Under the pieces are notes generated by a model. The model did not search any database and was not told the origin of the DNA. It saw only the letters and a list, made by a program, of their open reading frames with translations. The translations under genes were made by a program, and so were the position numbers. A stretch of 64,000 nucleotides of DNA from Allobosea sp. (GTDB lineage Bacteria > Pseudomonadota > Alphaproteobacteria > Rhizobiales > Beijerinckiaceae): positions 186,001 through 250,000 of the forward strand of contig NZ_JAUYTP010000031.1 of assembly GCF_030695125.1 (NCBI RefSeq). Direction: 5' to 3'. Shown here piece after piece: positions 1 through 64,000 of the stretch (the first letter of the stretch is position 1; the number at the start of each line of letters is the position of its first letter).

Positions 1-529
1 GCTCTTCGTCTATCGCAGCTTCGATCTCGGCGACCTGCCGGAGCTCGTCGTGCAGACGGTCGAGACCACCGGCGTCGTGCTGGCGCTGGTGATGACAGCG
101 GCCGCGCTCGGCTGGTGCCTGTCAATCTCGCGCATCCCGCAGGTGGTCGGCCCGATGCTGGTCGATCTCGCCGGCAACCCGCTGGTCTTCCTGCTGATCG
201 TCAACCTGCTCCTGATCTTCGTCGGCTGCTTCATGGAGGCGCTCGCCGCCATGCTGATCCTGATCCCGATCCTGACACCGGCGGCGGCGCAGTTCGGGAT
301 CGACCCGATCCAGTTCGGGCTGATCTTCGTGCTCAACCTGATGATCGGCACGATCACGCCGCCGGTCGGCGTCGTCCTCTTCGTCACGGCAAAGGTCGCC
401 AATATCAGCTTCGAGTCGATGTCGCGGGCAATCGTGCCCTGGCTGATGCCGCTGCTTGCCGTTCTCGTCGCGATCACGCTCTGGCCGCCGCTGACGACAT
501 GGCTGCCGAACCTCGTGATGGGACGCTGA
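1..529 (+). CDS. TRAP transporter large permease (DctM family), C-terminal part
   Basis: The reading frame is open from base 2 and the start lies outside the window, so only about 175 C-terminal residues are present. Several long hydrophobic helices are visible, with the DctM-type segments GCFMEALAAMLILIPI and GTITPPVGVVLFV. The large subunit forms the sodium-driven channel of tripartite ATP-independent periplasmic transporters for organic acids. Partner genes (DctP, DctQ) must lie upstream if they exist. This is a different copy from the complete DctM at 4341–5636. The downstream SDR gene is on the same strand after about 200 bases and could be co-transcribed. Confidence 0.9.
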   Translation, partial: LFVYRSFDLGDLPELVVQTVETTGVVLALVMTAAALGWCLSISRIPQVVGPMLVDLAGNPLVFLLIVNLLLIFVGCFMEALAAMLILIPILTPAAAQFGIDPIQFGLIFVLNLMIGTITPPVGVVLFVTAKVANISFESMSRAIVPWLMPLLAVLVAITLWPPLTTWLPNLVMGR

Positions 530-728
530 GACGACCATCCCGGCTGCAGTCCGTCCCGGTCGCGCCGCCCTTCCGTGGGGCGTTTGACGCCGCCCAGCAG
601 GACAGTGTGGCGAGCCAGGACGCAGGCGGGCCTTCATCGCCTTGTCATGGCCGGTGGTTGTGCTGCAAACCGGCAGGCGAGATCAGGCACGCTCCTTTGC
701 GCGCCTGTGTGAGCCTGACGAGGACAGC

Positions 729-1478
729 ATGACGAAGACGATCCTGATCTCCGGCGCCACCGCCGGCTTCGGCGCCGCCACCGCGCGGCGTTTTGTACAG
801 GCGGGCTGGCGGGTCGTCGGCACCGGTCGACGCGCGGACCGGCTCGCCGCGCTGCAGGCGGAACTGGGCGACGCGTTCTGCCCCGCCGCCTTCGACATTA
901 CCGACGAGGCGGCGATGCAAGCCGCGCTGGCGGCATTGCCCGAGCCGTTCCGCGCGATCGACGTGCTGGTCAACAATGCCGGCCTGGCGCTCGGCGTGAA
1001 GCCCGTGCCCCAGGCTTCGCTCTCCGACTGGCGCACGATGATCGCGACCAACATCACCGGCCTCACCACGCTGACGCATCACCTGCTGCCGGGGCTGATC
1101 GAGCGCCGGGGCGCGATCGTCAACATCGCCTCCGTCGCGGCGAACTGGCCCTATTCCGGCGGCAACGTCTATGGCGGCACCAAAGCCTTCGTGCAGCAAT
1201 TCTCGCTGGGGCTGCGCTCTGACCTGCATGGCAAGGGCGTGCGCGTCACCTCGATCGAACCCGGCCTGTGCGAGAGCGAATTCACGCTGGTGCGCAATGG
1301 CGGCGACCAGGCCGCCTATGACGCGCTCTACAAGGGCGCCAACGCCTTGCAGCCGCACGACATCGCCGAGACGATCCTGTGGGTCGCGACGCTGCCGCCG
1401 CATGTCAACATCAACAGCCTCGAGATCATGCCGGTGAGCCAGTCCTTCGGCGGCTTCCAGGTTCATCGCGAGGGCTGA
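729..1478 (+). CDS. SDR family NAD(P)-dependent oxidoreductase (YdfG-like)
   Basis: 249 aa classical short-chain dehydrogenase. The cofactor motif GATAGFG is at the N terminus, NNAGLALG follows, and the catalytic Tyr and Lys are in YGGTK near residues 148–152, with Ser in NIASVA upstream. The family shape resembles YdfG, an NADP-dependent 3-hydroxy acid or serine dehydrogenase, but the substrate cannot be read from sequence. ATG at 729 was chosen because the Rossmann fold begins immediately and GAGGA lies just upstream; the longer frame to 642 adds 29 residues without family character. It follows a TRAP permease gene, so it may act on the imported compound. Confidence 0.85.
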   Translation: MTKTILISGATAGFGAATARRFVQAGWRVVGTGRRADRLAALQAELGDAFCPAAFDITDEAAMQAALAALPEPFRAIDVLVNNAGLALGVKPVPQASLSDWRTMIATNITGLTTLTHHLLPGLIERRGAIVNIASVAANWPYSGGNVYGGTKAFVQQFSLGLRSDLHGKGVRVTSIEPGLCESEFTLVRNGGDQAAYDALYKGANALQPHDIAETILWVATLPPHVNINSLEIMPVSQSFGGFQVHREG

Positions 1479-1750
1479 GCCCCGGCCTGGGACCTGCCCT
1501 TGCCGGCGCCGGGTTCGTCGGACCGGCCCCTTGCGGCGCCTGTCCGCTCGGCGGCGACGTGGTGGGGAGCCGAGAGCGGCTCCCTGCCCTGTCCGTAGCT
1601 CGCTCGCACCGTCTCGTAACGGCAGGCCGGACACGATTCCGCATGGTGTCTCTTCGCAGGCGAACGCACAGCCTTGCGCTCCCGCGAACGATCCGACGGG
1701 CGGCTTCCAGGTTTCTGCATGATTGAGAAAAACTGACGTGGCCACCGAAG

Positions 1751-1825
1751 TGGCGCGACCTACGGGAGTCGAACCCGTCTCCCCAGCGTGAAAGGCTGGT
1801 GTCCTAACCGATAGACGAAGGTCGC
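1751..1825 (-). tRNA. tRNA-Glu (anticodon TTC)
   Basis: The reverse complement folds as a cloverleaf. The acceptor arms are GCGACCT and AGGTCGC, with discriminator G and encoded CCA at 1751–1753. The anticodon loop CTTTCAC gives TTC, and the T arm contains GGTTCGA. Length is 75 bases including CCA. A promoter-like pair of hexamers lies 35 bases upstream. Confidence 0.95.
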
Positions 1826-1866
1826 GGGCTTCAAAACCGCGAGCGGTTCGTGTCGAAGCGGGGCGA

Positions 1867-1895
1867 GGTATAGTGGCAGGCTTCCCGCTCCGCAA
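1867..1895 (-). promoter_or_regulatory. Putative promoter of tRNA-Glu
   Basis: On the minus strand TTGCGG and TATACC are separated by exactly 17 bases. The start would fall near 1860, about 35 bases before the tRNA 5' end, a normal distance for a tRNA gene. Confidence 0.5.
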
Positions 1896-1986
1896 GCGTC
1901 TGTTTCGCGTTCTGCCCAGCTCATGCTGCGACACAGGGCCCTCCCCGGCCTGCGCGCCGTCGGACCCGTCATGGCGGCAGCCGGCG

Positions 1987-3789
1987 TCAGGTCGGCCTGG
2001 CGATGTCGAGAACGCGCAGTTCCGCCGTTTCGTTGCCACCCCAGCGGTTGAGCGTGAGGGTCGCCGCGAGATGGACGCTCTCGCCGCGCGCCGCGAACAG
2101 GGCGCGGCCGAGCGGCTCCTGCGCGACGCGAAAGGCGATGCCGCCGACGCTGGCGCCGTCGCCGCCGCGCAGCTTGACGCGGACATGGCCGCCGCTGCCG
2201 ATCTCGACCACGTCGGTCAGGCGGTGCGCGGGAAACACGAAGACCGGTTCCGGGCTGCCCTGGCCGAAGGGCCCGGCCTTGTCGATCTCGGCCAGCAGCC
2301 GCGGATTGGCGCCGCCCGCGCTCAGCGCGGCGTCGATCAGCAGCGCCTCCGAATCGCCGGCCGCCGCGACCTCCGTGGCCAGGCGCTCGACCAGGAAGGC
2401 GTGGAAGGCCGCGTCCTGCCCCGGCGCCAGCGTCACGCCGGCCGCCATGGCGTGGCCGCCGCCTTTGACCGCCAGCCCGGCCTCGACGGCGGTGCGGACC
2501 GCCCTGCCCAGGTCGACGCCCGCGACCGAGCGGCCCGAGCCCGTGGCGCCGCCCTCCCCGTTCAGCGCGAGCGCGAAGGCGGGCTTTCGGAAGCGCTCCT
2601 TCAGCCTGGCCGCAACCAGGCCGACGATGCCGGGGTGCCAGTCGGGCGAACCGGCCAGCAGGACGGGCAGGTCGGCGTCGCGCATCAGCGCATGGTCAGC
2701 CTGCGAAATCGCCTCGATCACGGCCTGGCGCTCGATCTCCTGGCGCTCCTGGTTGAGGCGGTTGAGTTCGGCGGCGATGCCGCGGGCCTCGATCTCGTCT
2801 CCGGTGAGCAGGAGCCGCGCGCCGAGGCCTGCATCGCCGATGCGGCCGCCGGCATTGATGCGCGGACCGAGGAGGAAGCCGAGATGCCAGGGCTGCACGG
2901 GTCCGTCGAGCCCGGCGACGTCCATCAGCGCCGCCAGCCCCGGTCGCGCCCTTCCGCGCAGGATGGCAAGCCCCTGGCGAACGAAGGCGCGATTGAGGCC
3001 CTGCAGCGGCACGACATCCGCCACCGTCGCTAGCGCCACGAGATCGAGCGCCGCCAGCAGATCCGGCTCGGCCCCGCGCGCCGCCCAGACGCCCTGGCGG
3101 CGCAGTTCCGCCCGGGTTGCCACCAGCGCCAGGAAGACGACGCCCGCCGCGCAGAGATGGCCGAGGCCCGATAGGTCGTCCTGGCGGTTGGGGTTCACCA
3201 GCGCCTCGACCTCCGGCAGCCGCTCGGGCGCCTGATGATGGTCGAGCACGACGACGTCGAGCCCCAGCCGCCGCGCCTCGGCCAGGGGCTCATGGCTGGT
3301 CGTGCCGCAATCGACCGTGACCAGCAGCGTCGCGCCCTCAGTGGCAAGTTGCCGGATGGCCTCGCTGTTGGGCCCGTAGCCCTCGATCAGCCGGTCGGGG
3401 ATATGGATGCGCGGACGGGCGCCCGACGCCGTCAGGAAGCCGGCCAGGAGCGCCGCCGAACAGGCGCCGTCGACATCGTAATCGCCGAAGATCGCGACCT
3501 GCTCGCCCTGCGTGACGGCGCGCGCAAGCCGCTCGGCAGCGGCCTTCATGCCGACGAGCGTGCCGGGATCGGGCAGGAGATCGCGCAGCTTCGGCTCGAG
3601 ATACAGCGCGGCCTGGCTGGCCTCGACGCCGCGCCCCGCCAGGAGCCGGGCGAGGATGTCGGGGATGCCCTCGATCTGCGACAGGGCCTCGGCACGGCCA
3701 AGGCCTGCCGCATCGAGCCGGTCGCGCCAGGGCCTTCCCAGCGCGGAACGGGTAACGCCGAGAAAGGCGCGCGGGGGATCGAGACTCAT
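1987..3789 (-). CDS. recJ: Single-stranded-DNA-specific exonuclease RecJ
   Basis: 600 aa, full length for RecJ. The DHH phosphoesterase motifs are all present: DYDVDG at about residues 103–108, DCGTTS at about 160–165, and DHH at 183–185. The DHHA1-type GGHAMAAG segment and an OB-fold C-terminal region follow. RecJ degrades single-stranded DNA 5' to 3' in recombination and mismatch repair. In rhizobial genomes recJ usually follows glpX directly; here a TRAP/AroQ/GntR block of about 4.5 kb sits between them. ATG at 3789 gives the expected N terminus. Confidence 0.95.
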   Translation of the reverse strand: MSLDPPRAFLGVTRSALGRPWRDRLDAAGLGRAEALSQIEGIPDILARLLAGRGVEASQAALYLEPKLRDLLPDPGTLVGMKAAAERLARAVTQGEQVAIFGDYDVDGACSAALLAGFLTASGARPRIHIPDRLIEGYGPNSEAIRQLATEGATLLVTVDCGTTSHEPLAEARRLGLDVVVLDHHQAPERLPEVEALVNPNRQDDLSGLGHLCAAGVVFLALVATRAELRRQGVWAARGAEPDLLAALDLVALATVADVVPLQGLNRAFVRQGLAILRGRARPGLAALMDVAGLDGPVQPWHLGFLLGPRINAGGRIGDAGLGARLLLTGDEIEARGIAAELNRLNQERQEIERQAVIEAISQADHALMRDADLPVLLAGSPDWHPGIVGLVAARLKERFRKPAFALALNGEGGATGSGRSVAGVDLGRAVRTAVEAGLAVKGGGHAMAAGVTLAPGQDAAFHAFLVERLATEVAAAGDSEALLIDAALSAGGANPRLLAEIDKAGPFGQGSPEPVFVFPAHRLTDVVEIGSGGHVRVKLRGGDGASVGGIAFRVAQEPLGRALFAARGESVHLAATLTLNRWGGNETAELRVLDIARPT

Positions 3790-3871
3790 GGTGGCAGGGC
3801 GTCGCGCAGGCGCAGGCTTTCGTCAACCTCGCCGGGGTGCAGCGGGACGAATGGTGCGGGGATACCCCGGG

Positions 3872-4315
3872 TCAGGCCGGCTTCGGCTCAACGAGATCGA
3901 GCGCGGCGCGAACCGCCACGCCATAGCCACCGGCGCCGAGCCCGGCGATGATCGCGGTCGCCACCAGCGAGACATAGGAGCGGTGGTAGATCGGCTCGCG
4001 GCGGTGGATGTTGGTGATGTGGAGCTCGATGATGGGGCCGGGAAACATTTTCAAGGCATCGAGAATCGCCATCGAGGTGAAGGTGAAGGCGGCCGGGTTG
4101 ATGACGATGGCGCAGCCCTCGTCGATCGCCTCGTGGATCCAGTCGATGAGGTCGTATTCGCGGTTCGACTGCCGAAACACGACCGTGAGGTCGCCCGCGG
4201 CGGCCCGGCACATCGCCTCGACCTGGGAAAGCGTGGTCGAGCCGTAGAGATGGGGCTCGCGCGTGCCGAGGCGGTTGAGATTGGGGCCATTGAGGACGTA
4301 AATCGGCTTTGTCAC
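3872..4315 (-). CDS. Type II 3-dehydroquinate dehydratase-like protein with altered active site
   Basis: 147 aa from the GTG at 4315, which has GGAAG eight bases upstream; an ATG at 4330 lacks a ribosome binding site. The fold signature is clear: NGPNLNRLGTREP, catalytic Tyr24 in the lid, Asn73, then Glu97 and His99. Two positions normally conserved in AroQ differ: the His of the usual THTS motif is Phe79 (AFTFTS), and the Arg of the usual FRHHS motif is Tyr110 (IYHRS). The usual EG after QSN is EY. It lies 25 bases after a TRAP operon, so it may be a catabolic or altered-specificity relative rather than the shikimate-pathway enzyme. The family assignment is secure; activity on dehydroquinate is doubtful. 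Confidence 0.8.
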   Translation of the reverse strand: MTKPIYVLNGPNLNRLGTREPHLYGSTTLSQVEAMCRAAAGDLTVVFRQSNREYDLIDWIHEAIDEGCAIVINPAAFTFTSMAILDALKMFPGPIIELHITNIHRREPIYHRSYVSLVATAIIAGLGAGGYGVAVRAALDLVEPKPA

Positions 4316-4340
4316 GCGTGCATCTTCCATGTCGTGGACA

Positions 4341-5636
4341 TCAGCCCGGATATCCCATGAGGCGGGGAAGCCAGAGGACGAGGCCGGGCGAAAGGGTGAT
4401 CAGGGCCATCGCGGCCATCATCGCGACGAGGAAGGGCAGACATTCGCGCACGATGTCGCGCAGCGGCACGCCGGTGATGGTGTTCATGATGAAGAGCAGG
4501 AGCCCGTAGGGCGGGGTGATCAGCCCGAGCATGATGTTGACCACGACAACGACGCCGAAATGCACCATGTCGATCCCGAGGGCCTTGGCAGTCGGGATCA
4601 GGACCGGGACGACGATCAGCAGGATCGCGGTGCCTTCGAGCAGGCAGCCGAGCACCAGCAGGACGACGTTGACCAGAAGCAGGAAGCCCAGCGGCGACAG
4701 GTTCCAGCCGGCGAGCAGGAGTTTCAGGCTGTCGGGAATGTTCTCGATCGTGACGACATAGTTGAACACCAGCGCGCCGGCGATCAGCATGCCGATCGAG
4801 GCCGTGGTGCGGGCGCTGTAGGCGAGCGAGGTGTAAAAGCCTCCCAGCGAGACGCTGCGATAGAGCACGACCGAGATCGCGAGCGCATAGGCCGCGGCGA
4901 CGGCGGCCGCCTCCGTCGGCGTGGTCGCGCCGCCATAGATCCCGCCGAGCAGGACGACCGGCATCAGCAGCGCCGGCAGGGCCCGCCAGGTGATGCCCGG
5001 CAGCGCGCGCAGCGGGATCGGCGGCTCGACCGGGAAGTTTCGAGCCTTCGCCGTGTAGCCGACGATCGCCATCTGGACCCCGGCCATCAGGAGACCCGGG
5101 ACGACGCCGGCCAGAAAGAGAAATCCGATCGAAGCATCGGAGACCAGCGCGTAGAGCACCATCGGAATCGAGGGCGGGATGATCGGCCCTATCACCGAGG
5201 ACACCGCCGTCAGCGCCGCGGCGAAGCTCGCCGGGTACTTGCCGTCCTTGGTCATCATCGCCTGCATCATGCGGCCCGTCCCGGCCGCGTCCGCGATGGC
5301 CGAGCCCGACATGCCCGCGAAGATCACGCTCTGGACGATGTTGACCTGGGCGAGCCCGCCGCGAAAGCGCCCGACCAGCGCATCGCAGAAGCGCAGCAGG
5401 CGCTCCGTCATTGAGCCGATGTTCATCAACTCGGCCGCGAGGATGAACAGCGGCACGGCGAGGATGACGTAGTTGGTGTACATGCCGTTGAGCAATTGCT
5501 CCGCGGCGATGCTGAGGTCCTGGCCGGCGAGCAGCAGATAGAAGATCGAGCCCGCGATCATGGCATGGCCGATCGGCAGGCCGAGCAGCGAAAGCGTGAC
5601 GATCGCGAGGATGCAGAGCGAAAACGGGCTGGTCAT
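4341..5636 (-). CDS. dctM: TRAP transporter large permease subunit DctM
   Basis: 431 aa with about 12 hydrophobic segments and typical DctM motifs such as GMSGSAIADAAGTG and GPIIPPSIPMV. It forms the ion-coupled channel of a TRAP uptake system in the inner membrane. ATG at 5636 overlaps the stop of dctQ in an ATGA junction, so translation is coupled; the open frame continues upstream to 5987 but only overlaps dctQ out of frame. The next gene downstream is the AroQ-like protein. The cargo is not readable from sequence; context suggests a quinate- or shikimate-like or other small carboxylate. Confidence 0.92.
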   Translation of the reverse strand: MTSPFSLCILAIVTLSLLGLPIGHAMIAGSIFYLLLAGQDLSIAAEQLLNGMYTNYVILAVPLFILAAELMNIGSMTERLLRFCDALVGRFRGGLAQVNIVQSVIFAGMSGSAIADAAGTGRMMQAMMTKDGKYPASFAAALTAVSSVIGPIIPPSIPMVLYALVSDASIGFLFLAGVVPGLLMAGVQMAIVGYTAKARNFPVEPPIPLRALPGITWRALPALLMPVVLLGGIYGGATTPTEAAAVAAAYALAISVVLYRSVSLGGFYTSLAYSARTTASIGMLIAGALVFNYVVTIENIPDSLKLLLAGWNLSPLGFLLLVNVVLLVLGCLLEGTAILLIVVPVLIPTAKALGIDMVHFGVVVVVNIMLGLITPPYGLLLFIMNTITGVPLRDIVRECLPFLVAMMAAMALITLSPGLVLWLPRLMGYPG

Positions 5637-6151
5637 ACGCCCGATCCCGCCTTGGTCGGATCGAAGGCCTCGGGGGCCGGGCCCCGCAGCGCCCGCCAGC
5701 CGAGCCAGAGATAGCGGATGATCGCCGCCACCGCGAAGGCGAGATAGATCGCGTAGACCCAGTTGAAGGGCAGCTTCAGATAGGCCGTACGCTCGACCTT
5801 CATGAAGGTCACGTAGTCGGCCATCGCCGGCAGGGAGACCGTGTAGAGTACGACCAGCGCGACCGCGGTAACCACCGCCATGACGCGCCGGGCGCGGGGA
5901 CCGACCGAGCCGTAGAGGATGTCGAAGCGGATCTCGTCGCTTTCGCGGGTGACGAAGGCGGCCCCGAACAGCACGATCCAGAGCCACAGGATCACGCTGA
6001 TCTCATGCGTCCAGCCGATCGGCAGGTTGAGCAGATAGCGGAAGACGATCTGGAGGATGAACACGGCGAACATCGCCCCGAGCATCAGCACCAGGACATT
6101 CTCCGCACGGCGGGCCAACCACCCGCCGAGCGACCGCAGACGATCCGTCAA
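5633..6151 (-). CDS. dctQ: TRAP transporter small permease subunit DctQ
   Basis: 172 aa from a TTG start at 6151, chosen because GGGGAGGG lies about eight bases upstream and no ATG is available before the conserved helices. Four transmembrane segments are visible, with the DctQ hallmark FRYLLNLPIGWTHEIS and LWLWIVLFGAAF. It is the small membrane subunit that pairs with DctM. It starts 41 bases after the dctP stop and its end overlaps the dctM start by four bases, so dctPQM form one operon. Confidence 0.88.
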   Translation of the reverse strand: MTDRLRSLGGWLARRAENVLVLMLGAMFAVFILQIVFRYLLNLPIGWTHEISVILWLWIVLFGAAFVTRESDEIRFDILYGSVGPRARRVMAVVTAVALVVLYTVSLPAMADYVTFMKVERTAYLKLPFNWVYAIYLAFAVAAIIRYLWLGWRALRGPAPEAFDPTKAGSGV

Positions 6152-6192
6152 AACCGCAGCCCTCCCCGCCCACCGGCCCGCTTCCGGCCGGC

Positions 6193-7182
6193 TCAGAGCG
6201 CGTTGATCTTGTCGATCATGCCCGGCTTCCAGCTCTTGGCGAGATCGGAGGCGAGATACTTCTTCTGGGCGAAGTCGCGGAAGGCGGCGACATCGGGCAC
6301 ATAGACCTCGAGACCCTGCTTCTTGAAGAAGTCGACGAGCTCCTTCTCCTTGTCGAGATGCGTCTTGGCGCTCCAGTCCATGGCGGCGTCCGCGGCGGCC
6401 TGGAAGGCGGCCTGCTTCTGCGGCGACATCGCCTTCCAGACCCGGTCGGTGACGCACAGCAGGTCGAAGCCGACGAGATGCGAGGTCAGCACGATCTGCG
6501 AGGAGACCTCGTAGAATTTCATGTTCTGGACGTTCGGCAGCGGATTGTCCTGCCCGTCGATCGCGCCGCTCTGCAGCCCGGTATAGACCTCGGCATAGGC
6601 CATCGGCGTCGGGTTGGCGCCGAGCGACTGGCCGAGGAACTGCCAGGCATCGCCGCCCGGCATGCGCAGCTTGACGCCGGCCATATCGGCGGGGGTCGTG
6701 ATTTTCTTCTTCGGCTTCAGGCCGACCTGGCGGGCGCCAAAATAGGTCGGCCCGAGGATCTTGATGTTGAGCTTGTCCTCGGCCGCCTTCTTGAGATCGG
6801 CGCCGACCTCGCTGGCGAAGACCTTCTTGAGATGGTCGGCGTCGCGGAACAGATAGGCCGAGGTCACGATCGACCATTCCGGGATCTGGTTCGAGATGTC
6901 CTGCGGCGCGATATTGCCCATCTCGAGATTGTTGCGCTGCATGGCGACCAGCTCGGTGCCCTGCTTGAAGAGGTTGCCGCCGTAATAGGGCTGGAGCGTG
7001 AAGTCCTCTTTGATCGCCTCGCCGAAGCGCTTCATCATCTCGGCGCGGATGTCCTGCTCGGAGAACACTGCCGAGAAGCGCAGATTGGGCTTGGCCTGGG
7101 CGAAAGCCCCACCGCTGAAGCCGGCTGCGGCGACGACCGCGCCGCCCGCGATCAGTGCACGCCTGTCGATCGATTGAACCAT
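6193..7182 (-). CDS. dctP: TRAP transporter substrate-binding protein DctP
   Basis: 329 aa periplasmic solute-binding protein of the DctP family. The N terminus has a twin-arginine-like signal (DRRALIAGG, hydrophobic stretch, cleavage after FAQA), so Tat export is possible. The conserved central region GVKLRMPGGDAWQ carries the arginine that usually binds the ligand carboxylate, and PMAYAEVYTGLQSGAIDGQDNP is the family core. A strong ribosome binding site (GGGGGAGG) precedes ATG 7182. It is the first gene of the operon dctP-dctQ-dctM-aroQ-like and is divergent from a GntR regulator. Confidence 0.93.
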   Translation of the reverse strand: MVQSIDRRALIAGGAVVAAAGFSGGAFAQAKPNLRFSAVFSEQDIRAEMMKRFGEAIKEDFTLQPYYGGNLFKQGTELVAMQRNNLEMGNIAPQDISNQIPEWSIVTSAYLFRDADHLKKVFASEVGADLKKAAEDKLNIKILGPTYFGARQVGLKPKKKITTPADMAGVKLRMPGGDAWQFLGQSLGANPTPMAYAEVYTGLQSGAIDGQDNPLPNVQNMKFYEVSSQIVLTSHLVGFDLLCVTDRVWKAMSPQKQAAFQAAADAAMDWSAKTHLDKEKELVDFFKKQGLEVYVPDVAAFRDFAQKKYLASDLAKSWKPGMIDKINAL

Positions 7183-7260
7183 GACGAAACCTCCCCCGTG
7201 AGCGGACTGTGACGCCGCTCTATGGGCGGCACTATTGCTGCAGGGACGAAGGCGCGCAAC

Positions 7261-7306
7261 ATCGATTTTTCATTTCCTATGAGATTTTTGATTTCGTCAT
7301 ATCGAT
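7261..7306. promoter_or_regulatory. Candidate GntR operator between dctP and gntR
   Basis: An A+T-rich block in the divergent spacer holds two near-identical 13-base direct repeats, GATTTTTCATTTC at 7264 and GATTTTTGATTTC at 7283, 19 bases apart. They are flanked by ATCGAT at 7261 and 7301. The repeats contrast with the GC-rich surroundings and lie where a GntR/FCD regulator would control both directions. Binding is inferred only from position. Confidence 0.4.
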
Positions 7307-7333
7307 TGCCCTGCATTCTGCTTCGGCTATGAT
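7306..7333 (+). promoter_or_regulatory. Putative promoter of the GntR regulator
   Basis: TTGCCC and TATGAT are separated by 16 bases. The predicted start near 7340 lies upstream of the ATG at 7380, which supports that start rather than the longer frame to 7209. Confidence 0.4.
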
Positions 7334-7379
7334 GCCGCTGGCTGCGCCGCTCCGCGGCGCGCACAGCAGGGATCCTCTC

Positions 7380-8051
7380 ATGCTCAGCCTCACGCCGCCG
7401 CCGCCTTCCGTCGGCGAAACGGCCTATCGACGCATCCGGGCCGACATCATCTTCGGCCGTCTTGCGCCGGGCCAGAAGCTGAAGCTGGAGGCGCTGCGCG
7501 AAAGCTATGAGGCGAGCGTCAGCACGCTGCGCGAACTGCTCAGCCGCCTGGCGTCAGAGGGGCTGATCGAGGCGGAGGGTCAAAAGGGCTTCGTCGTCAC
7601 GCCCGTCTCGGCCACCAATCTGTGTGAGATCGCGGCGATGCGGCTGCTGCTCGAAGGCCATGCCCTGGCCCAGTCCTTCGCTGCCGGCGACATGGAATGG
7701 GAAGGTCGCGTGGTGGCGGCCCATCACAAGCTCGCCCTGATGGAGCGGCGCATGCTGGCGCGAGACCGCGACGAACCCGAACTGTGGAAGCGCTACGACT
7801 GGGAGTTCCACCACGCGCTGATCTCGGCCTGCGGATCGCAGGTGCTGTTGGAGACCCATGGCGCGATCTACGACAAATATCTGCGCTATCAGATGGTGGC
7901 GGTGGTCTTCCGGGGCGAGATCGCCGCCCGCGAGCACGAGGCGCTGCTCGACTGCGCGCTGCGGCGCGACATCGAGGGCGCCGTCGCCGTGCTCACACGC
8001 CATGTCGACGGCTGTGTCGAACACACCCTGGCCGCAGGGCTGCTGCCGTAG
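7380..8051 (+). CDS. GntR family transcriptional regulator, FCD (FadR/VanR) type
   Basis: 223 aa. An N-terminal winged helix (AYRRIRADIIFGRLAPGQKL, then VSTLRELLSRLASEGLIE) is followed by an FCD ligand-binding domain with the metal-ligand pattern DWEFHHALISACGS. The ATG at 7380 has AGGG upstream and begins just before the helix-turn-helix; an open frame reaches back to 7209. Divergent orientation to the TRAP operon suggests it controls uptake of the ligand it senses. FCD regulators commonly bind small carboxylates, in line with a TRAP cargo. Confidence 0.88.
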   Translation: MLSLTPPPPSVGETAYRRIRADIIFGRLAPGQKLKLEALRESYEASVSTLRELLSRLASEGLIEAEGQKGFVVTPVSATNLCEIAAMRLLLEGHALAQSFAAGDMEWEGRVVAAHHKLALMERRMLARDRDEPELWKRYDWEFHHALISACGSQVLLETHGAIYDKYLRYQMVAVVFRGEIAAREHEALLDCALRRDIEGAVAVLTRHVDGCVEHTLAAGLLP

Positions 8052-8081
8052 CGGCGGAACAGCCTTTCCCACGCCGACACG

Positions 8082-8110
8082 AAAAAAGGCGACCGGGAAA
8101 CCCGGCCGCC
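8082..8110 (-). terminator. Intrinsic terminator of the glpX transcript
   Basis: On the minus strand a GGCGGCCGGG/CCCGGTCGCC stem (one mismatch) with a TTT loop is followed by six T. It lies between the converging ends of glpX and the GntR gene. Confidence 0.75.
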
Positions 8111-8162
8111 CTGATATCGATCGAAGCGAAATGGGCAGGCGCAGGGTTTGCGCCGGCCCCGC

Positions 8163-9161
8163 TCAATCCAGCTTGAACTTGCCGAAATCGCGATGCTCGC
8201 CCTGGATGCGACGGACCGTTCCGGTGATCGAGCGGTAGACGATGGTTTCGGTCTCGATCACGTCCTTGCCGAAGCGCACGCCCTTGAGCATGCCACCATT
8301 GGTGACGCCGGTGGCGCAGACGATCGTGTCGCCCGAGGCCATCTCTTCCATGCTGTACTTCTTGTTGGGGTCGGTGATGCCCATGGTCAGGGCCCGCGCG
8401 CGCTTCTCCTCGGTGTCGAGGATCAGGCGGCCCTGCATCTGGCCACCGACGCAGCGCAGCGCGGCTGCAGCCAGCACGCCCTCCGGCGCGCCACCGATGC
8501 CGAGATAGAGGTCGATGCCGGTCTTGTGCGGCTCGGTGCAATAGATCACGCCGGCGACGTCGCCATCGGTGATCAGGCGGATCGAGCAGCCGGTCTTGCG
8601 GACCTCTTCGATCAGCTTGGCATGGCGCGGGCGGTCCATGATCAGCGTCGAGATCTCGCTGGGCTTGACGCCCTTGGCCTTGGCCAGCGCATGAATGTTG
8701 TCGGTGGCGGAGGCGTCGAGATCGACGACGCCGCGGGCATAGCCGGGGCCGATCGCGATCTTGTCCATGTAGACGTCGGGCGCGTTGAGCAGCTTTCCGG
8801 CCTCCGCCATCGCCATCACGGCGATCGAGTCGGGCATGTCCTTGGCGCAGAGCGTGGTGCCCTCGAGCGGATCGACGGCGATATGGACCTTCGGCCCCTG
8901 CCGGGTGCCGACCCGCTCGCCGATGAAGAGCATCGGCGCCTCGTCGCGCTCGCCCTCGCCGATGACGATCTCGCCGTCGATCGGCAGGCGGTTCAGCTCG
9001 CGGCGCATGGCGTCAACCGCCGCCTGATCCGCCGCCTTCTCATTGCCATGGCCGCGCAGCCGCGCCGCCGAGACGGCCGCACGCTCGGTGACGCGCACCA
9101 GCTCCATCGAGAGATAGCGCTCGATGATCTGGGAAGAGGAAATGCGGAGATCGTCGGACAT
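8163..9161 (-). CDS. glpX: Class II fructose-bisphosphatase GlpX
   Basis: 332 aa. The metal and substrate motifs of GlpX are present: IGEGERDEAPM, VDPLEGTTLCA, and GIGGAPEGVLAAAALRC. The enzyme hydrolyses fructose-1,6-bisphosphate in gluconeogenesis. The ATG at 9161 (protein begins MSDDLRI) has AAGGGA upstream; the open frame runs 15 codons further without support. It follows hom by 60 bases on the same strand, the usual hom–glpX arrangement of rhizobia, and ends at a good terminator. Confidence 0.95.
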   Translation of the reverse strand: MSDDLRISSSQIIERYLSMELVRVTERAAVSAARLRGHGNEKAADQAAVDAMRRELNRLPIDGEIVIGEGERDEAPMLFIGERVGTRQGPKVHIAVDPLEGTTLCAKDMPDSIAVMAMAEAGKLLNAPDVYMDKIAIGPGYARGVVDLDASATDNIHALAKAKGVKPSEISTLIMDRPRHAKLIEEVRKTGCSIRLITDGDVAGVIYCTEPHKTGIDLYLGIGGAPEGVLAAAALRCVGGQMQGRLILDTEEKRARALTMGITDPNKKYSMEEMASGDTIVCATGVTNGGMLKGVRFGKDVIETETIVYRSITGTVRRIQGEHRDFGKFKLD

Positions 9162-9221
9162 GAGCGGTTCCCTTTGAGTCTTCGGTCGGCAGCGAGCCGG
9201 TACCACGACAACGCGGCTTGC

Positions 9222-10568
9222 CTATTCCCGTTCAATCCGGATGACCTGCGGCGGTTCGGCCACATGCCCGTCGGCGGAGACCTTGTCCAGCGCGGCGCGG
9301 ATGGCGGCCTCGCTGGTGGCGTAGGTGATCAGCACGACCGGCACCGGCGCGCCCGAGCGGCCGGCGGGGTCCTGCGCCGCGGCGGCGGCCGAGCGGCGCT
9401 GCACGATGCTCTCCAGCGAGATGTCCGCCTGCGCCATGCGGGTGGCGATGCCGGCCGCCGCGCCAGGACGGTCGATGACCGAGAGGCGGACATAGTAGCC
9501 GCCTTCATGGCGCTGCATCGGCGCGCGCGCCGCCATCTCGAGGCGCGCGACCGGCAGACCGAAGGGCAGCCCCGCCGTCCCGCGGGCGATGTCGGCGATA
9601 TCGGCGACGACGGCAGACGCCGTCGGGTCGCCGCCGGCGCCGGGGCCGACGAGGGTGAGTTCGCGCACCGCATCGGCATCGACGGTCACGGCGTTGAGCA
9701 CGCCCATCACCTGCGCGATGGCCGAGGATTTCGGCACCATCGTCGGGTGGACGCGCTGCTCGATGCCGGTCTTCGTCCGCTCGGCGACGCCGAGCAGCTT
9801 GATCCGGTAGCCGAGTTCGTCGGCCATCTTCAGGTCGAGCGGGGTGATCGAGGAAATGCCTTCGACATGAATCGCTTCGGCGTCGATCTTCGTGCCGAAG
9901 GCGAGGCTGGTGAGGATGGCGAGCTTGTGGGCGGTGTCGTAGCCCTCGACATCGAAGGTCGGGTCGGCCTCGGCATAGCCCAGGCGCTGCGCATCCTTCA
10001 GGCAGGCCTCGAAAGTCAGCCCCTCCAGCTCCATGCGCGAGAGGATGTAGTTGCAGGTGCCGTTGAGGATACCATAAAGCCGCGTCACGGTGTTGCCGGC
10101 GAGCGCTTCGCGCAGCGTCTTGACGATCGGGATGCCGCCGGCCGACGAGGCCTCGAAGGCGAGCGCGACGCCCTTCTCTTCCGCCAGCGTCGCGAGCGCG
10201 ACGCCGTGATGGGCGAGCAGCGCCTTGTTGGCGGTGACGACCGATTTGCCGGCCGACAGCGCCGCCTCGACCGCGGCCTTGGCCGGGCCCTCGGAGCCAC
10301 CGACCAGTTCCACCAGGCAATCGATCTCGGGCGAGCGCGCGAGATCGACGGGATCGTCGAACCAGGTCAGCCCGCCGAGATCGACGCCGCGATCACGGGT
10401 CCTGTCGCGGGCGCTGACGGCGGTGACGCGGATGGCCCGGCCACAGCGTTCGCTCAGCGCATTCTCCTGGCGGCGCAGGATGCGCAGCACGGAGGCGCCG
10501 ACGGTTCCCAGCCCGGCCAAGCCGATTCGCAGGGGCTTCGAAGGGGTTTCAACGGTCGCGCTTGTCAT
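9222..10568 (-). CDS. hom: Homoserine dehydrogenase
   Basis: 448 aa. An N-terminal NAD(P)-binding GLAGLGTVG (about residues 16–24) is followed by the catalytic homoserine dehydrogenase domain with NKALLAHHG and GILNGTCNYILSRM, and a C-terminal ACT domain from about residue 365 (VRLSVIDRPGAAAGIATRMA). It reduces aspartate semialdehyde to homoserine for threonine and methionine synthesis; the ACT domain usually gives threonine feedback. It lies between a small anchored protein and glpX, all on the minus strand. Confidence 0.96.
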   Translation of the reverse strand: MTSATVETPSKPLRIGLAGLGTVGASVLRILRRQENALSERCGRAIRVTAVSARDRTRDRGVDLGGLTWFDDPVDLARSPEIDCLVELVGGSEGPAKAAVEAALSAGKSVVTANKALLAHHGVALATLAEEKGVALAFEASSAGGIPIVKTLREALAGNTVTRLYGILNGTCNYILSRMELEGLTFEACLKDAQRLGYAEADPTFDVEGYDTAHKLAILTSLAFGTKIDAEAIHVEGISSITPLDLKMADELGYRIKLLGVAERTKTGIEQRVHPTMVPKSSAIAQVMGVLNAVTVDADAVRELTLVGPGAGGDPTASAVVADIADIARGTAGLPFGLPVARLEMAARAPMQRHEGGYYVRLSVIDRPGAAAGIATRMAQADISLESIVQRRSAAAAAQDPAGRSGAPVPVVLITYATSEAAIRAALDKVSADGHVAEPPQVIRIERE

Positions 10569-10622
10569 GGGCGCGGGGTCGCATGAGGGGGGCTGCGAGT
10601 CAACGGCGCAACCCCGTCTCGC

Positions 10623-11054
10623 TCAGCCGAAGCGGCAGACGACCTCGGCCGCCAGCCGCCGCAGCTTGCCATCGCCGAAGGTCATGTGAACACGCAGGAG
10701 ATTGGTGCCGAAGGCCGTCGTCTTGATCGTGCGCAGGGCCTCCAGCGTGTCGCCGGTCCAGATCGTGGAGGTCTCCATCGCGGGCGTCCAGAACCAGGGC
10801 CGGGGCGCCACGATCGTCGCGGCGTTCAGAATGGCTTCCGCCGCCGCCTGCTCCATGCCGGCCGGCAGGTGGCGGGCCACGACCTCGGTGGCATCGCGGC
10901 CGCATTCGCGCGCCGTGGTCGCGGCGAGCACGTCGCCGACGAGCGGCGAATTCGTCTCCGGCACGCGCCCGCGCGAAAAATCAACGGTGCTGACCAGGCA
11001 GACGAGCGCGAAGAGAATGACGCCCCCCGCGAGCAAACGGCCTTTGCTGATCAT
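10623..11054 (-). CDS. Hypothetical membrane-anchored protein
   Basis: 143 aa from ATG 11054. The first 25 residues form a single hydrophobic segment (LLAGGVILFALVCLV) typical of an anchor or uncleaved signal; the rest is a soluble mixed domain ending VVCRFG, with three cysteine residues in total. I do not recognise a family. A longer frame to 11210 runs into a dispersed intergenic repeat, so its extra residues are probably not coding. It lies 54 bases upstream of hom on the same strand. Confidence 0.6.
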   Translation of the reverse strand: MISKGRLLAGGVILFALVCLVSTVDFSRGRVPETNSPLVGDVLAATTARECGRDATEVVARHLPAGMEQAAAEAILNAATIVAPRPWFWTPAMETSTIWTGDTLEALRTIKTTAFGTNLLRVHMTFGDGKLRRLAAEVVCRFG

Positions 11055-11138
11055 CGCGTGCTGGAGCCCCATTCCGGACGGGATCGTCCGTGCCGACGGG
11101 TTCCCATGTTTTGGGGTCGCGGTCCAGAGGAAGCCTGC

Positions 11139-11240
11139 CGTCATTCTCGGGCGCAGCGCAGCGAAGACCCGAGAATCTCCGGCAGGATGAGCATCAGCGC
11201 GGCGTGTCACGAGATGCTCGGGTCAAGCCCGAGCATGACG
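11139..11240. repeat. Dispersed palindromic intergenic repeat, copy 1
   Basis: Begins CGTCATTCTCGGG and ends GAGCATGACG. It has two palindromic halves: CTCGGG/CCCGAG with an AGCGCAGCGAAG spacer, then GCTCGGGTC/GCCCGAGC. A 20-base insertion separates the halves here. The same element recurs at 20076, 24513, 25999 and 33646. Confidence 0.8.
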
Positions 11241-11267
11241 CCTGAGCGGCGTGGCCAGTCCGCCCCC

Positions 11268-12488
11268 CTACCCCGCCTTGGGCATCTGGATGACGTTGTG
11301 GAGCGTGTGATCGGCGCCCTTGAGGAAGCGGCCGACATTGCGGGCGGCCTGGCGGATGCGCTGCTCGTTCTCGACGATGGCGATGCGGACATAGTCGTCG
11401 CCATGCTCGCCGAAGCCGATTCCGGGCGCGACCGCGACCTCGGCCTTCTCGATCAGGAGCTTCGAGAACTCCAGCGAGCCGAGATGGCGGAATTTCTCGG
11501 GGATCGGCACCCAGGCGAACATCGAGGCGGCCGGCGCCGGGAACTCCCAGCCGGCCTTGCCGAAGCTCTCGACCAGCGCGTCGCGACGCTTGCGGTAGAT
11601 GTCGCGCATCTCGCGGATGCAGTCGTCGGGGCCGTTGAGGGCGGCCGCCGCCGCGACCTGGATCGGGGTGTAGGCGCCATAATCGAGATAGGACTTCACC
11701 CGCGCCAGCGCCGCCAGCAGGCGCTCGTTGCCGACGGCAAAGCCCATGCGCCAGCCGGCCATCGAGAAGGTCTTGGACATCGAGGTGAACTCGACGGTGA
11801 CGTCCATCGCGCCCGGCACCTGCAGCATCGAGGGCGGCGGGTCGTTCTCGTCGAAATAGACCTCGGCATAGGCGAGGTCCGACAGCAGGATCAGCTCGTG
11901 CTTCTTGGCGAAGGCGACGAGGTCCCGGTAAAAATCGAGCGAGGCGGTGTAGGCCGTCGGGTTTGCCGGGTAGCAGGTGACGAGCGCGATCGGCTTGGGC
12001 ACCGAATGGATCATCGCCCGCTCGAGCGCCGGGAAGAAGGCCGGCGTCGGCTCGGCCGGCACCGAGCGGATCACGCCGCCCGCCATCAGGAAGCCGAAGG
12101 CGTGGATCGGGTAGCTCGGATTGGGCACCAGCACGACGTCGCCGGGGCCCGTGATCGCCTGCGCCATGTTGGCGAAGCCCTCCTTGGACCCCAGTGTCGC
12201 GACGACCTGGGTGTCGGGATTGAGCTTCACGCCGAAGCGGCGCTCGTAATAGTGAGCCTGGGCGCGGCGCAGGCCGCCGATGCCCTTGGAAGCCGAATAG
12301 CGGTCGGTCCGCGGCTTGCCGGCGGTCTCGACCAGCTTCTCGATGACATGCTTCGGCGCCGGCAGGTCCGGATTGCCCATGCCGAGATCGACGATGTCGA
12401 CCCCCTTGGCGCGCTCGGCGGCCTTGATCTTGTTGACCTGCTCGAAAACGTAAGGCGGCAGACGCTTGATGCGGTGAAAATCGGCCAT
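11268..12488 (-). CDS. PLP-dependent class I/II aminotransferase (AlaC / LL-diaminopimelate aminotransferase-like)
   Basis: 406 aa fold-type I aminotransferase. The PLP lysine is K239 in TSMSKTFSMAGWRMGF; SDLAYAEVYF and GSKEGFANM are typical of the AlaC/DapL group. Proteins of this kind directly upstream of hom in rhizobia are often annotated as LL-diaminopimelate aminotransferase, while the E. coli relative AlaC makes alanine from pyruvate and glutamate, so the substrate is uncertain. ATG 12488 with GAGGGAA upstream is preferred over the frame to 12524. Confidence 0.88.
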   Translation of the reverse strand: MADFHRIKRLPPYVFEQVNKIKAAERAKGVDIVDLGMGNPDLPAPKHVIEKLVETAGKPRTDRYSASKGIGGLRRAQAHYYERRFGVKLNPDTQVVATLGSKEGFANMAQAITGPGDVVLVPNPSYPIHAFGFLMAGGVIRSVPAEPTPAFFPALERAMIHSVPKPIALVTCYPANPTAYTASLDFYRDLVAFAKKHELILLSDLAYAEVYFDENDPPPSMLQVPGAMDVTVEFTSMSKTFSMAGWRMGFAVGNERLLAALARVKSYLDYGAYTPIQVAAAAALNGPDDCIREMRDIYRKRRDALVESFGKAGWEFPAPAASMFAWVPIPEKFRHLGSLEFSKLLIEKAEVAVAPGIGFGEHGDDYVRIAIVENEQRIRQAARNVGRFLKGADHTLHNVIQMPKAG

Positions 12489-12696
12489 TCGAACAGTTCC
12501 CTCGCCGGATCCGGCATATTGCATCGCAAGCGCGGCAGGCCTTCGGCTTCGCGCATGCTCGTCAGCCCGGCGCGCGATTCAGATCGTTGCGTCGCATGCG
12601 CCCTGCGCGGCATCTTTGGTCACGACAGCGTAAAAAACGCAAGATTCAATCAGGGCAATTGCTGCATCGCGAAACGGCCGGTTGGCGACCGAGCGC

Positions 12697-13056
12697 TCAG
12701 TTCGTCGGCAGCTGCGCGGGTGCGGGCGGCGGCGTCGCTCCCAGGGCTTTCGCCTGGTTGCCGGCGGCCTCGTTCGAGATCCGCTTCGCCTCCAGTTCGG
12801 CTTCCATCGTCTTGAAATCCGCGACGGGTTTGCGCGGGGCCTCGCGCGTCACCACAGAGCCGACCGGGACATATGCAGGATCGACCGGGCGGGTTTCCTG
12901 GACGAAGGGCTTGGCCTCCTGCGGGGTGGTCGCCATGCCCGCGGCCTCCGCGACCGCCTTGCCGGCCTCGCCCGCGCAACCGGCGGCACCCATCCCGATA
13001 ACGGCCAGCAGCAGCAGCGTCGGGAGGGGCATTGTCTTGGGGGCGGCGACGGGCAT
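12697..13056 (-). CDS. Hypothetical lipoprotein
   Basis: 119 aa with a short signal peptide and the putative lipobox AAGC near residue 27, so lipid attachment to the cell envelope is likely. The mature part is rich in Ala, Pro and charged residues and looks extended or coiled, without a domain I recognise. An internal ATG (residue 9) could also serve as start because neither has a clear ribosome binding site. It is divergent from phaC, about 120 bases away. Confidence 0.6.
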
Positions 13057-13175
13057 GGCGGCATCCGGCAGGTTGCGGAATTCTCTTTGTAATCGATATC
13101 CGTTACGTCCTTAATAGGACCAAATTGGGGAGCCAACAGCGTCCCCCAGAGAAGATTTGCGACGGGGAGAACGCG

Positions 13176-14999
13176 ATGGACCGGCAAACCGACAAGAAGC
13201 CGGCGGACGCGACGGCCTCGGACGAGGCGCAGGCTCCCGATCTCGACCAGTTCGCGCAGAACATGAGCCGGCTCGTCGAGGAGTACGGCAAGGTCACGGC
13301 GGCCTATCTCAAGCCGATCGAACGCGGCGAGGCCAAGGGCGGCCAGGCCGACGAGGCCAGCGAAATGGTCAAGACGCTCGGCCGCGTGGCCGAGACATGG
13401 GTGTCCGACCCGCGCAAGATCATCGAGGCCCAAGCCTCCCTCACCGGCGAGTTCCTAACGCTGTGGAGCCAAATGCTCAAGCGCGCCAGCGGCGAGCCGG
13501 CCGCCCCGGTCGCCGAGCCCGACAAGCGCGACGGCCGCTTCGCCGACCCGGACTGGTCCGGCCATCCGATGTTCGACTTCATCAAGCAGGCCTATCTGAT
13601 CGGCTCGCGCTGGGCCGAATCGATGGTCGACAAGGCCGAGGATCTCGATCCGCATACGCGCGAGAAGGCGCGATTCTACGTCAAGCAGATCGCCAGCGCG
13701 CTTTCGCCGTCGAACTTCGTCGCCACCAATCCCGAGTTGCTGCGCGAGACGCTGCGCCAAAACGGCGAAAATCTCGTCCGCGGCATGAAGATGCTGGCCG
13801 AGGACATCGAGGCCGGCCATGGCGAACTCAAGATCCGCCAATCCGACCCGAGCGCCTTCAAGGTCGGCGTCAACATCGCCTCGACGCCCGGCAAGGTGGT
13901 GTTTCGCAACGACATCATCGAGTTGATCCAGTATGCGCCTTCGACCGAGACGGTGCTGAAGCGCCCTCTCCTGATCGTGCCGCCCTGGATCAACAAGTTC
14001 TACATCCTCGATCTCAACGCCGAGAAGAGCTTCATCCGCTGGGCCGTGGCGCAGGGGCTGAGCGTGTTCTGCATCTCCTGGGTCAACCCGGACGAGCGCC
14101 ATGCCGCCAAGGATTTCGAAAGCTACATGCGCGAGGGCATCTTCGCCGCGCTGGAGGCGATCGAGCAGGCGACGGGCGAAAAGAAGGTCAACGCGATCGG
14201 CTACTGCGTCGGCGGGACGCTGCTGGGCGTCACGCTGGCCTATATGGCCGCGACGCAGGACAAGCGCATCGCCAGCGCGACCTTCTTCACGACGCAGGTG
14301 GATTTCTCGCAGGCTGGCGAACTCTCCGTCTTCGTCGACGAGGAGCAGATCCGGGCGGTCGAGGAGCAGATGACCAAGAGCGGCTATCTCGACGGCGCGC
14401 GTATGGCCGGCGCCTTCAACATGCTGCGGCCCAATGACCTGATCTGGTCCTATGCGGTCAACAACTACCTCAAGGGCAAGGCGCCGACGCCCTTCGACCT
14501 GCTCTACTGGAACTCCGATTCGACGCGGATGCCGGCGGCGAACCACTCCTTTTACCTGCGCAACTGCTATCTCGAGAACAAGCTCTCGAAGGGCGAGATG
14601 GTGATCGGCGGCAAGCAGCTCGATCTCGGGGCGGTGAAGATCCCGATCTACAATCTCGCCACGCGCGAGGACCATATCGCCCCGGCGCAGTCGGTCTTCA
14701 CCGGCTCGCAGTGTTTCGGCGGCCCGGTCGACTACATCGTCGCGGGCTCGGGCCACATCGCCGGCGTCGTGAATCCGCCGGGCAAGGTGAAGTACCAGTA
14801 CTGGACCGGCGGGCCACCCACCGGCACCTATGAGAGCTGGATCGCCGCCGCCCGCGAGCATCCGGGCTCCTGGTGGCCGCACTGGTTCTCCTGGGTCGAG
14901 GCGCAGGCGCCCAAGCGGGTGAAGGCGCGGGTGCCGGGCTCAGGGAAGCTGCCGGCGCTGGGCGATGCGCCGGGGACCTATGTGAAAGTGAGGGTTTAA
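13176..14999 (+). CDS. phaC: Class I poly(3-hydroxyalkanoate) synthase PhaC
   Basis: 607 aa. The lipase-like box GYCVGG carries the catalytic Cys near residue 344; the other triad residues are Asp near 499 (REDHIAP) and His near 527 (GSGHIAG). An N-terminal PhaC domain precedes the alpha/beta hydrolase core. It polymerises 3-hydroxyacyl-CoA into carbon-storage granules. ATG 13176 has GGGGAG upstream; the frame is open to 13032 but that part is A+T-richer and not conserved. phaA, phaB and the phasin gene are not in the window. Confidence 0.95.
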
Positions 15000-15097
15000 G
15001 GCGAGTTCGCGACGAAGCTTTGGGGCACATCGAACTTAAGCTTGTAGATCAGCTCATCTGAGGAATCACTTTTTAGATAGAAACCAGGAGAAAAGTG

Positions 15098-16021
15098 ATG
15101 GAGACAATTCTATCAAGCGTAGGTCAAATTGCTGGAATTGCCGGTATTTCCGTCGTAACTTTTCTTTTTGTCTGCAAGGCAATGCTTCAAAATGTCGATT
15201 GGCCTACTCCAACAAAAAGAGAGACATCAAAGACCTTAAACAGGATGCTGCTGTTCGCTTTTTCGCTGGCAATCGCCGGCATGATCACTTGGCTTGGCGC
15301 GAAAGCTATATCGGCAACACACGACGTTGCGTCCGAAACTATTAATAAAGGTGGCACAGTTGATTACCAATTTCGGATCGGAACATCTTCCAATTCAGCC
15401 TTCAAGGCGGGAGGAAACACAGAAATTTCAGCTCTATCAGAAATACAATTGATTGATTGGTACAGTACCGTTAGAGATAAATTGATTTATGGAGACTACT
15501 TGACTGAAAAAGAACTTATAAGAGAATATTTATACAAAAAATCCAAATGGACACCAGAATCCGAATCAGCTCTAAAATCCCGGTTGATAAATTATTCTGT
15601 TTCTAATAAAAACAAGTTATACTTTAAGAATACTGATGGCAGTAAATATCAAATTAAAATCAGTTCTAATCACAATTGCGATGAATCGTATTATAGTTTC
15701 GTTCAAATTTCGCCCGCAGTGTCTCAAAATTATGCAAAATACAACGAACAGCGCGATATAAAAGATATTTTAATCAGAAATGATACCTCTGGGCAAGAAA
15801 TTACTTCAAGACTAGGATCAAATAATAAACTAATAGAGCAGTGGAACAATACTTTTTACAATAGAGATGGCGATTTTGATGAAATCATTAAAATAAAAAA
15901 TACTGACTCAATTGGATTTAAAGTGCGAATACAAAAAAGATTAAATGACAACGACTATCAAATCGGCCTAATTATGCCTAAGATTCCCACCTGCATCGCA
16001 CTTGCGACAAGTATTCAGTGA
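15098..16021 (+). CDS. Hypothetical membrane protein in an A+T-rich island
   Basis: 307 aa. Two hydrophobic segments lie near residues 8–28 and 50–70, joined by a short polar loop; the remaining 230 residues are soluble, Lys- and Asn-rich, and probably face one side of the membrane. AGGAG lies seven bases before ATG 15098, a good start. Base composition differs sharply from the neighbours: bases 15481–15540 hold only 14 G or C. No family is recognised. Composition, isolation between phaC and fadL, and a following terminator suggest a recently acquired single-gene insertion. Confidence 0.75.
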   Translation: METILSSVGQIAGIAGISVVTFLFVCKAMLQNVDWPTPTKRETSKTLNRMLLFAFSLAIAGMITWLGAKAISATHDVASETINKGGTVDYQFRIGTSSNSAFKAGGNTEISALSEIQLIDWYSTVRDKLIYGDYLTEKELIREYLYKKSKWTPESESALKSRLINYSVSNKNKLYFKNTDGSKYQIKISSNHNCDESYYSFVQISPAVSQNYAKYNEQRDIKDILIRNDTSGQEITSRLGSNNKLIEQWNNTFYNRDGDFDEIIKIKNTDSIGFKVRIQKRLNDNDYQIGLIMPKIPTCIALATSIQ

Positions 16022-16195
16022 TGGAACCAACGCTCGATCAATGGTTTATGTGAGTCAAGAATTTATACCGCAGCGCGGGTCGCGGGCAATGTGATTGCAT
16101 TTTTATATTTTATGTAAGATCGGAAAAGGATCTTTAGTCTAGTACGCGCTGACACACTCGCCCAAGTCGATAAAAAGGCCGATCCATTGAACCGA

Positions 16196-16222
16196 GAAGC
16201 CGGCCCGAGGGCCGGCTTCTTT
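16196..16222 (+). terminator. Intrinsic terminator after the A+T-rich gene
   Basis: GAAGCCGGCC and GGCCGGCTTC form a perfect 10-base stem with a CGAG loop, followed by a short T-rich tail on the plus strand. It lies between the converging orphan gene and fadL and may act in both directions. Confidence 0.65.
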
Positions 16223-16242
16223 GTCTCGCCTTGCAGCGAGTA

Positions 16243-17580
16243 TCAGTTCTTGCGCACCACGGGGCGGACCGGGATCGCCTCCGCCGGGTTGTCCCAGCGA
16301 TAGGTCAGGCCGGCCGAGACGATGTTGATGTAGGGCTTGGCTTCGGCCGTGAAGATGACCGGACCCTGCTGCGGATGGGCACCGCCATAGTTCACCGACG
16401 CCTTGGTGACGTGGATAAAGGTGTAGCCGACATCGAGCTTCAGCTTGTCCGTGACCTGGTAGCTCGCACCGGCCGAGAGCCAGAGCCGGTCGTTGTCGGA
16501 GACGAAGACGGTGCGGTTGGTGTCGTTGACCGCCGAAAGCTCGTAGGCGACGCCGGCGCGCAGCGTCAGAGCCTGGTTGTACTTGTATTCGACGCCGCCG
16601 CTGAAATACCAGCTATCGTCATAGACGAAGTTGAGGCTCGAGATCGGCAGGCCGCTGATCTGGCTGACGATCGGGATGCGGCGGAAGCGGCTCCAGTTGG
16701 TCCATTCGACGCCGAGATGGGCCTGCCACTGGTCGTTGATGACCTGCGAGACGCCGAACACCACGGAATCGGGCAGGTTCAGATTCGCCTTGATCGGCGA
16801 CACGCCGGCCACGGTCGAGATCGTGCCCTCCAGGGTCTGCCGGATCGAGGAGCGATAGGCGAGACCGATGGTCGTGCCCTGCAGCGGGGTCAGCGTCGCG
16901 CCGACACGGAAGCCGTAATCGATCGTATCGCCCTTGAGGACCTGGTTGGGGGCGGCCGGGCCGATGGCGGTCGCGAGCGCCGCGCCGGTGGCGTTCTTCA
17001 GGCTGGTGTTCAGATACTGGACCTGGAAGGCGGCGCCGACCGAGAGCCAGTCATTGACCTTGTAGCCGATCGTCGGGGAGACGTTGATCGTGCGCAGGGT
17101 CGCGGACCGGCCATAGACCTGCCCCGCATAGACCTGATTCTCGGGCTTGGAGCGCAGGCCGAAGGGCGCGCCCGTGGTCAGGCCGACCCAGAACCGGTCG
17201 GTGAGCTGCCAGGCGGAATAGGAAGCCGGGATGAAGGCGCCGTCGCCGCCGATGTTGCCGCTGCCGTTCTGGATCGGGCTGAGCGGACCGACCGGGGAGC
17301 CCAGGCGCGTCGCCCCGGTAGGCTCATAGGAGGCGTTGGCGTTGAGATAGGTGAAGTTCCACTGGCTGTTGCGGCCGGGGAACATGGTGATCGTGGCCGG
17401 GTTCCAGGCCATGGCGCCCATGCCGATGCCGCCCGAGGCCGCACCCGCATAGGCCATGCCGAGGCCCTCGGCGCTCTGGCCGCTGCGGATCGCGAAGGAG
17501 CTGGCCTGGGCCGCGCCGGCGGCGAGGAGCGCCGCGACCGAAACCGTGGCCACTGCGGCCGTGCGAACGATGCCCATCAT
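16243..17580 (-). CDS. OmpP1/FadL family outer-membrane transporter
   Basis: 445 aa with a signal peptide cleaved after AQA. The mature start SSFAIRSGQSAEGLGMAYAG and NPATITMFPGR match the FadL N-terminal hatch, followed by alternating beta-strand patterns of a 14-strand barrel and an aromatic C terminus. These porins pass long-chain fatty acids or aromatic hydrocarbons across the outer membrane. The start is the first ATG of a tandem pair at 17580; the open frame to 17664 would put charged residues before the signal. It is divergent from the FAH-family gene. Confidence 0.9.
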   Translation of the reverse strand: MMGIVRTAAVATVSVAALLAAGAAQASSFAIRSGQSAEGLGMAYAGAASGGIGMGAMAWNPATITMFPGRNSQWNFTYLNANASYEPTGATRLGSPVGPLSPIQNGSGNIGGDGAFIPASYSAWQLTDRFWVGLTTGAPFGLRSKPENQVYAGQVYGRSATLRTINVSPTIGYKVNDWLSVGAAFQVQYLNTSLKNATGAALATAIGPAAPNQVLKGDTIDYGFRVGATLTPLQGTTIGLAYRSSIRQTLEGTISTVAGVSPIKANLNLPDSVVFGVSQVINDQWQAHLGVEWTNWSRFRRIPIVSQISGLPISSLNFVYDDSWYFSGGVEYKYNQALTLRAGVAYELSAVNDTNRTVFVSDNDRLWLSAGASYQVTDKLKLDVGYTFIHVTKASVNYGGAHPQQGPVIFTAEAKPYINIVSAGLTYRWDNPAEAIPVRPVVRKN

Positions 17581-18009
17581 GGAAGTCCATCCCGTCTGTC
17601 GTTTCTTCGGGACTGATCCGTCCCGCTCGATGACGAACATGACCCGAGCCGTTTCTGGCCGCAATCCCGCCTTGAAGTTCGTTTGTGAGGCTGTGTGCGA
17701 AGCTATTCCGCTAGGGAAACCGCAAAAACAGGCGAAACGGCCGCGTTTTCTTCCCTTGCCGGCTTCATGCCAGGCCGATCACATCGTTTACATACGAACT
17801 ATTGCGGGTTTTCAGGATTTTGGATCAAACCGCGGCACCCTCGCCCAATCGGAAGGCAGGAAGCTTTCACCGACGCCGTTGCATTCACGCAACATTGCCC
17901 GGAGCCGCGACATGCACCCGCGCCATGCGTCGGAACGGGCTTGTCATCGGCGGCTGCATCTTGTCAGGTTCGCCACCCAATTAGATCGTTTGAAAACGGG
18001 GGAAACGAC
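17581..18009. other. 429-base divergent spacer between fadL and the FAH-family gene
   Basis: No convincing ORF, RNA or repeat was found. It should contain both divergent promoters, but I could not identify a pair of hexamers with good spacing. An A+T-richer patch at about 17784–17830 (GTTTACATACGAAC) is the most promoter-like or operator-like part. Confidence 0.4.
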
Positions 18010-18858
18010 GTGAAACTGTTACGCTATGGCGCTCTTGGCCAGGAAAAGCCCGGCCTGCTCGATTCCAAGGGCGTCCTGCGGGACCTCTCGGGCAGCCTTC
18101 CCGACCTCGCCGGCAAGGCGCTGACCTCGGCCTCGCTGGCCAAAATTCGAGCAATCGACCCCGAATCATTGCCGGCGGTTTCCGGCGCGCCGCGCATCGG
18201 CGCCTGCGTCGGCGACGTCCGCAACTTCATCGCGGTCGGCCTCAACTTCGCGGACCACGCGGCCGAGACCGGCGCCGAAATCCCCAAGGAGCCGATTCTC
18301 TTCAACAAGGCGCCGAACTGCATCGTCGGTCCGAATGACGACGTGATCATTCCCAAGGGCTCGAAGAAGACCGACTGGGAGGTCGAACTCGCCATCGTCA
18401 TCGGCGACGGCGGCTCCTACATCCCCGAAGACAAGGCGATGGCCGCCATCGCGGGCTTCGCCGTCTGCAACGACGTCTCGGAGCGCGAATACCAGATCGA
18501 GCGCGGCGGCCAGTGGGCCAAGGGCAAGGGCTGCCCGACCTTCGGCCCGCTCGGCCCCTGGCTGGTGACGACCGACGAGGTCGCGGACGTCCAGAATCTC
18601 GGCATGTGGCTCGAGGTCGATGGCGAGCGCGTCCAGAACGGCTCGAGCAAGACGATGATCTTCGGCTGCGCCTATCTCGTCCACTACATCAGCCAGTTCA
18701 TGCGGCTGGATCCGGGCGACGTCATCACCACCGGCACGCCGCCCGGCGTCGGCCTCGGCTTCAAGCCGCCGCGCTTCCTGAAGGGCGGCGAGGTCGTCAA
18801 GCTCGGCATCGAGGGCCTGGGCGAGCAGCAGCAGCACTTCAAGGCCTATCAGGGCTGA
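18010..18858 (+). CDS. Fumarylacetoacetate hydrolase (FAH) family protein
   Basis: 282 aa from a GTG at 18010 with GGGGGA upstream; the frame extends back to 17695 without conserved content. The FAH-fold signature is complete: FNKAPNCIVGPNDDV, then DWEVELAIVIG, whose acidic residues bind the divalent metal, FAVCNDVSEREYQ, and GDVITTGTPPGVG. Members include acylpyruvate hydrolases, ureidoglycolate lyase and homoprotocatechuate-pathway isomerases; the exact substrate is not decidable. It ends in a strong terminator. Confidence 0.88.
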   Translation: MKLLRYGALGQEKPGLLDSKGVLRDLSGSLPDLAGKALTSASLAKIRAIDPESLPAVSGAPRIGACVGDVRNFIAVGLNFADHAAETGAEIPKEPILFNKAPNCIVGPNDDVIIPKGSKKTDWEVELAIVIGDGGSYIPEDKAMAAIAGFAVCNDVSEREYQIERGGQWAKGKGCPTFGPLGPWLVTTDEVADVQNLGMWLEVDGERVQNGSSKTMIFGCAYLVHYISQFMRLDPGDVITTGTPPGVGLGFKPPRFLKGGEVVKLGIEGLGEQQQHFKAYQG

Positions 18859-18879
18859 GATCGCTCCTCGCCGACATGG

Positions 18880-18907
18880 AAAAGGGCCGCTCGCGCGGCC
18901 CTTTTTT
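18880..18907 (+). terminator. Intrinsic terminator of the FAH-family gene
   Basis: AAAAGGGCCGC and GCGGCCCTTTT form an 11-base stem with a TCGC loop running into six T. It lies between converging genes. Confidence 0.9.
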
Positions 18908-18933
18908 GTGCCTCCGTCAAAGCGAGTGCCGGA

Positions 18934-19869
18934 TCACTTCTCGGGCAGGCCGAGCATCAGCCGGATGTTCTGCACCGCGGCGCCCGAGGCGCCCTTGCCG
19001 AGATTGTCGAGCCGCGCCACCAGCACCGCCTGGCGCAAATCGTCGTCGCCGAAGACCCGCAGTTCGAGCCGGTTGGTATCGTTGAGCGCTTCGGGCTCCA
19101 GCTTGCCGCCCGCCTGCACGGCCGGAACGACCGAGACATAGGTCGAGCCGGCGTAATGCTCGGCCATCGCGTCGGCGAGATCGGCCGCCTTGGGCTTGCC
19201 CGGCAGCGTGTCGAGATGCAGCGGCACCGAGACCAGCATGCCCTGCCGGAAATTCCCGACCGAGGGAATGAAGATCGGCCGGCGAGTCAGCCGGGCATAT
19301 TGCTGCAGCTCGGGCAGATGCTTGTGCTTGAGGCCGAGCCCATAGAGCTCGAAAGCCGGCGCCGTGCCGGCCTCATAGGCCTCGATCATGCTCTTGCCGC
19401 CGCCGGAATAGCCGGAAACCGCATTGATGGTGACGGCGTGATCGGGCGGGATGAAGCCGGCATCGACCAGCGGCCGCAGCAGCGCGATGCCGCCCGTGGG
19501 ATAGCAGCCCGGGTTGGAAACGCGGGTGGCCTTCGCGATCGTCGCGGCATGGCCGTGCTCGAGTTCGGCGAAGCCGTAGACCCAGTCCGGGGCGACGCGA
19601 TAGGCGGTCGACGCATCGACGATCTTGGGCGAGGCGTCGCCGAGTTCGTCAGCCAGTGCGACCGATTCCTTGGCGGCGTCGTCGGGCAGGCAGAGCACCA
19701 CGAGATCGACCTGCGCCATCATCTCCCGGCGCGCGGCAGGGTCCTTGCGCTTCTCGGGGTCGATGCTCCTGACGACGACGCCCGGCATAGCCGCCAGCCG
19801 GTCGCGGATGCCGAGCCCGGTCGTGCCGGCTTCGCCGTCGATGAAGATGGATTTCGGGTTCTGGCTCAT
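18934..19869 (-). CDS. argC: N-acetyl-gamma-glutamyl-phosphate reductase ArgC (type 2)
   Basis: 311 aa, the short type 2 form of ArgC. It has the cofactor-binding [14 protein letters not shown] and the catalytic Cys122 in [10 protein letters not shown]. It reduces N-acetylglutamyl phosphate in arginine synthesis. ATG 19869 (MSQNPK) has an excellent GGAGGT; the seven upstream codons of the open frame overlap it. The leader carries a promoter, an arginine-rich short ORF and an intrinsic terminator, so arginine-dependent attenuation is likely. Proximity to rplM–rpsI and agmatinase is usual in rhizobia. Confidence 0.95.
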
Positions 19870-19919
19870 CGGGACCTCCGAGACCGGCATGGACGAAATG
19901 CTTGGTCGGCTTCAGGCAC

Positions 19920-19943
19920 AAAAAAACCGCGCTTCGGGCGCGG
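19920..19943 (-). terminator. Terminator in the argC leader (candidate attenuator)
   Basis: On the minus strand CCGCGC and GCGCGG pair around a five-base loop and run into seven T. The hairpin ends 50 bases before the argC start, and no promoter-like pair is seen in those 50 bases, so transcripts for argC probably cross it. An upstream hairpin (CGCTCGG with CCGAACG, one mismatch) and the GCGCG runs in the leader could compete with it. Confidence 0.75.
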
Positions 19944-19972
19944 TCGCGGGCGTTCGGACATCAAGCCGAGCG

Positions 19973-20032
19973 TCATCGCGGTCGCGCAGGGGCGGCCGAG
20001 ACAGAGCGACGTCGGGCGTGGTTCACGGTCAT
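19973..20032 (-). CDS. Putative arginine leader peptide of argC
   Basis: A 19-codon ORF reading MTVNHARRRSVSAAPARPR followed by TGA. Five of 19 codons are Arg, three of them consecutive. It ends 29 bases before the 5' arm of the terminator hairpin. Its ATG coincides with the start predicted from the promoter at 20039–20067, so the RNA would be leaderless, as described for the trpL attenuator of Sinorhizobium. A five-base GTCGC/GCGAC pairing spans the ORF. Translation is not proven; position and codon content are the argument. Confidence 0.55.
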   Translation of the reverse strand: MTVNHARRRSVSAAPARPR

Positions 20033-20038
20033 GAGCGG

Positions 20039-20067
20039 GATATGAGCGAGGGAGGGGGCGCTGTCAA
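20039..20067 (-). promoter_or_regulatory. Putative sigma-70 promoter of the argC leader
   Basis: A perfect TTGACA is followed after exactly 17 bases by CATATC on the minus strand. Initiation six or seven bases further on would be at or next to the A of the leader ATG at 20032. The promoter begins nine bases after a dispersed repeat. Confidence 0.65.
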
Positions 20068-20075
20068 TTGCACGC

Positions 20076-20152
20076 CGTCATTCTCGGGCGGCGCGAAGCG
20101 GCGACCCGGGAATCTCCGGATCGACATGCTCGGGTCGAGCCCGAGCCTGACG
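20076..20152. repeat. Dispersed palindromic intergenic repeat, copy 2
   Basis: Begins CGTCATTCTCGGGCGG and ends GAGCCTGACG, with the two palindromic halves of the family. It sits between argC and agmatinase, just upstream of the argC leader promoter. Confidence 0.8.
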
Positions 20153-20226
20153 GGCGTTACGGTCAAGGATTTGAACCGCTTGCACCGGGAGGCTGCCAAA
20201 CCGATTCCAGTCCCTCACACCCTGAT

Positions 20227-21183
20227 TCACCCCGCCTTCTTCAGCGCCAGCGCCTGGATGTAATGCTGGACCAGCGCCGATCCGGCGATCGCGGTGGCGT
20301 CGGCGTGGTCGTAGGGCGGCGAGACCTCGACCACGTCCATGCCGCGAAAGTCGAGGTCGCGCAGGCCCCAGACCATGCGCAGCGCCTGATCCGAGGTGAA
20401 GCCGCCGGCGACCGGCGTGCCCGTGCCCGGCGCGAAGGCGGGATCGAGTGCGTCGATGTCGAAGGTCAGATAGGCCGGCCCGGTGCCCACGCGCTCCCTG
20501 ATGCGGGCGATGGTGCCGGCGACGCCGAGTTCATGCGCGACATAGGCGTCGAGGACGTCGATCCCGCAATCGCGCGGGGCGACCGTGCGCAGGCCGATCT
20601 GGATCGAGCGATCCGTGTCGATCAGCCCCTCGCGCACCGCCTCCAGCACGAAGGAGCCATGGCTGACCGCGCCGACACCGTCATCCCAGGTGTCCTGATG
20701 CGCGTCGAACTGGACCAGTGCCAGTCTGCCATGGCGGGCGACATGGGCGCGTAACAGCGGCAAGGTGATGAAATGGTCGCCGCCCAGCGTGACGAGATGC
20801 GCGCCCGCGGCGATGATGCCCGCCGCCTCCCGCTCGATCGCCCGCGCACAGCCCTGCAGATCGCCGCGCGGCAGCAGGCAGTCGCCGTAATCGACGGCGG
20901 CGAGATGGGCGAAGGGGTCGATCCGCGCGGGGTATTGCGCGTCGCCATCGAAGATCGCGCTGGCGCGGCGCAGGGCCTGCGGCCCGAAGCGCGTGCCCGG
21001 GCGGTTCGAGACGGCGAGATCGAAGGGCACGCCCCAGATCACCAGATCGCAGCCGGAGACGTCCTTGGAATAGCGCCGCCGCATGAAGGAGAGCGCGCCG
21101 GCATAGGTCGGGTCCGCCGCGCCGCCGCGGCGATCGCCGGTGAAGGCGTGGTCGATCGGGGGCGTCTCGGCGGGTGCGCTCAT
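20227..21183 (-). CDS. speB: Agmatinase / ureohydrolase
   Basis: 318 aa ureohydrolase. The manganese-binding motifs are complete: GGDHFITLPLL, DAHQDTWDD and TFDIDALDPAFAPGTGTPV. This is the agmatinase branch, which makes putrescine and urea from agmatine; guanidinobutyrase and similar enzymes share the motifs, so the substrate is likely but not certain. ATG 21183 (MSAPAE) is preferred to the open frame at 21237. It is followed on the same strand by the argC leader region. Confidence 0.88.
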   Translation of the reverse strand: MSAPAETPPIDHAFTGDRRGGAADPTYAGALSFMRRRYSKDVSGCDLVIWGVPFDLAVSNRPGTRFGPQALRRASAIFDGDAQYPARIDPFAHLAAVDYGDCLLPRGDLQGCARAIEREAAGIIAAGAHLVTLGGDHFITLPLLRAHVARHGRLALVQFDAHQDTWDDGVGAVSHGSFVLEAVREGLIDTDRSIQIGLRTVAPRDCGIDVLDAYVAHELGVAGTIARIRERVGTGPAYLTFDIDALDPAFAPGTGTPVAGGFTSDQALRMVWGLRDLDFRGMDVVEVSPPYDHADATAIAGSALVQHYIQALALKKAG

Positions 21184-21200
21184 GGGGATGATCCGTGACG

Positions 21201-21482
21201 TCAGGGCTTGCGGCCGACGAGCCAGACATAAAGGCACCAGGGCAGGATCAGGGCGAGCCCCGACAGCACCAGCCGCAGCACCGTCCAGGCGACCGGGTTC
21301 TGCAGGGCGCGGCCGTCCAGTTCCGGCACGCCATGGATCAGGCCGAGCGCGAAGGCCGGCGCGAGGAAGATCACCAGCGCATTGCCGATGCGGCGGCCGC
21401 GCGGCAAATCGCGCCGCGCCAGCGCGATCAGGGCGGGCACGGCGATCATGCCGAAGGCGATGAGGATCAGGAGAACGCGCAT
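21201..21482 (-). CDS. Small hypothetical membrane protein
   Basis: 93 aa with three hydrophobic segments (VLLILIAFGMIAVPAL, GNALVIFLAPAFALGLI, LVLSGLALILPWCLYVWLV) and basic loops. No family is recognised. It ends 17 bases before the agmatinase ATG and follows the DUF4239 gene by 31 bases, so the three may form one transcript. The start at 21482 was chosen where hydrophobic content begins. Confidence 0.6.
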   Translation of the reverse strand: MRVLLILIAFGMIAVPALIALARRDLPRGRRIGNALVIFLAPAFALGLIHGVPELDGRALQNPVAWTVLRLVLSGLALILPWCLYVWLVGRKP

Positions 21483-21513
21483 GGGTCGGAGTCCGGGACG
21501 GTGAATGAGCCCC

Positions 21514-22338
21514 TCATGGCCTGGCCTGAGGTGGGCGCGACATGAGCTGGGCCCGCAGATCGAGAGTGGCGATGCTGCGCTCGATCGGAGAGGGATCGGC
21601 ACTCTGGTCACCGAGAAAGGGCCTGTCCATGACGAACAGAAGCCCGATCAGGAGACCGATCGCGCCGGAGTAGCCGGCCAGCGGCAGGATCACCACCCAT
21701 CGCGGCACAATCATCGCCGCCTCCGCCGTCATCAGCAGCAAAAGCAGGATCACGGCGAGCCAGAAGGTGTCTGGCAGACCGCCGGCCGCCGAAGCCTCGA
21801 TCTGCGATTGAGTATCGCCGATGGATTCGACGCCGGCCGAGATCAGTTCGAGCGTACTCCCGTCTCCCTTGATGGTTTGAGCCAGAACATCGACGTGCCC
21901 CGACAAAGCGCCCAGAGCCGTCGCCACATCGGGGCTCGGCCTCTGAGCGCGCATCGCCGGCCATCCGCGATCGACCAGGATGCGGGCATAATCACGCACT
22001 GCCCGGCGGGCATCGGCGGCCTCGGCGGAGTCGATGCGGCCCAGCGCACGGTCGAGCTGCAGCAGGTTCATCGCCTGGCTCTCGACCAGTCGGCGCGCAT
22101 CATGAAGGCGATTGACCGATTGCAGCAGCAGGAAGGCAGTGAAGATGCCGGTGAGCGGGCCGATCAGCTTGAACGCATCGAGCGCGGCCGCAGACCGCTC
22201 CAGGTTCGGCTTCAGCCGAAACATGCGATGCGCGACCCAGGGCGCGGCCACGCAGATCCCGAGCGCCAGCGTCACCGCCAGGCTGATCAGCACGGTGGAG
22301 TGTATCTGATAGAGCCACGCGGCCATCGCTTCGTTCAT
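21514..22338 (-). CDS. DUF4239 (bestrophin-like) membrane protein
   Basis: 274 aa. Two N-terminal helices, a soluble helical middle region with LDAFKLIGPLTGIFTAFLLLQSVNRLHDAR, and two C-terminal helices (FWLAVILLLLLMTAEAAMIV and VVILPLAGYSGAIGLLIGLLFVMDRPF) match the DUF4239 pattern, distantly related to bestrophin anion channels. The function is unknown. AGGGAC lies just before ATG 22338. It lies upstream of the small membrane protein on the same strand. Confidence 0.75.
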   Translation of the reverse strand: MNEAMAAWLYQIHSTVLISLAVTLALGICVAAPWVAHRMFRLKPNLERSAAALDAFKLIGPLTGIFTAFLLLQSVNRLHDARRLVESQAMNLLQLDRALGRIDSAEAADARRAVRDYARILVDRGWPAMRAQRPSPDVATALGALSGHVDVLAQTIKGDGSTLELISAGVESIGDTQSQIEASAAGGLPDTFWLAVILLLLLMTAEAAMIVPRWVVILPLAGYSGAIGLLIGLLFVMDRPFLGDQSADPSPIERSIATLDLRAQLMSRPPQARP

Positions 22339-22447
22339 GTCCCTGCTGCTAGGCTGCGGGGCGGAGCTATACCCGCCGCGCGCCTAAGGGCAAACCGACG
22401 CGTCGCCGCCTGCGGCCATCGCGGCGATCGCGGCATTGCGGCAAAGG

Positions 22448-23206
22448 CTACCGCCCGCCGCCGACGCGCAGGATCGAGCCGACGACATAGGACGCGGCGT
22501 CCGACAGGGCGAAGAGCACGACCTCCGCGACCTCCTCGGGCTGGGCGGCGCGCTTGATGGGAATCGTCGGCGCGATGCGGGCGACGCGGCCGGGCTCGCC
22601 CGAGGACAAAGCGTGGATCTCGGTCTCGGTCATGCCCGGCGCCACCGCGTTGACCCGGATGCCGGCCGGCGCCAGCTCTCTGGCCATGCCGAGCGTGAGG
22701 GAATCGATCGCGCCCTTCGAGGCCGCATACCAGACGAACTCGTCGGGCGAGCCGAGCCCGGCCGCGATCGAGGAGATGTTGACGATCGCCCTGCCCTTCG
22801 CCTGCGGATTGGCCATCAGCGCGCGCGTCGCCTCGCGCGCGACCAGGATCGCGCCGGTGACGTTGACGTCGATGCAGGTGCGGATGGTCTGCGGGTCGGC
22901 CTCGGCCAGCTTGCTCGCCGGGCCGGTGATGCCGGCATTGTTGACGACATGGGTCAGCGGCCCGAGCGCCGCTTTGGCTTCCGCGAAGACGCGGGCGATG
23001 TCGTCCTGCACGGCCATGTCGCCCTGCAGCGCGACCGCTTTCGCCCCAGCGGCCTCGCAGGCCGCCACGACCTCGGCGGCAGCCTTCGCCGCGCTCTGGT
23101 AGTTCACCGCGACGTCATAGCCGCGCTGTGCGGCCATCACGCAGATGGCGGCGCCGATGCCCCGGCTGCCGCCGGTGACGAGGAGGACGGGGCGGGCGGC
23201 GGTCAT
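22448..23206 (-). CDS. SDR family oxidoreductase (FabG-like)
   Basis: 252 aa classical SDR. TGGSRGIG, NNAGITG, the Ser of VNISSIA and the YAASK catalytic motif are all present, and the C terminus SYVVGSILRVGGGR is typical of 3-oxoacyl-ACP reductase-like enzymes (usually VDGG at this place). The substrate is unknown. GAGGAG precedes ATG 23206. It stands alone between a palindromic repeat and DUF4239. Confidence 0.87.
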   Translation of the reverse strand: MTAARPVLLVTGGSRGIGAAICVMAAQRGYDVAVNYQSAAKAAAEVVAACEAAGAKAVALQGDMAVQDDIARVFAEAKAALGPLTHVVNNAGITGPASKLAEADPQTIRTCIDVNVTGAILVAREATRALMANPQAKGRAIVNISSIAAGLGSPDEFVWYAASKGAIDSLTLGMARELAPAGIRVNAVAPGMTETEIHALSSGEPGRVARIAPTIPIKRAAQPEEVAEVVLFALSDAASYVVGSILRVGGGR

Positions 23207-23234
23207 GGTGTCTCTCCTCGAGCGGTGCCGAACC

Positions 23235-23315
23235 CGTCATTGCGAGCGCAGCGAAGCAATCCAGACAAAGGCCGAGCGCACGATCCTGGATCGCTTCGCT
23301 GCGCTCGCGATGACG
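23235..23315. repeat. Palindromic intergenic repeat, type B
   Basis: Arms starting CGTCATTGCGAGCGCAGCG at 23235 are repeated inverted (CGCTGCGCTCGCGATGACG) at 23297–23315, around a core that contains CCAG/CTGG. This sequence type is abundant between genes in Bradyrhizobium and relatives. It shares CGTCAT/ATGACG ends with the other repeats here. Confidence 0.85.
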
Positions 23316-23332
23316 AAGGGACAGAGAATACG

Positions 23333-23362
23333 AAAAGGGCGGCCCTTGCGAGCCGCCCTTTC
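23333..23362 (-). terminator. Intrinsic terminator of rplM-rpsI
   Basis: On the minus strand AAAGGGCGGC and GCCGCCCTTT pair around an eight-base loop and continue into TTTTCG, 25 bases after the rpsI stop. Confidence 0.8.
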
Positions 23363-23387
23363 CACATACCGGGTGATCGGAAAACGA

Positions 23388-23867
23388 TCAGCGCTTCGAG
23401 AACTGGAAGCTGCGGCGGGCCTTGGCCTTGCCGAACTTCTTGCGCTCGACGACGCGCGAATCGCGGGTCAGGAAGCCTTCCTTCTTGAGCGGGCCGCGAA
23501 GCTCGGGCTCGTAGAAGGTCAGGGCCTTGGAAATGCCGTGACGCACCGCACCGGCCTGGCCGGAGAGACCGCCGCCCTTGACCGTGACGACGACGTCGTA
23601 CTGGGTCAGGCGATCGACGAGCTGCAGCGGCTGCTGGAGGACCATGCGCAGCACGGGGCGCGCGAAGTACACCACCTGGTCACGGGTGTTGACCGTGATC
23701 TTGCCGGTGCCGGGCTTGATCCAGACGCGGGCGATGGCGTTCTTGCGCTTGCCGGTGGCATAGGCGCGGCCCTGCGCATCGACCTTCTTGACGTGGACGG
23801 GGGCGTCGGGCTGGGTCGACTTCGCGACTTGGCCGAGCTGCTCGAGAGACTGAAGAACCTCGGCCAT
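23388..23867 (-). CDS. rpsI: 30S ribosomal protein S9
   Basis: 159 aa. The S9 core is clear: [47 protein letters not shown], and the basic tail ending QFSKR that reaches the ribosomal P site. The N-terminal extension of about 30 residues is normal in alphaproteobacteria. It starts two bases after the rplM stop, so the two are one operon with translational coupling. The open frame upstream to 24290 is only an overlap with rplM. Confidence 0.98.
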
Positions 23868-23869
23868 GG

Positions 23870-24331
23870 TCAGACCCTCGCATTCTTGCTGTTGAGCGCG
23901 GCGACGTCGAGCGCCTCCGGCATTTGGGCTGCGTGGGGATGCTCGGCGCCCTTGTAGACGCGCAAATTGCCGAGGATCTGGCGGAACAGCGGGCCGCGGG
24001 GCAGCATGCGCTCGACAGCCTTCTCGACGATCCGCTCCGGGAAGCGGCCTTCGAGAATGAACTTGGCCGAACGCTCCTTGATGCCGCCGGCATAGCCGGT
24101 GTGGTGGTAGTAGACCTTCTGGTCGCGCTTGCGGCCGGTCAGGACGACCTTGTCGGCATTGATGACGATGATGTTGTCGCCGCAGTCGACATGGGGGGTG
24201 TACGCCGGCTTGTGCTTGCCGCGCAGACGCAACGCCACAACCGCGGCGAGACGACCCACGACGAGCCCGGAGGCGTCGATCACAACCCACTTCTTTTCGA
24301 CATCGGCGGGCTTGAGCGAGATGGTCTTCAT
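23870..24331 (-). CDS. rplM: 50S ribosomal protein L13
   Basis: 153 aa, beginning [20 protein letters not shown] and containing the L13 signature region [32 protein letters not shown]. Usual length. ATG 24331 has GAAGGG about ten bases upstream. First gene of the rplM–rpsI operon. The leader is unusual: a TTGACA promoter at 24398–24426 is followed directly by a GC-rich hairpin and U-tract at 24355–24386. Confidence 0.98.
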
Positions 24332-24354
24332 CGCGGGCACCCTTCGGAGCGTTG

Positions 24355-24386
24355 AAAAAAGGACAAGCCGCCGGAGGACCGGCGGC
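24355..24386 (-). promoter_or_regulatory. Terminator-like hairpin in the rplM leader
   Basis: GCCGCCGG and CCGGCGGC form a perfect eight-base stem with a TCCT loop; six bases later six T follow. The element lies between the predicted transcription start (about 24391) and the rplM ATG at 24331. It could be an attenuator, a binding site for autogenous control, or a stabilising 5' hairpin. Confidence 0.6.
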
Positions 24387-24397
24387 GGTGTGAGCGG

Positions 24398-24426
24398 GGG
24401 ATAGGGGCAGGCCGCGCCGGTGTCAA
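24398..24426 (-). promoter_or_regulatory. Putative promoter of rplM-rpsI
   Basis: TTGACA and TATCCC separated by 17 bases on the minus strand; the start would be near 24391, about 60 bases before the rplM ATG. Confidence 0.65.
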
Positions 24427-24512
24427 GCACTACCCGATGCTCACGATCCCGAAAAACGCATTGTTTTCAGCGGAATGCCGAAAACGGTACCCAGATACCG
24501 CGCTGCCCCATT

Positions 24513-24578
24513 CGTCATGCTCGGGCTCGACCCGAGCATCTCAGGCCAGAGATTCTCGGGTCGAGCCCGAGAATGACG
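24513..24578. repeat. Dispersed palindromic intergenic repeat, copy 3 (short form)
   Basis: CGTCATGCTCGGGCTCGACCC starts the first palindrome; the second is CTCGGGTCGAGCCCGAG, ending AATGACG. Two perfect hairpins stand side by side. It lies between the thioesterase end and the rplM promoter. Confidence 0.8.
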
Positions 24579-24589
24579 ACGCGTCCGCC

Positions 24590-25063
24590 TCAGCGCTCCG
24601 CGGGAATCGAATAGGTCCCCGTCGCATGGGCGACCATCTCGCTTTCGCCTTGCGAGTAGAGCGAGACCTCGCCCACCGCCAGTCGCTTGCCGAGCTTGAG
24701 CAGCCTCGCCTCCCCGATCAGTGCGGCGGGACCCGGCTTGCGCAGGAAGTTGAAGGACAGGCTCGTGGTGACGGCGAGCGCGACGGGGCCGATCTGGCCG
24801 AGGATCGCCGCATAAAGCGCGAGATCTGCGAGTGCCATCATGGTCGGGCCGGAGATCGTGCCGCCGGGGCGCAGATGCTTCTCGTGGTAGTCGCAGCGCA
24901 TGCGGGCGCTCATGGCGCCGACCTCCTCGACGAAATAGGTGCGCCCGCCGATATGGAGCTGCGGGAAGACCTCGTCGAGGAAGGCCTCGATCTGCGCGGC
25001 GTTCATCCGGGGCGTGGTGTCGCGCAGGGTCTTGTCGCGCAAGGTCTTGTCACGGAAGGTCAT
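24590..25063 (-). CDS. PaaI-family hotdog thioesterase
   Basis: 157 aa from ATG 25063, or 138 aa from ATG 25006. The hotdog-fold core includes LRPGGTISGPTMMALADLALYAAI and TTSLSFNFLRKPGPAALIGEA, typical of PaaI/acyl-CoA thioesterases. It hydrolyses acyl-CoA; the substrate is unknown. The extra N terminus is a 15-base tandem repeat coding RDKTL twice, which is unusual and may be non-coding; neither start has a strong ribosome binding site. It is divergent from an enoyl-CoA hydratase, so the two may share a pathway of acyl-CoA metabolism. Confidence 0.85.
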   Translation of the reverse strand: MTFRDKTLRDKTLRDTTPRMNAAQIEAFLDEVFPQLHIGGRTYFVEEVGAMSARMRCDYHEKHLRPGGTISGPTMMALADLALYAAILGQIGPVALAVTTSLSFNFLRKPGPAALIGEARLLKLGKRLAVGEVSLYSQGESEMVAHATGTYSIPAER

Positions 25064-25168
25064 GCGGGCGATCCGGCAAATGCCAAGTGGGGACATGCCC
25101 CTTGCAGCATGGGGGAGCGCGGCGGACAATACGGCAAAACGCACAGGGAAACGCCGAAGGTCACCGCC

Positions 25169-25981
25169 ATGAACGCCCATGCCCCCCCCGAAGCGGCGCC
25201 CGCGCTGCGGCGCGCGGATGCCGACGGCATCGCCACGCTGACGCTCGCCCGCCCGCAATCGCGCAATCCGTTGAGCGAGGCGATGCTGGCCGCGCTGGCC
25301 GAAAGCTTCACCGCCATCGGCGCCGACCGGAGCGTCAAGGCGGTGGTGCTGGCAGCCGAAGGCCCGGTCTTCTGCGCCGGGCACGACCTCAAGGAGATGA
25401 GCGCGCACCGCGCCGATCCCGATCGCGGCCGCGCCTATTTCAGCGACATCCTCGCACGCTGCTCAGGCGTGATGCAGCAGATCACCGCCCTGCCCCAGCC
25501 AGTGATCGCGGCGATCGAGGGCACGGCGACCGCCGCCGGCTGCCAGCTCGTCGCCAGTTGCGACCTCGCGGTTGCGGGGGATGCCGCCCGCTTCTGCACG
25601 CCGGGCGTACATATCGGCCTGTTCTGCTCGACGCCGATGGTGGCGCTGACGCGCAACCTTTCCGCCAAGCACGCCATGGAGATGCTGCTGCTCGGCGAGA
25701 TGGTGCCCGCCGACGAGGCCGCGCGGATGGGACTGCTCAACCGCGTCGTGCCGGCGGGTAGCGCGTTGGCGGAGGCGAAGCGTCTCGCCGGTGTGATCGC
25801 CTCGAAATCCTCAGGCACGATCCGCGTCGGCAAGCGCGCCTTCTATGCGCAGCGCGAGATGGGCCTGGCGGCGGCCTACGACCACGCCTCGGCGGTGATG
25901 GTCGAGAACATGCTGGCGCGCGATGCGGAGGAAGGCATCGGGGCCTTCGTGGAAAAACGTGCGCCGGTGTGGGAGGGGTAG
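25169..25981 (+). CDS. Enoyl-CoA hydratase/isomerase family protein
   Basis: 270 aa crotonase fold. The oxyanion-hole segments are FCAGHDLKEM and GTATAAGCQLVASCDLAVA. It lacks the classical Glu pair of true crotonase at the usual places and is closest in pattern to the ECHDC3 group, so it may not be a hydratase of the beta-oxidation type. ATG 25169 has GAAGG upstream. The frame is open far upstream to 24437 but that stretch is antisense to the thioesterase gene. Confidence 0.87.
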   Translation: MNAHAPPEAAPALRRADADGIATLTLARPQSRNPLSEAMLAALAESFTAIGADRSVKAVVLAAEGPVFCAGHDLKEMSAHRADPDRGRAYFSDILARCSGVMQQITALPQPVIAAIEGTATAAGCQLVASCDLAVAGDAARFCTPGVHIGLFCSTPMVALTRNLSAKHAMEMLLLGEMVPADEAARMGLLNRVVPAGSALAEAKRLAGVIASKSSGTIRVGKRAFYAQREMGLAAAYDHASAVMVENMLARDAEEGIGAFVEKRAPVWEG

Positions 25982-25998
25982 CGCGGGTGCTACATTGG

Positions 25999-26075
25999 CG
26001 TCATTCTCGGGCGGAGCGAAGCGCAGACCCGAGAATCTCCGGCCGGAGATGCTCGGGTCGAGCCCGAGCATGACG
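25999..26075. repeat. Dispersed palindromic intergenic repeat, copy 4
   Basis: A clean copy of the family, starting CGTCATTCTCGGGCGGAGCG and ending GAGCATGACG, with the two palindromes joined by CCGGCCGG. It lies between two co-directional genes. Confidence 0.85.
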
Positions 26076-26108
26076 TGCCTTCATCCCCCGCCTCACCCTT
26101 GGAATTCC

Positions 26109-26639
26109 ATGTCCCACGACGCCTACCCCGACGCCCAGATCCGCGACATCCTCAAGAGCGTGAAGCGCATCGCGCTCGTCGGCGCCTCCTCCAGCGAGGC
26201 GCGGCCCTCCTGGATCGTGACGAAATACCTGCTCGACCGCGGCTATGACGTGATCCCCGTCAATCCAGGCCTCGCCGGCCAGACGCTGCTGGGCAAGACG
26301 GTCTATGCCTCGCTGAAGGACATCCCCGGCGCGATCGACATGGTCGAAATCTTCCGCAATTCGGAGGCCGCCGGGCCGCTCACCGACGAGGCGCTGACGC
26401 TCGAGCCGCTGCCGAAGGTGATCTGGATGCAGCTCTCGGTGCGCAATGACGATGCGGCAGCGCGCGCCGACGCGAAGGGCGTCACCGTGATCATGAACCG
26501 CTGCCCCAAGATCGAGTATGGCCGCTTGTCGGGCGAGATCGGCTGGCAGGGCATCAACTCCCGCATCCTCTCCTCGAAGAAGCCGGTGCTCGCCGGCAAG
26601 GGCTTCCAGAAGCTGACGATCCACCGCCCGGGGACGTGA
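26109..26639 (+). CDS. CoA-binding domain protein (YccU-like)
   Basis: 176 aa. A Rossmann-type CoA-binding domain: RIALVGASSSEARPSW, then VIPVNPGLAG, and PKVIWMQLSVRNDDAA, with the conserved Cys of MNRCPKIEY. Proteins of this kind resemble the small CoA-binding half of succinyl-CoA synthetase, and their role is not settled. ATG 26109 has GGAA upstream. It stands alone after a palindromic repeat. Confidence 0.85.
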   Translation: MSHDAYPDAQIRDILKSVKRIALVGASSSEARPSWIVTKYLLDRGYDVIPVNPGLAGQTLLGKTVYASLKDIPGAIDMVEIFRNSEAAGPLTDEALTLEPLPKVIWMQLSVRNDDAAARADAKGVTVIMNRCPKIEYGRLSGEIGWQGINSRILSSKKPVLAGKGFQKLTIHRPGT

Positions 26640-26731
26640 GACCTCAGGCGGCACGGCTCAACCGCTCCATCTCGCGCGCGAAATCGAAGCGCAGCGGGTC
26701 GGCCTCAGCTGGGCGACGAACCCGTGGCAGG

Positions 26732-29581
26732 TCAGATCGGCTCCAGGATGGCCGGCACGCCATCGAAGATGCGAGCGAGCGGTTCCGGCTTGCCGAGCAG
26801 GAACCCCTGCGCATAGTCGACGCCGATGATGCGGAGACGGTCTAGCGTTTCGCTCGTCTCGACAAACTCCGCAACGGTCTGGACGCCGACGACTTTCGCA
26901 ATATCGACAAAGCAGCGAACCATGACGTCGTTCAGCTTATCGGTGACGAGATCGCGGATGAAGCGTCCGTCGATTTTCATGAAATCGACCCGGAGCGATT
27001 TCAGATAGCCAAACGACGAAGCTCCCGCACCGAAGTCATCCAGTGCGACCTTGATTCCCATCGATCGCACGCGCTCGATGAATGCGGCTGCATCCGCAAG
27101 ATTGGTAATCGCTTCGGTCTCGGTGATCTCGATACAGATCCTCGAGCAGATGTCTCGCCCGGCGCGTTCCAAGACGTCAAACGCCCAGGCGTGAAAGGCC
27201 CGGTCGCCAGTCGACCGTCCCGAGAGGTTCAAACTGATCAGCCGAATATCCTGAACCACAATGACGCTGGCAATCCACCTGGTTGCCTCGCGCAGAACCC
27301 AGCGATCGATGCGCGAAATCAGATGGAACCGTTCGGCTGCGGGCAGAAAAGCACCTGGGACTGCCAGCGAGCCATCATCGTTCTTCATGCGAAGCAGAAG
27401 TTCGGCATGCAGTCCGGGTTTATCGGCAGCGAGGGCACGAATCGTCTGTGCATGCAGGACGAAGCCGCCATCGTCCAGCGCCCGTTCGATCCGGTTTGTC
27501 CATTGCACCTCGAACTGACGTGATTGCATGGCCACATCGGTCTCGAGCCAGGCGTGAAAGCGGTTCCGTCCCGCCTCCTTCGCGGCGTAGCAGGCCGAGT
27601 CCGCAGCCTTTTGCAAAGCGGCGATATCCCCCCAGCGGGCGTCGATCGGCACCAGTCCGATGCTGGCACCGACGCGAAACTTCCGGCCATCGTGCACGAA
27701 CCGAAAATCGTCCATGGCATCGCAAATTCGCTGCGCCAGTTTTCCGGCAAGTTCAACGGAACAGTTTTCGAGAATGATGCCGAATTCATCACCGCCGAGA
27801 CGGGCCAGTGTATCGCAGTTTCGAACGACCCCGCGAAACAGTTTGCTGACCTGCCGTAACAGAATATCGCCCACGGCATGTCCGCAGGTATCATTCACGA
27901 TCTTGAATTGATCGAGATCCAGATACAGCAGCGCATGACAGGACCTGTCCTCACGGGACTTGCCCAGCAAGAGCTTCAAGCGCGCTTCGAATTCGGTGCG
28001 GTTTTTTAGCCCCGTCAAAGCATCATGCGTTGCACGATACTTCATCTCCTTGGAGAGGCGTCTTTGTTCCGATACATCATGAAACACCAGAACAACGCCG
28101 AGGACCACGCCGTCATTCCGCACGATCGGGGCGGCGGAATCCTCAATTCCGAATTCGGTGCCGTCTTTCGAAATCAGGATGGTATGGTCGGCGAGGCCAA
28201 CGATACGTCCCTCGGCAAGGCACGCCGCAACCGGGTTGGGGGCAACAGCCCGCGTGGTCTCATCGACGATCCTGAAAATCTCTTCCAGAGCCTTGCCTTG
28301 CGACTCGTCCTGTCGCCAGCCCGTCATTCGCTCAGCGACTGGATTCAGCCATGTAATCCGGCCCGTGGCATCCGTGGTAATGACCGCATCACCAATCGAC
28401 TGCAGCGTCACGCGCATCAGCTCGTGCTGCTCGGCAAGTTGAGCACTGAGTTTCCGACGCTCGGTCACATCCTGCAAGGCACCGGAGAGACGGACCGGGC
28501 GGCCGTCGGAGAACTCGGCCGACCCAACAGCGCGCACAAAACGCTGCACGCCGTCAACGCGATGGATCGACAACTCGAGATCGAAGCTCTTTCCTGTCGA
28601 AAAAGCTTCATTGACGGCGGCTTCCAAGACGGGTCGCGATTCCGCAGTGTAGAATCCGATGGCTTCATTGAGATCAGGCGTGAAGCCGGCAGGCAGTCCA
28701 TGGATGTCGCGAATGACATCCGACCACGTCAAAGATCCGGTGGGTATATCGAACTCCCAGCCGCCTACTCCCGCAAGGTTTCCCGTGCGATTCAGGAATT
28801 CCTGGGATTTTTTGAGTGCCACCTCAGAGAGCTTCAGCTCCGTTACGTCACTGGCCTGAGCAATGAAACCCTCGACCTTCCCCTTGACGAAAAACGGTGT
28901 GTAATGGGCGATGGTGAACGCAATCGAACCATCCCGCCTGAGCATATTTCGTTCAAATTGCTGCGGCTCACCCGCAAGCGCCGCCTGGATGTGTTTGTCG
29001 TTGAGATGGAAAAGCTCTTCTCCCAAAACATCCCGGATGTGTACTCCGGCCATTTCGTCGGCGTTCCGGCCGAACCAGTCGGCATAGTGCCGATTGGAAA
29101 ACTTGCAGATCAGGTCGTTGGACCAAAAGGCGACGAGGCCCGGGAGCGCGTCCGCCATCGATCGCAGGAAGCGCTCGCTCGTGGTCACCGCGAGCGCCGA
29201 TTCCACGGCGCGCGAGCGCGCGCCGATCAGCTCCGCCTCGAAGCGGGTGCGCTCCAATGCGACGAAGAATGTCCAGACGTAGCTTTCGCTGCCTTCGTAG
29301 ATATCCGACCGGCAGTTTGCCAATACGGGTACGGCTTGCCGATCAGCCCCGATCAACTGAAAGAAACATTCAGAAATCGTCCCATTCCGCAACAATGTCG
29401 GAAAAACATGGGTCTGCAGAAAGATCCGGCTGGCCGGCGGGAGGATTCTGTCGATGGACTGACCCTGCAGATCCGAAGCATCGAGCCCGGTCACAGCTGT
29501 CATCTGGCGGTTCAGCCCGAGGATGGTCCCGCCGACATCGGTTATCAGAACGGAACAGGGCAGCTTATCGACGAGGATCAC
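26732..29581 (-). CDS. PAS-GGDEF-EAL cyclic di-GMP signalling protein
   Basis: 949 aa from a GTG at 29581, 14 bases after the stop of the RsbQ-like gene; an ATG at 29674 would overlap that gene by 79 bases. Four PAS-like regions (about residues 1–110, 155–280, 285–400, 405–530) precede a GGDEF domain with an intact GGDEF near 596–600, and an EAL domain from about 700. The EAL motif reads ELL, but the other catalytic groups are present: NLS, EITETE, DDFGAG, KID and AEFVET. Both synthesis and breakdown of c-di-GMP are possible. No membrane segment is seen, so it is cytoplasmic. G+C is lower than in neighbours. Confidence 0.93.
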   Translation of the reverse strand: MILVDKLPCSVLITDVGGTILGLNRQMTAVTGLDASDLQGQSIDRILPPASRIFLQTHVFPTLLRNGTISECFFQLIGADRQAVPVLANCRSDIYEGSESYVWTFFVALERTRFEAELIGARSRAVESALAVTTSERFLRSMADALPGLVAFWSNDLICKFSNRHYADWFGRNADEMAGVHIRDVLGEELFHLNDKHIQAALAGEPQQFERNMLRRDGSIAFTIAHYTPFFVKGKVEGFIAQASDVTELKLSEVALKKSQEFLNRTGNLAGVGGWEFDIPTGSLTWSDVIRDIHGLPAGFTPDLNEAIGFYTAESRPVLEAAVNEAFSTGKSFDLELSIHRVDGVQRFVRAVGSAEFSDGRPVRLSGALQDVTERRKLSAQLAEQHELMRVTLQSIGDAVITTDATGRITWLNPVAERMTGWRQDESQGKALEEIFRIVDETTRAVAPNPVAACLAEGRIVGLADHTILISKDGTEFGIEDSAAPIVRNDGVVLGVVLVFHDVSEQRRLSKEMKYRATHDALTGLKNRTEFEARLKLLLGKSREDRSCHALLYLDLDQFKIVNDTCGHAVGDILLRQVSKLFRGVVRNCDTLARLGGDEFGIILENCSVELAGKLAQRICDAMDDFRFVHDGRKFRVGASIGLVPIDARWGDIAALQKAADSACYAAKEAGRNRFHAWLETDVAMQSRQFEVQWTNRIERALDDGGFVLHAQTIRALAADKPGLHAELLLRMKNDDGSLAVPGAFLPAAERFHLISRIDRWVLREATRWIASVIVVQDIRLISLNLSGRSTGDRAFHAWAFDVLERAGRDICSRICIEITETEAITNLADAAAFIERVRSMGIKVALDDFGAGASSFGYLKSLRVDFMKIDGRFIRDLVTDKLNDVMVRCFVDIAKVVGVQTVAEFVETSETLDRLRIIGVDYAQGFLLGKPEPLARIFDGVPAILEPI

Positions 29582-29595
29582 CGATTGTCTTCTTT

Positions 29596-30411
29596 TCAGC
29601 GCTGTTTGTCGTCGGAGGCGAGATAGCGTCTGATGGCCGCAACGACGAGATCCGGGTGGGTCATGTGCGCGCAATGGCCGGCCACATCGAGTATTTCAAG
29701 TTCGCTGCCCACGAGACGCTCGTGCATATACGTGCCAACCGACAGGGGAGCCAGAGCATCATTTCGATGTTGAAGAATAAGACTCGGCGTCGTCACATAT
29801 TGAAGGTCGGCTCGATTGTCGGCGAAGAACGTCGTCTGCGCAAAAACCCGTGCCGTCACCGGATCGGTTGAACAGAAGCTGTCTGACAGTTCAGCCGATA
29901 CGGTTCCCGCGCCGTCCGAACCGGCCACGACAGGAGCGAGATAATTTGCCCAGCCCATGTAATTCTGATCCATGAGCGCCAGCAAACCTTCCAGATCCTC
30001 CCGCTCAAAGCCGCCCTCATACTCAGGGCGATGGTTGAGGAAGCTCGGCGACGGCCCCAGCAGGATCAGTCGATCGAACAGGCCAGGTCGCTTGACCGAC
30101 GCCAGGAGCCCGACGCTGCAGCTGACGGAATGGCCGACGAACGACACGCCGGATGTCAGCTCAAGCGCATCACAGACATCGAGGAGGTCCTGCACATACC
30201 CATTCAACGTGCCGTAACGTTCGTCATCGAAATCCCTGATGTCTGACCTGCCGCTGCCGACATAATCGAACAGGACCACGCGATGGGTCGTACTGAACTG
30301 CTGCGCGACACGTTTCCACATGGTATGATCGCAACCGAACCCATGCGCATACACCATGAACGGCCCCTGAGCGCCATGTACCGTGACATTATTACGCTTT
30401 AACACAGTCAT
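29596..30411 (-). CDS. RsbQ-like alpha/beta hydrolase
   Basis: 271 aa. The triad fits RsbQ: Ser95 in GHSVS, Asp218 in HRNDAL, His246 in AGHCAHM; HGFGCDHTMW and DYVGSGRSD are characteristic of the RsbQ/KAI2 group. In Bacillus RsbQ works with the PAS domain of RsbP as a bipartite energy-stress sensor, probably by acting on a small hydrophobic ligand. Here the partner is the PAS-GGDEF-EAL protein encoded 14 bases downstream. ATG 30411 has GAGAG upstream; the frame to 30531 is not supported. An IS3 scar lies just upstream. Confidence 0.9.
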   Translation of the reverse strand: MTVLKRNNVTVHGAQGPFMVYAHGFGCDHTMWKRVAQQFSTTHRVVLFDYVGSGRSDIRDFDDERYGTLNGYVQDLLDVCDALELTSGVSFVGHSVSCSVGLLASVKRPGLFDRLILLGPSPSFLNHRPEYEGGFEREDLEGLLALMDQNYMGWANYLAPVVAGSDGAGTVSAELSDSFCSTDPVTARVFAQTTFFADNRADLQYVTTPSLILQHRNDALAPLSVGTYMHERLVGSELEILDVAGHCAHMTHPDLVVAAIRRYLASDDKQR

Positions 30412-30566
30412 TGATCGTTCTCTCGTCTCCCCCTGGCGACACTGTATAGTGATGCATTCCGGATTCGACGAGGACCGATTCGAAAAATTCGGACATCGGG
30501 CATAGGTGGATTTTCGGCCGGAAAGCGGCATGATTGCCGTGGACAGGAGCGGGTCTGTCGAGACGC

Positions 30567-30686
30567 ATGCGCCGGAACCACAGCCCGGCTTTCAAGGCGC
30601 AGGTCGCGCCGGCTGCCATCGAGGGCGAGACAGCGCTGGCCGATCTGGCGCTGCGGTTCGAAGTCCACCCCAACCAGATCAAGGGC
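30567..30686 (+). pseudogene. Remnant of an IS3-family transposase OrfA
   Basis: About 40 codons read RRNHSPAFKAQVAPAAIEGE and then LADLALRFEVHPNQI, the N-terminal helix-turn-helix of IS3-group OrfA proteins, which normally continues QWKKQLL. Similarity stops after NQIKG and neither the leucine zipper nor OrfB follows. This is a truncated relic, not a functional element. It fills part of the 367-base spacer between the RsbQ-like gene and metY. Confidence 0.75.
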
Positions 30687-30707
30687 TCAAGAAACACCGG
30701 ATCCTGT

Positions 30708-30741
30708 TTGACGCCATCGGGACCGTTCGATAAAACGAACG
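30708..30741 (+). promoter_or_regulatory. Putative metY promoter with overlapping inverted repeat
   Basis: TTGACG at 30708 and TAAAAC at 30731 are 17 bases apart. A perfect inverted repeat CGTTCG-ATAAAA-CGAACG (30724–30741) covers the -10 region, a good place for a repressor. The site begins about 22 bases after the IS3 relic. No SAM riboswitch is visible in the leader. Confidence 0.5.
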
Positions 30742-30778
30742 CAATGTCTCGCATTCAGAAGATCGCAGGGAGTTGACC

Positions 30779-32056
30779 ATGACCGACCGCGCCCCAGGGT
30801 TCCATACGCTCGCCATCCATGCCGGCGCCGCGCCCGATGCGGCCACCGGCGCGCGCGCCACGCCGATCTACCAGACCACGTCCTTCGTCTTCGACGATGT
30901 CGACCATGCCGCCTCGCTGTTCGGGCTGCAGGCCTTCGGCAACATCTACACCCGCATCGGCAACCCGACCAATGCCGTCTTGGAGGAGCGCGTCGCGGCG
31001 CTCGAGGGCGGCACGGCGGCGCTCGCGGTCGCCTCGGGCCATGCGGCCGAGTTCCTCTGCTTCCACGCGCTGATGCAGCCCGGCGACGAGTTCGTCGCCG
31101 CCAAGAAGCTCTATGGCGGCTCGATCAACCAGTTCAACCACTCCTACAAGAACTTCGGCTGGAACGTGATCTGGGCCGATTCCGACGATCTCGAGGCGTT
31201 TGCCGCCGCCGTGACGCCGAAGACCAAGGCGATCTTCATCGAATCCATCGCCAATCCGGGCGGCGTGATCGTCGACATCGCCGGCATCTCGAAGATCGCC
31301 CGCAAGCACAACATCCCGCTGATCGTCGACAACACCATGGCGACGCCCTACCTGATCCGCCCCTTCGAGCACGGGGCCGACATCGTCGTGCATTCGCTGA
31401 CCAAGTTCCTCGGCGGGCACGGCAACTCGATCGGCGGCATCATCGTCGATGGCGGCTCGTTCAACTGGGTCGGCGACGACCGCTACCCGATGCTCTCCAA
31501 GCCGCGGCCGGAGTACAACGGCATGGTGCTCGGCGAGACCTTCGGCAATTTCGCCTTCGCCATCGCGACCCGCGTGCTCGGCCTGCGCGACATGGGCCCG
31601 GCGCTCTCGCCCTTCAACGCCTTCATGATCCTGACCGGCATCGAGACGCTGCCGCTGCGCATGCAGCGCCATTGCGAGAGCGCGCTCGCGGTCGCGACGC
31701 ATCTCTCGCAGCATCCGGCCGTGGAATGGGTCAGCTATCCCGGCCTGCCCGGCGACCGGTATCACGAGCTGGCCAAGCGCTACTGCCCCAAGGGCGCGGG
31801 CGCGGTCTTCACCTTCGGGCTGAAGGGCGGCTACGACGCCGGCGTCAAGCTCGTCACCGAGCTGAAGCTGTTCTCGCATCTGGCCAATATCGGCGACACG
31901 CGCTCGCTGGTGATCCACCCGGCCTCGACCACCCATCGCCAGCTCAGCGACGCGCAGAAGACGGCGTCCGGCGCCGGCCCGCAGGTGATCCGCCTGTCGA
32001 TCGGGCTGGAGGATGTGGCTGACCTGATCGACGATCTGGATCAGGCGCTGGTCTGA
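30779..32056 (+). CDS. metY: O-acetylhomoserine sulfhydrylase / aminocarboxypropyltransferase MetY
   Basis: 425 aa Cys/Met-metabolism PLP enzyme. The PLP lysine is K209 in [31 protein letters not shown] and the C-terminal [18 protein letters not shown] are diagnostic of MetY. It makes homocysteine from O-acetylhomoserine and sulfide, the direct-sulfhydrylation route to methionine. AGGGAG lies six bases before ATG 30779. It ends in a large cruciform repeat shared with ctaA on the other strand. Confidence 0.94.
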
Positions 32057-32065
32057 GCGCTGTCT

Positions 32066-32203
32066 TTCCGGGGCGTCGCGCAGCGACGTACCCGGAACCC
32101 ACGACCGGGTGAACCTGTCCTCGACACCGCTGCGTCGACAGGGAACCCACGAGCGGTCACCCGGTCGTGGGTTCCGGGTTCACGCCTGCGGCGTGCCCCG
32201 GAA
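32066..32203. repeat. Large nested inverted repeat (cruciform) between metY and ctaA
   Basis: A perfect 22-base inverted repeat has arms at 32091–32112 and 32157–32178 (CCCGGAACCCACGACCGGG and its complement). Inside are the smaller arms CCTGTC/GACAGG. Outside, TTCCGGGGC at 32066 pairs with GCCCCGGAA at 32195, and each side carries its own small hairpin (GTCGCGCAGCGAC and CACGCCTGCGGCGTG). It sits between converging genes and could end transcription from both sides. Confidence 0.85.
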
Positions 32204-32218
32204 TGACTGGTGGGAGGT

Positions 32219-33286
32219 TCAGCCCCGCGCGGCACCTTCCGTGCGCGTCACATGCACGACGCCCATCGCCAGCACCAGGAAGCCGAGCGCCTGGTGGGCG
32301 AGGCCGGCCCAGAGCGGCACGACCAGCAGCAGCGTGACGATGCCCAGCGCCGACTGGACGAGGACGAGGCCCGAGATCGCGGTGGCGCGCATGGCCCCGC
32401 CCGAGCCCGGCGCGATCTTGCGCAGCACCAGCATGTGCCAGAGCGCCAGTGCCAGCAGCAGATAGGCGCCGATGCGGTGGTTGAACTGCACCAGCGCCGC
32501 GTTGTCGACGAAGTTCTCCCAGAAGGCCGGGCGCACGAACAGCGTATCCATGCCCGGCACCAGCGCACCGTCCATCAGCGGCCAGGTGTTGTAGATGAAG
32601 CCGGCGCGCGAGCCGGCGACCAGCCCGCCGAGCGCGATCTGGCCGAAGAGCAGCGCCAGCAGCACCCAGGCCAGGGTGCGACCCTGTGCGGGCTCGATGC
32701 GCCGCGCCGGCGTCATCCAGGTGGCAAAGGCGACGACCGAGGCGAAGAACAGGGCGGCAAAGGTCAGGTGCAGCGTCAGCTTCACTGGCGCGACCGCGAT
32801 CATGCCCGGCTGCAGGCCCGAGGCGACCATGATCCAGCCGATCGTCCCTTGCAGCGCCAAGAGCAGGCCCATGCCGAACAGGACCAGCGTCTGGCGCCAG
32901 GGCAGCAGCCGCAGCGCCGCCACGATGAGGAAACCGCCGAGATAGACCAGCCCGATGAAGCGGCCGAGCTGGCGGTGGCCCCATTCCCACCAATAGATGA
33001 ACTGGAATTCGCCCAGGCTCATGCCCTGGTTCAGCAGCTGGTATTGCGGGCTGGCGCGGTATTTCGCGAATTCGCTGGCCCAGACCTCGGACGAGAGCGG
33101 CGGCAGCGCGCCGGTGATCGGCTTCCATTCGGTGATGGAGAGCCCCGAACCGGTCAGCCGCGTCGCGCCGCCGACGATCACCATCACGAAGACGAGGGCG
33201 GCCACGGTCCAGAGCCAGCGGCGAATGCCGGCATGGCTGGTGGCCGGCAGGGCGGCGGGTCGGGCTCGGTCGAGGGCGATCGTCAC
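32219..33286 (-). CDS. ctaA: Heme A synthase CtaA (COX15)
   Basis: 355 aa with eight transmembrane helices and heme-ligand histidines in WGHRQLGR, LTLHLTFA, FNHRIGAY and LAHQALGF. It oxidises the C8 methyl of heme O to make heme A for cytochrome aa3 oxidase. GTG 33286 is chosen as the last start before the first helix; the frame is open to 33442 but that part is not helical and is not typical. Alphaproteobacterial CtaA proteins have this length. Confidence 0.92.
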   Translation of the reverse strand: MTIALDRARPAALPATSHAGIRRWLWTVAALVFVMVIVGGATRLTGSGLSITEWKPITGALPPLSSEVWASEFAKYRASPQYQLLNQGMSLGEFQFIYWWEWGHRQLGRFIGLVYLGGFLIVAALRLLPWRQTLVLFGMGLLLALQGTIGWIMVASGLQPGMIAVAPVKLTLHLTFAALFFASVVAFATWMTPARRIEPAQGRTLAWVLLALLFGQIALGGLVAGSRAGFIYNTWPLMDGALVPGMDTLFVRPAFWENFVDNAALVQFNHRIGAYLLLALALWHMLVLRKIAPGSGGAMRATAISGLVLVQSALGIVTLLLVVPLWAGLAHQALGFLVLAMGVVHVTRTEGAARG

Positions 33287-33427
33287 GGGAGCGGGGCCTT
33301 CGGTCGCAAGAGCTTGCGCTTCACAAGCGGGATGACAGGTGACAGATAGTCGGCGCGCCCCAGCCCGACAACGCCCGCATTGCCGCAGGCCGGCGCCCGC
33401 GCCGACAGCCAGGATGATCCCGCCCCG

Positions 33428-33637
33428 ATGAGACAGACCCACCGCAAGCTGATCGGCGCCGTCGTCATCCTCGTCTTCGTCTGCGTCTATGCGCTGGTCG
33501 CGATGGCGCTGGCGCAGGGCCGCATCACCACGGCGCCGAAGCTCGTCCAGACCATCGCCTATATCGCACTCGGGCTGGCCTGGGTGCTGCCGCTGCTGCC
33601 GCTGATCAAGTGGATGGAGCGGAAGGACCGGGCCTGA
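33428..33637 (+). CDS. DUF2842 family small membrane protein
   Basis: 69 aa with two transmembrane helices (IGAVVILVFVCVYALVAMAL and IAYIALGLAWVLPLLPLI) and the end KWMERKD, typical of alphaproteobacterial DUF2842. ATG 33428 is preceded by AGGATG. Unknown function; it is divergent from ctaA. Confidence 0.8.
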   Translation: MRQTHRKLIGAVVILVFVCVYALVAMALAQGRITTAPKLVQTIAYIALGLAWVLPLLPLIKWMERKDRA

Positions 33638-33645
33638 AAATCTGC

Positions 33646-33723
33646 CGTCATTTTAGGGCGGAGCGCAGCAGAGACCCGAGAATCCCTTGCCGGAGATGCT
33701 CGGGTCGAGCCCCGAGGATGACG
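33646..33723. repeat. Dispersed palindromic intergenic repeat, copy 5
   Basis: Begins CGTCATTTTAGGGCGGAGCG and ends GAGGATGACG. One base of the first palindrome differs (TTTTAGGG against CCCGAGAAT), so this copy is decaying. It lies between converging genes. Confidence 0.75.
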
Positions 33724-33730
33724 CGCTGAC

Positions 33731-34783
33731 CTACCCCACATTCACCCGCCTGCCCCGGTTCCAGAGCCAGAACGGCAGGCCCGAGAGCAGCGCTTTCACA
33801 GCCGCATCGCTCTGGTGCAGGCCGTTGAGCGACACGCGCGGCAGGGCGTGGAGGTGGTCGGCATGCTCAGCGAAGAGATGGCCCGGCCGCGTCGTCACCG
33901 CGCTGGCGAAGCCCGCCTCCTGCGTCAGTGCGAAATCGCGCGGCCCGGCCGAACTCGGGTCTCCGACGGGATAGGCGAAATGGCGGATGGGAACACCGAG
34001 TTCCGCTTCCAGCCTCACCTTGCCCTCGACGATCTCCGCCCGCGCGAACGCCTCGTCATGCTTGGCCAGCATCGGATGCGTCAGCGTGTGCGCACCGATG
34101 GTCACGCCAGGCGCGCCGGCCAGAGCGCGCAGCGTCTCCCAGGGCAGACATTCGCGCTCGGCCAAGGCCGCGCGGTCGATGCCGGCCTGCGTCGCCAGAT
34201 CGGAAATGACTGACAGCAGAATCGCTTCCGGCTGTTTGCGAAGACGCCAGTATAGTGCCTCAAAGGCGCGCTGCTTGTCGGTGTCGCTGTCCGTCCGCGC
34301 CGTGAAGGGGCCGTCCGGAAGGGTCAGCGAGAGCGCCGGCAACGCGCGAATCGCCTCCTCGAGCTCCAGCCACCAGAGCCGCGCCGTGCGGTCGGCGAAG
34401 CCCGGCGTGACGAAGAGCGTCCAGGGCGCGCCATGTTTCGCCAGCACCGGCCAGGCGTGCTCGATGTTGTCGCGGTAGCCGTCGTCGAAGGTCAGCGCGA
34501 CGAAAAAGCGGCCCGTCCGCGGCGCCGACAGGCGCAGAACCGCCTCGTCGAGCGAGACGAGGTCGTACCCCTCGGCGCGGATCAGCGCGAGCGTGCGGTC
34601 GAGAAAATCCGGCGTGATCTCGAGCAGGCCGTTGGGCTGAAAGCTGCCGGCGGCCGGCGGCCTGACATGGTGCAGCGTCAGGATCACGCCCGCGCCTTGC
34701 GCCAGCCCCCTGCCCCAGCGATCGGCGCGGGTGGCCGCGATCGCCTGGAAGATCGCCGAAAAGGCATGGTGGCGCAGGTTCAT
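33731..34783 (-). CDS. Polysaccharide deacetylase (NodB homology) family protein
   Basis: 350 aa. The NodB domain has the metal-binding LTFDDGYRDN and HTLTHPML motifs and a later FAYPVGDPSS. It removes acyl groups from polysaccharide N-acetyl or O-acetyl sugars. No signal peptide or membrane helix is obvious, so it may act in the cytoplasm, or be exported by a route not visible here. ATG 34783 has GGAACGG upstream; the frame to 34885 lacks support. First gene of the polysaccharide region and divergent from the GNAT gene. Confidence 0.88.
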   Translation of the reverse strand: MNLRHHAFSAIFQAIAATRADRWGRGLAQGAGVILTLHHVRPPAAGSFQPNGLLEITPDFLDRTLALIRAEGYDLVSLDEAVLRLSAPRTGRFFVALTFDDGYRDNIEHAWPVLAKHGAPWTLFVTPGFADRTARLWWLELEEAIRALPALSLTLPDGPFTARTDSDTDKQRAFEALYWRLRKQPEAILLSVISDLATQAGIDRAALAERECLPWETLRALAGAPGVTIGAHTLTHPMLAKHDEAFARAEIVEGKVRLEAELGVPIRHFAYPVGDPSSAGPRDFALTQEAGFASAVTTRPGHLFAEHADHLHALPRVSLNGLHQSDAAVKALLSGLPFWLWNRGRRVNVG

Positions 34784-34917
34784 CTGTCCGTTCCGCGGCA
34801 ACCGCTCGCTAACGCTGTTGGGCAATCCCGCCCTCGCAGCGCCGCGATCTTGCCCAGTCCGTTCACAATAGCGGGTTAAGGACATGCATCGTCGCCCATC
34901 CGAGGTCCGGCCCGTCC

Positions 34918-36183
34918 ATGTCAGCCCTTGCCGAGTCGTCAGCCACTGCCGCGTCCGGTTCTGCCGGAACGCATCGCATCGCGTCGCCCGCGCGAAGCGA
35001 TGACGGCCTGAGCGCCGCAGCCTGGCACAGCCTCTCGGTCACCGCCGACATCGCCACGATCGAGGCCGAGTGGCGCGGGCTCGAAGCCCAGGCGCTGGTC
35101 ACGCCCTATCAGGCCTATGGCTGGGTGCGGCCCTTCGTCGAGACCGTCGGCGCGGCGCAGCGCATGGTGTTCCGCCATGCCGTTCTGCGCGATGCGTCGG
35201 GCGCCGCGCTGGCGATCCTGCCGCTGGTCATCACCCGCCGCAACGGCATCCGCTTTGCCGAGTTCGTCGGCGGCAAGCACGCCAACTACCATATGGGTAT
35301 CTATGCGCCCGGTTTTGCGGCCGCGCTCGATGCCGAGGCGATCCGCCGGATGCTCGCCGAGATCGGCGCCGCGATCGGCGGGCTCGACGCCTTCATCTTC
35401 GTCAACCAGCCGACGCAATGGCAGGGCATCGCCAATCCGCTGGCGGGGCTGGCGGCGGGGCCGAGCCCCAGCGGCGCCTACAAGCTCGCCCTCGAGCCCG
35501 GCGATGGCGAAGGCTCGTTGCGGCGCTCGATGAGCAGCCACGCGCACAAGAAGCTCAAGAACAAGCGCAACCGTTTCGCCACGTTCGGCCCCTCCGAGGT
35601 GCTCCGCGCCCGCGCACCGGGCGAAATCGCGCGGGTGATCGACGCGTTCCTGCGCCAGAAGGCCGCGCGCTTCGCGATGATGGGCGTGCCAGACCCGTTT
35701 GCGCTCCCTGCCGTCCGGCGCTTCCTGGAACAGGGCGCGCAAGGGACTGCGGACCGGCCGCCGGTTCTGGAGCTGTACTCGCTGGATGTCGGCGGCCAGT
35801 CGGTCGCAACCTATGTCGGCGCGGTGCAGGCCGGGCGCTTTTCGGGCATGGCGACGTCCTTCGCCATGGACAGCGAGGTCGCCAAGACGAGCCCGGGCGA
35901 GATCCTGCTGATCGAGCTGATCAAGCTGAAATGCCGCGAGGGGATCACCATCTTCGATCTCGGCGTCGGCGAGGCGCGCTACAAGACGACGATCTGCAAC
36001 GAGCGCGACGATCTGGTCGACAGCTTCCTGCCGCTGACGGCGAAGGGACACGCCTTCGCCTGGTTCAGCCGGGCCAAGCGCGAGGCCAAGCGCCGCATCA
36101 AGGCCTCGCCGGTGGCGCTAAAGCTCGCGCACCGCGTCTCTGGTTGGCTCAACCGCGGCCGTGGCCGGACCAGCGACGACTAG
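34918..36183 (+). CDS. GNAT family acetyltransferase (BioF2-like, Acetyltransf_6)
   Basis: 421 aa. A FemAB-like double GNAT arrangement: the signature LRRSMSSHAHKKLKNKRNRF lies in the middle and GITIFDLGVGEARYKTTICN near the end, as in the CelD/BcsL and BioF2-like group found in polysaccharide clusters. It probably acylates a polysaccharide precursor or lipid-linked sugar. ATG 34918 has GAGGT upstream. It is divergent from the deacetylase and converges on the GumC-like gene six bases away. Confidence 0.82.
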   Translation: MSALAESSATAASGSAGTHRIASPARSDDGLSAAAWHSLSVTADIATIEAEWRGLEAQALVTPYQAYGWVRPFVETVGAAQRMVFRHAVLRDASGAALAILPLVITRRNGIRFAEFVGGKHANYHMGIYAPGFAAALDAEAIRRMLAEIGAAIGGLDAFIFVNQPTQWQGIANPLAGLAAGPSPSGAYKLALEPGDGEGSLRRSMSSHAHKKLKNKRNRFATFGPSEVLRARAPGEIARVIDAFLRQKAARFAMMGVPDPFALPAVRRFLEQGAQGTADRPPVLELYSLDVGGQSVATYVGAVQAGRFSGMATSFAMDSEVAKTSPGEILLIELIKLKCREGITIFDLGVGEARYKTTICNERDDLVDSFLPLTAKGHAFAWFSRAKREAKRRIKASPVALKLAHRVSGWLNRGRGRTSDD

Positions 36184-36189
36184 GGCGCG

Positions 36190-38370
36190 TCAGATCGGCG
36201 CGGGGTCGCGCTCGCGCAGGTCGCGCATCGGGATGGTGTCGGGCGCGTCCAGCATCAGCGTCACCGGCGCCTTGGCGAGATCGGCCAGGCGATAGGCGGC
36301 CTCGACGGCATGGCCATTGCCGAGCTGGCCGGCCATCACAAGGCCGCCCTGCGCGCGTTTCGCCAGAGGCGCGAGAACCGGGGCGGCATCGTTCGAGGCG
36401 GCGGCGACCAGGACCCAGTCATAGGTCTCGCAGAGCGCGTCGAGCGCGACCTCGACCAGATCGGGCGCGGCCAGCACGGCATCGCGGCCGGCGCGGCCAG
36501 GGCCGATGCGGTGCAGCCTGGAGCCCGGCTCGCGGGTGATGATGTCGGAAAACAGGGCCTCGCCGGCGAGCAGCTCGGAGAAGCCGGGCTGGCTGCGGCC
36601 CTCGTCGGCCGCGAGATCGACGATGATGCAGCGGCAGCGCTGCGACAGCAGATCGGCCAGATCATGGGGCGTGGTCGCGCCCTCGCCCGCACCGTCGAGC
36701 ACCAGCACCATCGGCGCCATGCCGCGGGCGGGCTCCTCGATGCGCTCGGCGAGATCGGCCAGCGTCTGTTCGGGGTGGGCGAGATCGAGCGTGATCTGGC
36801 CGAGGCGGCCGCCATGGGTCAAAAGCCCGGCGACCCGTTCGCGGCGCAGATTGCTCTCGGTCTCGTCACCGCGCGGCGCACCGGCAGCGCCGCCGCCGAC
36901 CCAGCCCGGCGCCCGGCGCGGCTGGGGAGCGGGCGTCTCGCCGCGGCCGTTGAGCAGCTCGCGCGAAACCACCGTCGCCAGCGAGACGAGGAAGGTCGCC
37001 AGCGTCGCCACCAGCACGGTCGGCAGCTTCTTGGGGAAGGACGGCTCGGTCGGCTCGATGGCGCGCGAGATGACGCGGGCGTCGGCGGGCGTCGCGTTCT
37101 GGGTGTCGCGGGCGACCGCCTCGCGATAGCGCAGCATGTACTGCTCGAGCTGCTCGCGCAGGGTGCGCGCCTCGCGCTCCAGCGCGCGCAGCTGCACCTC
37201 GCTGTCATTGCCGGTCGAGACGCTCTTCTTCTGGCCGTCGAGGGCGGCGGTGAAGCTCTCGACGCGCTGGCCGGCTATCTTGGCCTCGTTCTCCAGCGTG
37301 CGGACCGTGCGCTCGGCGGCGGCGCGAAGCTGGCCTTCGAGATCGGCGAGCTGGGCGTTGAGCTCCTTGATGCGCGGATGCTCGGAGAGGAGGTTGCGCG
37401 ATTCGAGCGCGAGCTGGGCGCGCAGATTGACGCGCTGTTCGATCAGCCGGCGGACCAGCTCGTTGTTGGCGACGTCGGGGATCTCGAAGGTGCGGCCCTG
37501 CTTGATCGCGTCGCGGATCAGGCCGGCCTTGGCCTGCGCCTCGGCCTGCTGGCTGCGCGCGGCGGAGAGCTGGGTCGAGAGATCGCCGAGCTGCTGGGCG
37601 TTGATCGTGGTGTTGTTGGCTCCAACCAGCAGGCCGTTGCGCGAGCGGAAGTTCTCGACCTTGGCTTCGGCGTCGGCCAGACGCTGGCGCAGCGGCTCGA
37701 TGGTGGTGGACAGCCAGGACGAGGCGCTGCGGGCGGAATCCTGCTTTGCGGCCTCCTGCAGCTCCAGATAGGCGCTGGCGATGATGTTGGCGCCGCGGGA
37801 GGCGAGCTCCGGATCCTGCGAGGTGAATTCGACCGCGACAATGCGCGAGCGCCCGACCGGATAGACCAGGAGCCGGTCGTAGTATTTCTCCAGCACGCGG
37901 TCTTCGGGCGAGCGGTCGGCCGGATGGGCCCCAAACCCGATCAGCACGCCGAGCTTGCGCAGGGCGTTGAGCGCGCCGGCGCCCGAATCGAACTCGGCGT
38001 TGCCGACGAGCCCGATGCGCTTGATCGCCTCGCGAGCAAGGTCGCGCGACATGATGATCTGGACCTGGCTCTGCACCGCCTCCGAGTCGAACTGTCCGAC
38101 GCTGTCGGTCGAGGACTGGCCGGGCAGCGTGAAGAACGTGCCGCGGTTCTCCAGCAGGATGCGGGCCTCGCCCGTGTAGCGAGGCGTCACCAGGTTGACG
38201 GCGACGAAGGACAGGCCCAGCACCGCCAGCGTCGGCCCGATGATCCAGGCCTTGCGCCGCTTGATCGCAAGCCAGAGCGCCGAGAGGTCGAGCATGTCGC
38301 CGCGACCGTCATCGCGCGCCGCCGGCTCGCGGAACTGCTCCCTGACATGGCTCTCGGTCTGAGCGGTCAT
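36190..38370 (-). CDS. GumC/Wzc-like polysaccharide copolymerase with degenerate kinase domain
   Basis: 726 aa. A Wzz domain with the first transmembrane helix near residues 42–62, a long coiled-coil periplasmic region, and a second helix (TVLVATLATFLVSLATVV) are followed by a cytoplasmic region of about 220 residues shaped like a bacterial tyrosine kinase. The Walker A position reads GEGATT near 562–567 with no Lys, and no Tyr cluster ends the protein, so ATPase/kinase activity is not expected. The protein should control chain length and connect to the Wza-like exporter, which is divergent. ATG 38370 has GGATGG just upstream. Confidence 0.9.
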   Translation of the reverse strand: MTAQTESHVREQFREPAARDDGRGDMLDLSALWLAIKRRKAWIIGPTLAVLGLSFVAVNLVTPRYTGEARILLENRGTFFTLPGQSSTDSVGQFDSEAVQSQVQIIMSRDLAREAIKRIGLVGNAEFDSGAGALNALRKLGVLIGFGAHPADRSPEDRVLEKYYDRLLVYPVGRSRIVAVEFTSQDPELASRGANIIASAYLELQEAAKQDSARSASSWLSTTIEPLRQRLADAEAKVENFRSRNGLLVGANNTTINAQQLGDLSTQLSAARSQQAEAQAKAGLIRDAIKQGRTFEIPDVANNELVRRLIEQRVNLRAQLALESRNLLSEHPRIKELNAQLADLEGQLRAAAERTVRTLENEAKIAGQRVESFTAALDGQKKSVSTGNDSEVQLRALEREARTLREQLEQYMLRYREAVARDTQNATPADARVISRAIEPTEPSFPKKLPTVLVATLATFLVSLATVVSRELLNGRGETPAPQPRRAPGWVGGGAAGAPRGDETESNLRRERVAGLLTHGGRLGQITLDLAHPEQTLADLAERIEEPARGMAPMVLVLDGAGEGATTPHDLADLLSQRCRCIIVDLAADEGRSQPGFSELLAGEALFSDIITREPGSRLHRIGPGRAGRDAVLAAPDLVEVALDALCETYDWVLVAAASNDAAPVLAPLAKRAQGGLVMAGQLGNGHAVEAAYRLADLAKAPVTLMLDAPDTIPMRDLRERDPAPI

Positions 38371-38563
38371 GATCCATCCATCCACGCAAAACTCTCGCGC
38401 CCTGAACAGGACGCAGTCTTGATGAAAGCTCAGTAAGGTTAGTGTGGGGTTAAGAGGCCGCCTGCCCGGCGTACCGATGCGGAGCGTCCGGTTTTGCGCT
38501 GAAGTCTTTGTTAACCATGTCGCGCCCATGCTCACGCCAAGCTTCGCATGGGTATCGCTTGTG

Positions 38564-39124
38564 ATGAGTCGCCGTCTCGCCTCTTTCGTCCTGGCCGTTG
38601 CCATGACCGCCGGTGCCTGTGCGCCGCGTTATGCGCCGTCCGATTATGCGCTGTCGCAGCCGACCGGGCCCTACCGCCTCGCCAGCGGCGACCGCCTGCG
38701 CGTCATCGTCTTCGGACAGGACAATCTCTCGAACATCTATACCGTCGACGGCTCGGGGCGGATCTCGATGCCGTTGATCGACGCCGTCGATGCGCAGGGC
38801 CGCACAACCCAGCAACTCGAGGCGGCGATCGCGGCGAAGCTGCGCGCCGGCTTCCTGCGCGAGCCCAAGGTTTCGGTCGAGGTCGACACCTACCGGCCGT
38901 TCTTCGTCCTCGGCGAGGTCACGAGTTCCGGCCAGTTCCCCTTCGTCCCCGGCATGACCGTGCAAACGGCCGTCGCCATCGCCGGCGGGTTCACCCCGCG
39001 TGGCCAGCGCAGCTCGGCCGAGGTGACCCGCCTGATCGAAGGCCAGCTCGTCACCGCCAGCGTCCCGATCACCTACCCTGTGCAGCCCGGCGACACGATC
39101 GTCATCAAGGAACGCTGGTTCTGA
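38564..39124 (+). CDS. Polysaccharide export outer-membrane lipoprotein (Wza/GumB-like)
   Basis: 186 aa. A lipoprotein signal ends at AGAC, followed by the Poly_export domain (YRLASGDRLRVIVFGQ) and an SLBB segment (FFVLGEVTSSGQFPFVPGMTVQTAVAIAGG). It is of the short GumB kind and should form the outer-membrane pore for exopolysaccharide. ATG 38564 is placed so the signal is short; an alternative ATG lies at 38528. It starts the plus-strand operon with the glycosyltransferase 19 bases downstream. Confidence 0.9.
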   Translation: MSRRLASFVLAVAMTAGACAPRYAPSDYALSQPTGPYRLASGDRLRVIVFGQDNLSNIYTVDGSGRISMPLIDAVDAQGRTTQQLEAAIAAKLRAGFLREPKVSVEVDTYRPFFVLGEVTSSGQFPFVPGMTVQTAVAIAGGFTPRGQRSSAEVTRLIEGQLVTASVPITYPVQPGDTIVIKERWF

Positions 39125-39143
39125 TCCACGCGGGAGGACCCCG

Positions 39144-40304
39144 ATGACGGACGCCTCGCCGCGGCTGCGGATTCTGCATGTCTTCCGGGCGCCGCTCGGC
39201 GGATTGTTCCGGCATGTGCTCGACCTCGCCCGCGGCCAGGCACAGCGCGGCCATGAGGTCGGCATCTTCTGCGATTCCACCACCGGCGGAACCCGCGCCG
39301 AAGATGTCTTCGCGGAGCTCGCCAACCAGTTGGCGCTCGGCATCACCCGCGTGCCGATGTCGCGCTATCCAAGCCTGACGGATGCGAAGGCTCAGATGAG
39401 CGCGATCGCGCTGCGCGCGCGCCTCGCTCCCGACATCGTCCATTGCCACGGCTCGAAGGGCGGGCTCTACGGCCGGCTGCCGGCGCTGCTGACCCCGGGG
39501 CGGCGCTATGTCACCGCCTATACACCTCATGGCGGCAGCTTCAACTACAAGCCCGGCGGCACCGAGCATAAGGTCTATATGGCGGTCGAGCGTCTGCTCG
39601 AGCCGGCCACCGACATGTTCCTGTTCGAGAGCCGCTTCATCGCCGGCCGCTTCGAGGCCTATATCGGGCATGTCCCGAAGACCGACCACCGCATCGTGCT
39701 GAACGGCATCTCCGAGCCGGAATTCGAGCCGATCGACCATAGCGGCGCGACGTTCGACCTCGTCTATCTCGGCGAACTGCGCTCGGCGAAGGGCATCGAC
39801 ACGCTGATCGATGCGCTGAGCCTGCTCAAGACCCGCGACCGGCTGACACCGCGCACCCTAATCGTCGGCTCCGGCCCCGACGAGGCGACGCTGCGGGCGC
39901 TGACGGTGTCGCGCGGCATCGCCGATCAATGCGTCTTCGAACCGCCGGGCCCGATCCGGAAGGCGCTGTCGCGCGCCCATGTCATGGTGGTGCCCTCGCG
40001 GGCGGAATCACTGCCCTATGTCATCCTGGAAGCGGCAGCGGCGGCCCAGCCGCTGGTTTCCACCGATGTCGGCGGCATCAACGAGATCTACGGGCCGCGC
40101 CATCGCGACCGGCTGATCGCGACCAACGACCCGGTCGTCCTCGCGGGCGCGATCGCCACGATTCTCGCGCGGCCCGATGCCGAACGCGCGGCGGAGGCGA
40201 CCGATCTCGCCCGGCATGTGCGCGAGAACTTCCAGCTCGACGCGATGATCGACGGTGTCCTCACCGCCTATCGCGATGCCATGGCCAGGCGCGCCGGGGC
40301 CTGA
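39144..40304 (+). CDS. Glycosyltransferase family 4
   Basis: 386 aa GT-B fold enzyme. The N-terminal half starts LRILHVFRAPLGGLFRHV with HCHGSKGG, and the C-terminal half contains the nucleotide-sugar site VPSRAESLPYVILEAAAAAQPLVSTDVGG with the E-x7-E pattern. It transfers a sugar during exopolysaccharide repeat synthesis in the cytoplasm; donor and acceptor are unknown. GGAGGA precedes ATG 39144. Confidence 0.9.
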   Translation: MTDASPRLRILHVFRAPLGGLFRHVLDLARGQAQRGHEVGIFCDSTTGGTRAEDVFAELANQLALGITRVPMSRYPSLTDAKAQMSAIALRARLAPDIVHCHGSKGGLYGRLPALLTPGRRYVTAYTPHGGSFNYKPGGTEHKVYMAVERLLEPATDMFLFESRFIAGRFEAYIGHVPKTDHRIVLNGISEPEFEPIDHSGATFDLVYLGELRSAKGIDTLIDALSLLKTRDRLTPRTLIVGSGPDEATLRALTVSRGIADQCVFEPPGPIRKALSRAHVMVVPSRAESLPYVILEAAAAAQPLVSTDVGGINEIYGPRHRDRLIATNDPVVLAGAIATILARPDAERAAEATDLARHVRENFQLDAMIDGVLTAYRDAMARRAGA

Positions 40305-40319
40305 GAGGCCGCGTTGCGA

Positions 40320-40658
40320 TCAGACCATCTTGAGCGCGACGACGCCGGCGATGACCAGGCCGATGCCGGCCCAGCCGCTCGGCCGGATGCGCTGCCCGAA
40401 GGCGAGCGCGCCGACGATGGCGGTGATGACCAGCCCGGCCCCGCCCCAGACGGCGTAGGCGACCGAGAGGTCCATGCCACGGATCGCCTGGGCCAGCGCC
40501 GCGAAGGCGCCGATCACCAGGACGATCCCGAGAAGCCCGTAGAGCCGGTGCCGCAGGCCGTCGGAGAGCTTCAGCAGGCAGGAGCCGGCAACCTCGAGCA
40601 CCACCGCCAGCGCCAGCCAGGCGATGGCGAGCGACTGCGGAAGCAGGGGGGAGATCAT
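40320..40658 (-). CDS. mdtI: Small multidrug resistance protein MdtI-like (spermidine exporter subunit)
   Basis: 112 aa, four helices. AWLALAVVLEVAGSCLLKLSDG and QAIRGMDLSVAYAVWGG match E. coli MdtI closely, and the essential Glu of the first helix is E22. It needs MdtJ as a partner. Its ATG overlaps the mdtJ stop (ATGA), the same gene order as E. coli mdtJI. Expected activity is proton-driven export of spermidine or similar cations. Confidence 0.85.
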   Translation of the reverse strand: MISPLLPQSLAIAWLALAVVLEVAGSCLLKLSDGLRHRLYGLLGIVLVIGAFAALAQAIRGMDLSVAYAVWGGAGLVITAIVGALAFGQRIRPSGWAGIGLVIAGVVALKMV

Positions 40659-41026
40659 GCCGGCCTCCCCTCATGCGAGCCGCCAGCCGCACGCTGGGCC
40701 GGCTTCTCGCCGACGCCGCGTTCGAGCAGCAGAATGCCGGACAGGATCGCCGCCAGCGCCAGGATGCGCTCGGGCGTCAGATGTTCGCCGAAGAGCAGAT
40801 GGCCGATGACGGCGATGCCGACGATGCCGAGCCCCTCCCAGACCGCATAGGCGACCGCCAGCGGGATGACGCGCAGCGCAATCGAGAGCAGCGCGAAGGA
40901 CAGGCCGATCAGGACCAGGGGCAGAAGCGCCACCAGCCAGGGGGCCGAGACGACCGACTTCAGCGCGGCCGTCGCGGCGATCTCGACGGCGATGGCCGCG
41001 AGCAGGAAGAACCAATGGGAAGACAT
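40655..41026 (-). CDS. mdtJ: Small multidrug resistance protein MdtJ-like (spermidine exporter subunit)
   Basis: 123 aa, four helices. HWFFLLAAIAVEIAATAALK contains the key Glu15, and PLAVAYAVWEGLGI matches MdtJ. The C-terminal tail is basic and disordered, as in MdtJ. It forms a heterodimer with the overlapping mdtI product. ATG 41026 is used rather than 41035; no clear ribosome binding site is seen. The transcript has a leader of about 200 bases with a hairpin and a short ORF. Agmatinase is also encoded in the window, so polyamine metabolism is represented twice. Confidence 0.85.
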   Translation of the reverse strand: MSSHWFFLLAAIAVEIAATAALKSVVSAPWLVALLPLVLIGLSFALLSIALRVIPLAVAYAVWEGLGIVGIAVIGHLLFGEHLTPERILALAAILSGILLLERGVGEKPAQRAAGGSHEGRPA

Positions 41027-41136
41027 GGAGCACACGGGGCGAAGCCGACGAGAGGCATCGCGGGGGCGATGCGACGAGGCTCAGCAAATGTTCGAGTTTG
41101 AAATCAGAGTCCGGAGCGAACAGGCTTCCGGCGGGA

Positions 41137-41187
41137 TCACCGCGAAAGCAGCAATGCAATCATAAACCGGCCACCAGGGCCGGACAT
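41137..41187 (-). CDS. Short ORF in the mdtJI leader
   Basis: A 16-codon ORF reading MSGPGGRFMIALLLSR and stop, beginning about 37 bases after the predicted start of the mdtJI transcript. It overlaps the CCGGCC/GGCCGG hairpin. It may be a regulatory leader peptide, but no ribosome binding site is seen. Confidence 0.25.
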   Translation of the reverse strand: MSGPGGRFMIALLLSR

Positions 41188-41230
41188 ACGATCGCGCAGC
41201 AATGTGCTTCTCAGACACTCATCGTCGTCA

Positions 41231-41259
41231 GATATAGCCTCAATTGTTCTTTTCGTCAA
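41231..41259 (-). promoter_or_regulatory. Putative promoter of mdtJI
   Basis: TTGACG and TATATC are 17 bases apart on the minus strand; the start would be near 41224, leaving a leader of about 200 bases. The rest of the spacer, 41260–41563, shows no gene, repeat or convincing promoter for the sugar transferase gene. Confidence 0.6.
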
Positions 41260-41563
41260 CCCGAAACGACTTCCGTGACGGTTTGCACGCTTTTCCAGCG
41301 AGGCAATCGATGGCCGTTTATCTGCAACAATACGTTGATCGGCCAAGGAAAACCGGCTTTTCTACGCAGCCGTTTTCGTGGGCGACGTCGGCCGTCGATT
41401 CCGCGCCGGCGCGTCGGGGAACCTGCGGAAACAGCGACCCGTCCGGTTAAGCCTTCCGTGAGCATTTTCGGGTAGTTCCACAGCAAGATCGGCGGCCGGC
41501 GAAGGCCAATCGTCAGGCGGCGCCGACAGCGACCACGGTTGCGAAGACCAGGGATGTGACGTC

Positions 41564-43114
41564 ATGGGTGCCTTCGATGTCCGCGATCTGATCAAGGCCG
41601 ACGCCGCCGCCTCCGCCACGCCGGAGATGTTCGGGCGGGCCGGCGGCGGGACGCGCATCTTCCATCCGCTGGCGGAGCGGATCGCCGCGATGCCGGTCAA
41701 GCCGACGCTCTCGCCGGTGATGATCGAGGGGCTGGTGCGCCTGCTCGACGTCCTGGCCGTGGTCGGCGCCGGCGGGCTGGTCTACTGGCTTTATGTCGCG
41801 GGCAACGCCGAGAACGTCCTGCCCTACCAGATCACCATACCGGCGCTGGCCGTGGGAGCCCTGGCGGTCTTCCAGGCGCTGCATCTCTACCATGTCGGCG
41901 CGCTCAGGAATTTCATCGCCATGGCGGTCCGGCTCGCCAGCGGCTGGACGTTGCTGTTCCTGATCACGCTCGCGACCTTCTTCTTTCTCAAGACCGGCGA
42001 CCAGGTTTCGCGTGTCTGGCTGCTGGGCTTCTACGGCGTCGGCGGCGCGGCGCTGCTCCTCGAGCGCCTGATCGTCACGCTGGGCGTGCGCCACCTGACG
42101 CGCAGCGGGCGGCTGGAACGGCGCACCGCCATCGTCGGCGGCGGCGAAGGCGGCGAGGCGCTGATCAAGGCGCTGGAGGCGCAGCGCGACACGGGCCTGC
42201 GCATCTGCGGCGTCTTCGACGACCGCAACGACGACCGCTCGCCCGATCTCGTCGCCGGCTATCCCAAGCTCGGCACGATCGACGACCTCGTCGAGTTCGC
42301 CCGGCGCACCAAGCTCGATCTCGTGATCTTCACCCTGCCGATCTCGGCCGAGGCGCGCCTGCTCGCGATGCTGCGCAAGCTCTGGGTGCTGCCGATCGAC
42401 ATCCGCCTCTCCGCGCATATGTCGAAGCTGCGCTTCCGGCCGCGCTCCTATTCCTATTTCGGCGCGGTACCGGTGCTCGACGTCTTCGACCGGCCGATCG
42501 CGGATTGGGACATCGTCGTCAAATGGGCCTTCGACAAGGTCGTCGGGGCGCTGGCGCTGATCGTCCTCTCGCCGGTGATGCTGGCCACCGCGATCGCGAT
42601 CAAGCTCGACTCGAAGGGGCCGGTGCTGTTCCGGCAGAAGCGCTACGGCTTCAACAACGAGCAGATCGAGGTCTTCAAGTTCCGCTCGCTCTACCACGAG
42701 ATGACCGACCACACCGCCGCCAAGCAGGTGACGAAGGACGATCCGCGCGTCACCCGCGTCGGCCGCTTCATCCGCAAGACCTCGCTCGACGAGCTGCCCC
42801 AGCTCTTCAACGTCGTCTTCAAGGGCAATCTCTCGCTGGTCGGCCCGCGGCCGCATGCGCTGCACGCCACCGCCTCGAACCGCGCCTATGAGCAGGTGGT
42901 CGACGGCTATTTCGCGCGCCACAAGGTCAAGCCCGGCATCACCGGCTGGGCGCAGGTCAATGGCTGGCGCGGCGAGACCGACACCGAGGACAAGATCCAG
43001 CGCCGCGTCGAGCACGACCTCTATTACATCGAGAACTGGTCGGTGCTGCTCGACATCTACATCCTGATCAAGACACCGTTCTCGCTGATGACCAAGAGCG
43101 AGAACGCCTATTGA
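41564..43114 (+). CDS. Undecaprenyl-phosphate glucose phosphotransferase (WcaJ/GumD type)
   Basis: 516 aa. Four N-terminal helices are followed by a CoA-binding-like Rossmann region ([19 protein letters not shown]), one more helix, and the bacterial sugar transferase domain with [40 protein letters not shown] and [17 protein letters not shown]. It starts repeat-unit synthesis by moving a hexose-1-phosphate from UDP-sugar to undecaprenyl phosphate in the inner membrane. AGGGATG precedes ATG 41564. The next gene overlaps its stop. Confidence 0.95.
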
Positions 43115-44373
43115 GCGCGCTGGCCGACAGGGGCCATGCGGAGCCGGCGCGCCGCGGCGGCCTGCGCATCTCCTATGCCGCGCTCAAGCGCGGCGCGCTC
43201 TGGCTGCTGACCGCCTCGAGCGGGCTCGCGTTGATCGAGCCCTCGCCCTACGAGGTCGTGTTCCTGCTCGCCGTCTTCGTCTTCATGATCACCGGCATCC
43301 GCTTCTCGCAGAAGCTTTTGCCGCTGGCGCTGCTGCTGCTGCTCTACAATATCGGCGGCACCTTCTCGCTGATCCCCTGGATGGATGAATCGGCCTCGGT
43401 CCGCTTCACCGCCGTGTCGGTCTATCTGATGGTGACCGCGGTGTTTCTGGCCGCGATCATGGCCGACGACGCGCTGGGACGCCTCGAAACGCTGCGCCGG
43501 GGCTATCTCTTCGCCGCCTGGGGCGCGGGCCTGGCCGGTCTGCTGGGCTATTTCGACGTGGCGGGGCTGGGGTCTGTCTTCACCCTCTATGGCCGCGCCT
43601 CGGGCACCTTCAAGGATCCCAACGTGCTCGGCCCCTTCCTGGTGCTGCCGATCATCTATGTGCTGCATCACATCCTGACCGGCCGGCTCGGGCTGATGCG
43701 CGGGCTCCTGCTGATGAGCGTGCCGTTGGCGGCGCTGTTCCTGACCTTCTCGCGCGGCGCCTGGGGCAATCTCGTCGCCGCCGCGCTGCTGATGATCGCG
43801 CTGACCTTCCTGACCGCCCCGAATGCGGCGCGGCGGGCCAGGGTCGTCGCGCTGACGCTGACGGCAATCGGCCTGCTGACGGTCGCGCTGCTCTTCGCGC
43901 TCTCCTTCGAGAACATCCGCAGCGTCTTCGAGGTCCGCGCCAGCCTCGACCAGAGCTATGATCAGGGCGTCACCGGCCGCTTCGGCAACCAGCTGCGCTC
44001 GATCCCGCTGCTGCTGGAGGAGCCCAACGGCTTCGGCCCGCTGCGCTTCCGCTGGCTCTTCCCGGAGGATCCGCACAACGTCTACATCAACGCCTTCGCC
44101 TCCTATGGCTGGCTCGGCGGCTTCTCCTGGCTGGCGCTGATGGCGGCGACCTGCCTCGTCGGCTGGCGCCTCGTCTTCCAGCGCTCGCCCTGGCAGAACC
44201 ATGCGATCGTGCTGTGGTCGGTGCTGTTCGTCACGATCCTGCAGGGGCTGCAGATCGACACCGACCATTGGCGCCACATGTATCTGATGCTCGGGCTGGT
44301 CTGGGGGCTCGCCGCGCTGCCGGCGCCGCCCGCTGCGCGGCCTCAGCCGCGGTCCTTGCGGACGACGACATAG
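43111..44373 (+). CDS. O-antigen ligase / Wzy polymerase family protein
   Basis: 420 aa, about 11 transmembrane helices with a long periplasmic loop before the PHNVYINAFASYGWLGG motif of the PF04932 family. It should polymerise or ligate lipid-linked repeat units. The start is TTG at 43111, overlapping the previous stop by four bases (TTGA), with GAGCGAGA upstream; no earlier ATG exists. Its 3' end overlaps the convergent methyltransferase gene by 31 bases. Confidence 0.88.
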   Translation: MSALADRGHAEPARRGGLRISYAALKRGALWLLTASSGLALIEPSPYEVVFLLAVFVFMITGIRFSQKLLPLALLLLLYNIGGTFSLIPWMDESASVRFTAVSVYLMVTAVFLAAIMADDALGRLETLRRGYLFAAWGAGLAGLLGYFDVAGLGSVFTLYGRASGTFKDPNVLGPFLVLPIIYVLHHILTGRLGLMRGLLLMSVPLAALFLTFSRGAWGNLVAAALLMIALTFLTAPNAARRARVVALTLTAIGLLTVALLFALSFENIRSVFEVRASLDQSYDQGVTGRFGNQLRSIPLLLEEPNGFGPLRFRWLFPEDPHNVYINAFASYGWLGGFSWLALMAATCLVGWRLVFQRSPWQNHAIVLWSVLFVTILQGLQIDTDHWRHMYLMLGLVWGLAALPAPPAARPQPRSLRTTT

Positions 44374-45161
44374 GCGTAGGTCGTCACGAAGTCCCAGCCG
44401 ATCTTCGCGGCCAATGCGTTGAAGGCGTGGTCGGCCTGCTTCAGACCGGGCATGCGGTCGAAATAGCCATGGCCCCAGAAGCGCTGGATGTGGACGTCAT
44501 TGAAGCCGGCGCGGTTGAGCATCGGCTCCAGCATCGCGCGGCTGCCGCGGCACCAGTCGTAATGGGCCGGGAATTTCGGATCGCCGCCGCCGTCACGCCG
44601 CGCCGGAAACAGCGCATGGACGATGGCGCGCGAGGCCTTCTCCGGCAGGATGTGGTTGAGCGCGAAGACCGGCGCCCAGAGTGTCGGGAAGAAGGCGAGC
44701 GCGACGCCGCCGGGCGCGAGCAGGGCGTGGATGTTGGTCCAGGCGCGCTCGACGTCGCGGACATGCTCGAAAACCATGCGCGAGACCATCAGGTCGTAGC
44801 CCCCGCGGGCGATGTCGGGCTCGGACAGGTCGCCGGCGATGTCGAAACGGGCGGTTTCGAGACCGGGCGGCGTCAGCGCCAGTTCGCCGGCATCGATGTC
44901 GTTGACGACGAGGTCGATGCCGCGGCGCCTCGCCTGCTCGGCGGTGAAGAGCGGATCACGCCCGCCGCCGATCTCGCAGACGCGGCGCAGGCCGTATTGC
45001 TGGGAGAGGGAGAGGATCGTCGCCTCGTAGTTCTCCCAGGCCCATTGCGAATGCCAGTCGGGCGCGAGTTCGCGAAAGAAGCCCTCGACGCTACGGGACG
45101 TCGGCGCCGAAACCCGCATCGCGGGGCGCATCGGATTCGCCGTGACTGTCGCCAATGACAT
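44343..45161 (-). CDS. Class I SAM-dependent methyltransferase
   Basis: 272 aa. Motif I is CEIGGGRDP, motif II VNDIDAGEL, and YDLMVSRMVFEHVRDVERAW is the post-I region of small-molecule methyltransferases. Its place at the end of the polysaccharide region suggests a sugar or lipid-linked substrate, but this is not shown. ATG 45161 has GGAGACC upstream. The end overlaps the ligase gene on the other strand. Confidence 0.85.
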   Translation of the reverse strand: MSLATVTANPMRPAMRVSAPTSRSVEGFFRELAPDWHSQWAWENYEATILSLSQQYGLRRVCEIGGGRDPLFTAEQARRRGIDLVVNDIDAGELALTPPGLETARFDIAGDLSEPDIARGGYDLMVSRMVFEHVRDVERAWTNIHALLAPGGVALAFFPTLWAPVFALNHILPEKASRAIVHALFPARRDGGGDPKFPAHYDWCRGSRAMLEPMLNRAGFNDVHIQRFWGHGYFDRMPGLKQADHAFNALAAKIGWDFVTTYAYVVVRKDRG

Positions 45162-45333
45162 GGTGGTCTCCGCCTGCTCGCCCTCCCCATCCCGCCCCAA
45201 GAGATGCCGGCATCGCGCCCCGCCCGCAATCGAAGAGTAAATCGAGGGTTAATCGCGAGGGGGCGCTGCTGTGCCCGTTCGACACAAAAACCGATTATCC
45301 CGCACGTCTTGCGAAACAAGCCCGCGAAGCCGA

Positions 45334-45362
45334 TTGCATCCGCGGCCACCCGCCCCTATAAG
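45334..45362 (+). promoter_or_regulatory. Putative promoter of tRNA-Pro
   Basis: TTGCAT and TATAAG separated by 17 bases. The -10 ends about ten bases before the tRNA 5' end, so the leader would be very short. Confidence 0.55.
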
Positions 45363-45371
45363 CCGACCCGT

Positions 45372-45449
45372 CGGAGCGTAGCGCAGCCCGGTTAGCGCAC
45401 TTGTCTGGGGGACAAGGGGTCGGAGGTTCGAATCCTCTCGCTCCGACCA
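45372..45449 (+). tRNA. tRNA-Pro (anticodon GGG)
   Basis: Cloverleaf with acceptor CGGAGCG/CGCTCCG, discriminator A and encoded CCA at 45447–45449. The anticodon stem CTTGT/ACAAG encloses CTGGGGG, so the anticodon is GGG. The T arm contains GGTTCGAATCC. 78 bases in all. Confidence 0.95.
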
Positions 45450-45591
45450 TTACCTCACCGCCCCCGCCCTCCCCATGGCGGTCTTTCGCGGTCGAGTGGG
45501 CAGGTTGTCCACAGCGCTCGAAGCGCGTCTCTTGCAGCCCCCTCCCCGATGACCCAACGTGACGTTCAGGGTCGCCGGGGTCGCTGTCATC

Positions 45592-45708
45592 ATGCGTATG
45601 TTGTCGCGTTGTCTCGAATGGCGTGTTTCAGGCCAGTCGGCGATTTTTTTGCGCGCCCTGGTCGTGCTGGCGATCGCCATGGCGATCACCCTGCCCCTGC
45701 TGGCCTGA
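45592..45708 (+). CDS. Possible 38-residue membrane peptide
   Basis: The ORF reads MRMLSRCLEWRVSGQSAIFL and ends in a hydrophobic helix closing with MAITLPLLA. A basic N terminus followed by one transmembrane segment is a common small-protein layout. No strong ribosome binding site is visible. Apart from this the 361-base stretch 45450–45810 holds nothing I recognise. Confidence 0.3.
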   Translation: MRMLSRCLEWRVSGQSAIFLRALVVLAIAMAITLPLLA

Positions 45709-45810
45709 GCGCGGCGTCGGGCCGCGATCACCGCCCCTGCGATGCGGCTCGTATCGGCGCGCAATCGGGGGTAAGCTTCACTCTCCGCGTGTGACAGAAG
45801 GATGAGAGCG

Positions 45811-46041
45811 ATGGCAGGGGAAAACCGGGGAACACGCGCCTGGCATGACGTGAACAACGTCCAGGAAGCGCCCCGCGAAAAGCAGAAGTCGAGCGGCCGC
45901 ATCGCTGCCGAGGAGGCCGCCGCCCGCAAGAAGATCGAGGGGCTGAAGGCCCTGCGCATGGCCAAGCAGGCGGCCGAGCCGCCGGCGCCGCCCGCTCCCG
46001 AAAAGAAGACGAGGCGCAAGGCCACGGCCCCGACGGCCTGA
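45811..46041 (+). CDS. Small hypothetical protein, Lys/Ala-rich
   Basis: 76 aa, highly charged with an Ala-rich helical middle (GRIAAEEAAARKKIEGLKAL) and a Pro/Lys-rich tail. No domain is recognised. ATG 45811 is preferred over ATG 45802 because AAGG lies at a proper distance. It converges on the carboxylesterase gene, 45 bases away. Confidence 0.6.
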   Translation: MAGENRGTRAWHDVNNVQEAPREKQKSSGRIAAEEAAARKKIEGLKALRMAKQAAEPPAPPAPEKKTRRKATAPTA

Positions 46042-46086
46042 CTCCACAGCCATTCGGCGGCGCCATGCGCGCCGCCGATGGGGGCC

Positions 46087-46707
46087 TCAGGCTCCCGCCA
46101 GCCAGTTCTGCAGCAGCCCGATATCGGGCTGCGACAGGCCGTGACCGGCCGGCAGCACGCGATGATCGACGCTGGCGCCATGGCCCGACAGTGTCTGCGC
46201 CAACCGCCTGGCGTCCGCCGCCGGCACGATCGGATCCATCGCCCCCGAGAGGATGAGGACGCGCTGGCCCGCCAGATCCGCCTGTGGCGGCGAGACGAAG
46301 GGCGACATCGCCCGCAGCAGCGCCGCGCCCGCCAGAACGCCAGGCCGCAGCAGGAGCAGGCTCGCCGCGATGTTGGCCCCGTTCGAGAAACCGACCGCGA
46401 CCGGCGCCGCGAGCCCGTAGCGGCGGCGGGCGTCCTCGACGAAATCCGCCAAATCCTGCGTGCGCCGACGCAAATCGTCCTCGTCGAAGACGCCCTCGGC
46501 CAGCCGCCGGAAGAAGCGCGGCATCGCGCCTTCCAGCACCTGGCCACGCGGCGAGAGCAGGCTGGCGCCCGGCGCCACCGCCCGGCCGAGGCCGAGCAGA
46601 TCGCGCTCGTCCCCGCCGGTGCCGTGCAGCAGCAGCAGCGGCGGCCTGTGGTGATCGGCGCCGGGCTCGTAAACGTGAATGAAGTCGGTGGTCGCGGGAG
46701 CGTCCAT
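46087..46707 (-). CDS. Alpha/beta hydrolase, phospholipase/carboxylesterase family (MhqD-like)
   Basis: 206 aa. LLLHGTGGDERDL, the nucleophile Ser in GFSNGAN, Asp in GAMDPIVP and His in PAGHGLS form a complete triad. Its family and its place directly after a ring-cleaving-dioxygenase-like gene match MhqD of the Bacillus methylhydroquinone-stress operons. AGGAGG precedes ATG 46707. It probably cleaves an ester formed by, or a product of, the dioxygenase; the substrate is unproven. Confidence 0.87.
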   Translation of the reverse strand: MDAPATTDFIHVYEPGADHHRPPLLLLHGTGGDERDLLGLGRAVAPGASLLSPRGQVLEGAMPRFFRRLAEGVFDEDDLRRRTQDLADFVEDARRRYGLAAPVAVGFSNGANIAASLLLLRPGVLAGAALLRAMSPFVSPPQADLAGQRVLILSGAMDPIVPAADARRLAQTLSGHGASVDHRVLPAGHGLSQPDIGLLQNWLAGA

Positions 46708-46777
46708 CGTAAACCTCCTGTTCGATAGGGTTAGCGGACGGCCCTGCCCGGCTTGCAGGCCGGGCAGGGCAACGCGA

Positions 46778-47710
46778 TCAGCCCAGCGCGGGCAGCACGG
46801 CTTCGATTCGGGCACGCTGCGTTTCCAGCCCGGCCGGGAGCTTCAGCGCCTGGCCGAGGCTCTCGGCGGGTTCGTCGACGGCAAAGCCCGGCACGTCGGT
46901 CGCGATCTCGAAGAGCACGCGGCCGGGCTCGCGGAAGTAGACGGAGCGGAAGTAGTTCCGATCCCGCTGTTCCGTGGTGCGGATGCCGTGGTTCTCCGCG
47001 AGCTTGCGCACCATCTCCCCCTGGGCCGCATCGTCGGCCGCCCGGAAGGCGATATGGTGGACCGAGCCCGCCCCCTGCCGCGCCGGCAGGAAGCCGCCAG
47101 CAACCCGCAGGTCGATGACGTCGCCGAACGGCGCGCCGTCCGCGCGATAGCGGACCAGCGTGCCCTCGCGGCCGATCTCGCGGAATCCGAAGACGTCGCT
47201 CAGGATCGCCCCCGTCGGCGCGGCATCGTCGACCAGCAGGCTGACGCCGTGGAAGCCGCGAATGGCGTGCTCGAGCGGCACATCGCTGCCGGCCCAGGCG
47301 GTCTGCGCCTCGATGCCGGCCACGCCGACGAGCGCCAGCCGCATGCCGTCGGGATCGCGGAAGGCCAGAACCGTCTCGCCGAAACGCTTCAGCGGCGCAT
47401 CATGGGGCACGCCCTGCTCGACGAAGCGATGCGTCCAGTAGCCGATCGCGCCGGCCGGCACGCGGAACACCGTCTCCTGCGTCTCGCCGACGCCGAGCCG
47501 GCCCGGTGCAGCGTGCTCCCAGGGGAAGAAGGTCAGGATCGAGCCCGGCGCTGCATCGGCATCGCCGTAATAGAGGTGATAGGTGCCGGGATCGTCGAAA
47601 TTCACGGTCTTCTTGACCAGGCGCAGGCCGAGCACACGCCCGTAGAAATCGAGATTGCGGCGGGCCGGGCCGGAGATCGCCGTGACGTGATGAATGCCGT
47701 TGATCTGCAT
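46778..47710 (-). CDS. Ring-cleaving dioxygenase-like VOC protein (MhqO/MhqE-like)
   Basis: 310 aa with two glyoxalase/VOC modules. The metal ligands appear in GIHHVTAISG (N-terminal), GSVHHIAFRA and RVLFEIATD (C-terminal), and KKTVNFDDPGTYHLYYGD is typical of the MhqO/LinE-like group. These enzymes are tied to degradation of hydroquinones and other electrophiles. ATG 47710 has GGAAGG upstream. It is the first gene of a two-gene unit with the hydrolase, 70 bases apart, and is divergent from doxX. Confidence 0.88.
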   Translation of the reverse strand: MQINGIHHVTAISGPARRNLDFYGRVLGLRLVKKTVNFDDPGTYHLYYGDADAAPGSILTFFPWEHAAPGRLGVGETQETVFRVPAGAIGYWTHRFVEQGVPHDAPLKRFGETVLAFRDPDGMRLALVGVAGIEAQTAWAGSDVPLEHAIRGFHGVSLLVDDAAPTGAILSDVFGFREIGREGTLVRYRADGAPFGDVIDLRVAGGFLPARQGAGSVHHIAFRAADDAAQGEMVRKLAENHGIRTTEQRDRNYFRSVYFREPGRVLFEIATDVPGFAVDEPAESLGQALKLPAGLETQRARIEAVLPALG

Positions 47711-47912
47711 GACTACGATCCTTCCAATGCGATGAGGCGGGGTGACCGCCCTGTTGGCGAGGAAGATCGGTCCGCCCAGCCCAAAGCGCCAGAGCCGGAA
47801 CATTGCATCTACGCAATGCAATCGTTGACCAATCGCCGTTTGCATTGCCTCGGAGTGGCAGCGATCTCTCATGCCGAGACCAAGCCGGTCCCGCTTCCTG
47901 GAAACTGCCATC

Positions 47913-48338
47913 ATGATCGACCATCGCCTCGCTCCCTATGGCGCCCTGACCCTGCGCGTCGCGCTCGGTGCCATGTTCATCGCCCATGCCTATCTCAAGC
48001 TCGCGGTCTTCACGCCGGCTGGCTTTGCCGGCTTCCTCGGACAGGTCGGCCTGCCGGCCATCCTCGCCTGGCCGATCATCCTTGCCGAGCTTCTCGGCGG
48101 CCTCGCGATCCTGGCCGGCTTCTATGGCCGTTTCGTCTCGCTCCTGCTGCTGCCGATCCTGCTCGGCGCCTTGATGGTGCATGCCCCCAATGGCTGGGTC
48201 TTCAACGCCCCCAATGGCGGCTGGGAATACCCCGCCTTCCTGGCGCTGGCCGCCCTGGCCCATGGCCTGATCGGCGATGGCGCGCTCGCAGTGCGGGGCG
48301 CCCGGCTGCCGGCCGCGCGCGGCCTTCTGACGGCCTGA
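47913..48338 (+). CDS. DoxX family membrane protein (MhqP-like)
   Basis: 141 aa with four helices. RVALGAMFIAHAYLKLAVFTPAGFAGFLG and ILAELLGGLAILAGFYGRFVS are the DoxX hallmarks. In Bacillus, MhqP of the same family is encoded with the quinone dioxygenase, which fits the divergent neighbour here. ATG 47913 has GGAAA upstream. It is followed by a LysR gene on the same strand. Confidence 0.87.
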   Translation: MIDHRLAPYGALTLRVALGAMFIAHAYLKLAVFTPAGFAGFLGQVGLPAILAWPIILAELLGGLAILAGFYGRFVSLLLLPILLGALMVHAPNGWVFNAPNGGWEYPAFLALAALAHGLIGDGALAVRGARLPAARGLLTA

Positions 48339-48363
48339 CCGGCGGCACGCGCGCCCTGTCGTC

Positions 48364-48404
48364 CGCCGCCGCCATTCGGCCTCGTGGCCTTGATGGCGGC
48401 GGCG
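48364..48404. repeat. Hairpin between doxX and the LysR gene
   Basis: A perfect 12-base stem (CGCCGCCGCCAT with ATGGCGGCGGCG) encloses 17 bases that contain a further GGCC pair. There is no T-tract, so it may be a Rho-dependent or stabilising structure rather than a simple terminator. Confidence 0.5.
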
Positions 48405-48424
48405 TCCTGGCCGACAGTATCGCC

Positions 48425-49459
48425 ATGACCGAGCCGACCCAGACCGACCCCGGCAAGACCCGCCCGCGCACGCCCTCCCTCATGAAGACCGCCGCCAAGG
48501 GACAGCCCTCGCCCCCGGCGCTGTCGAGCAAGACGCTGGCCTGGGACGATTTCCGGCTGATCAAGGCGATCGCGGAGCGGCGGGCCCTGCCGGCCGCAGC
48601 GATCTCGCTCGGCCTGAACCATTCGACGGTGTTTCGTCGCCTCGGCCAGATCGAGGCGGCGCTCGGCGTCAAGCTGTTCGAGCGCCATCGCAGCGGCTAT
48701 GTCGCGACGCCCGCCGGGGACGAGATGGCGCAGCTCGCCGGACGGGTCGACGACGACATCAGCGCCTTTGCGCTGAAACTCGCCGGACAGGAGATCACGC
48801 CGGCCGGGGAACTGCGCGTCACCACCAATGATTCCCTGCTGATCGACCTGCTGACCCCGGTCTTCGCCGGATTCCTGGCGCAATGCCCCGCGATCAGGCT
48901 CGATGTGCTGCTCAGCAACCAGGCCCTGAACCTGTCGAAGCGCGATGCCGATGTCGCGATCCGCGCCACCGACAACCCGCCCGAAACGCTGGTCGGCCGC
49001 AAGGCCGCCCGGATCGCCTGGGCGCTTTATGGCCGCGCCGAGGCCTTCGCCGAGGCCGTTCCGGTGCCGGTCGAGAGCTTGTGGGAGCGCAACTGGGTTT
49101 CGCTCGGCGACGGGTTCGCCGGGCTGAGGGCGGTGCGCTACCTCGTCCAGCATGTCGCGCCCGAGCGCATCGTCTACAAGGTCAACACGGTGCTGGGGCT
49201 GACCGAGGCCGTCGAGGCCGGCATCGGGATCGGCTTCCTGCCCTGCTTCATCGCCGATACGAGGCCGGGCCTGACCCGGCTGGCGGAACCAGATCCGGGC
49301 TTCTCCGCCGATCTGTGGCTGTTGACCCACCCCGATCTGCGGCATTCGCCGCGTGTGCGGCTGTTCCTCGATTTCATGGCGGCGGAACTCGGACGCATGA
49401 GGCCGTTGATCGAGGGTGTGCAGCCGCAGGCGGCGCGTGCAGCCGCCGCCGGCGCATGA
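48425..49459 (+). CDS. LysR family transcriptional regulator
   Basis: 344 aa, longer than usual because about 35 polar residues precede the winged helix (WDDFRLIKAIAERRALPAAA, then NHSTVFRRLGQIEAALGVKLFER). A substrate-binding domain of the LysR type follows from about residue 120. An internal ATG at 48482 may be the real start. It is the likely regulator of the divergent dioxygenase/hydrolase pair and of doxX; the inducer is expected to be a quinone-like compound. Confidence 0.88.
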   Translation: MTEPTQTDPGKTRPRTPSLMKTAAKGQPSPPALSSKTLAWDDFRLIKAIAERRALPAAAISLGLNHSTVFRRLGQIEAALGVKLFERHRSGYVATPAGDEMAQLAGRVDDDISAFALKLAGQEITPAGELRVTTNDSLLIDLLTPVFAGFLAQCPAIRLDVLLSNQALNLSKRDADVAIRATDNPPETLVGRKAARIAWALYGRAEAFAEAVPVPVESLWERNWVSLGDGFAGLRAVRYLVQHVAPERIVYKVNTVLGLTEAVEAGIGIGFLPCFIADTRPGLTRLAEPDPGFSADLWLLTHPDLRHSPRVRLFLDFMAAELGRMRPLIEGVQPQAARAAAAGA

Positions 49460-49564
49460 GCGTCATCTGCGGCGGCCTCGCCCAGGTCGGCGCGTCTGCG
49501 TCCGTTCGCACACGCTCGGCATGGGGCGGTTCCGCCCGGGCTCGGCTTGGGCTAGGCTGACGCC

Positions 49565-49735
49565 ATGGAGATGCTCATTCCCCTGCTGGTTGGCGCAACC
49601 CTGATCTGGCTGATCGGTCGCGGCGTGCCGTGGAACGCCAAGCTGATGACGCTCGTCGTCACGCTCGCCGTGATCGTGCTCATCGTGATGCTGGAGCGCG
49701 GCGGCTACTGGCCGCAAGACTGGCGCCGCTCCTGA
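49565..49735 (+). CDS. Small hypothetical membrane protein
   Basis: 56 aa with two hydrophobic helices (LIPLLVGATLIWLI and LMTLVVTLAVIVLIVML) and the polar end YWPQDWRRS. Unknown family. It lies between the LysR gene and the convergent sugE. Confidence 0.45.
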   Translation: MEMLIPLLVGATLIWLIGRGVPWNAKLMTLVVTLAVIVLIVMLERGGYWPQDWRRS

Positions 49736-49747
49736 GCGCGCGCCCGC

Positions 49748-50062
49748 TCAGGCGACGAGCTTGAGCCCGACGATGCCGGCTACGATCAGACCGATGCATG
49801 CCAGACGCAACGCCGTCGCAGGCTCGCCGAGGAGGATCATGCCGAGCGCGGCCGTCCCGACCGTGCCGATGCCGGTCCAGACCGCATAGGCCGTGCCGAC
49901 CGGGAGGGTCTTCAGCGCCAGTCCGAGCATGCCGAGGCTGACCGCCATGCTGGCGAGGGTGAGCGCCGTCGGCACCAGCCTGGTGAAGCCTTGCGTGTAC
50001 TTCAGGCCGATGGCCCAGCCGATTTCGAACAGACCGGCGATGAAGAGATAAAACCAGGCCAT
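49748..50062 (-). CDS. sugE: Guanidinium exporter SugE/Gdx (SMR family)
   Basis: 104 aa, four helices. [20 protein letters not shown] holds Glu13 and Trp16, and [17 protein letters not shown] is the Gdx signature, distinct from drug exporters. It exports guanidinium in exchange for protons as an antiparallel dimer. ATG 50062 has AAGGAG at the right distance. Two ACGA-loop hairpins directly upstream mark a guanidine-II riboswitch, which supports the substrate. Confidence 0.93.
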
Positions 50063-50083
50063 GGCGGCGCTCCTTGGGAAAGG

Positions 50084-50142
50084 GGCGAGGTCGTCCACGC
50101 CTGGAAGAAAAGCGGCGGCGCCGCCGAGGTCGTCCTCGCGGC
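50084..50142 (-). promoter_or_regulatory. Guanidine-II (mini-ykkC) riboswitch upstream of sugE
   Basis: Two hairpins follow one another on the minus strand. P1 (50142–50120) has GAGG-ACGA-CCTC at its tip and a longer GC stem with one bulge. P2 (50101–50084) is GGCGTGG-ACGA-CCTCGCC with one mismatch. Both end in the ACGR tetraloop that defines this class. P2 ends eight bases before the AAGGAG ribosome binding site of sugE, so ligand binding probably opens translation. Confidence 0.88.
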
Positions 50143-50200
50143 CGATCTAGAGCGACGCGCACCGCATTTCAAGCCGCAGCCGGCCGGCGTGGCGACCGCA

Positions 50201-50674
50201 TCAGCCCGTTTCGGCGGGCGGTTGCAGGGCCCGATCGAGAATGCGCTTGCATTCGCCAAGTTCGGCCAACACCGCCGTCAGCAAGGTGATGTCGTCGAGG
50301 CCGGGCGGGACCGGCGCGCGGGATGGGCCAGCCGGACGAGACGAGGCTTCGTCGCGATGACGTGCCGTCCCCGGCGCGGCGGGTGCAGGGCCGATCGGCC
50401 CGCCGCGTCCGATCGCCTGGACGTGGCGCGGCCCCTGCTCCTTGAGGATGCGCTGCAGGCCCTTGATCGTGTAGCCCTCGCCGTAGAGCAGCCGGCGGAT
50501 ACCCTTCAGCAGCGCGACATCGTCGGGGCGATAATAGCGGCGGCCGCCGCCGCGCTTGAGCGGCTTGATCTGCGAGAAGCGCGTTTCCCAGAAGCGCAGG
50601 ACATGCTGGGGAATATCGAGGTCGTCAGCGACTTCGCTGATGGTTCGGAAGGCATCTGGGCTCTTGGTGTCCAT
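50201..50674 (-). CDS. MerR family transcriptional regulator
   Basis: 157 aa. [25 protein letters not shown] is a MerR helix-turn-helix, followed by [29 protein letters not shown]. The C-terminal part is disordered and Pro-rich and has no Cys cluster, so this is not a metal sensor. Its place after ihfA is conserved in rhizobia. ATG 50674 has GAGG upstream; a GTG at 50713 overlaps the ihfA stop (GTGA) and could also be used. Confidence 0.87.
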
Positions 50675-50709
50675 GTCGGCCTCGGTGTCGCCGGTGTGGA
50701 ACTCCAGGC

Positions 50710-51024
50710 TCACGCGTCGTCGCCCTCACCCAACTGACCGTTGATGCGGGCCTTCATCACATTCGAGGGCTTGAAAACCATCACGCGCCGCGGCTCGATC
50801 GGCACCTCGACACCCGTCTTGGGGTTGCGGCCGATCCGCTCGCCCTTGTCACGCACGACGAAGGAGCCGAAGGAGGACAGCTTGACGTTCTCGCCACGGG
50901 CGACGGCATCGCAGATTTCGTCGAGGACGGCCTCGACGAGCTTCGACGACTCCGTCCGCGAAAGGCCGATCTTCTGATACACCGCCTCGCAGAGGTCCGC
51001 TCGCGTAACCGTGTGCCCCGCCAT
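50710..51024 (-). CDS. ihfA: Integration host factor subunit alpha
   Basis: 104 aa HU/IHF fold. [45 protein letters not shown] and VMVFKPSN are diagnostic of IHF-alpha, with the intercalating Pro in the beta arm. It bends DNA at specific sites with IhfB. GGAGG precedes ATG 51024. It lies downstream of fabH with its own promoter-like site. Confidence 0.96.
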
Positions 51025-51092
51025 CCATATCCTCCAAGGCGTTATCTCGGCTGGCGGGTATGCCACCTGCCTTTCGCCATTCCGGACGATGA

Positions 51093-51121
51093 ACGCTAGG
51101 CGCAGCCGCAGTCCGGGTCAA
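51093..51121 (-). promoter_or_regulatory. Putative promoter of ihfA
   Basis: TTGACC and TAGCGT are 17 bases apart on the minus strand; the start would be near 51086, about 60 bases before the ihfA ATG. The upstream part of the spacer (51150–51190) is A+T-rich. Confidence 0.5.
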
Positions 51122-51214
51122 TGCTCGAGCGCGCGCTGATGCGCCCGCCCTATGAAAATTAAATGAAAACAGCGCGATAATCCGGAAAATTGACCGGAAA
51201 TCCGCTCCCGGCGC

Positions 51215-52186
51215 CTACCAGCGGATCAGCGCCGAGCCCCAGGTGAAGCCCCCGCCCATCGCCTCGATCAGCACGAGTTGGCCACGCTTGATGCGGCCAT
51301 CGTGATGCGCCTCCGCGAGCGCCAGCGGGATCGAGGCCGCCGAGGTGTTGCCGTGGCGATCGACCGTGATCACCACCCGCTCATGAGCGATCCCCAGCTT
51401 GTCGGCGGTCGCGTCGATGATGCGGCGATTGGCCTGGTGGGGCACGAACCAGTCGATGTCCGCCCCCGTCAGCCCGGTTTCCTCGAAGGTGTGCCGGACG
51501 GTTTCGGCGAGGTTCTGGACGGCGTGGCGGAAGACCTCCTTGCCCTCCATGCGCAGGAACCCGACGGTCTTCGTCGAGCCCGGCCCGCCGTCGACATAGA
51601 GCTTGTCCTTGTAGCGGCCATCCGAGCGGATATGCGTCGTCAGGACGCCGCGATCGGCCAGCGTGCCCTCGCCCGGCGCCGCCTTCAGCACGACCGCGCC
51701 GGCGCCGTCGCCGAAGAGCACGCAGGTGGTGCGATCCTCCCAGTCGAGAATCCGCGAGAAGGTCTCGGCGCCGATCACCAGCGCCGTCCTGGCCGAGCCG
51801 GTGCTGAGGAATTTGTCGGCGGTGGCGAGCGCGAAGACGAAACCCGAGCAGACGGCCTGGAGATCGAAGGCGACGCCGCCGGCGATGCCGAGCGCCGCCT
51901 GGATCTGCGTCGCGGTCGCGGGAAAGGTGTGGTCGGGCGTCGCGGTCGCGACGATGATCATGTCGATCTCGGAGGCGTCCATGCCAGCGTCGGCGAGCGC
52001 CGCCTGGGCCGCCTTCAGGCCGATCGCCGAGGTCGTCTCGCCCTCGGCGGCGACATGGCGCTGGCGGATGCCGGTGCGCTGGACGATCCACGCATCGGTG
52101 GTGTCGACGCGCTCGGCGAGCTCCGCATTGGTGACGATGCGCGCGGGAAGATAGGACCCGCAGCCCATGATCTGAGAACGCAGCAT
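51215..52186 (-). CDS. fabH: 3-oxoacyl-ACP synthase III
   Basis: 323 aa. The triad is Cys113 (AVCSGF), His250 (VPHQAN) and Asn280 (HGNTSAAS). It joins acetyl-CoA and malonyl-ACP to start fatty acid synthesis. ATG 52186 is preferred to the TTG two codons upstream. It starts 16 bases after the plsX stop, the usual plsX–fabH pair. Confidence 0.97.
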
Positions 52187-52202
52187 AGACAAGGACGTTT
52201 CC

Positions 52203-53276
52203 TTACTGGGCAGCGGCCGCTTGCGCTGCGGCCTCCTGCTGGGCGGACGCCTCCTGACGCGCGGAGGCGGCGACCATCTCCCGGACTTTGGCCATCAGGT
52301 TCTCGCGCGCCATCTCGTAGCCGAGTTCGGTCGCGCTGGCGAAGCCTACGGCATCGGTGCCGCCATGGCTCTTGATGACGATGCCCTCGAGGCCGAGGAA
52401 CACGCCGCCATTGACCTTGCGCGGATCCATCTTGTCCTTCAGCGCGGCAAAGGCGCCGCGCGCGAAGAGATACCCGATCTTGGCCATCAAGGACCGGCTC
52501 ATCGCCGCCTTCAGATAGGAACTGATCTGGCGAGCGGTACCCTCGGCAGTCTTCAGCGCGATGTTGCCGGTGAAGCCTTCGGTGACCACGACATCGACCG
52601 TGCCCTTGCCGAGATCGTCGCCTTCGACGAAGCCGTGATAGCTCATATTCGGCAGGTTCAGCTCGCGCAGGATGCGCCCGGCCTCCTTGACGGCCTCGAC
52701 GCCCTTGATCTCCTCGACGCCGACATTGAGCAGTCCGACCGTCGGCCGGTCGAGATCGAAGATGACGCGGGCCATGGCCGCGCCCATCACCGCGAGATCG
52801 ACGAGATGGCGGGCGTCGGCGCCGATGGTCGCGCCGACATCGAGCACCACGCTCTCGCCGCGCACCGTCGGCCACAGGCAGGCGATGGCGGGCCGGTCGA
52901 CCTCGGGCATCGACTTCAGGCAGAACTTCGACATCGCCATCAGCGCGCCGGTGTTCCCAGCGGACACGGTGACGTCCGCTTCGCCGGTCTTGGTGGCGTC
53001 GATGGCGCGCCACATCGAGGATTTGTAGCGGCCATAGCGCAGAGCCTGGCTCGGCTTGTCGTCCATCTTCACCGAGACCTCGGTGTGGTGGAAGGTGGTC
53101 ACAGCCTTCAGCTTGGGGTGCTGGTCGAGCAGCGGCAGGACCTGCGCCTCATCGCCGAAGATCACGAAACGCGCATCGGGGCGGCGCTCCAGCGTGAGCG
53201 CGGCGCCGGGGATGACGATGGCGGGGCCGTGATCCCCGCCCATCGCATCGAGCGCGATTGTAACCGGTCGTGTCAT
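52203..53276 (-). CDS. plsX: Phosphate acyltransferase PlsX
   Basis: 357 aa. [11 protein letters not shown] at the N terminus, [11 protein letters not shown] and [16 protein letters not shown] are PlsX signatures. It makes acyl-phosphate from acyl-ACP for phospholipid synthesis. The C terminus has a run of Ala/Gln/Glu repeats that is not part of the fold. The open frame continues to 53465 but [14 protein letters not shown] at 53276 is the natural start. DUF177 lies about 115 bases upstream. Confidence 0.96.
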
Positions 53277-53391
53277 GGAGTTTTGGTTGTTCCCAGGAGC
53301 GGCCGACCTGCAGTCCGCGGCGGCTCGATGCGGGCGGGACAATAGCGACTTGGGCGCGCGCCGCAAGCCGCTACCCGCCCCGCTGCACGTC

Positions 53392-53982
53392 TCATTCGGG
53401 GCGCTTGAGCCGCGCCAGCGCCGCAAAGGGCGATTCGGGGGGCTGCTCGGGGGCCGGCTCGGCAAAGACCGCGCCGGGTTTGCGCGGATAGGGATCGAGG
53501 CCCAGCGCCAGGAATTCCAGCGTCACGGCACCGAGGTCGATCATGCCGTCGACGATCGGCTCGGGCGGATCCTCCTCGTTCAGCCGGACCTCGACATCGA
53601 TCGCGCCGCCGTCGTCATCGGCGCTCTTGCGCCGCGGGTTCGGCTGGTCGGCGGGCGCGAAGTCGAGCTTGAGCGGCACGGTCAGCGTCACGGGGAAGGC
53701 ATCGAGCGTCACGGCGCAGATCTGGTGCAGCGTCGCCTTCATCTCGCCCTCGAGCTTCACCCGGGTTCCGCTGCGCGACAGGACATAGCGCGCCTCGAGC
53801 GATTCGACCGACGGCAGGTCGAGCATCGCGGCGATGCCGGCCAGTTCGGCCGCTTCCGCCCGGACGGCGACATGCGAGCCCCTCAACTTGATCTCGTCGA
53901 CGCGGATCGGCCGCTGCAACGGCAGCGGCGGCATAGGCTGCAGGGCTTCGGGCGGCAGGGCTGGCGGGGTTTCAGATGTCAT
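53392..53982 (-). CDS. DUF177 (YceD) family protein
   Basis: 196 aa. [30 protein letters not shown] and [24 protein letters not shown] match YceD/DUF177, which in many bacteria is encoded just before rpmF or plsX and is linked to 23S rRNA and ribosome maturation. The canonical pair of Cys is reduced to one (QIC). GGAGAG precedes ATG 53982, which shares one base with the stop of the upstream chaperone gene. Confidence 0.87.
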
Positions 53983-54527
53983 CAACGCTCTCCACCGGCC
54001 ATGGGAATGGCAAACAGGGTGGCCTCGGTCAGGATCTCTTCGAGATCGCGCTGCTCCAGAACGGCCTGCAGGCGGCGCGCATGGGCCGCCAGAAAGGCCG
54101 CGCCCTCGCCGGAGGCGTCCTGAGGCGTCGCGTTGCGGGCCAGGGCTTCGGTCAGGCCGTCGCCCTCCTCCCCGGCGAACGCAGCCTCATAGGCGCGCAC
54201 CCGGCCGTAGAACATCTGGCCGATCTTCTTCATGCGCTTGGGGACGGCGGTGTCGCTGACGCCGCCATTGCGGCAACCCAGCTCGAGATAGGCGAAATTG
54301 GCGTCGACCAGATCCTGCGCGACCTCGTCGGCGGGCGACGGCAGCTCCCGCAGCCGCCTCAGGACCAGGAAGACATGGAGCGTCAGCGATTCGAAGCGCC
54401 CCTCGAAATCGTCGGCGATGGCGCCGTCGAGATACAAGGCCGGCAGGCGCGACGCTTCCGCGACGCGCGCGAACAGCGCCTCGACGGGCGCTTGCCGGAC
54501 CTCACGCTTGCCGAACAAACCGAACAT
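53982..54527 (-). CDS. Ubiquinol-cytochrome c chaperone family protein (CBP3-like)
   Basis: 181 aa. FESLTLHVFLVLRRLRELP, VDANFAYLELGCRNGGVSDTAVPKRMKKIGQMFYGRVRAYEAAF is the signature of the PF03981 family, related to mitochondrial CBP3 in cytochrome b biogenesis. It probably helps bc1 complex assembly. ATG 54527 gives the usual N terminus. It is divergent from bamE and coupled to DUF177. Confidence 0.88.
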   Translation of the reverse strand: MFGLFGKREVRQAPVEALFARVAEASRLPALYLDGAIADDFEGRFESLTLHVFLVLRRLRELPSPADEVAQDLVDANFAYLELGCRNGGVSDTAVPKRMKKIGQMFYGRVRAYEAAFAGEEGDGLTEALARNATPQDASGEGAAFLAAHARRLQAVLEQRDLEEILTEATLFAIPMAGGER

Positions 54528-54670
54528 GGGGCGGGTACTTTCCCGGCCGGCGGCGCAGAGAACGTCCTTGCCTTGCCAAAGCCATCCTCGGGCGTTACGC
54601 CAACCTCCACCCGTTTGACAAGCGGCTCGGGCTTTGGCCCTTTGCCGCAGCGCCACTGGATGCCGTCCGC

Positions 54671-55165
54671 ATGATCGCCGTTTCCCGCCGTACTGCCCTG
54701 CTCGGCCTCCTCGCGACGACCTCCCTGGCTCTCGCCGGCTGCGGCCCCAATGCCGGCGGCTTCCGGCTCGCGACCTCGGCCGGCATGAACGAGGAAATCC
54801 ATCGCGGTTTCGTCGCCGACGAGGCGCTGATCGCGCAGATCAAGGTCGGCATGGATGTGCAGCAGGTGCTGTCGATCCTCGGCACGCCCTCGACGACGTC
54901 GACGGTCGGCAACCGGACCTTCTACTACATCAGCCAGACCATGCGCCGCCGCTTCCAGTTCCAGGATCTGAGCGTGGTCGATCAGCAGGTGCTGGTGATC
55001 TATTTCAACAAGGGCTTCAAGGTCGAGCGCATCGCCAATTACGGGCTGAAGGACGGCGTGATCTTCGACTTCATCAGCCGCACCACAGCGACCGGCGGCG
55101 AGGAGCAGAGCTTCCTGCGCAACCTCTTCCGCGGCGTGACCCGGTTCAACCCGCTGGGTGCGTGA
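54671..55165 (+). CDS. bamE: Outer-membrane assembly lipoprotein BamE (SmpA/OmlA)
   Basis: 164 aa. A signal with lipobox LAGC (Cys24) is followed by the BamE domain: IKVGMDVQQVLSILGTPSTTSTVGNRTFYYIS. It is part of the Bam complex that inserts beta-barrel proteins into the outer membrane. ATG 54671 is the first start of the signal. A diverged copy of its last 70 bases recurs at 56323–56392. Confidence 0.92.
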   Translation: MIAVSRRTALLGLLATTSLALAGCGPNAGGFRLATSAGMNEEIHRGFVADEALIAQIKVGMDVQQVLSILGTPSTTSTVGNRTFYYISQTMRRRFQFQDLSVVDQQVLVIYFNKGFKVERIANYGLKDGVIFDFISRTTATGGEEQSFLRNLFRGVTRFNPLGA

Positions 55166-55194
55166 CGGCCTCGCCATCATCGAGACAGCATGAC

Positions 55195-55221
55195 GCCCGC
55201 GGCTTACGCCGCGGGCTTTTT
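55195..55221 (+). terminator. Intrinsic terminator of bamE
   Basis: GCCCGCGGC and GCCGCGGGC pair around TTAC and run into five T, about 30 bases after the bamE stop. Confidence 0.9.
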
Positions 55222-55242
55222 CGTTGGGGTACGTCGGCAGGC

Positions 55243-56172
55243 TCAGGTGGGATTGCGCGGGCGGCGGACGGGCAGCGTCATCGCCAGTACGCCGCCGACG
55301 ATCAGGACGAGGCCCGCCCAGGCCGTCGGCGCCAGGCTCTCGCCGAGGAAGATCATGCCGATCAGCACGCCGGTGGGCACCCGCAGATAGGCCACCGACG
55401 TCGTCGCGACCGAGCCCAGCCGGGCGATCAGGCGGAAATAGATCACGAAGGCCAAGGCGGTCGAAAAGATTGAGAGCGCGAGCAATGCCTGGATCGAGGC
55501 CACCGAGGGCGCCAGCGTCCACGGCCGGTCGAGCATGAGGCTCAGCGGGATCAGAATGATAGCCCCGCAGATCAGCGAGCCGGCGGCGGGCATGCTCGGG
55601 TCGAGCCCCCTGAAGTGGCGCCCGAACAGCGCCGCACCGCCATAGCAGAGACTGGCCGCGACCAGCGCGAGTTGGGCTGCGAGATCGGCCCCAAAGCCGA
55701 CCATCGCCTCGACGCCGACGATCAGCAGGGTTCCCGCCAGGCCCGACGCGATGCCGGCGAGCTTGAGCAGCGACACTCGCTCGCCGGTGCCCCCAAGCAG
55801 CCCCAGCAGCACGACGAAGATCGGGCTGGTCGAGCTCAGGATGGTCGCAAGCCCCGCCTCGACGCTGCGCTCGGCCCAGGCGATCAGCGTAAACGGCAGA
55901 ACGCTGTTGAGGCAGGCCTGGACGAGAAAGAGCCGCCAGGTCGCGAGGTCCCGCGGCAGCCGCAGGCCGCGCCAGCGGATCACCGCGAGCAGGATCGCAC
56001 CCGCCAGCAGCGTGCGCGCCGCGATCAGCGTCACCGGCGGAATCGTCTCCACGCCGACCTTGATGAAAGTATAGGAGCCGCCCCAGAGCGTGGCGAGGAC
56101 GAGCAAGAGGGCGAGATCGATGAAGCGCCCTGCCCCGGAACGGGGTGCGACAACGGCGGTGGATGGGGCCAT
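55243..56172 (-). CDS. EamA (DMT) family transporter
   Basis: 309 aa with ten hydrophobic helices in two EamA repeats (LATLWGGSYTFIKVGVETIPPV in the first, LCYGGAALFGRHFRG starting the second). A drug/metabolite exporter of unknown substrate. GGAGACC precedes ATG 56172. It is bracketed by the bamE 3' end and a bamE-like fragment in direct orientation. Confidence 0.87.
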   Translation of the reverse strand: MAPSTAVVAPRSGAGRFIDLALLLVLATLWGGSYTFIKVGVETIPPVTLIAARTLLAGAILLAVIRWRGLRLPRDLATWRLFLVQACLNSVLPFTLIAWAERSVEAGLATILSSTSPIFVVLLGLLGGTGERVSLLKLAGIASGLAGTLLIVGVEAMVGFGADLAAQLALVAASLCYGGAALFGRHFRGLDPSMPAAGSLICGAIILIPLSLMLDRPWTLAPSVASIQALLALSIFSTALAFVIYFRLIARLGSVATTSVAYLRVPTGVLIGMIFLGESLAPTAWAGLVLIVGGVLAMTLPVRRPRNPT

Positions 56173-56322
56173 GGGAGGTCTCCTGTGATGGGAGACGTCA
56201 TGCCCGCCGGCGCGGGTTATGGCTTGCGGGAACGCTACGGGGATGGCGGTAGTGTCGAGGGCGGTTCGGGCAGCGGACGTCCCATGGGATTGCATTCAGC
56301 TTGGGAATGCTCGCGGTCATAT

Positions 56323-56392
56323 CGGCGAGGAGCAGAGCTTATTGCGCAACCTATTCAGGGGCGTGACGAAGTTCAGTCTGTTCGGCGTGTGA
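56323..56392 (+). pseudogene. Duplicated 3' fragment of a bamE-like gene
   Basis: Seventy bases ending in TGA match the 3' end of bamE (55096–55165) at about 55 of 70 positions by eye, without gaps. The translated ends are EEQSFLRNLFRGVTRFNPLGA in bamE and EEQSLLRNLFRGVTKFSLFG plus V here. Nothing of the rest of bamE is present upstream, so this is a fragment of a paralogue or of a homologue from another strain. Confidence 0.75.
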
Positions 56393-56403
56393 GGCCGGAG
56401 AAA

Positions 56404-56703
56404 CTACTTACGAAAGAACCACTTTGATCCAGTGATCGCCATGGTACCGACTTGGAGAGTAATAGCGGAAATGAACGCTATTATCACTTTTGAATCGATC
56501 AGGCGACTTTCATGAGGGAGCTTTCCGGTTAGAACGAACATCACCTCAATGGTCGCAAGCGCAGCGATCCAGATTGTGACAGCCGCATTTATAATCATCA
56601 TGTAACGCGATAATTTTGAGTATTCGACCTCCCTAACTTCGAAACGCTCCTCAGTTTTATAGGGACTCCTCTCCTCTGTCTCACTAACTTGACGATCTTT
56701 CAT
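56404..56703 (-). CDS. Hypothetical small membrane protein
   Basis: 99 aa with a charged N-terminal 35 residues (many Glu, Arg, Lys) and two helices (MMIINAAVTIWIAALATIEVMF and VIIAFISAITLQVGTMAI). The start ATG 56703 is nine bases from GAGAGG; ATG 56712 is directly adjacent to it and less likely. A+T-rich. Unknown family. Downstream partner of the ribbon-helix-helix gene, with a terminator between them. Confidence 0.65.
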   Translation of the reverse strand: MKDRQVSETEERSPYKTEERFEVREVEYSKLSRYMMIINAAVTIWIAALATIEVMFVLTGKLPHESRLIDSKVIIAFISAITLQVGTMAITGSKWFFRK

Positions 56704-56725
56704 TACCGCCATCCTCTCGATTTAT

Positions 56726-56752
56726 AAAAACACCCGCCAAATCTGGCGGGTG
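56726..56752 (-). terminator. Intrinsic terminator between the RHH gene and the membrane gene
   Basis: CACCCGCCA and TGGCGGGTG form a perfect nine-base stem with a four-base loop, followed by five T on the minus strand. It should limit read-through into the membrane protein gene. Confidence 0.85.
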
Positions 56753-56784
56753 CGCTTAATCTAAGACAATCGTCAGCTCAACGA

Positions 56785-57003
56785 CTAAAATGACTGAGGA
56801 ACAACTACTTCCGCATATGTTCCATCATCTTTTTTCCTCAAAAGATGAATCCGATTATCTTCGTCGGCCTCCTCCGAGGCGATCATGGCAATCGCGAGCG
56901 CTCTCTTTAGAACAGCCGCATTCGTCGAAACGCCGTAAACACGCTTCAACTCCTCAAGAGCTTTAGCCGTCTTTTCGTCGATCTCGAAACTTGTCTGGGC
57001 CAC
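56785..57003 (-). CDS. Ribbon-helix-helix DNA-binding protein
   Basis: 72 aa from GTG 57003, nine bases after GGAGG; an ATG at 57012 lies directly against that site. The sequence FEIDEKTAKALEELKRVYGV followed by STNAAVLKRALAIAMIASEE is a beta strand plus two helices of the MetJ/Arc/CopG fold. The C-terminal part DGTYAEVVVP is a short beta tail common in these small regulators. An inverted repeat in front of the gene is a candidate operator. No toxin gene is recognised next to it. Confidence 0.65.
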   Translation of the reverse strand: MAQTSFEIDEKTAKALEELKRVYGVSTNAAVLKRALAIAMIASEEADEDNRIHLLRKKDDGTYAEVVVPQSF

Positions 57004-57025
57004 GAAAGTCATCCTCCGATTAAGG

Positions 57026-57046
57026 GAACCTGAACGCGAAAGGTTC
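57026..57046. promoter_or_regulatory. Inverted repeat upstream of the RHH gene
   Basis: GAACCT and AGGTTC arms with a nine-base spacer lie 23 bases before the RHH start in the divergent spacer. A site for autoregulation is plausible. Confidence 0.35.
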
Positions 57047-57095
57047 TACATCCACCCCAATCGCGCCTACATCGTGGCATCTATGTAACATTCAT

Positions 57096-57599
57096 ATGAA
57101 ATCCATACAAGGAATATTGACGATCTGGTTAACATCCAGTACCCGCAAATTGCCAACATGGGACTGGAGAATGAGCCCTTATCAGCGCTTAGGCCAAATT
57201 GCGCAGCGGTACAGCCGCCGCTATCACGCTCTTCGGCGCGCGCTGCCGTTTGAACTCATTGCCGAACTTGCGAGCGCTGAGCTACGAATCGTCCAGACGT
57301 GCGGTTACCCAGAGGGACATATCAGGGCCAGCGCACTCTACATGATCTCAACCGACGAAACGCAGCAGGCTTTCTTGATCAGCGAAAATCCTGACATCAC
57401 AAATACAGCCTCAGAAGAGCCTGAAATAATCAAATTAAATTTGCAAATGAGTGACGCATACAGGAAGCTTGAGCTGATAAATTATTATTCGACGAGGTCT
57501 TTGACTATAACCTACGAAGTAAATTTCGAAACAAACTGGATTACGTTTCTTGACATCCCACTTATCGGGAAGCCGATTAAATTTCTCGAACAACATTAA
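57096..57599 (+). CDS. Hypothetical protein in the A+T-rich island
   Basis: 167 aa from ATG 57096, or 142 from ATG 57171 (MSPYQRLGQ). No transmembrane segment or signal is clear. The middle part YSRRYHALRRALPFELIAEL is helical and basic, and the C-terminal half is beta-rich. No family recognised. It is divergent from the RHH gene and shares its A+T-rich composition, particularly in the last 200 bases. Confidence 0.5.
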   Translation: MKSIQGILTIWLTSSTRKLPTWDWRMSPYQRLGQIAQRYSRRYHALRRALPFELIAELASAELRIVQTCGYPEGHIRASALYMISTDETQQAFLISENPDITNTASEEPEIIKLNLQMSDAYRKLELINYYSTRSLTITYEVNFETNWITFLDIPLIGKPIKFLEQH

Positions 57600-57606
57600 C
57601 ATATCT

Positions 57607-57645
57607 GCGGCCACGCCCAGATCACAGAGGTCTAGGCATGGCCGC
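57607..57645. terminator. Hairpin between converging genes before hppA
   Basis: GCGGCCA and TGGCCGC form a seven-base stem, extended by GCC/GGC after one mismatch, with a loop of about 17 bases. No T-tract, so a weak or bidirectional terminator at best. Confidence 0.4.
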
Positions 57646-57653
57646 TGATCACC

Positions 57654-59810
57654 TCAGCTGTGAGCCAGGATCGCCAGCAGCAGCAGCGCGATGATGTTGG
57701 TGATCTTGATCGCCGGGTTCACGGCGGGGCCCGCCGTGTCCTTGTAGGGGTCGCCGACGGTGTCGCCGGTGACCGAGGCCTTGTGCGCCTCGGAGCCCTT
57801 CATGTGGCGCACGCCGTCCTTGTCGACGAAGCCGTCCTCGAAGGACTTCTTGGCGTTGTCCCAGGCGCCGCCGCCCGAGGTCATCGAGATCGCCACAAAA
57901 ATGCCGGTGACGATGACGCCCATCAGCATGGCGCCGACGGCCGCGAAGGCCTGGTTCTTGCCGGCGATGGCGTTGATCGCGAAGAAGGTCACGATCGGGG
58001 CCAGAACCGGCAGCAGCGAGGGGATGATCATCTCCTTGATCGCCGCCTTGGTCAGGAGGTCGACGGCGCGCGCATAATCGGGCCGCTCGGTGCCGTCCAT
58101 GATGCCCGGCTTCTCCTTGAACTGGCGCCGGACCTCCTCGACGACGGAGCCCGCCGCGCGCCCCACCGCCGTCATGCCCATGCCGGCGAAGAGGAAGGGG
58201 ATCAGGCCGCCGAGCAGCAGGCCGACAACGACGTAAGGGTTGGACAGCGAGAAATCGACGACCACGCCCCTGAAATACTGGAAGGTGGTCGAGCCCGCCT
58301 TGTTGGCCTCGGCGATGAAGAAATTGAGGTCCGAGGTATAGGCCGCGAACAGCACCAGCGCGCCCAGCCCCGCCGAGCCGATCGCATAGCCCTTGGTGAT
58401 CGCCTTGGTGGTGTTGCCGACGGCGTCGAGCGCGTCGGTGGAGTGACGCACCTCCTTGGGCAGGCCGGCCATCTCGGCGATGCCGCCGGCGTTGTCGGTG
58501 ACGGGGCCGAACGCATCGAGCGCGACGACCACGCCGGCCAGCGCCAGCATGGCGGTGGTGGCGATGGCGATGCCGAACAGGCCGGCAAAGCCATAGGAGA
58601 CGATGATGCCGGCGATGATCACGATCGTCGGCAGTGCGGTCGATTCCAAGGATACCGCGAGGCCCTGGATGACGTTGGTGCCGTGGCCGGTGACCGAGGC
58701 CTGGGCGATCGAGACCACCGGGCGCTTGCCGGTGCCCGTGTAGTATTCGGTGATGACGACGATCAGCAGCGTGACGGCGAGGCCGACCAGCGCGCAGGCG
58801 AAGAGCCCGCCCGAGGTGAAGGTGACGCCCTGCACCGTGGTGAAGGAGGCCGAGAAGCCCCCGAACATCAGATAGTTCACGGCTGCGATCGCGCCGATGG
58901 AGAGCACGCCGGCGGCGATGAAGCCCTTGTAGAGCGCGCCCATGATCGACTGGTTGGCGCCGAGCTTGACGAAGAAGGTGCCGATGATCGACGTCACGAT
59001 GCACGAGGCGCCGATCGCCATCGGGTAGAGCATCATCGTCCCGAGCGTCGCCTGACCGGCGAAGAAGATCGCAGCCAGAACCATCGTGGCGACCAGCGTC
59101 ACCGCATAGGTCTCGAACAGGTCGGCCGCCATGCCGGCGCAGTCGCCGACATTGTCGCCCACGTTGTCGGCGATGGTCGCAGGGTTGCGCGGATCATCCT
59201 CGGGAATGCCGGCCTCAACCTTGCCGACGAGGTCGGCGCCGACATCGGCGCCCTTGGTGAAGATGCCGCCGCCGAGACGGGCGAAGATCGAGATCAGCGA
59301 GGCGCCGAGGCCGAGCGCAACGAGCGAGTCGATGACGACGCGGCTTGAGGGCGAGAAGCCCAGCATCGAGGTCAGGACGCCGTAATAGACGGCAACGCCG
59401 AGCAGGGCGAGGCCGGCGACCAGCATGCCGGTGACGGCGCCGGCCTTGAAGGCGACGTCGAGCCCCTCGCCCAGCGACTGCATGGCGGCCTGCGCGGTGC
59501 GGACGTTCGCGCGCACCGAGACGTTCATGCCGATGAAGCCGGCCATGCCTGAGAGCACGGCGCCGATCAGGAAGCCGATCGCGACCCACTGCCCCAGCAG
59601 ATAGGCGAGCGCGACGAAGAGCACGACGCCGACCATGCCGATGGTGATGTATTGGCGCTTCAGATAGGCCTGCGCGCCTTCAGCCACCGCCGCTGCGATC
59701 TCCTGCATGCGCTGGTTGCCGGCGTCACGCTTCATGACGTCGGCATAGGCCCAGACGCCATAGGCGATCGATAATGCACTTAAAAGAATGATGATGAGCA
59801 GCGCTGACAT
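57654..59810 (-). CDS. hppA: Membrane-bound proton-pumping pyrophosphatase
   Basis: 718 aa with about 16 helices. The substrate site is intact: [41 protein letters not shown], and the C-terminal [19 protein letters not shown]. The motif [18 protein letters not shown] has Lys where K+-dependent enzymes have Ala, so this is the K+-independent proton pump. It couples pyrophosphate hydrolysis to proton export. ATG 59810 has CAGGAAA upstream. Confidence 0.96.
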
Positions 59811-60031
59811 GCGGTTTCCTGACCTTGAGCTTCCGACCGATCGGGAGCGCTTTCGCTCCTCATTTGCCGTTTTGGACGCCAGGCATAGGAAATCTGGACC
59901 GAATGACGGTTCGGCCCGCGTCGCGTCGCCAGTGTCAGGCGAATTTGTGGCAAGTTTCGCAGGGAAGCGCAAACGGCCAGGGGCACCGAGGACGCAATAT
60001 TGTCGCGCGTGCAACGCCCGTCACAGGCGCC

Positions 60032-60832
60032 TTACAACGCCACGTCGCGGTTGACGTTCTTGTAGAGCAGGTAACAGGCGTCGTCGAAGCCGGTGGGATA
60101 GAACTGCTGCGGGCAATAGCCGCCCATCCAGATGAAGTCCTGAGCCCAGATCTCGTGCCAGTCGCGGCCGAGGAAATAGAGCCCCTGCCCTTCGAGCATA
60201 TAGAGCCCGTGTTCCATGACATGGGTCTCGACATCGGGGAAACAGGTACCCGGCTTGAACCACATCAGGTTCATCTCGAAATCGAAGCGCAGATCGCCAT
60301 AGGGCAGCAGGAACTGGAAGCCCCGCCCCTCCATGCCCGTGTGGTTGGTGACCGGCACCGCATCCTGATGCGAGAGGATCGGTTCGGGCATGGCCAGCCC
60401 CGGCGCGGGCTCGTATCGCTTGCGCAGTGCGAGCACGCGAACGGGCGCGGCGCTCTCGTTGCGCAGGCTGAACGACGTGCCCGGAGGCAGATAGGCAAAG
60501 CTGCCCTTCCCGAACGCGACGGGCGCGCCGTCCGCCACGGCAAAGGCGGCCTCGCCGGACAGCCCGTAGTAGAAATGCTGAATGCCGTCCTCGGCGAAGG
60601 GGACACGTGTCCCGCCGCCTGGCTCGATCTCGAAGACATATTGCGCGAACGCCGCGCCCAGCACGGGCGCAGCGAGAGTGCGCACGACCGTCTTCTCCAG
60701 ATGCGGCAGACGGCTGACGAGAACACCTTCCGGCGGCATGAAGGCATAGTTTCTGGTGACGATGCCGCGGTTGTGGCCGATCGCGCCGACGGGAGGCCTG
60801 CCGGCGATCTGAGGCAACTGATGGGGACGCAT
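60032..60832 (-). CDS. allE: (S)-ureidoglycine aminohydrolase-like bicupin (AllE/YlbA)
   Basis: 266 aa with two cupin domains. The C-terminal cupin has the metal motif ETHVMEHGLYMLEGQG; VTRNYAFMPPEGVLVSRLP at the N terminus is typical of AllE. It converts S-ureidoglycine to S-ureidoglycolate and ammonia in purine catabolism. GGAGAA precedes ATG 60832. It is 38 bases downstream of an MFS gene and probably co-transcribed; other allantoin genes are not in the window. Confidence 0.88.
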   Translation of the reverse strand: MRPHQLPQIAGRPPVGAIGHNRGIVTRNYAFMPPEGVLVSRLPHLEKTVVRTLAAPVLGAAFAQYVFEIEPGGGTRVPFAEDGIQHFYYGLSGEAAFAVADGAPVAFGKGSFAYLPPGTSFSLRNESAAPVRVLALRKRYEPAPGLAMPEPILSHQDAVPVTNHTGMEGRGFQFLLPYGDLRFDFEMNLMWFKPGTCFPDVETHVMEHGLYMLEGQGLYFLGRDWHEIWAQDFIWMGGYCPQQFYPTGFDDACYLLYKNVNRDVAL

Positions 60833-60870
60833 GGCGGGTTCTCCTCTCGGTCGGCTCGCCCGGGCAAAGA

Positions 60871-62076
60871 TCAGGCCGGGACGGCCGGCTTCGACAACGC
60901 CTGCCAGGCGACCAGCACCAGTGCCACCGCGACCGGCGGGAAGACCAGCCAGTTGACGCTCTCCCAGCCGCCGGCATGCAGCAGCCCGCCCGAGGAGAAG
61001 GAGGCGATGGCGACCGAGCCGAAGACGAGGAAGTCGTTGGCGGCCTGGACCTTGACGCGCTCCTCGGGGCGGTAGCAGTCGGTCACCAGCGCGGTCGCAC
61101 CGATGAAGCCGAAATTCCAGCCGATGCCGAGCAGGACGAGCGCGGTCCAGAAATGCGCCACGGTGAGGCCGTGCAGGCCGATGATGGCAGCCATCGCCGT
61201 CAGCACCAGCCCGGCCATGGTGACCTGCGCCTTGCCGAAGCGGGCGATCAGCCGCCCGGTGAAGAAACTCGGCCCGAACATCGCCAGCACATGCCACTGG
61301 ATGCCGAGCGCGGCGTCGCCGACCGAATGCCCGCAGCCGATCATCGCGAGCGGGGCGGCCGTCATCAGAAAGCTCATCAGCCCATAGGTGACGAGGCCGG
61401 CCGTGACCGAGGCGATGAATTTCGGCTGTCGCATGATCTCGGGGAGCGGCCGCCCGCCGGTCATGGCAGCCTTCGCCACCGGCGGCGCCCGCAGCATCAG
61501 GATCACCAGCATGGCCAGCAAGGCCAGGCAGCCCTGGGCGAGGAAGCTCGCGGCGAACGGGGCGTCGGGCGTCAGATCGCGCGTCCAATAGACGGTCTGC
61601 GGGCCGATCACGCCGGCAGCGATGCCGCCGATCATGACCCAGGAGATGGCGCGGGGCCGGAAGCTCTCGGTCGCGGCGTCGGCGGCGGCGAAACGGTAGC
61701 TCTGGACGAAGGCGCCATAGAGCCCGCAGGCGAAGGTGCCGAGGCAGAACAGCCAGAACAGCCGCGTGCTCGTGCCGGCGGCAGCGATGCTGGCGGCTGC
61801 GGCCCCGATCAGCGCGCCGATCAGATAGCCGTTGCGGCGTCCGAGCCGGCGCATCAGCATCGCGGCGGGAATGACGCCCACCGCGATGCCGAGCTGCATC
61901 AGGCTGACGGGGACGGTGGCGAAGGTCTGGTCGGTGACCAGCTGCGAGCCGACGATGCCGCCCAGCGAGATGACGATCGGCGGGCTCGATCCGCCCAGCG
62001 CCTGGGCGCAGGCGAGAACCACGGCGTTGCGCTTGGCGGGCGCGTCGCCGTCAGCGACCGGGACATGCTGGTTCAT
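60871..62076 (-). CDS. MFS transporter
   Basis: 401 aa with 12 hydrophobic segments; MRRLGRRNGYLIGALIG after helix 2 and RLIARFGKAQVTMAGL after helix 8 are the paired MFS loop motifs. Substrate unknown; position directly before allE suggests a ureide or purine-related compound. It starts 39 bases after the thiL stop. Confidence 0.87.
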   Translation of the reverse strand: MNQHVPVADGDAPAKRNAVVLACAQALGGSSPPIVISLGGIVGSQLVTDQTFATVPVSLMQLGIAVGVIPAAMLMRRLGRRNGYLIGALIGAAAASIAAAGTSTRLFWLFCLGTFACGLYGAFVQSYRFAAADAATESFRPRAISWVMIGGIAAGVIGPQTVYWTRDLTPDAPFAASFLAQGCLALLAMLVILMLRAPPVAKAAMTGGRPLPEIMRQPKFIASVTAGLVTYGLMSFLMTAAPLAMIGCGHSVGDAALGIQWHVLAMFGPSFFTGRLIARFGKAQVTMAGLVLTAMAAIIGLHGLTVAHFWTALVLLGIGWNFGFIGATALVTDCYRPEERVKVQAANDFLVFGSVAIASFSSGGLLHAGGWESVNWLVFPPVAVALVLVAWQALSKPAVPA

Positions 62077-62115
62077 GCGTCTGCCGTCCTTGATCAGGCG
62101 GCGCGGGCCGCCTTC

Positions 62116-63111
62116 TTAAAAATGCGCGAAGGAGCCGCGCGTGAAGTCCCGTGCCCTGCCCTGTTCGCGGTGGCTGGCCACGCCCGCCGCCTCGGTTACG
62201 AACCCGATCCGGGTGAGCGCGATCCCGGCGGCCTGCGCCGCCGTGGTCAGAGCAGGATATTCCTTTTCCGGCACCGTGCAGAGAATTTCGTAGTCGTCGC
62301 CGCCGGTCCAGGCCAGTTCCGCCAGCGCGGGAGCGGCCATGATCGCAGCGCGCGCCGGATCAGACAGCGGAACGGCGTCGAGATCGACCTCGGCGCCGGC
62401 GCCCGAGGCCTTAAGCAGCTTGGCGAGATCGCCGACGAGCCCATCCGAGACATCCATCGCGGCACTGGCATGCGCCTGCAGGGCTGCGGCGAGATCGAGA
62501 CGCGGCTGGGGATGCAGATAGCGATCGGTCAGGAACGCGCGGTCACGCTCCCCCAGTTGCGAGACCCAGCCCGGCTTGTCGGGCCCATGCACCTTGAGCC
62601 CAAGCGCGCCATCGCCGATCGTGCCGGACACGAGGAGCAGATCGCCCGGTTTGGCGCCCGCGCGCCGCACCATCCGGCCCGCCGGAACGCTGCCGAAGGC
62701 GGTGATCGAAAGCGTCAGCGGGCCCGGCGTCGAGACGGTATCGCCGCCGATCAGCGGGCAGCCCCCCGCATCGGCCGCTTGCTTCAGCCCAGCGGCGAAA
62801 GCGGCGAGCCAGCTGTCGGTCCAGCCCTTCGGCAAGGCGAGCGCCAGCACGAACCCCTCGGGCCGCGCGCCCTTGGCCGCAAGATCGGAGAGATTGACCG
62901 CCAGCGCCTTGCGGGCGATCGAGCCCGGCGGGTCATCGGGGAAGAAATGCACGCCGGCGACCAGCGCATCGGCGGTGACCACGATCTCGTAGCCGCGCGC
63001 CGGTCGCAGCAGCCCGGCATCATCGACAAGCCCGAGCCCGCCAGGTCCCGCGATCGGAGCGAAATGACGGGCGATCAGCTCGAATTCGCCGGGGCGTTCC
63101 GTTTCCGACAT
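62116..63111 (-). CDS. thiL: Thiamine-monophosphate kinase
   Basis: 331 aa. GEFELIARHFAP, DDAGLL, VTADALVAGVHF, GGDTVSTPGPLTLSITAFG and MDVSDGLVGDLAKLL are ThiL/PurM-fold signatures. It phosphorylates thiamine monophosphate to the pyrophosphate form. ATG 63111 is the natural start. It follows nusB with a palindromic repeat between them, the usual ribH–nusB–thiL order. Confidence 0.95.
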   Translation of the reverse strand: MSETERPGEFELIARHFAPIAGPGGLGLVDDAGLLRPARGYEIVVTADALVAGVHFFPDDPPGSIARKALAVNLSDLAAKGARPEGFVLALALPKGWTDSWLAAFAAGLKQAADAGGCPLIGGDTVSTPGPLTLSITAFGSVPAGRMVRRAGAKPGDLLLVSGTIGDGALGLKVHGPDKPGWVSQLGERDRAFLTDRYLHPQPRLDLAAALQAHASAAMDVSDGLVGDLAKLLKASGAGAEVDLDAVPLSDPARAAIMAAPALAELAWTGGDDYEILCTVPEKEYPALTTAAQAAGIALTRIGFVTEAAGVASHREQGRARDFTRGSFAHF

Positions 63112-63138
63112 CCGAGCAGCCCTTTTCCACCTTCCCGC

Positions 63139-63248
63139 GTCATCCCGGACAAGCGGCGCAGCCGCGCCGATCCGGGATCCATTCCGGAGCCTGACCGATC
63201 GGCGCTCCGGAATGGATCCCGGGTCTCCCTTCGGTCGCCCGGGATGAC
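63139..63248. repeat. Palindromic intergenic repeat, type C
   Basis: Starts GTCATCCCGG and ends CCGGGATGAC; inside, GGATCCATTCCGGAGC at 63176 is repeated inverted as GCTCCGGAATGGATCC at 63203. It lies between nusB and thiL on the same strand. Confidence 0.85.
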
Positions 63249-63267
63249 CCGAGCAATGGAAAAGCCG

Positions 63268-63765
63268 TCACGCCGCCGGCGCGTCGAACTCGTCGGAGCG
63301 GACGTCGCGAGCGAGCTTGTCGAGCACGGCGTTGATCATGCCGATCTCCTCGCCCTCGTAGAAGGCCCGCGCAACCGCGACATATTCGGAGATGACGGCG
63401 CGCGCCGGCACGTCCTTGCGGAAGGACAGTTCATAGGCCCCGGCGCGCAGGATCGCGCGGACCACGGCCTCGACCCGCTTGAGCGGCCAGCCCGCGGCGA
63501 GCGTCTCGTCGACCGAGCGGTCGACCAGGCGCTGCTCGCGCACGACACCGCCCAGCAGATCGCGGAAGAAGGCGATCTCGGCCTTGGGAAGCTCGATGTC
63601 CTCGACCAGCTTGCCGATCCAGAAGGCCTCGAACTCGGCCATGGCCTCGACCACGCCGCGCCCGCCGATCTCCATCTCGTAGAGCGCCTGGACGACCGAG
63701 AGCCGCGCGCCGCGGCGCATCTCGGCGCGGTTGGATCCAGGACGGCCGGCCCCTGACCCACTCAC
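63268..63765 (-). CDS. nusB: Transcription antitermination factor NusB
   Basis: 165 aa all-helical Nus[17 protein letters not shown] at the N terminus, [39 protein letters not shown] is the RNA/S10-binding core. It acts in rRNA antitermination. The GTG at 63765 overlaps the ribH stop (GTGA), which couples translation; ATG 63720 is a second possible start. Confidence 0.95.
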
Positions 63766-64000
63766 TTGGATTGCTCCCCGAGCGCGCGCTTGTAGCGCAG
63801 CACCGACAGCGCCGCTTCGGCTGCGCCGCCGCCCTTGTCCATCTCGGAGCGGTTGGCGCGGGCCCAGGCCTGCGCCTCGTTCTCGACGGTGAGGATGCCG
63901 TTGCCGAGCGGCAGGGCGAAGGCAACCGAGATGTCCATCAGCGCGCGCGAGCTTTCGCCGGCGACGATGTCGTAATGGCCGGTTTCGCCGCGGATCACGG
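63762..64000 (-). CDS. ribH: 6,7-dimethyl-8-ribityllumazine synthase, C-terminal part
   Basis: The frame is open to the window end, so the N terminus is missing. [20 protein letters not shown] is the substrate-binding part of lumazine synthase with the catalytic His, and [20 protein letters not shown] follows. It makes the direct riboflavin precursor. nusB starts in its stop codon. Confidence 0.94.

Follow-up and report, generated by a model that had tools for sequence, protein, structure and literature searches.

A putative leaderless arginine attenuator precedes argC and other arginine genes in some Alphaproteobacteria

Analysis of the region upstream of argC in the window, the 64,000-nucleotide stretch of DNA studied here, revealed a compact element made of a promoter, a short arginine-rich open reading frame and an intrinsic terminator. 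We interpret this element, with a probability of roughly 0.85, as a ribosome-mediated transcription attenuator that would sense arginine, mainly through the charging of tRNA-Arg(ACG), and control argC. The interpretation is based on the conservation of the parts, their spacing, the codon bias of the leader, the association with arginine genes and predicted competing pairings in the leader RNA. Elements of this kind very probably switch on arginine-making genes at low arginine in a number of alphaproteobacteria.

Results

Architecture of the element upstream of argC

A first-pass annotation of this DNA had described a promoter, its spacer, an ORF with five Arg codons, a terminator, a GGAGGT sequence and the argC start codon, and re-reading confirmed each of these to the base. 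All parts lie on the minus strand. Direct reading gives a −35 box, TTGACA (20067-20062), followed after a 17-nt spacer by a −10 box, CATATC (20044-20039). The ATG of the putatively leaderless leader ORF (20032-19973; 19 codons plus stop, encoding MTVNHARRRSVSAAPARPR) is located at 20032, 6 nt past the −10 box, which is the expected start of transcription. Five of the 19 codons specify Arg, at positions 7-9, 17 and 19. Codons 7-9, CGA CGT CGC (20006..20014), form the putative stall site and could in addition serve as region 1 of a 1:2 protector hairpin, and the terminal Arg codon CGA with the stop TGA (19973..19978) lies inside the antiterminator/protector arm. The predicted antiterminator hairpin (19938..19987) is formed by the ORF end, GCGCGACCGCGATGACGCTCGG, and by CCGAACGCCCGCGACCGCGC, a stretch that contains the 5' arm of the terminator. 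The intrinsic terminator itself, GACCGCGC-CCGAA-GCGCGGTT (19920..19945), consists of a stem at 19945-19925 and seven T at 19926-19920.

Downstream of the terminator, direct reading places the argC Shine-Dalgarno sequence GGAGGT at 19879-19874. The gene (18934..19869) encodes a type 2 N-acetyl-gamma-glutamyl-phosphate reductase (TIGR01851; NCBIfam score 399.6 bits versus a cut-off of 229.85), and its ATG at 19869 is 50 nt beyond the last T of the terminator; a second possible in-frame argC ATG lies at 19890. Directly upstream of the attenuator, on the same strand, is the agmatinase gene speB (20227-21237, minus), so that speB read-through might also meet the argC terminator. The window also contains a dispersed repeat, GCGCCGCCCGAGAATGACG, read on the minus strand, whose reference copy at 20076-20094 ends 8 bases before the attenuator −35 box; with the copies at 25999-26017, 11139-11157 and 33646-33664, which differ from it by one to three mismatches, it occurs four times versus 0.2 expected.

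A consensus promoter scan of 17500-25000 listed no promoter, and missed that of the leader because CATATC lacks the T required at position 6. An Rfam search of the window returned only two tRNAs at the gathering score, and a search of 19600-20400 gave no family match up to E = 1 and no T-box. A model of the element, R1, scored it at 99.5 bits in the window's own genome, in which 31 further sites reached 24 bits at best; reading 18 of these 31 weak sites by eye revealed no such leader among the 18.

Conservation at type 2 argC loci

To place the element among relatives, 80 loci encoding relatives of the window's ArgC were fetched, the closest named ones (Bosea) having up to 96% ArgC identity. 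An intact element, comprising promoter, Arg-rich ORF and terminator, was present at 28 of these 80 type 2 argC loci. All 17 Bosea or near-Bosea loci (L004-L020) had a leader with an Arg pair or run together with a GC-rich terminator, and such a leader with its terminator was found at 11 of the 63 other argC loci. Outside Bosea, the element occurred in Chelatococcus albus, Alsobacter metallidurans, a Hyphomicrobium and several uncultured Hyphomicrobiales; at the remaining type 2 argC loci among the 80, apart from one decayed copy (L030), neither a script nor models R1 and R2 found anything convincing. Apart from some loci, L099 and L031 among them, the sequences have CGACG in common where the Arg codons lie, CGATGA around the stop and CCGCGC/GCGCGG within the terminator; −10-like boxes, often of the CAT type, were found in relatives at the same place. 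The decayed copy at L030 (2826-2925) has lost its stop codon, with CTATGG instead of the stop-region CGATGA, and has a broken T-run (GGGTTGTTG); the switch before argC seems to have been lost naturally at this locus.

Recurrence before different arginine genes

In genome-wide searches, a place was called real or false by reading its promoter, ORF and terminator by eye. Across 397 genomes of the order, R1 reported matches in 180 at E ≤ 0.01; when 30 R1 loci were fetched and read, 21 were real and 9 false, and the R1 tally was discarded and a covariance model, R2, built instead because R1 E-values were too generous. R2 gave 33 places at E ≤ 1e-4 in the 397 genomes, including 22 real ones (in 21 genomes), 7 false ones (G305, G064, G035, G351, G131, G253 and G211) and 4 left unread (G235, G108, G312 and G030). 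With one genome added by hand (G052), the element is present in 22 of the 397 genomes of the order. Searching 385 genomes of the class with R2 gave seven matching genomes, five of them real (the window's, G407, G488, G490 and G517), while G035 and G625 were rejected as false on reading. Among 299 genomes of the phylum, R2 produced four matches, none of which was real except the window's own.

The genes downstream of the element differ. Twelve of the real R2 places account for every sampled genome of a single family and genus (f20/g26; 12 of 12); there the element precedes a non-orthologous, type 1 argC, and all 12 downstream proteins pass the TIGR01850 cut-off. Two genomes, G274 and G407, have the element before argD; G274 has two elements, one before argD and one before argC, and in G407 the argD frame is interrupted by a stop after codon 226. 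In G488, G490 and G517 the element precedes argC. In G224 (L090, element at 1445-1551, minus strand) it lies before a RidA-family gene (PF01042) followed by an ACT_7-domain gene; the downstream gene here is not a classical arg gene, and the RidA- and ACT-domain genes suggest an arginine-linked operon.

Distribution of the element is patchy. When the regions upstream of 60 further argC2 genes, 59 of which belong to genomes that had no real R2 match, were scanned for a T-run of at least four with a short ORF nearby, two regions carried the element (G052 and the second copy of G274). The scan also flagged an ORF encoding MPAIWRRRG in L203 (G082) and the end of rpsI in L205/L206, both of which were dismissed by eye. 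On sequence grounds, the element is tied to the arginine pathway and not to a gene neighbourhood, and the strongest evidence that it serves arginine control is its recurrence before different arg genes without a shared neighbourhood. A lack of Arg-run conservation among relatives would, by the first-pass annotation, have refuted its proposal; the leader, the promoter spacing and the terminator proved to be conserved outside Bosea, and also where the downstream gene is argD or an argC that is not orthologous.

The same conservation bears on a different explanation, in which the terminator serves upstream speB transcripts, the ORF is a chance Arg-rich frame and the argC promoter is located elsewhere. 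It is true that GC-rich DNA yields many Arg-rich short ORFs, that speB lies upstream on the same strand, and that terminator-like sites are common, with 10 found in the scanned stretch versus 3.7 in shuffles, so that the terminator alone is weak evidence. Nevertheless, the promoter, the ATG spacing, the Arg run, the terminal CGATGA and the terminator have been kept as a set in different families and in front of different genes; this conservation of the whole arrangement in relatives rules out a chance arrangement and leaves the speB explanation extremely unlikely.

A search for ArgR of the E. coli type (PF01316) found none in the 19 genomes searched among the 26 that bear the element, and none in a class-wide sample of 76 genomes, 56 of which have a completeness of at least 90% and a contamination of no more than 5%; the search was positive in 9 of 14 control genomes.

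Promoter spacing suggests a leaderless ORF

The distance between promoter and leader ATG is nearly constant. TTGAC starts 35-39 nt upstream of the leader ATG in each of the 52 intact elements that were measured, and in the 43 elements that make up the statistics set the distances of 35, 36, 37, 38 and 39 nt occur 18, 13, 8, 3 and 1 times, respectively. The nine elements checked for spacing separately from this set, all intact, are the near-identical Bosea L005, L011, L012, L014 and L016-L019, plus L046; also outside it are the decayed L030 and the repeat places of other loci (L084-L086, L144 and L149). The expected frequency of TTGAC in a given five-base range of the fetched loci is about 0.3%. 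Of the 52 leaders, 11 have another in-frame ATG 3-6 nt after the first. Because TTGAC lies 35-39 nt upstream, the ATG stands at the expected start of transcription with no room for a Shine-Dalgarno sequence, and the leader ORF is thus probably leaderless, as had been proposed for the window's copy before relatives were compared.

Arg codons and the tRNA that reads them

Arg accounts for 233 of the 795 codons in the 43 leaders, with four to eight Arg per leader and RRR in 35 of them. The choice among synonymous codons is skewed: CGA provides 95 of the 233 leader Arg codons versus 3 of 352 in 20 argC genes plus speB (Fisher p = 3e-40), a p-value that is too small because the leaders are related to each other, and for the same relatedness significance values for these elements overstate independence. 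Conversely, CGG, AGA and AGG together make up 19 of 233 Arg codons in leaders versus 156 of 352 in argC/speB. The codon background covers 20 of the 43 loci, and eight f20 argC genes were added to it. By group, CGA accounts for 25 of 50 leader Arg codons in Bosea, 24 of 53 in f20 (versus 0 of 125 in the eight f20 argC genes) and 46 of 130 in the rest, and at least one CGA occurs in the leader of each of the 20 lineage representatives.

ARAGORN, which returned a tRNA for 42 of 43 tRNA-family matches in the window's genome (none for the stretch L261), identified tRNA-Arg genes with the anticodons ACG, CCG, CCT and TCT, one gene each. Under the usual wobble rules, the ACG (inosine) tRNA decodes CGT, CGC and, most slowly, CGA; the leader would therefore seem to monitor mainly this one tRNA, tRNA-Arg(ACG).

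The end of the ORF raises the question of a sensor of another kind. The codon before the stop is Arg in all 43 leaders (CGA in 39), and the stop is TGA in 42 of 43. The fungal arginine attenuator peptide and SpeFL arrest the ribosome at the stop codon with ligand bound, and free arginine or ornithine together with the leader peptide could likewise arrest it here, preventing the antiterminator. This extreme conservation of Arg-stop would fit such a nascent-peptide sensor, and folding indicates that arrest of the ribosome there would tip the balance to the terminator. Several observations speak against it: leader peptides of different families have little in common beyond Arg, the distance from the Arg run to the stop varies from 24 to 42 nt among leaders, and the bias toward CGA, CGT and CGC among synonymous codons points to sensing of codon and tRNA. 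The terminal CGATGA may also be explained by pairing. We therefore regard the peptide sensor as quite unlikely and favour attenuation governed by tRNA-Arg charging.

Predicted competing pairings in the leader RNA

Folding of the RNA left free by a ribosome on the Arg run predicted a hairpin that joins the ORF end and flanking bases to the stretch preceding the terminator and to some or all of the terminator 5' arm. Compared with 300 shuffles of the spacer alone, this antiterminator had a mean z of −1.48 (Stouffer −6.6) in the 20 lineage representatives, of which 17 were below zero, 8 reached p < 0.05 and 12 fell short of it; over all 43 elements the mean z was −1.21; 37 elements were below zero and 13 reached p < 0.05. 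The antiterminator of the window, taken alone, did not beat its shuffles (z −1.16, p 0.13). Among 18 close relatives (Bosea), the antiterminator pairs are kept in 95.4% of cells. Of the points that the first-pass annotation had asked to see in relatives, Arg codons and terminator are conserved, but the antiterminator pairs show no covariation within Bosea, where the sequences are too alike. Between families, the sequence of the inner stem differs yet, by eye, stays paired (L042, L145, L146 and L093). Together, folding and shuffle controls support a competing antiterminator across lineages, in agreement with the alternative pairing first suggested for the window. The 1:2 protector hairpin, which would cause termination in the absence of translation, is weakly suggested in several elements and is statistically weak, with a mean z of −0.50 and a Stouffer value of −2.2 in the 20 representatives.

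In three Hyphomicrobium-like leaders (L042, L037 and L031), the Arg run has a residue other than Arg in third place (RRM/RRL), and further Arg follow (ARPLAR.R); the predicted antiterminator of these three is especially long and stable.

Position of the ribosome is predicted to shift the balance toward or away from the terminator. For the window, the predicted probability of the terminator is 0.94 when the ribosome sits at the stop, 0.34 and 0.50 when it is on the first and third Arg, respectively, and 0.62 without a ribosome, a state for which values across 38 elements range from 0.00 to 1.00. With the ribosome at the stop, the terminator reaches at least 0.5 in 37 of the 38 elements, the exception being L037 at 0.24, and it falls below 0.5 in at least one of the two stalled states in 25 of 38. 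The remaining 13 stay above 0.5 in both stalled states, for which reason we dropped the idea of a switch visible at equilibrium in every element. Given these 13, the value for L037 and that for the window without a ribosome, the switch would depend on co-transcriptional timing.

Discussion

We propose the following sequence of events for the window's element. Transcription would start at the leader ATG, where the promoter spacing suggests that a ribosome initiates on the leaderless end. With ample Arg-tRNA, the ribosome would reach the stop at 19975-19973, cover the ORF end and hide the antiterminator arm; the terminator (19945-19920) could then form, and an RNA of about 113 nt would be released. 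When arginine is short, the ribosome would stall at CGA-CGT-CGC, codons 7-9, leaving the ORF end free to pair, as folding predicts, with the 5' arm of the terminator and allowing read-through into argC.

The released products could have further roles. If the terminated leader RNA, the Arg-rich peptide or both also act in trans, cis control of argC would be only part of the function. The architecture does resemble that of the leaderless trpL attenuator, whose products act in trans (PMC7298713); the non-Arg part of the peptide, in contrast, is not conserved between families, and we consider this view very unlikely relative to attenuation in cis. More tentatively, and with less than even odds in our estimation, the observations may be joined into a wider picture, in which alphaproteobacteria lacking ArgR control arginine synthesis through a leaderless attenuator, either mobile or retained repeatedly, whose rare CGA codons read the charging of one tRNA, tRNA-Arg(ICG). 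Its regulon would be small (argC of either type, argD and one RidA/ACT-domain operon), and the RNA of about 113 nt, with the peptide, may have trans effects on further arg genes, comparable to that of rnTrpL on trpDC.

Arginine seems to be missing from the list of amino acids whose synthesis is under translated-leader control, and the element makes arginine sensing directly testable in a class in which E. coli-type ArgR was not detected in the genomes sampled. If the proposed reading is true, leaderless attenuators are not confined to trp. The element also offers a natural test of codon-specific sensing, since CGA is read by inosine, and model R2 can be used to annotate it in other genomes.

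Comparison with known systems

Attenuators of amino acid operons (trpL, hisL, leuL, ilvL, thrL and pheL) combine tandem codons for the product with mutually exclusive antiterminator and terminator before a biosynthetic gene. The element described here is like them in its tandem codons for the pathway product, its predicted antiterminator opposing a terminator, and its place before a biosynthetic gene. Unlike them, it appears arginine-specific and is probably leaderless, its Arg codons are mostly CGA, CGT and CGC, those of one tRNA, and the predicted antiterminator arm overlaps the leader stop codon.

The leaderless trpLE(G) leader of Sinorhizobium meliloti (rnTrpL/peTrpL) has a 5' end that coincides with the ATG (PMC7298713, PMC10117765). 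The arginine element shares a leader ATG at the 5' end, here a predicted one, whereas the S. meliloti leader has tryptophan codons, a 14-aa peptide and trpE downstream. In the Salmonella speF leader, orf34 senses arginine through consecutive Arg codons, and an Arg codon adjoins its stop (PMC6386406). This resembles the Arg-codon run and the Arg next to the stop in our leaders; orf34 differs in serving a polyamine gene, in acting through Rho, RBS access and RNase G decay with no intrinsic terminator, and in being Shine-Dalgarno-led within a long leader. The SpeFL/orf34 core HIRRT...HIMM given in that source (PMC6386406) was not encountered in our leaders, which have mainly Arg in common and precede argC or argD. 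Leader-peptide Arg codons also sense arginine scarcity in rbfL of Staphylococcus aureus (PMC13009471). Our element likewise has Arg codons in a leader peptide as its proposed sensor; in contrast to it, rbfL governs translation of rbf, a gene outside arginine biosynthesis, via RBS occlusion, has AGA/AGG codons and is Shine-Dalgarno-led.

Pseudomonas aeruginosa carA, a gene common to arginine and pyrimidine synthesis, has a leader peptide and possible attenuation (cited in PMC4997734). By that description, attenuation is attributed to pyrimidines and arginine acts at the transcriptional level, unlike the control proposed here. T-boxes bind tRNA directly to the RNA without a leader ORF. Arginine T-boxes control arginine operons of other species at the RNA level (PMC1262725); the element would share this level of arginine control and, as noted, matches no Rfam family. 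In the accessible text of the same 2005 survey of actinobacteria, attenuators are given for histidine, threonine and phenylalanine in other species, and for arginine only T-boxes (PMC1262725).

In the open-access literature covered (titles, starts of abstracts and passages), with subscription papers including the survey of Vitreschak et al. 2004 outside its scope, we recognised no attenuator of argC or argD and no alphaproteobacterial arginine attenuator. Likewise, the available portions of studies on Sinorhizobium and Caulobacter small ORFs, premature terminators and alphaproteobacterial RNA motifs mention no arginine leader. The first-pass annotation had suggested a new attenuator class; arginine specificity does look new, as do the leaderless design and the recurrence at several arg genes, but the mechanism is of the classical type, and the class, ribosome-mediated attenuation, is known. 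In sum, the element is better described as a new amino acid specificity of a known class than as a new class.
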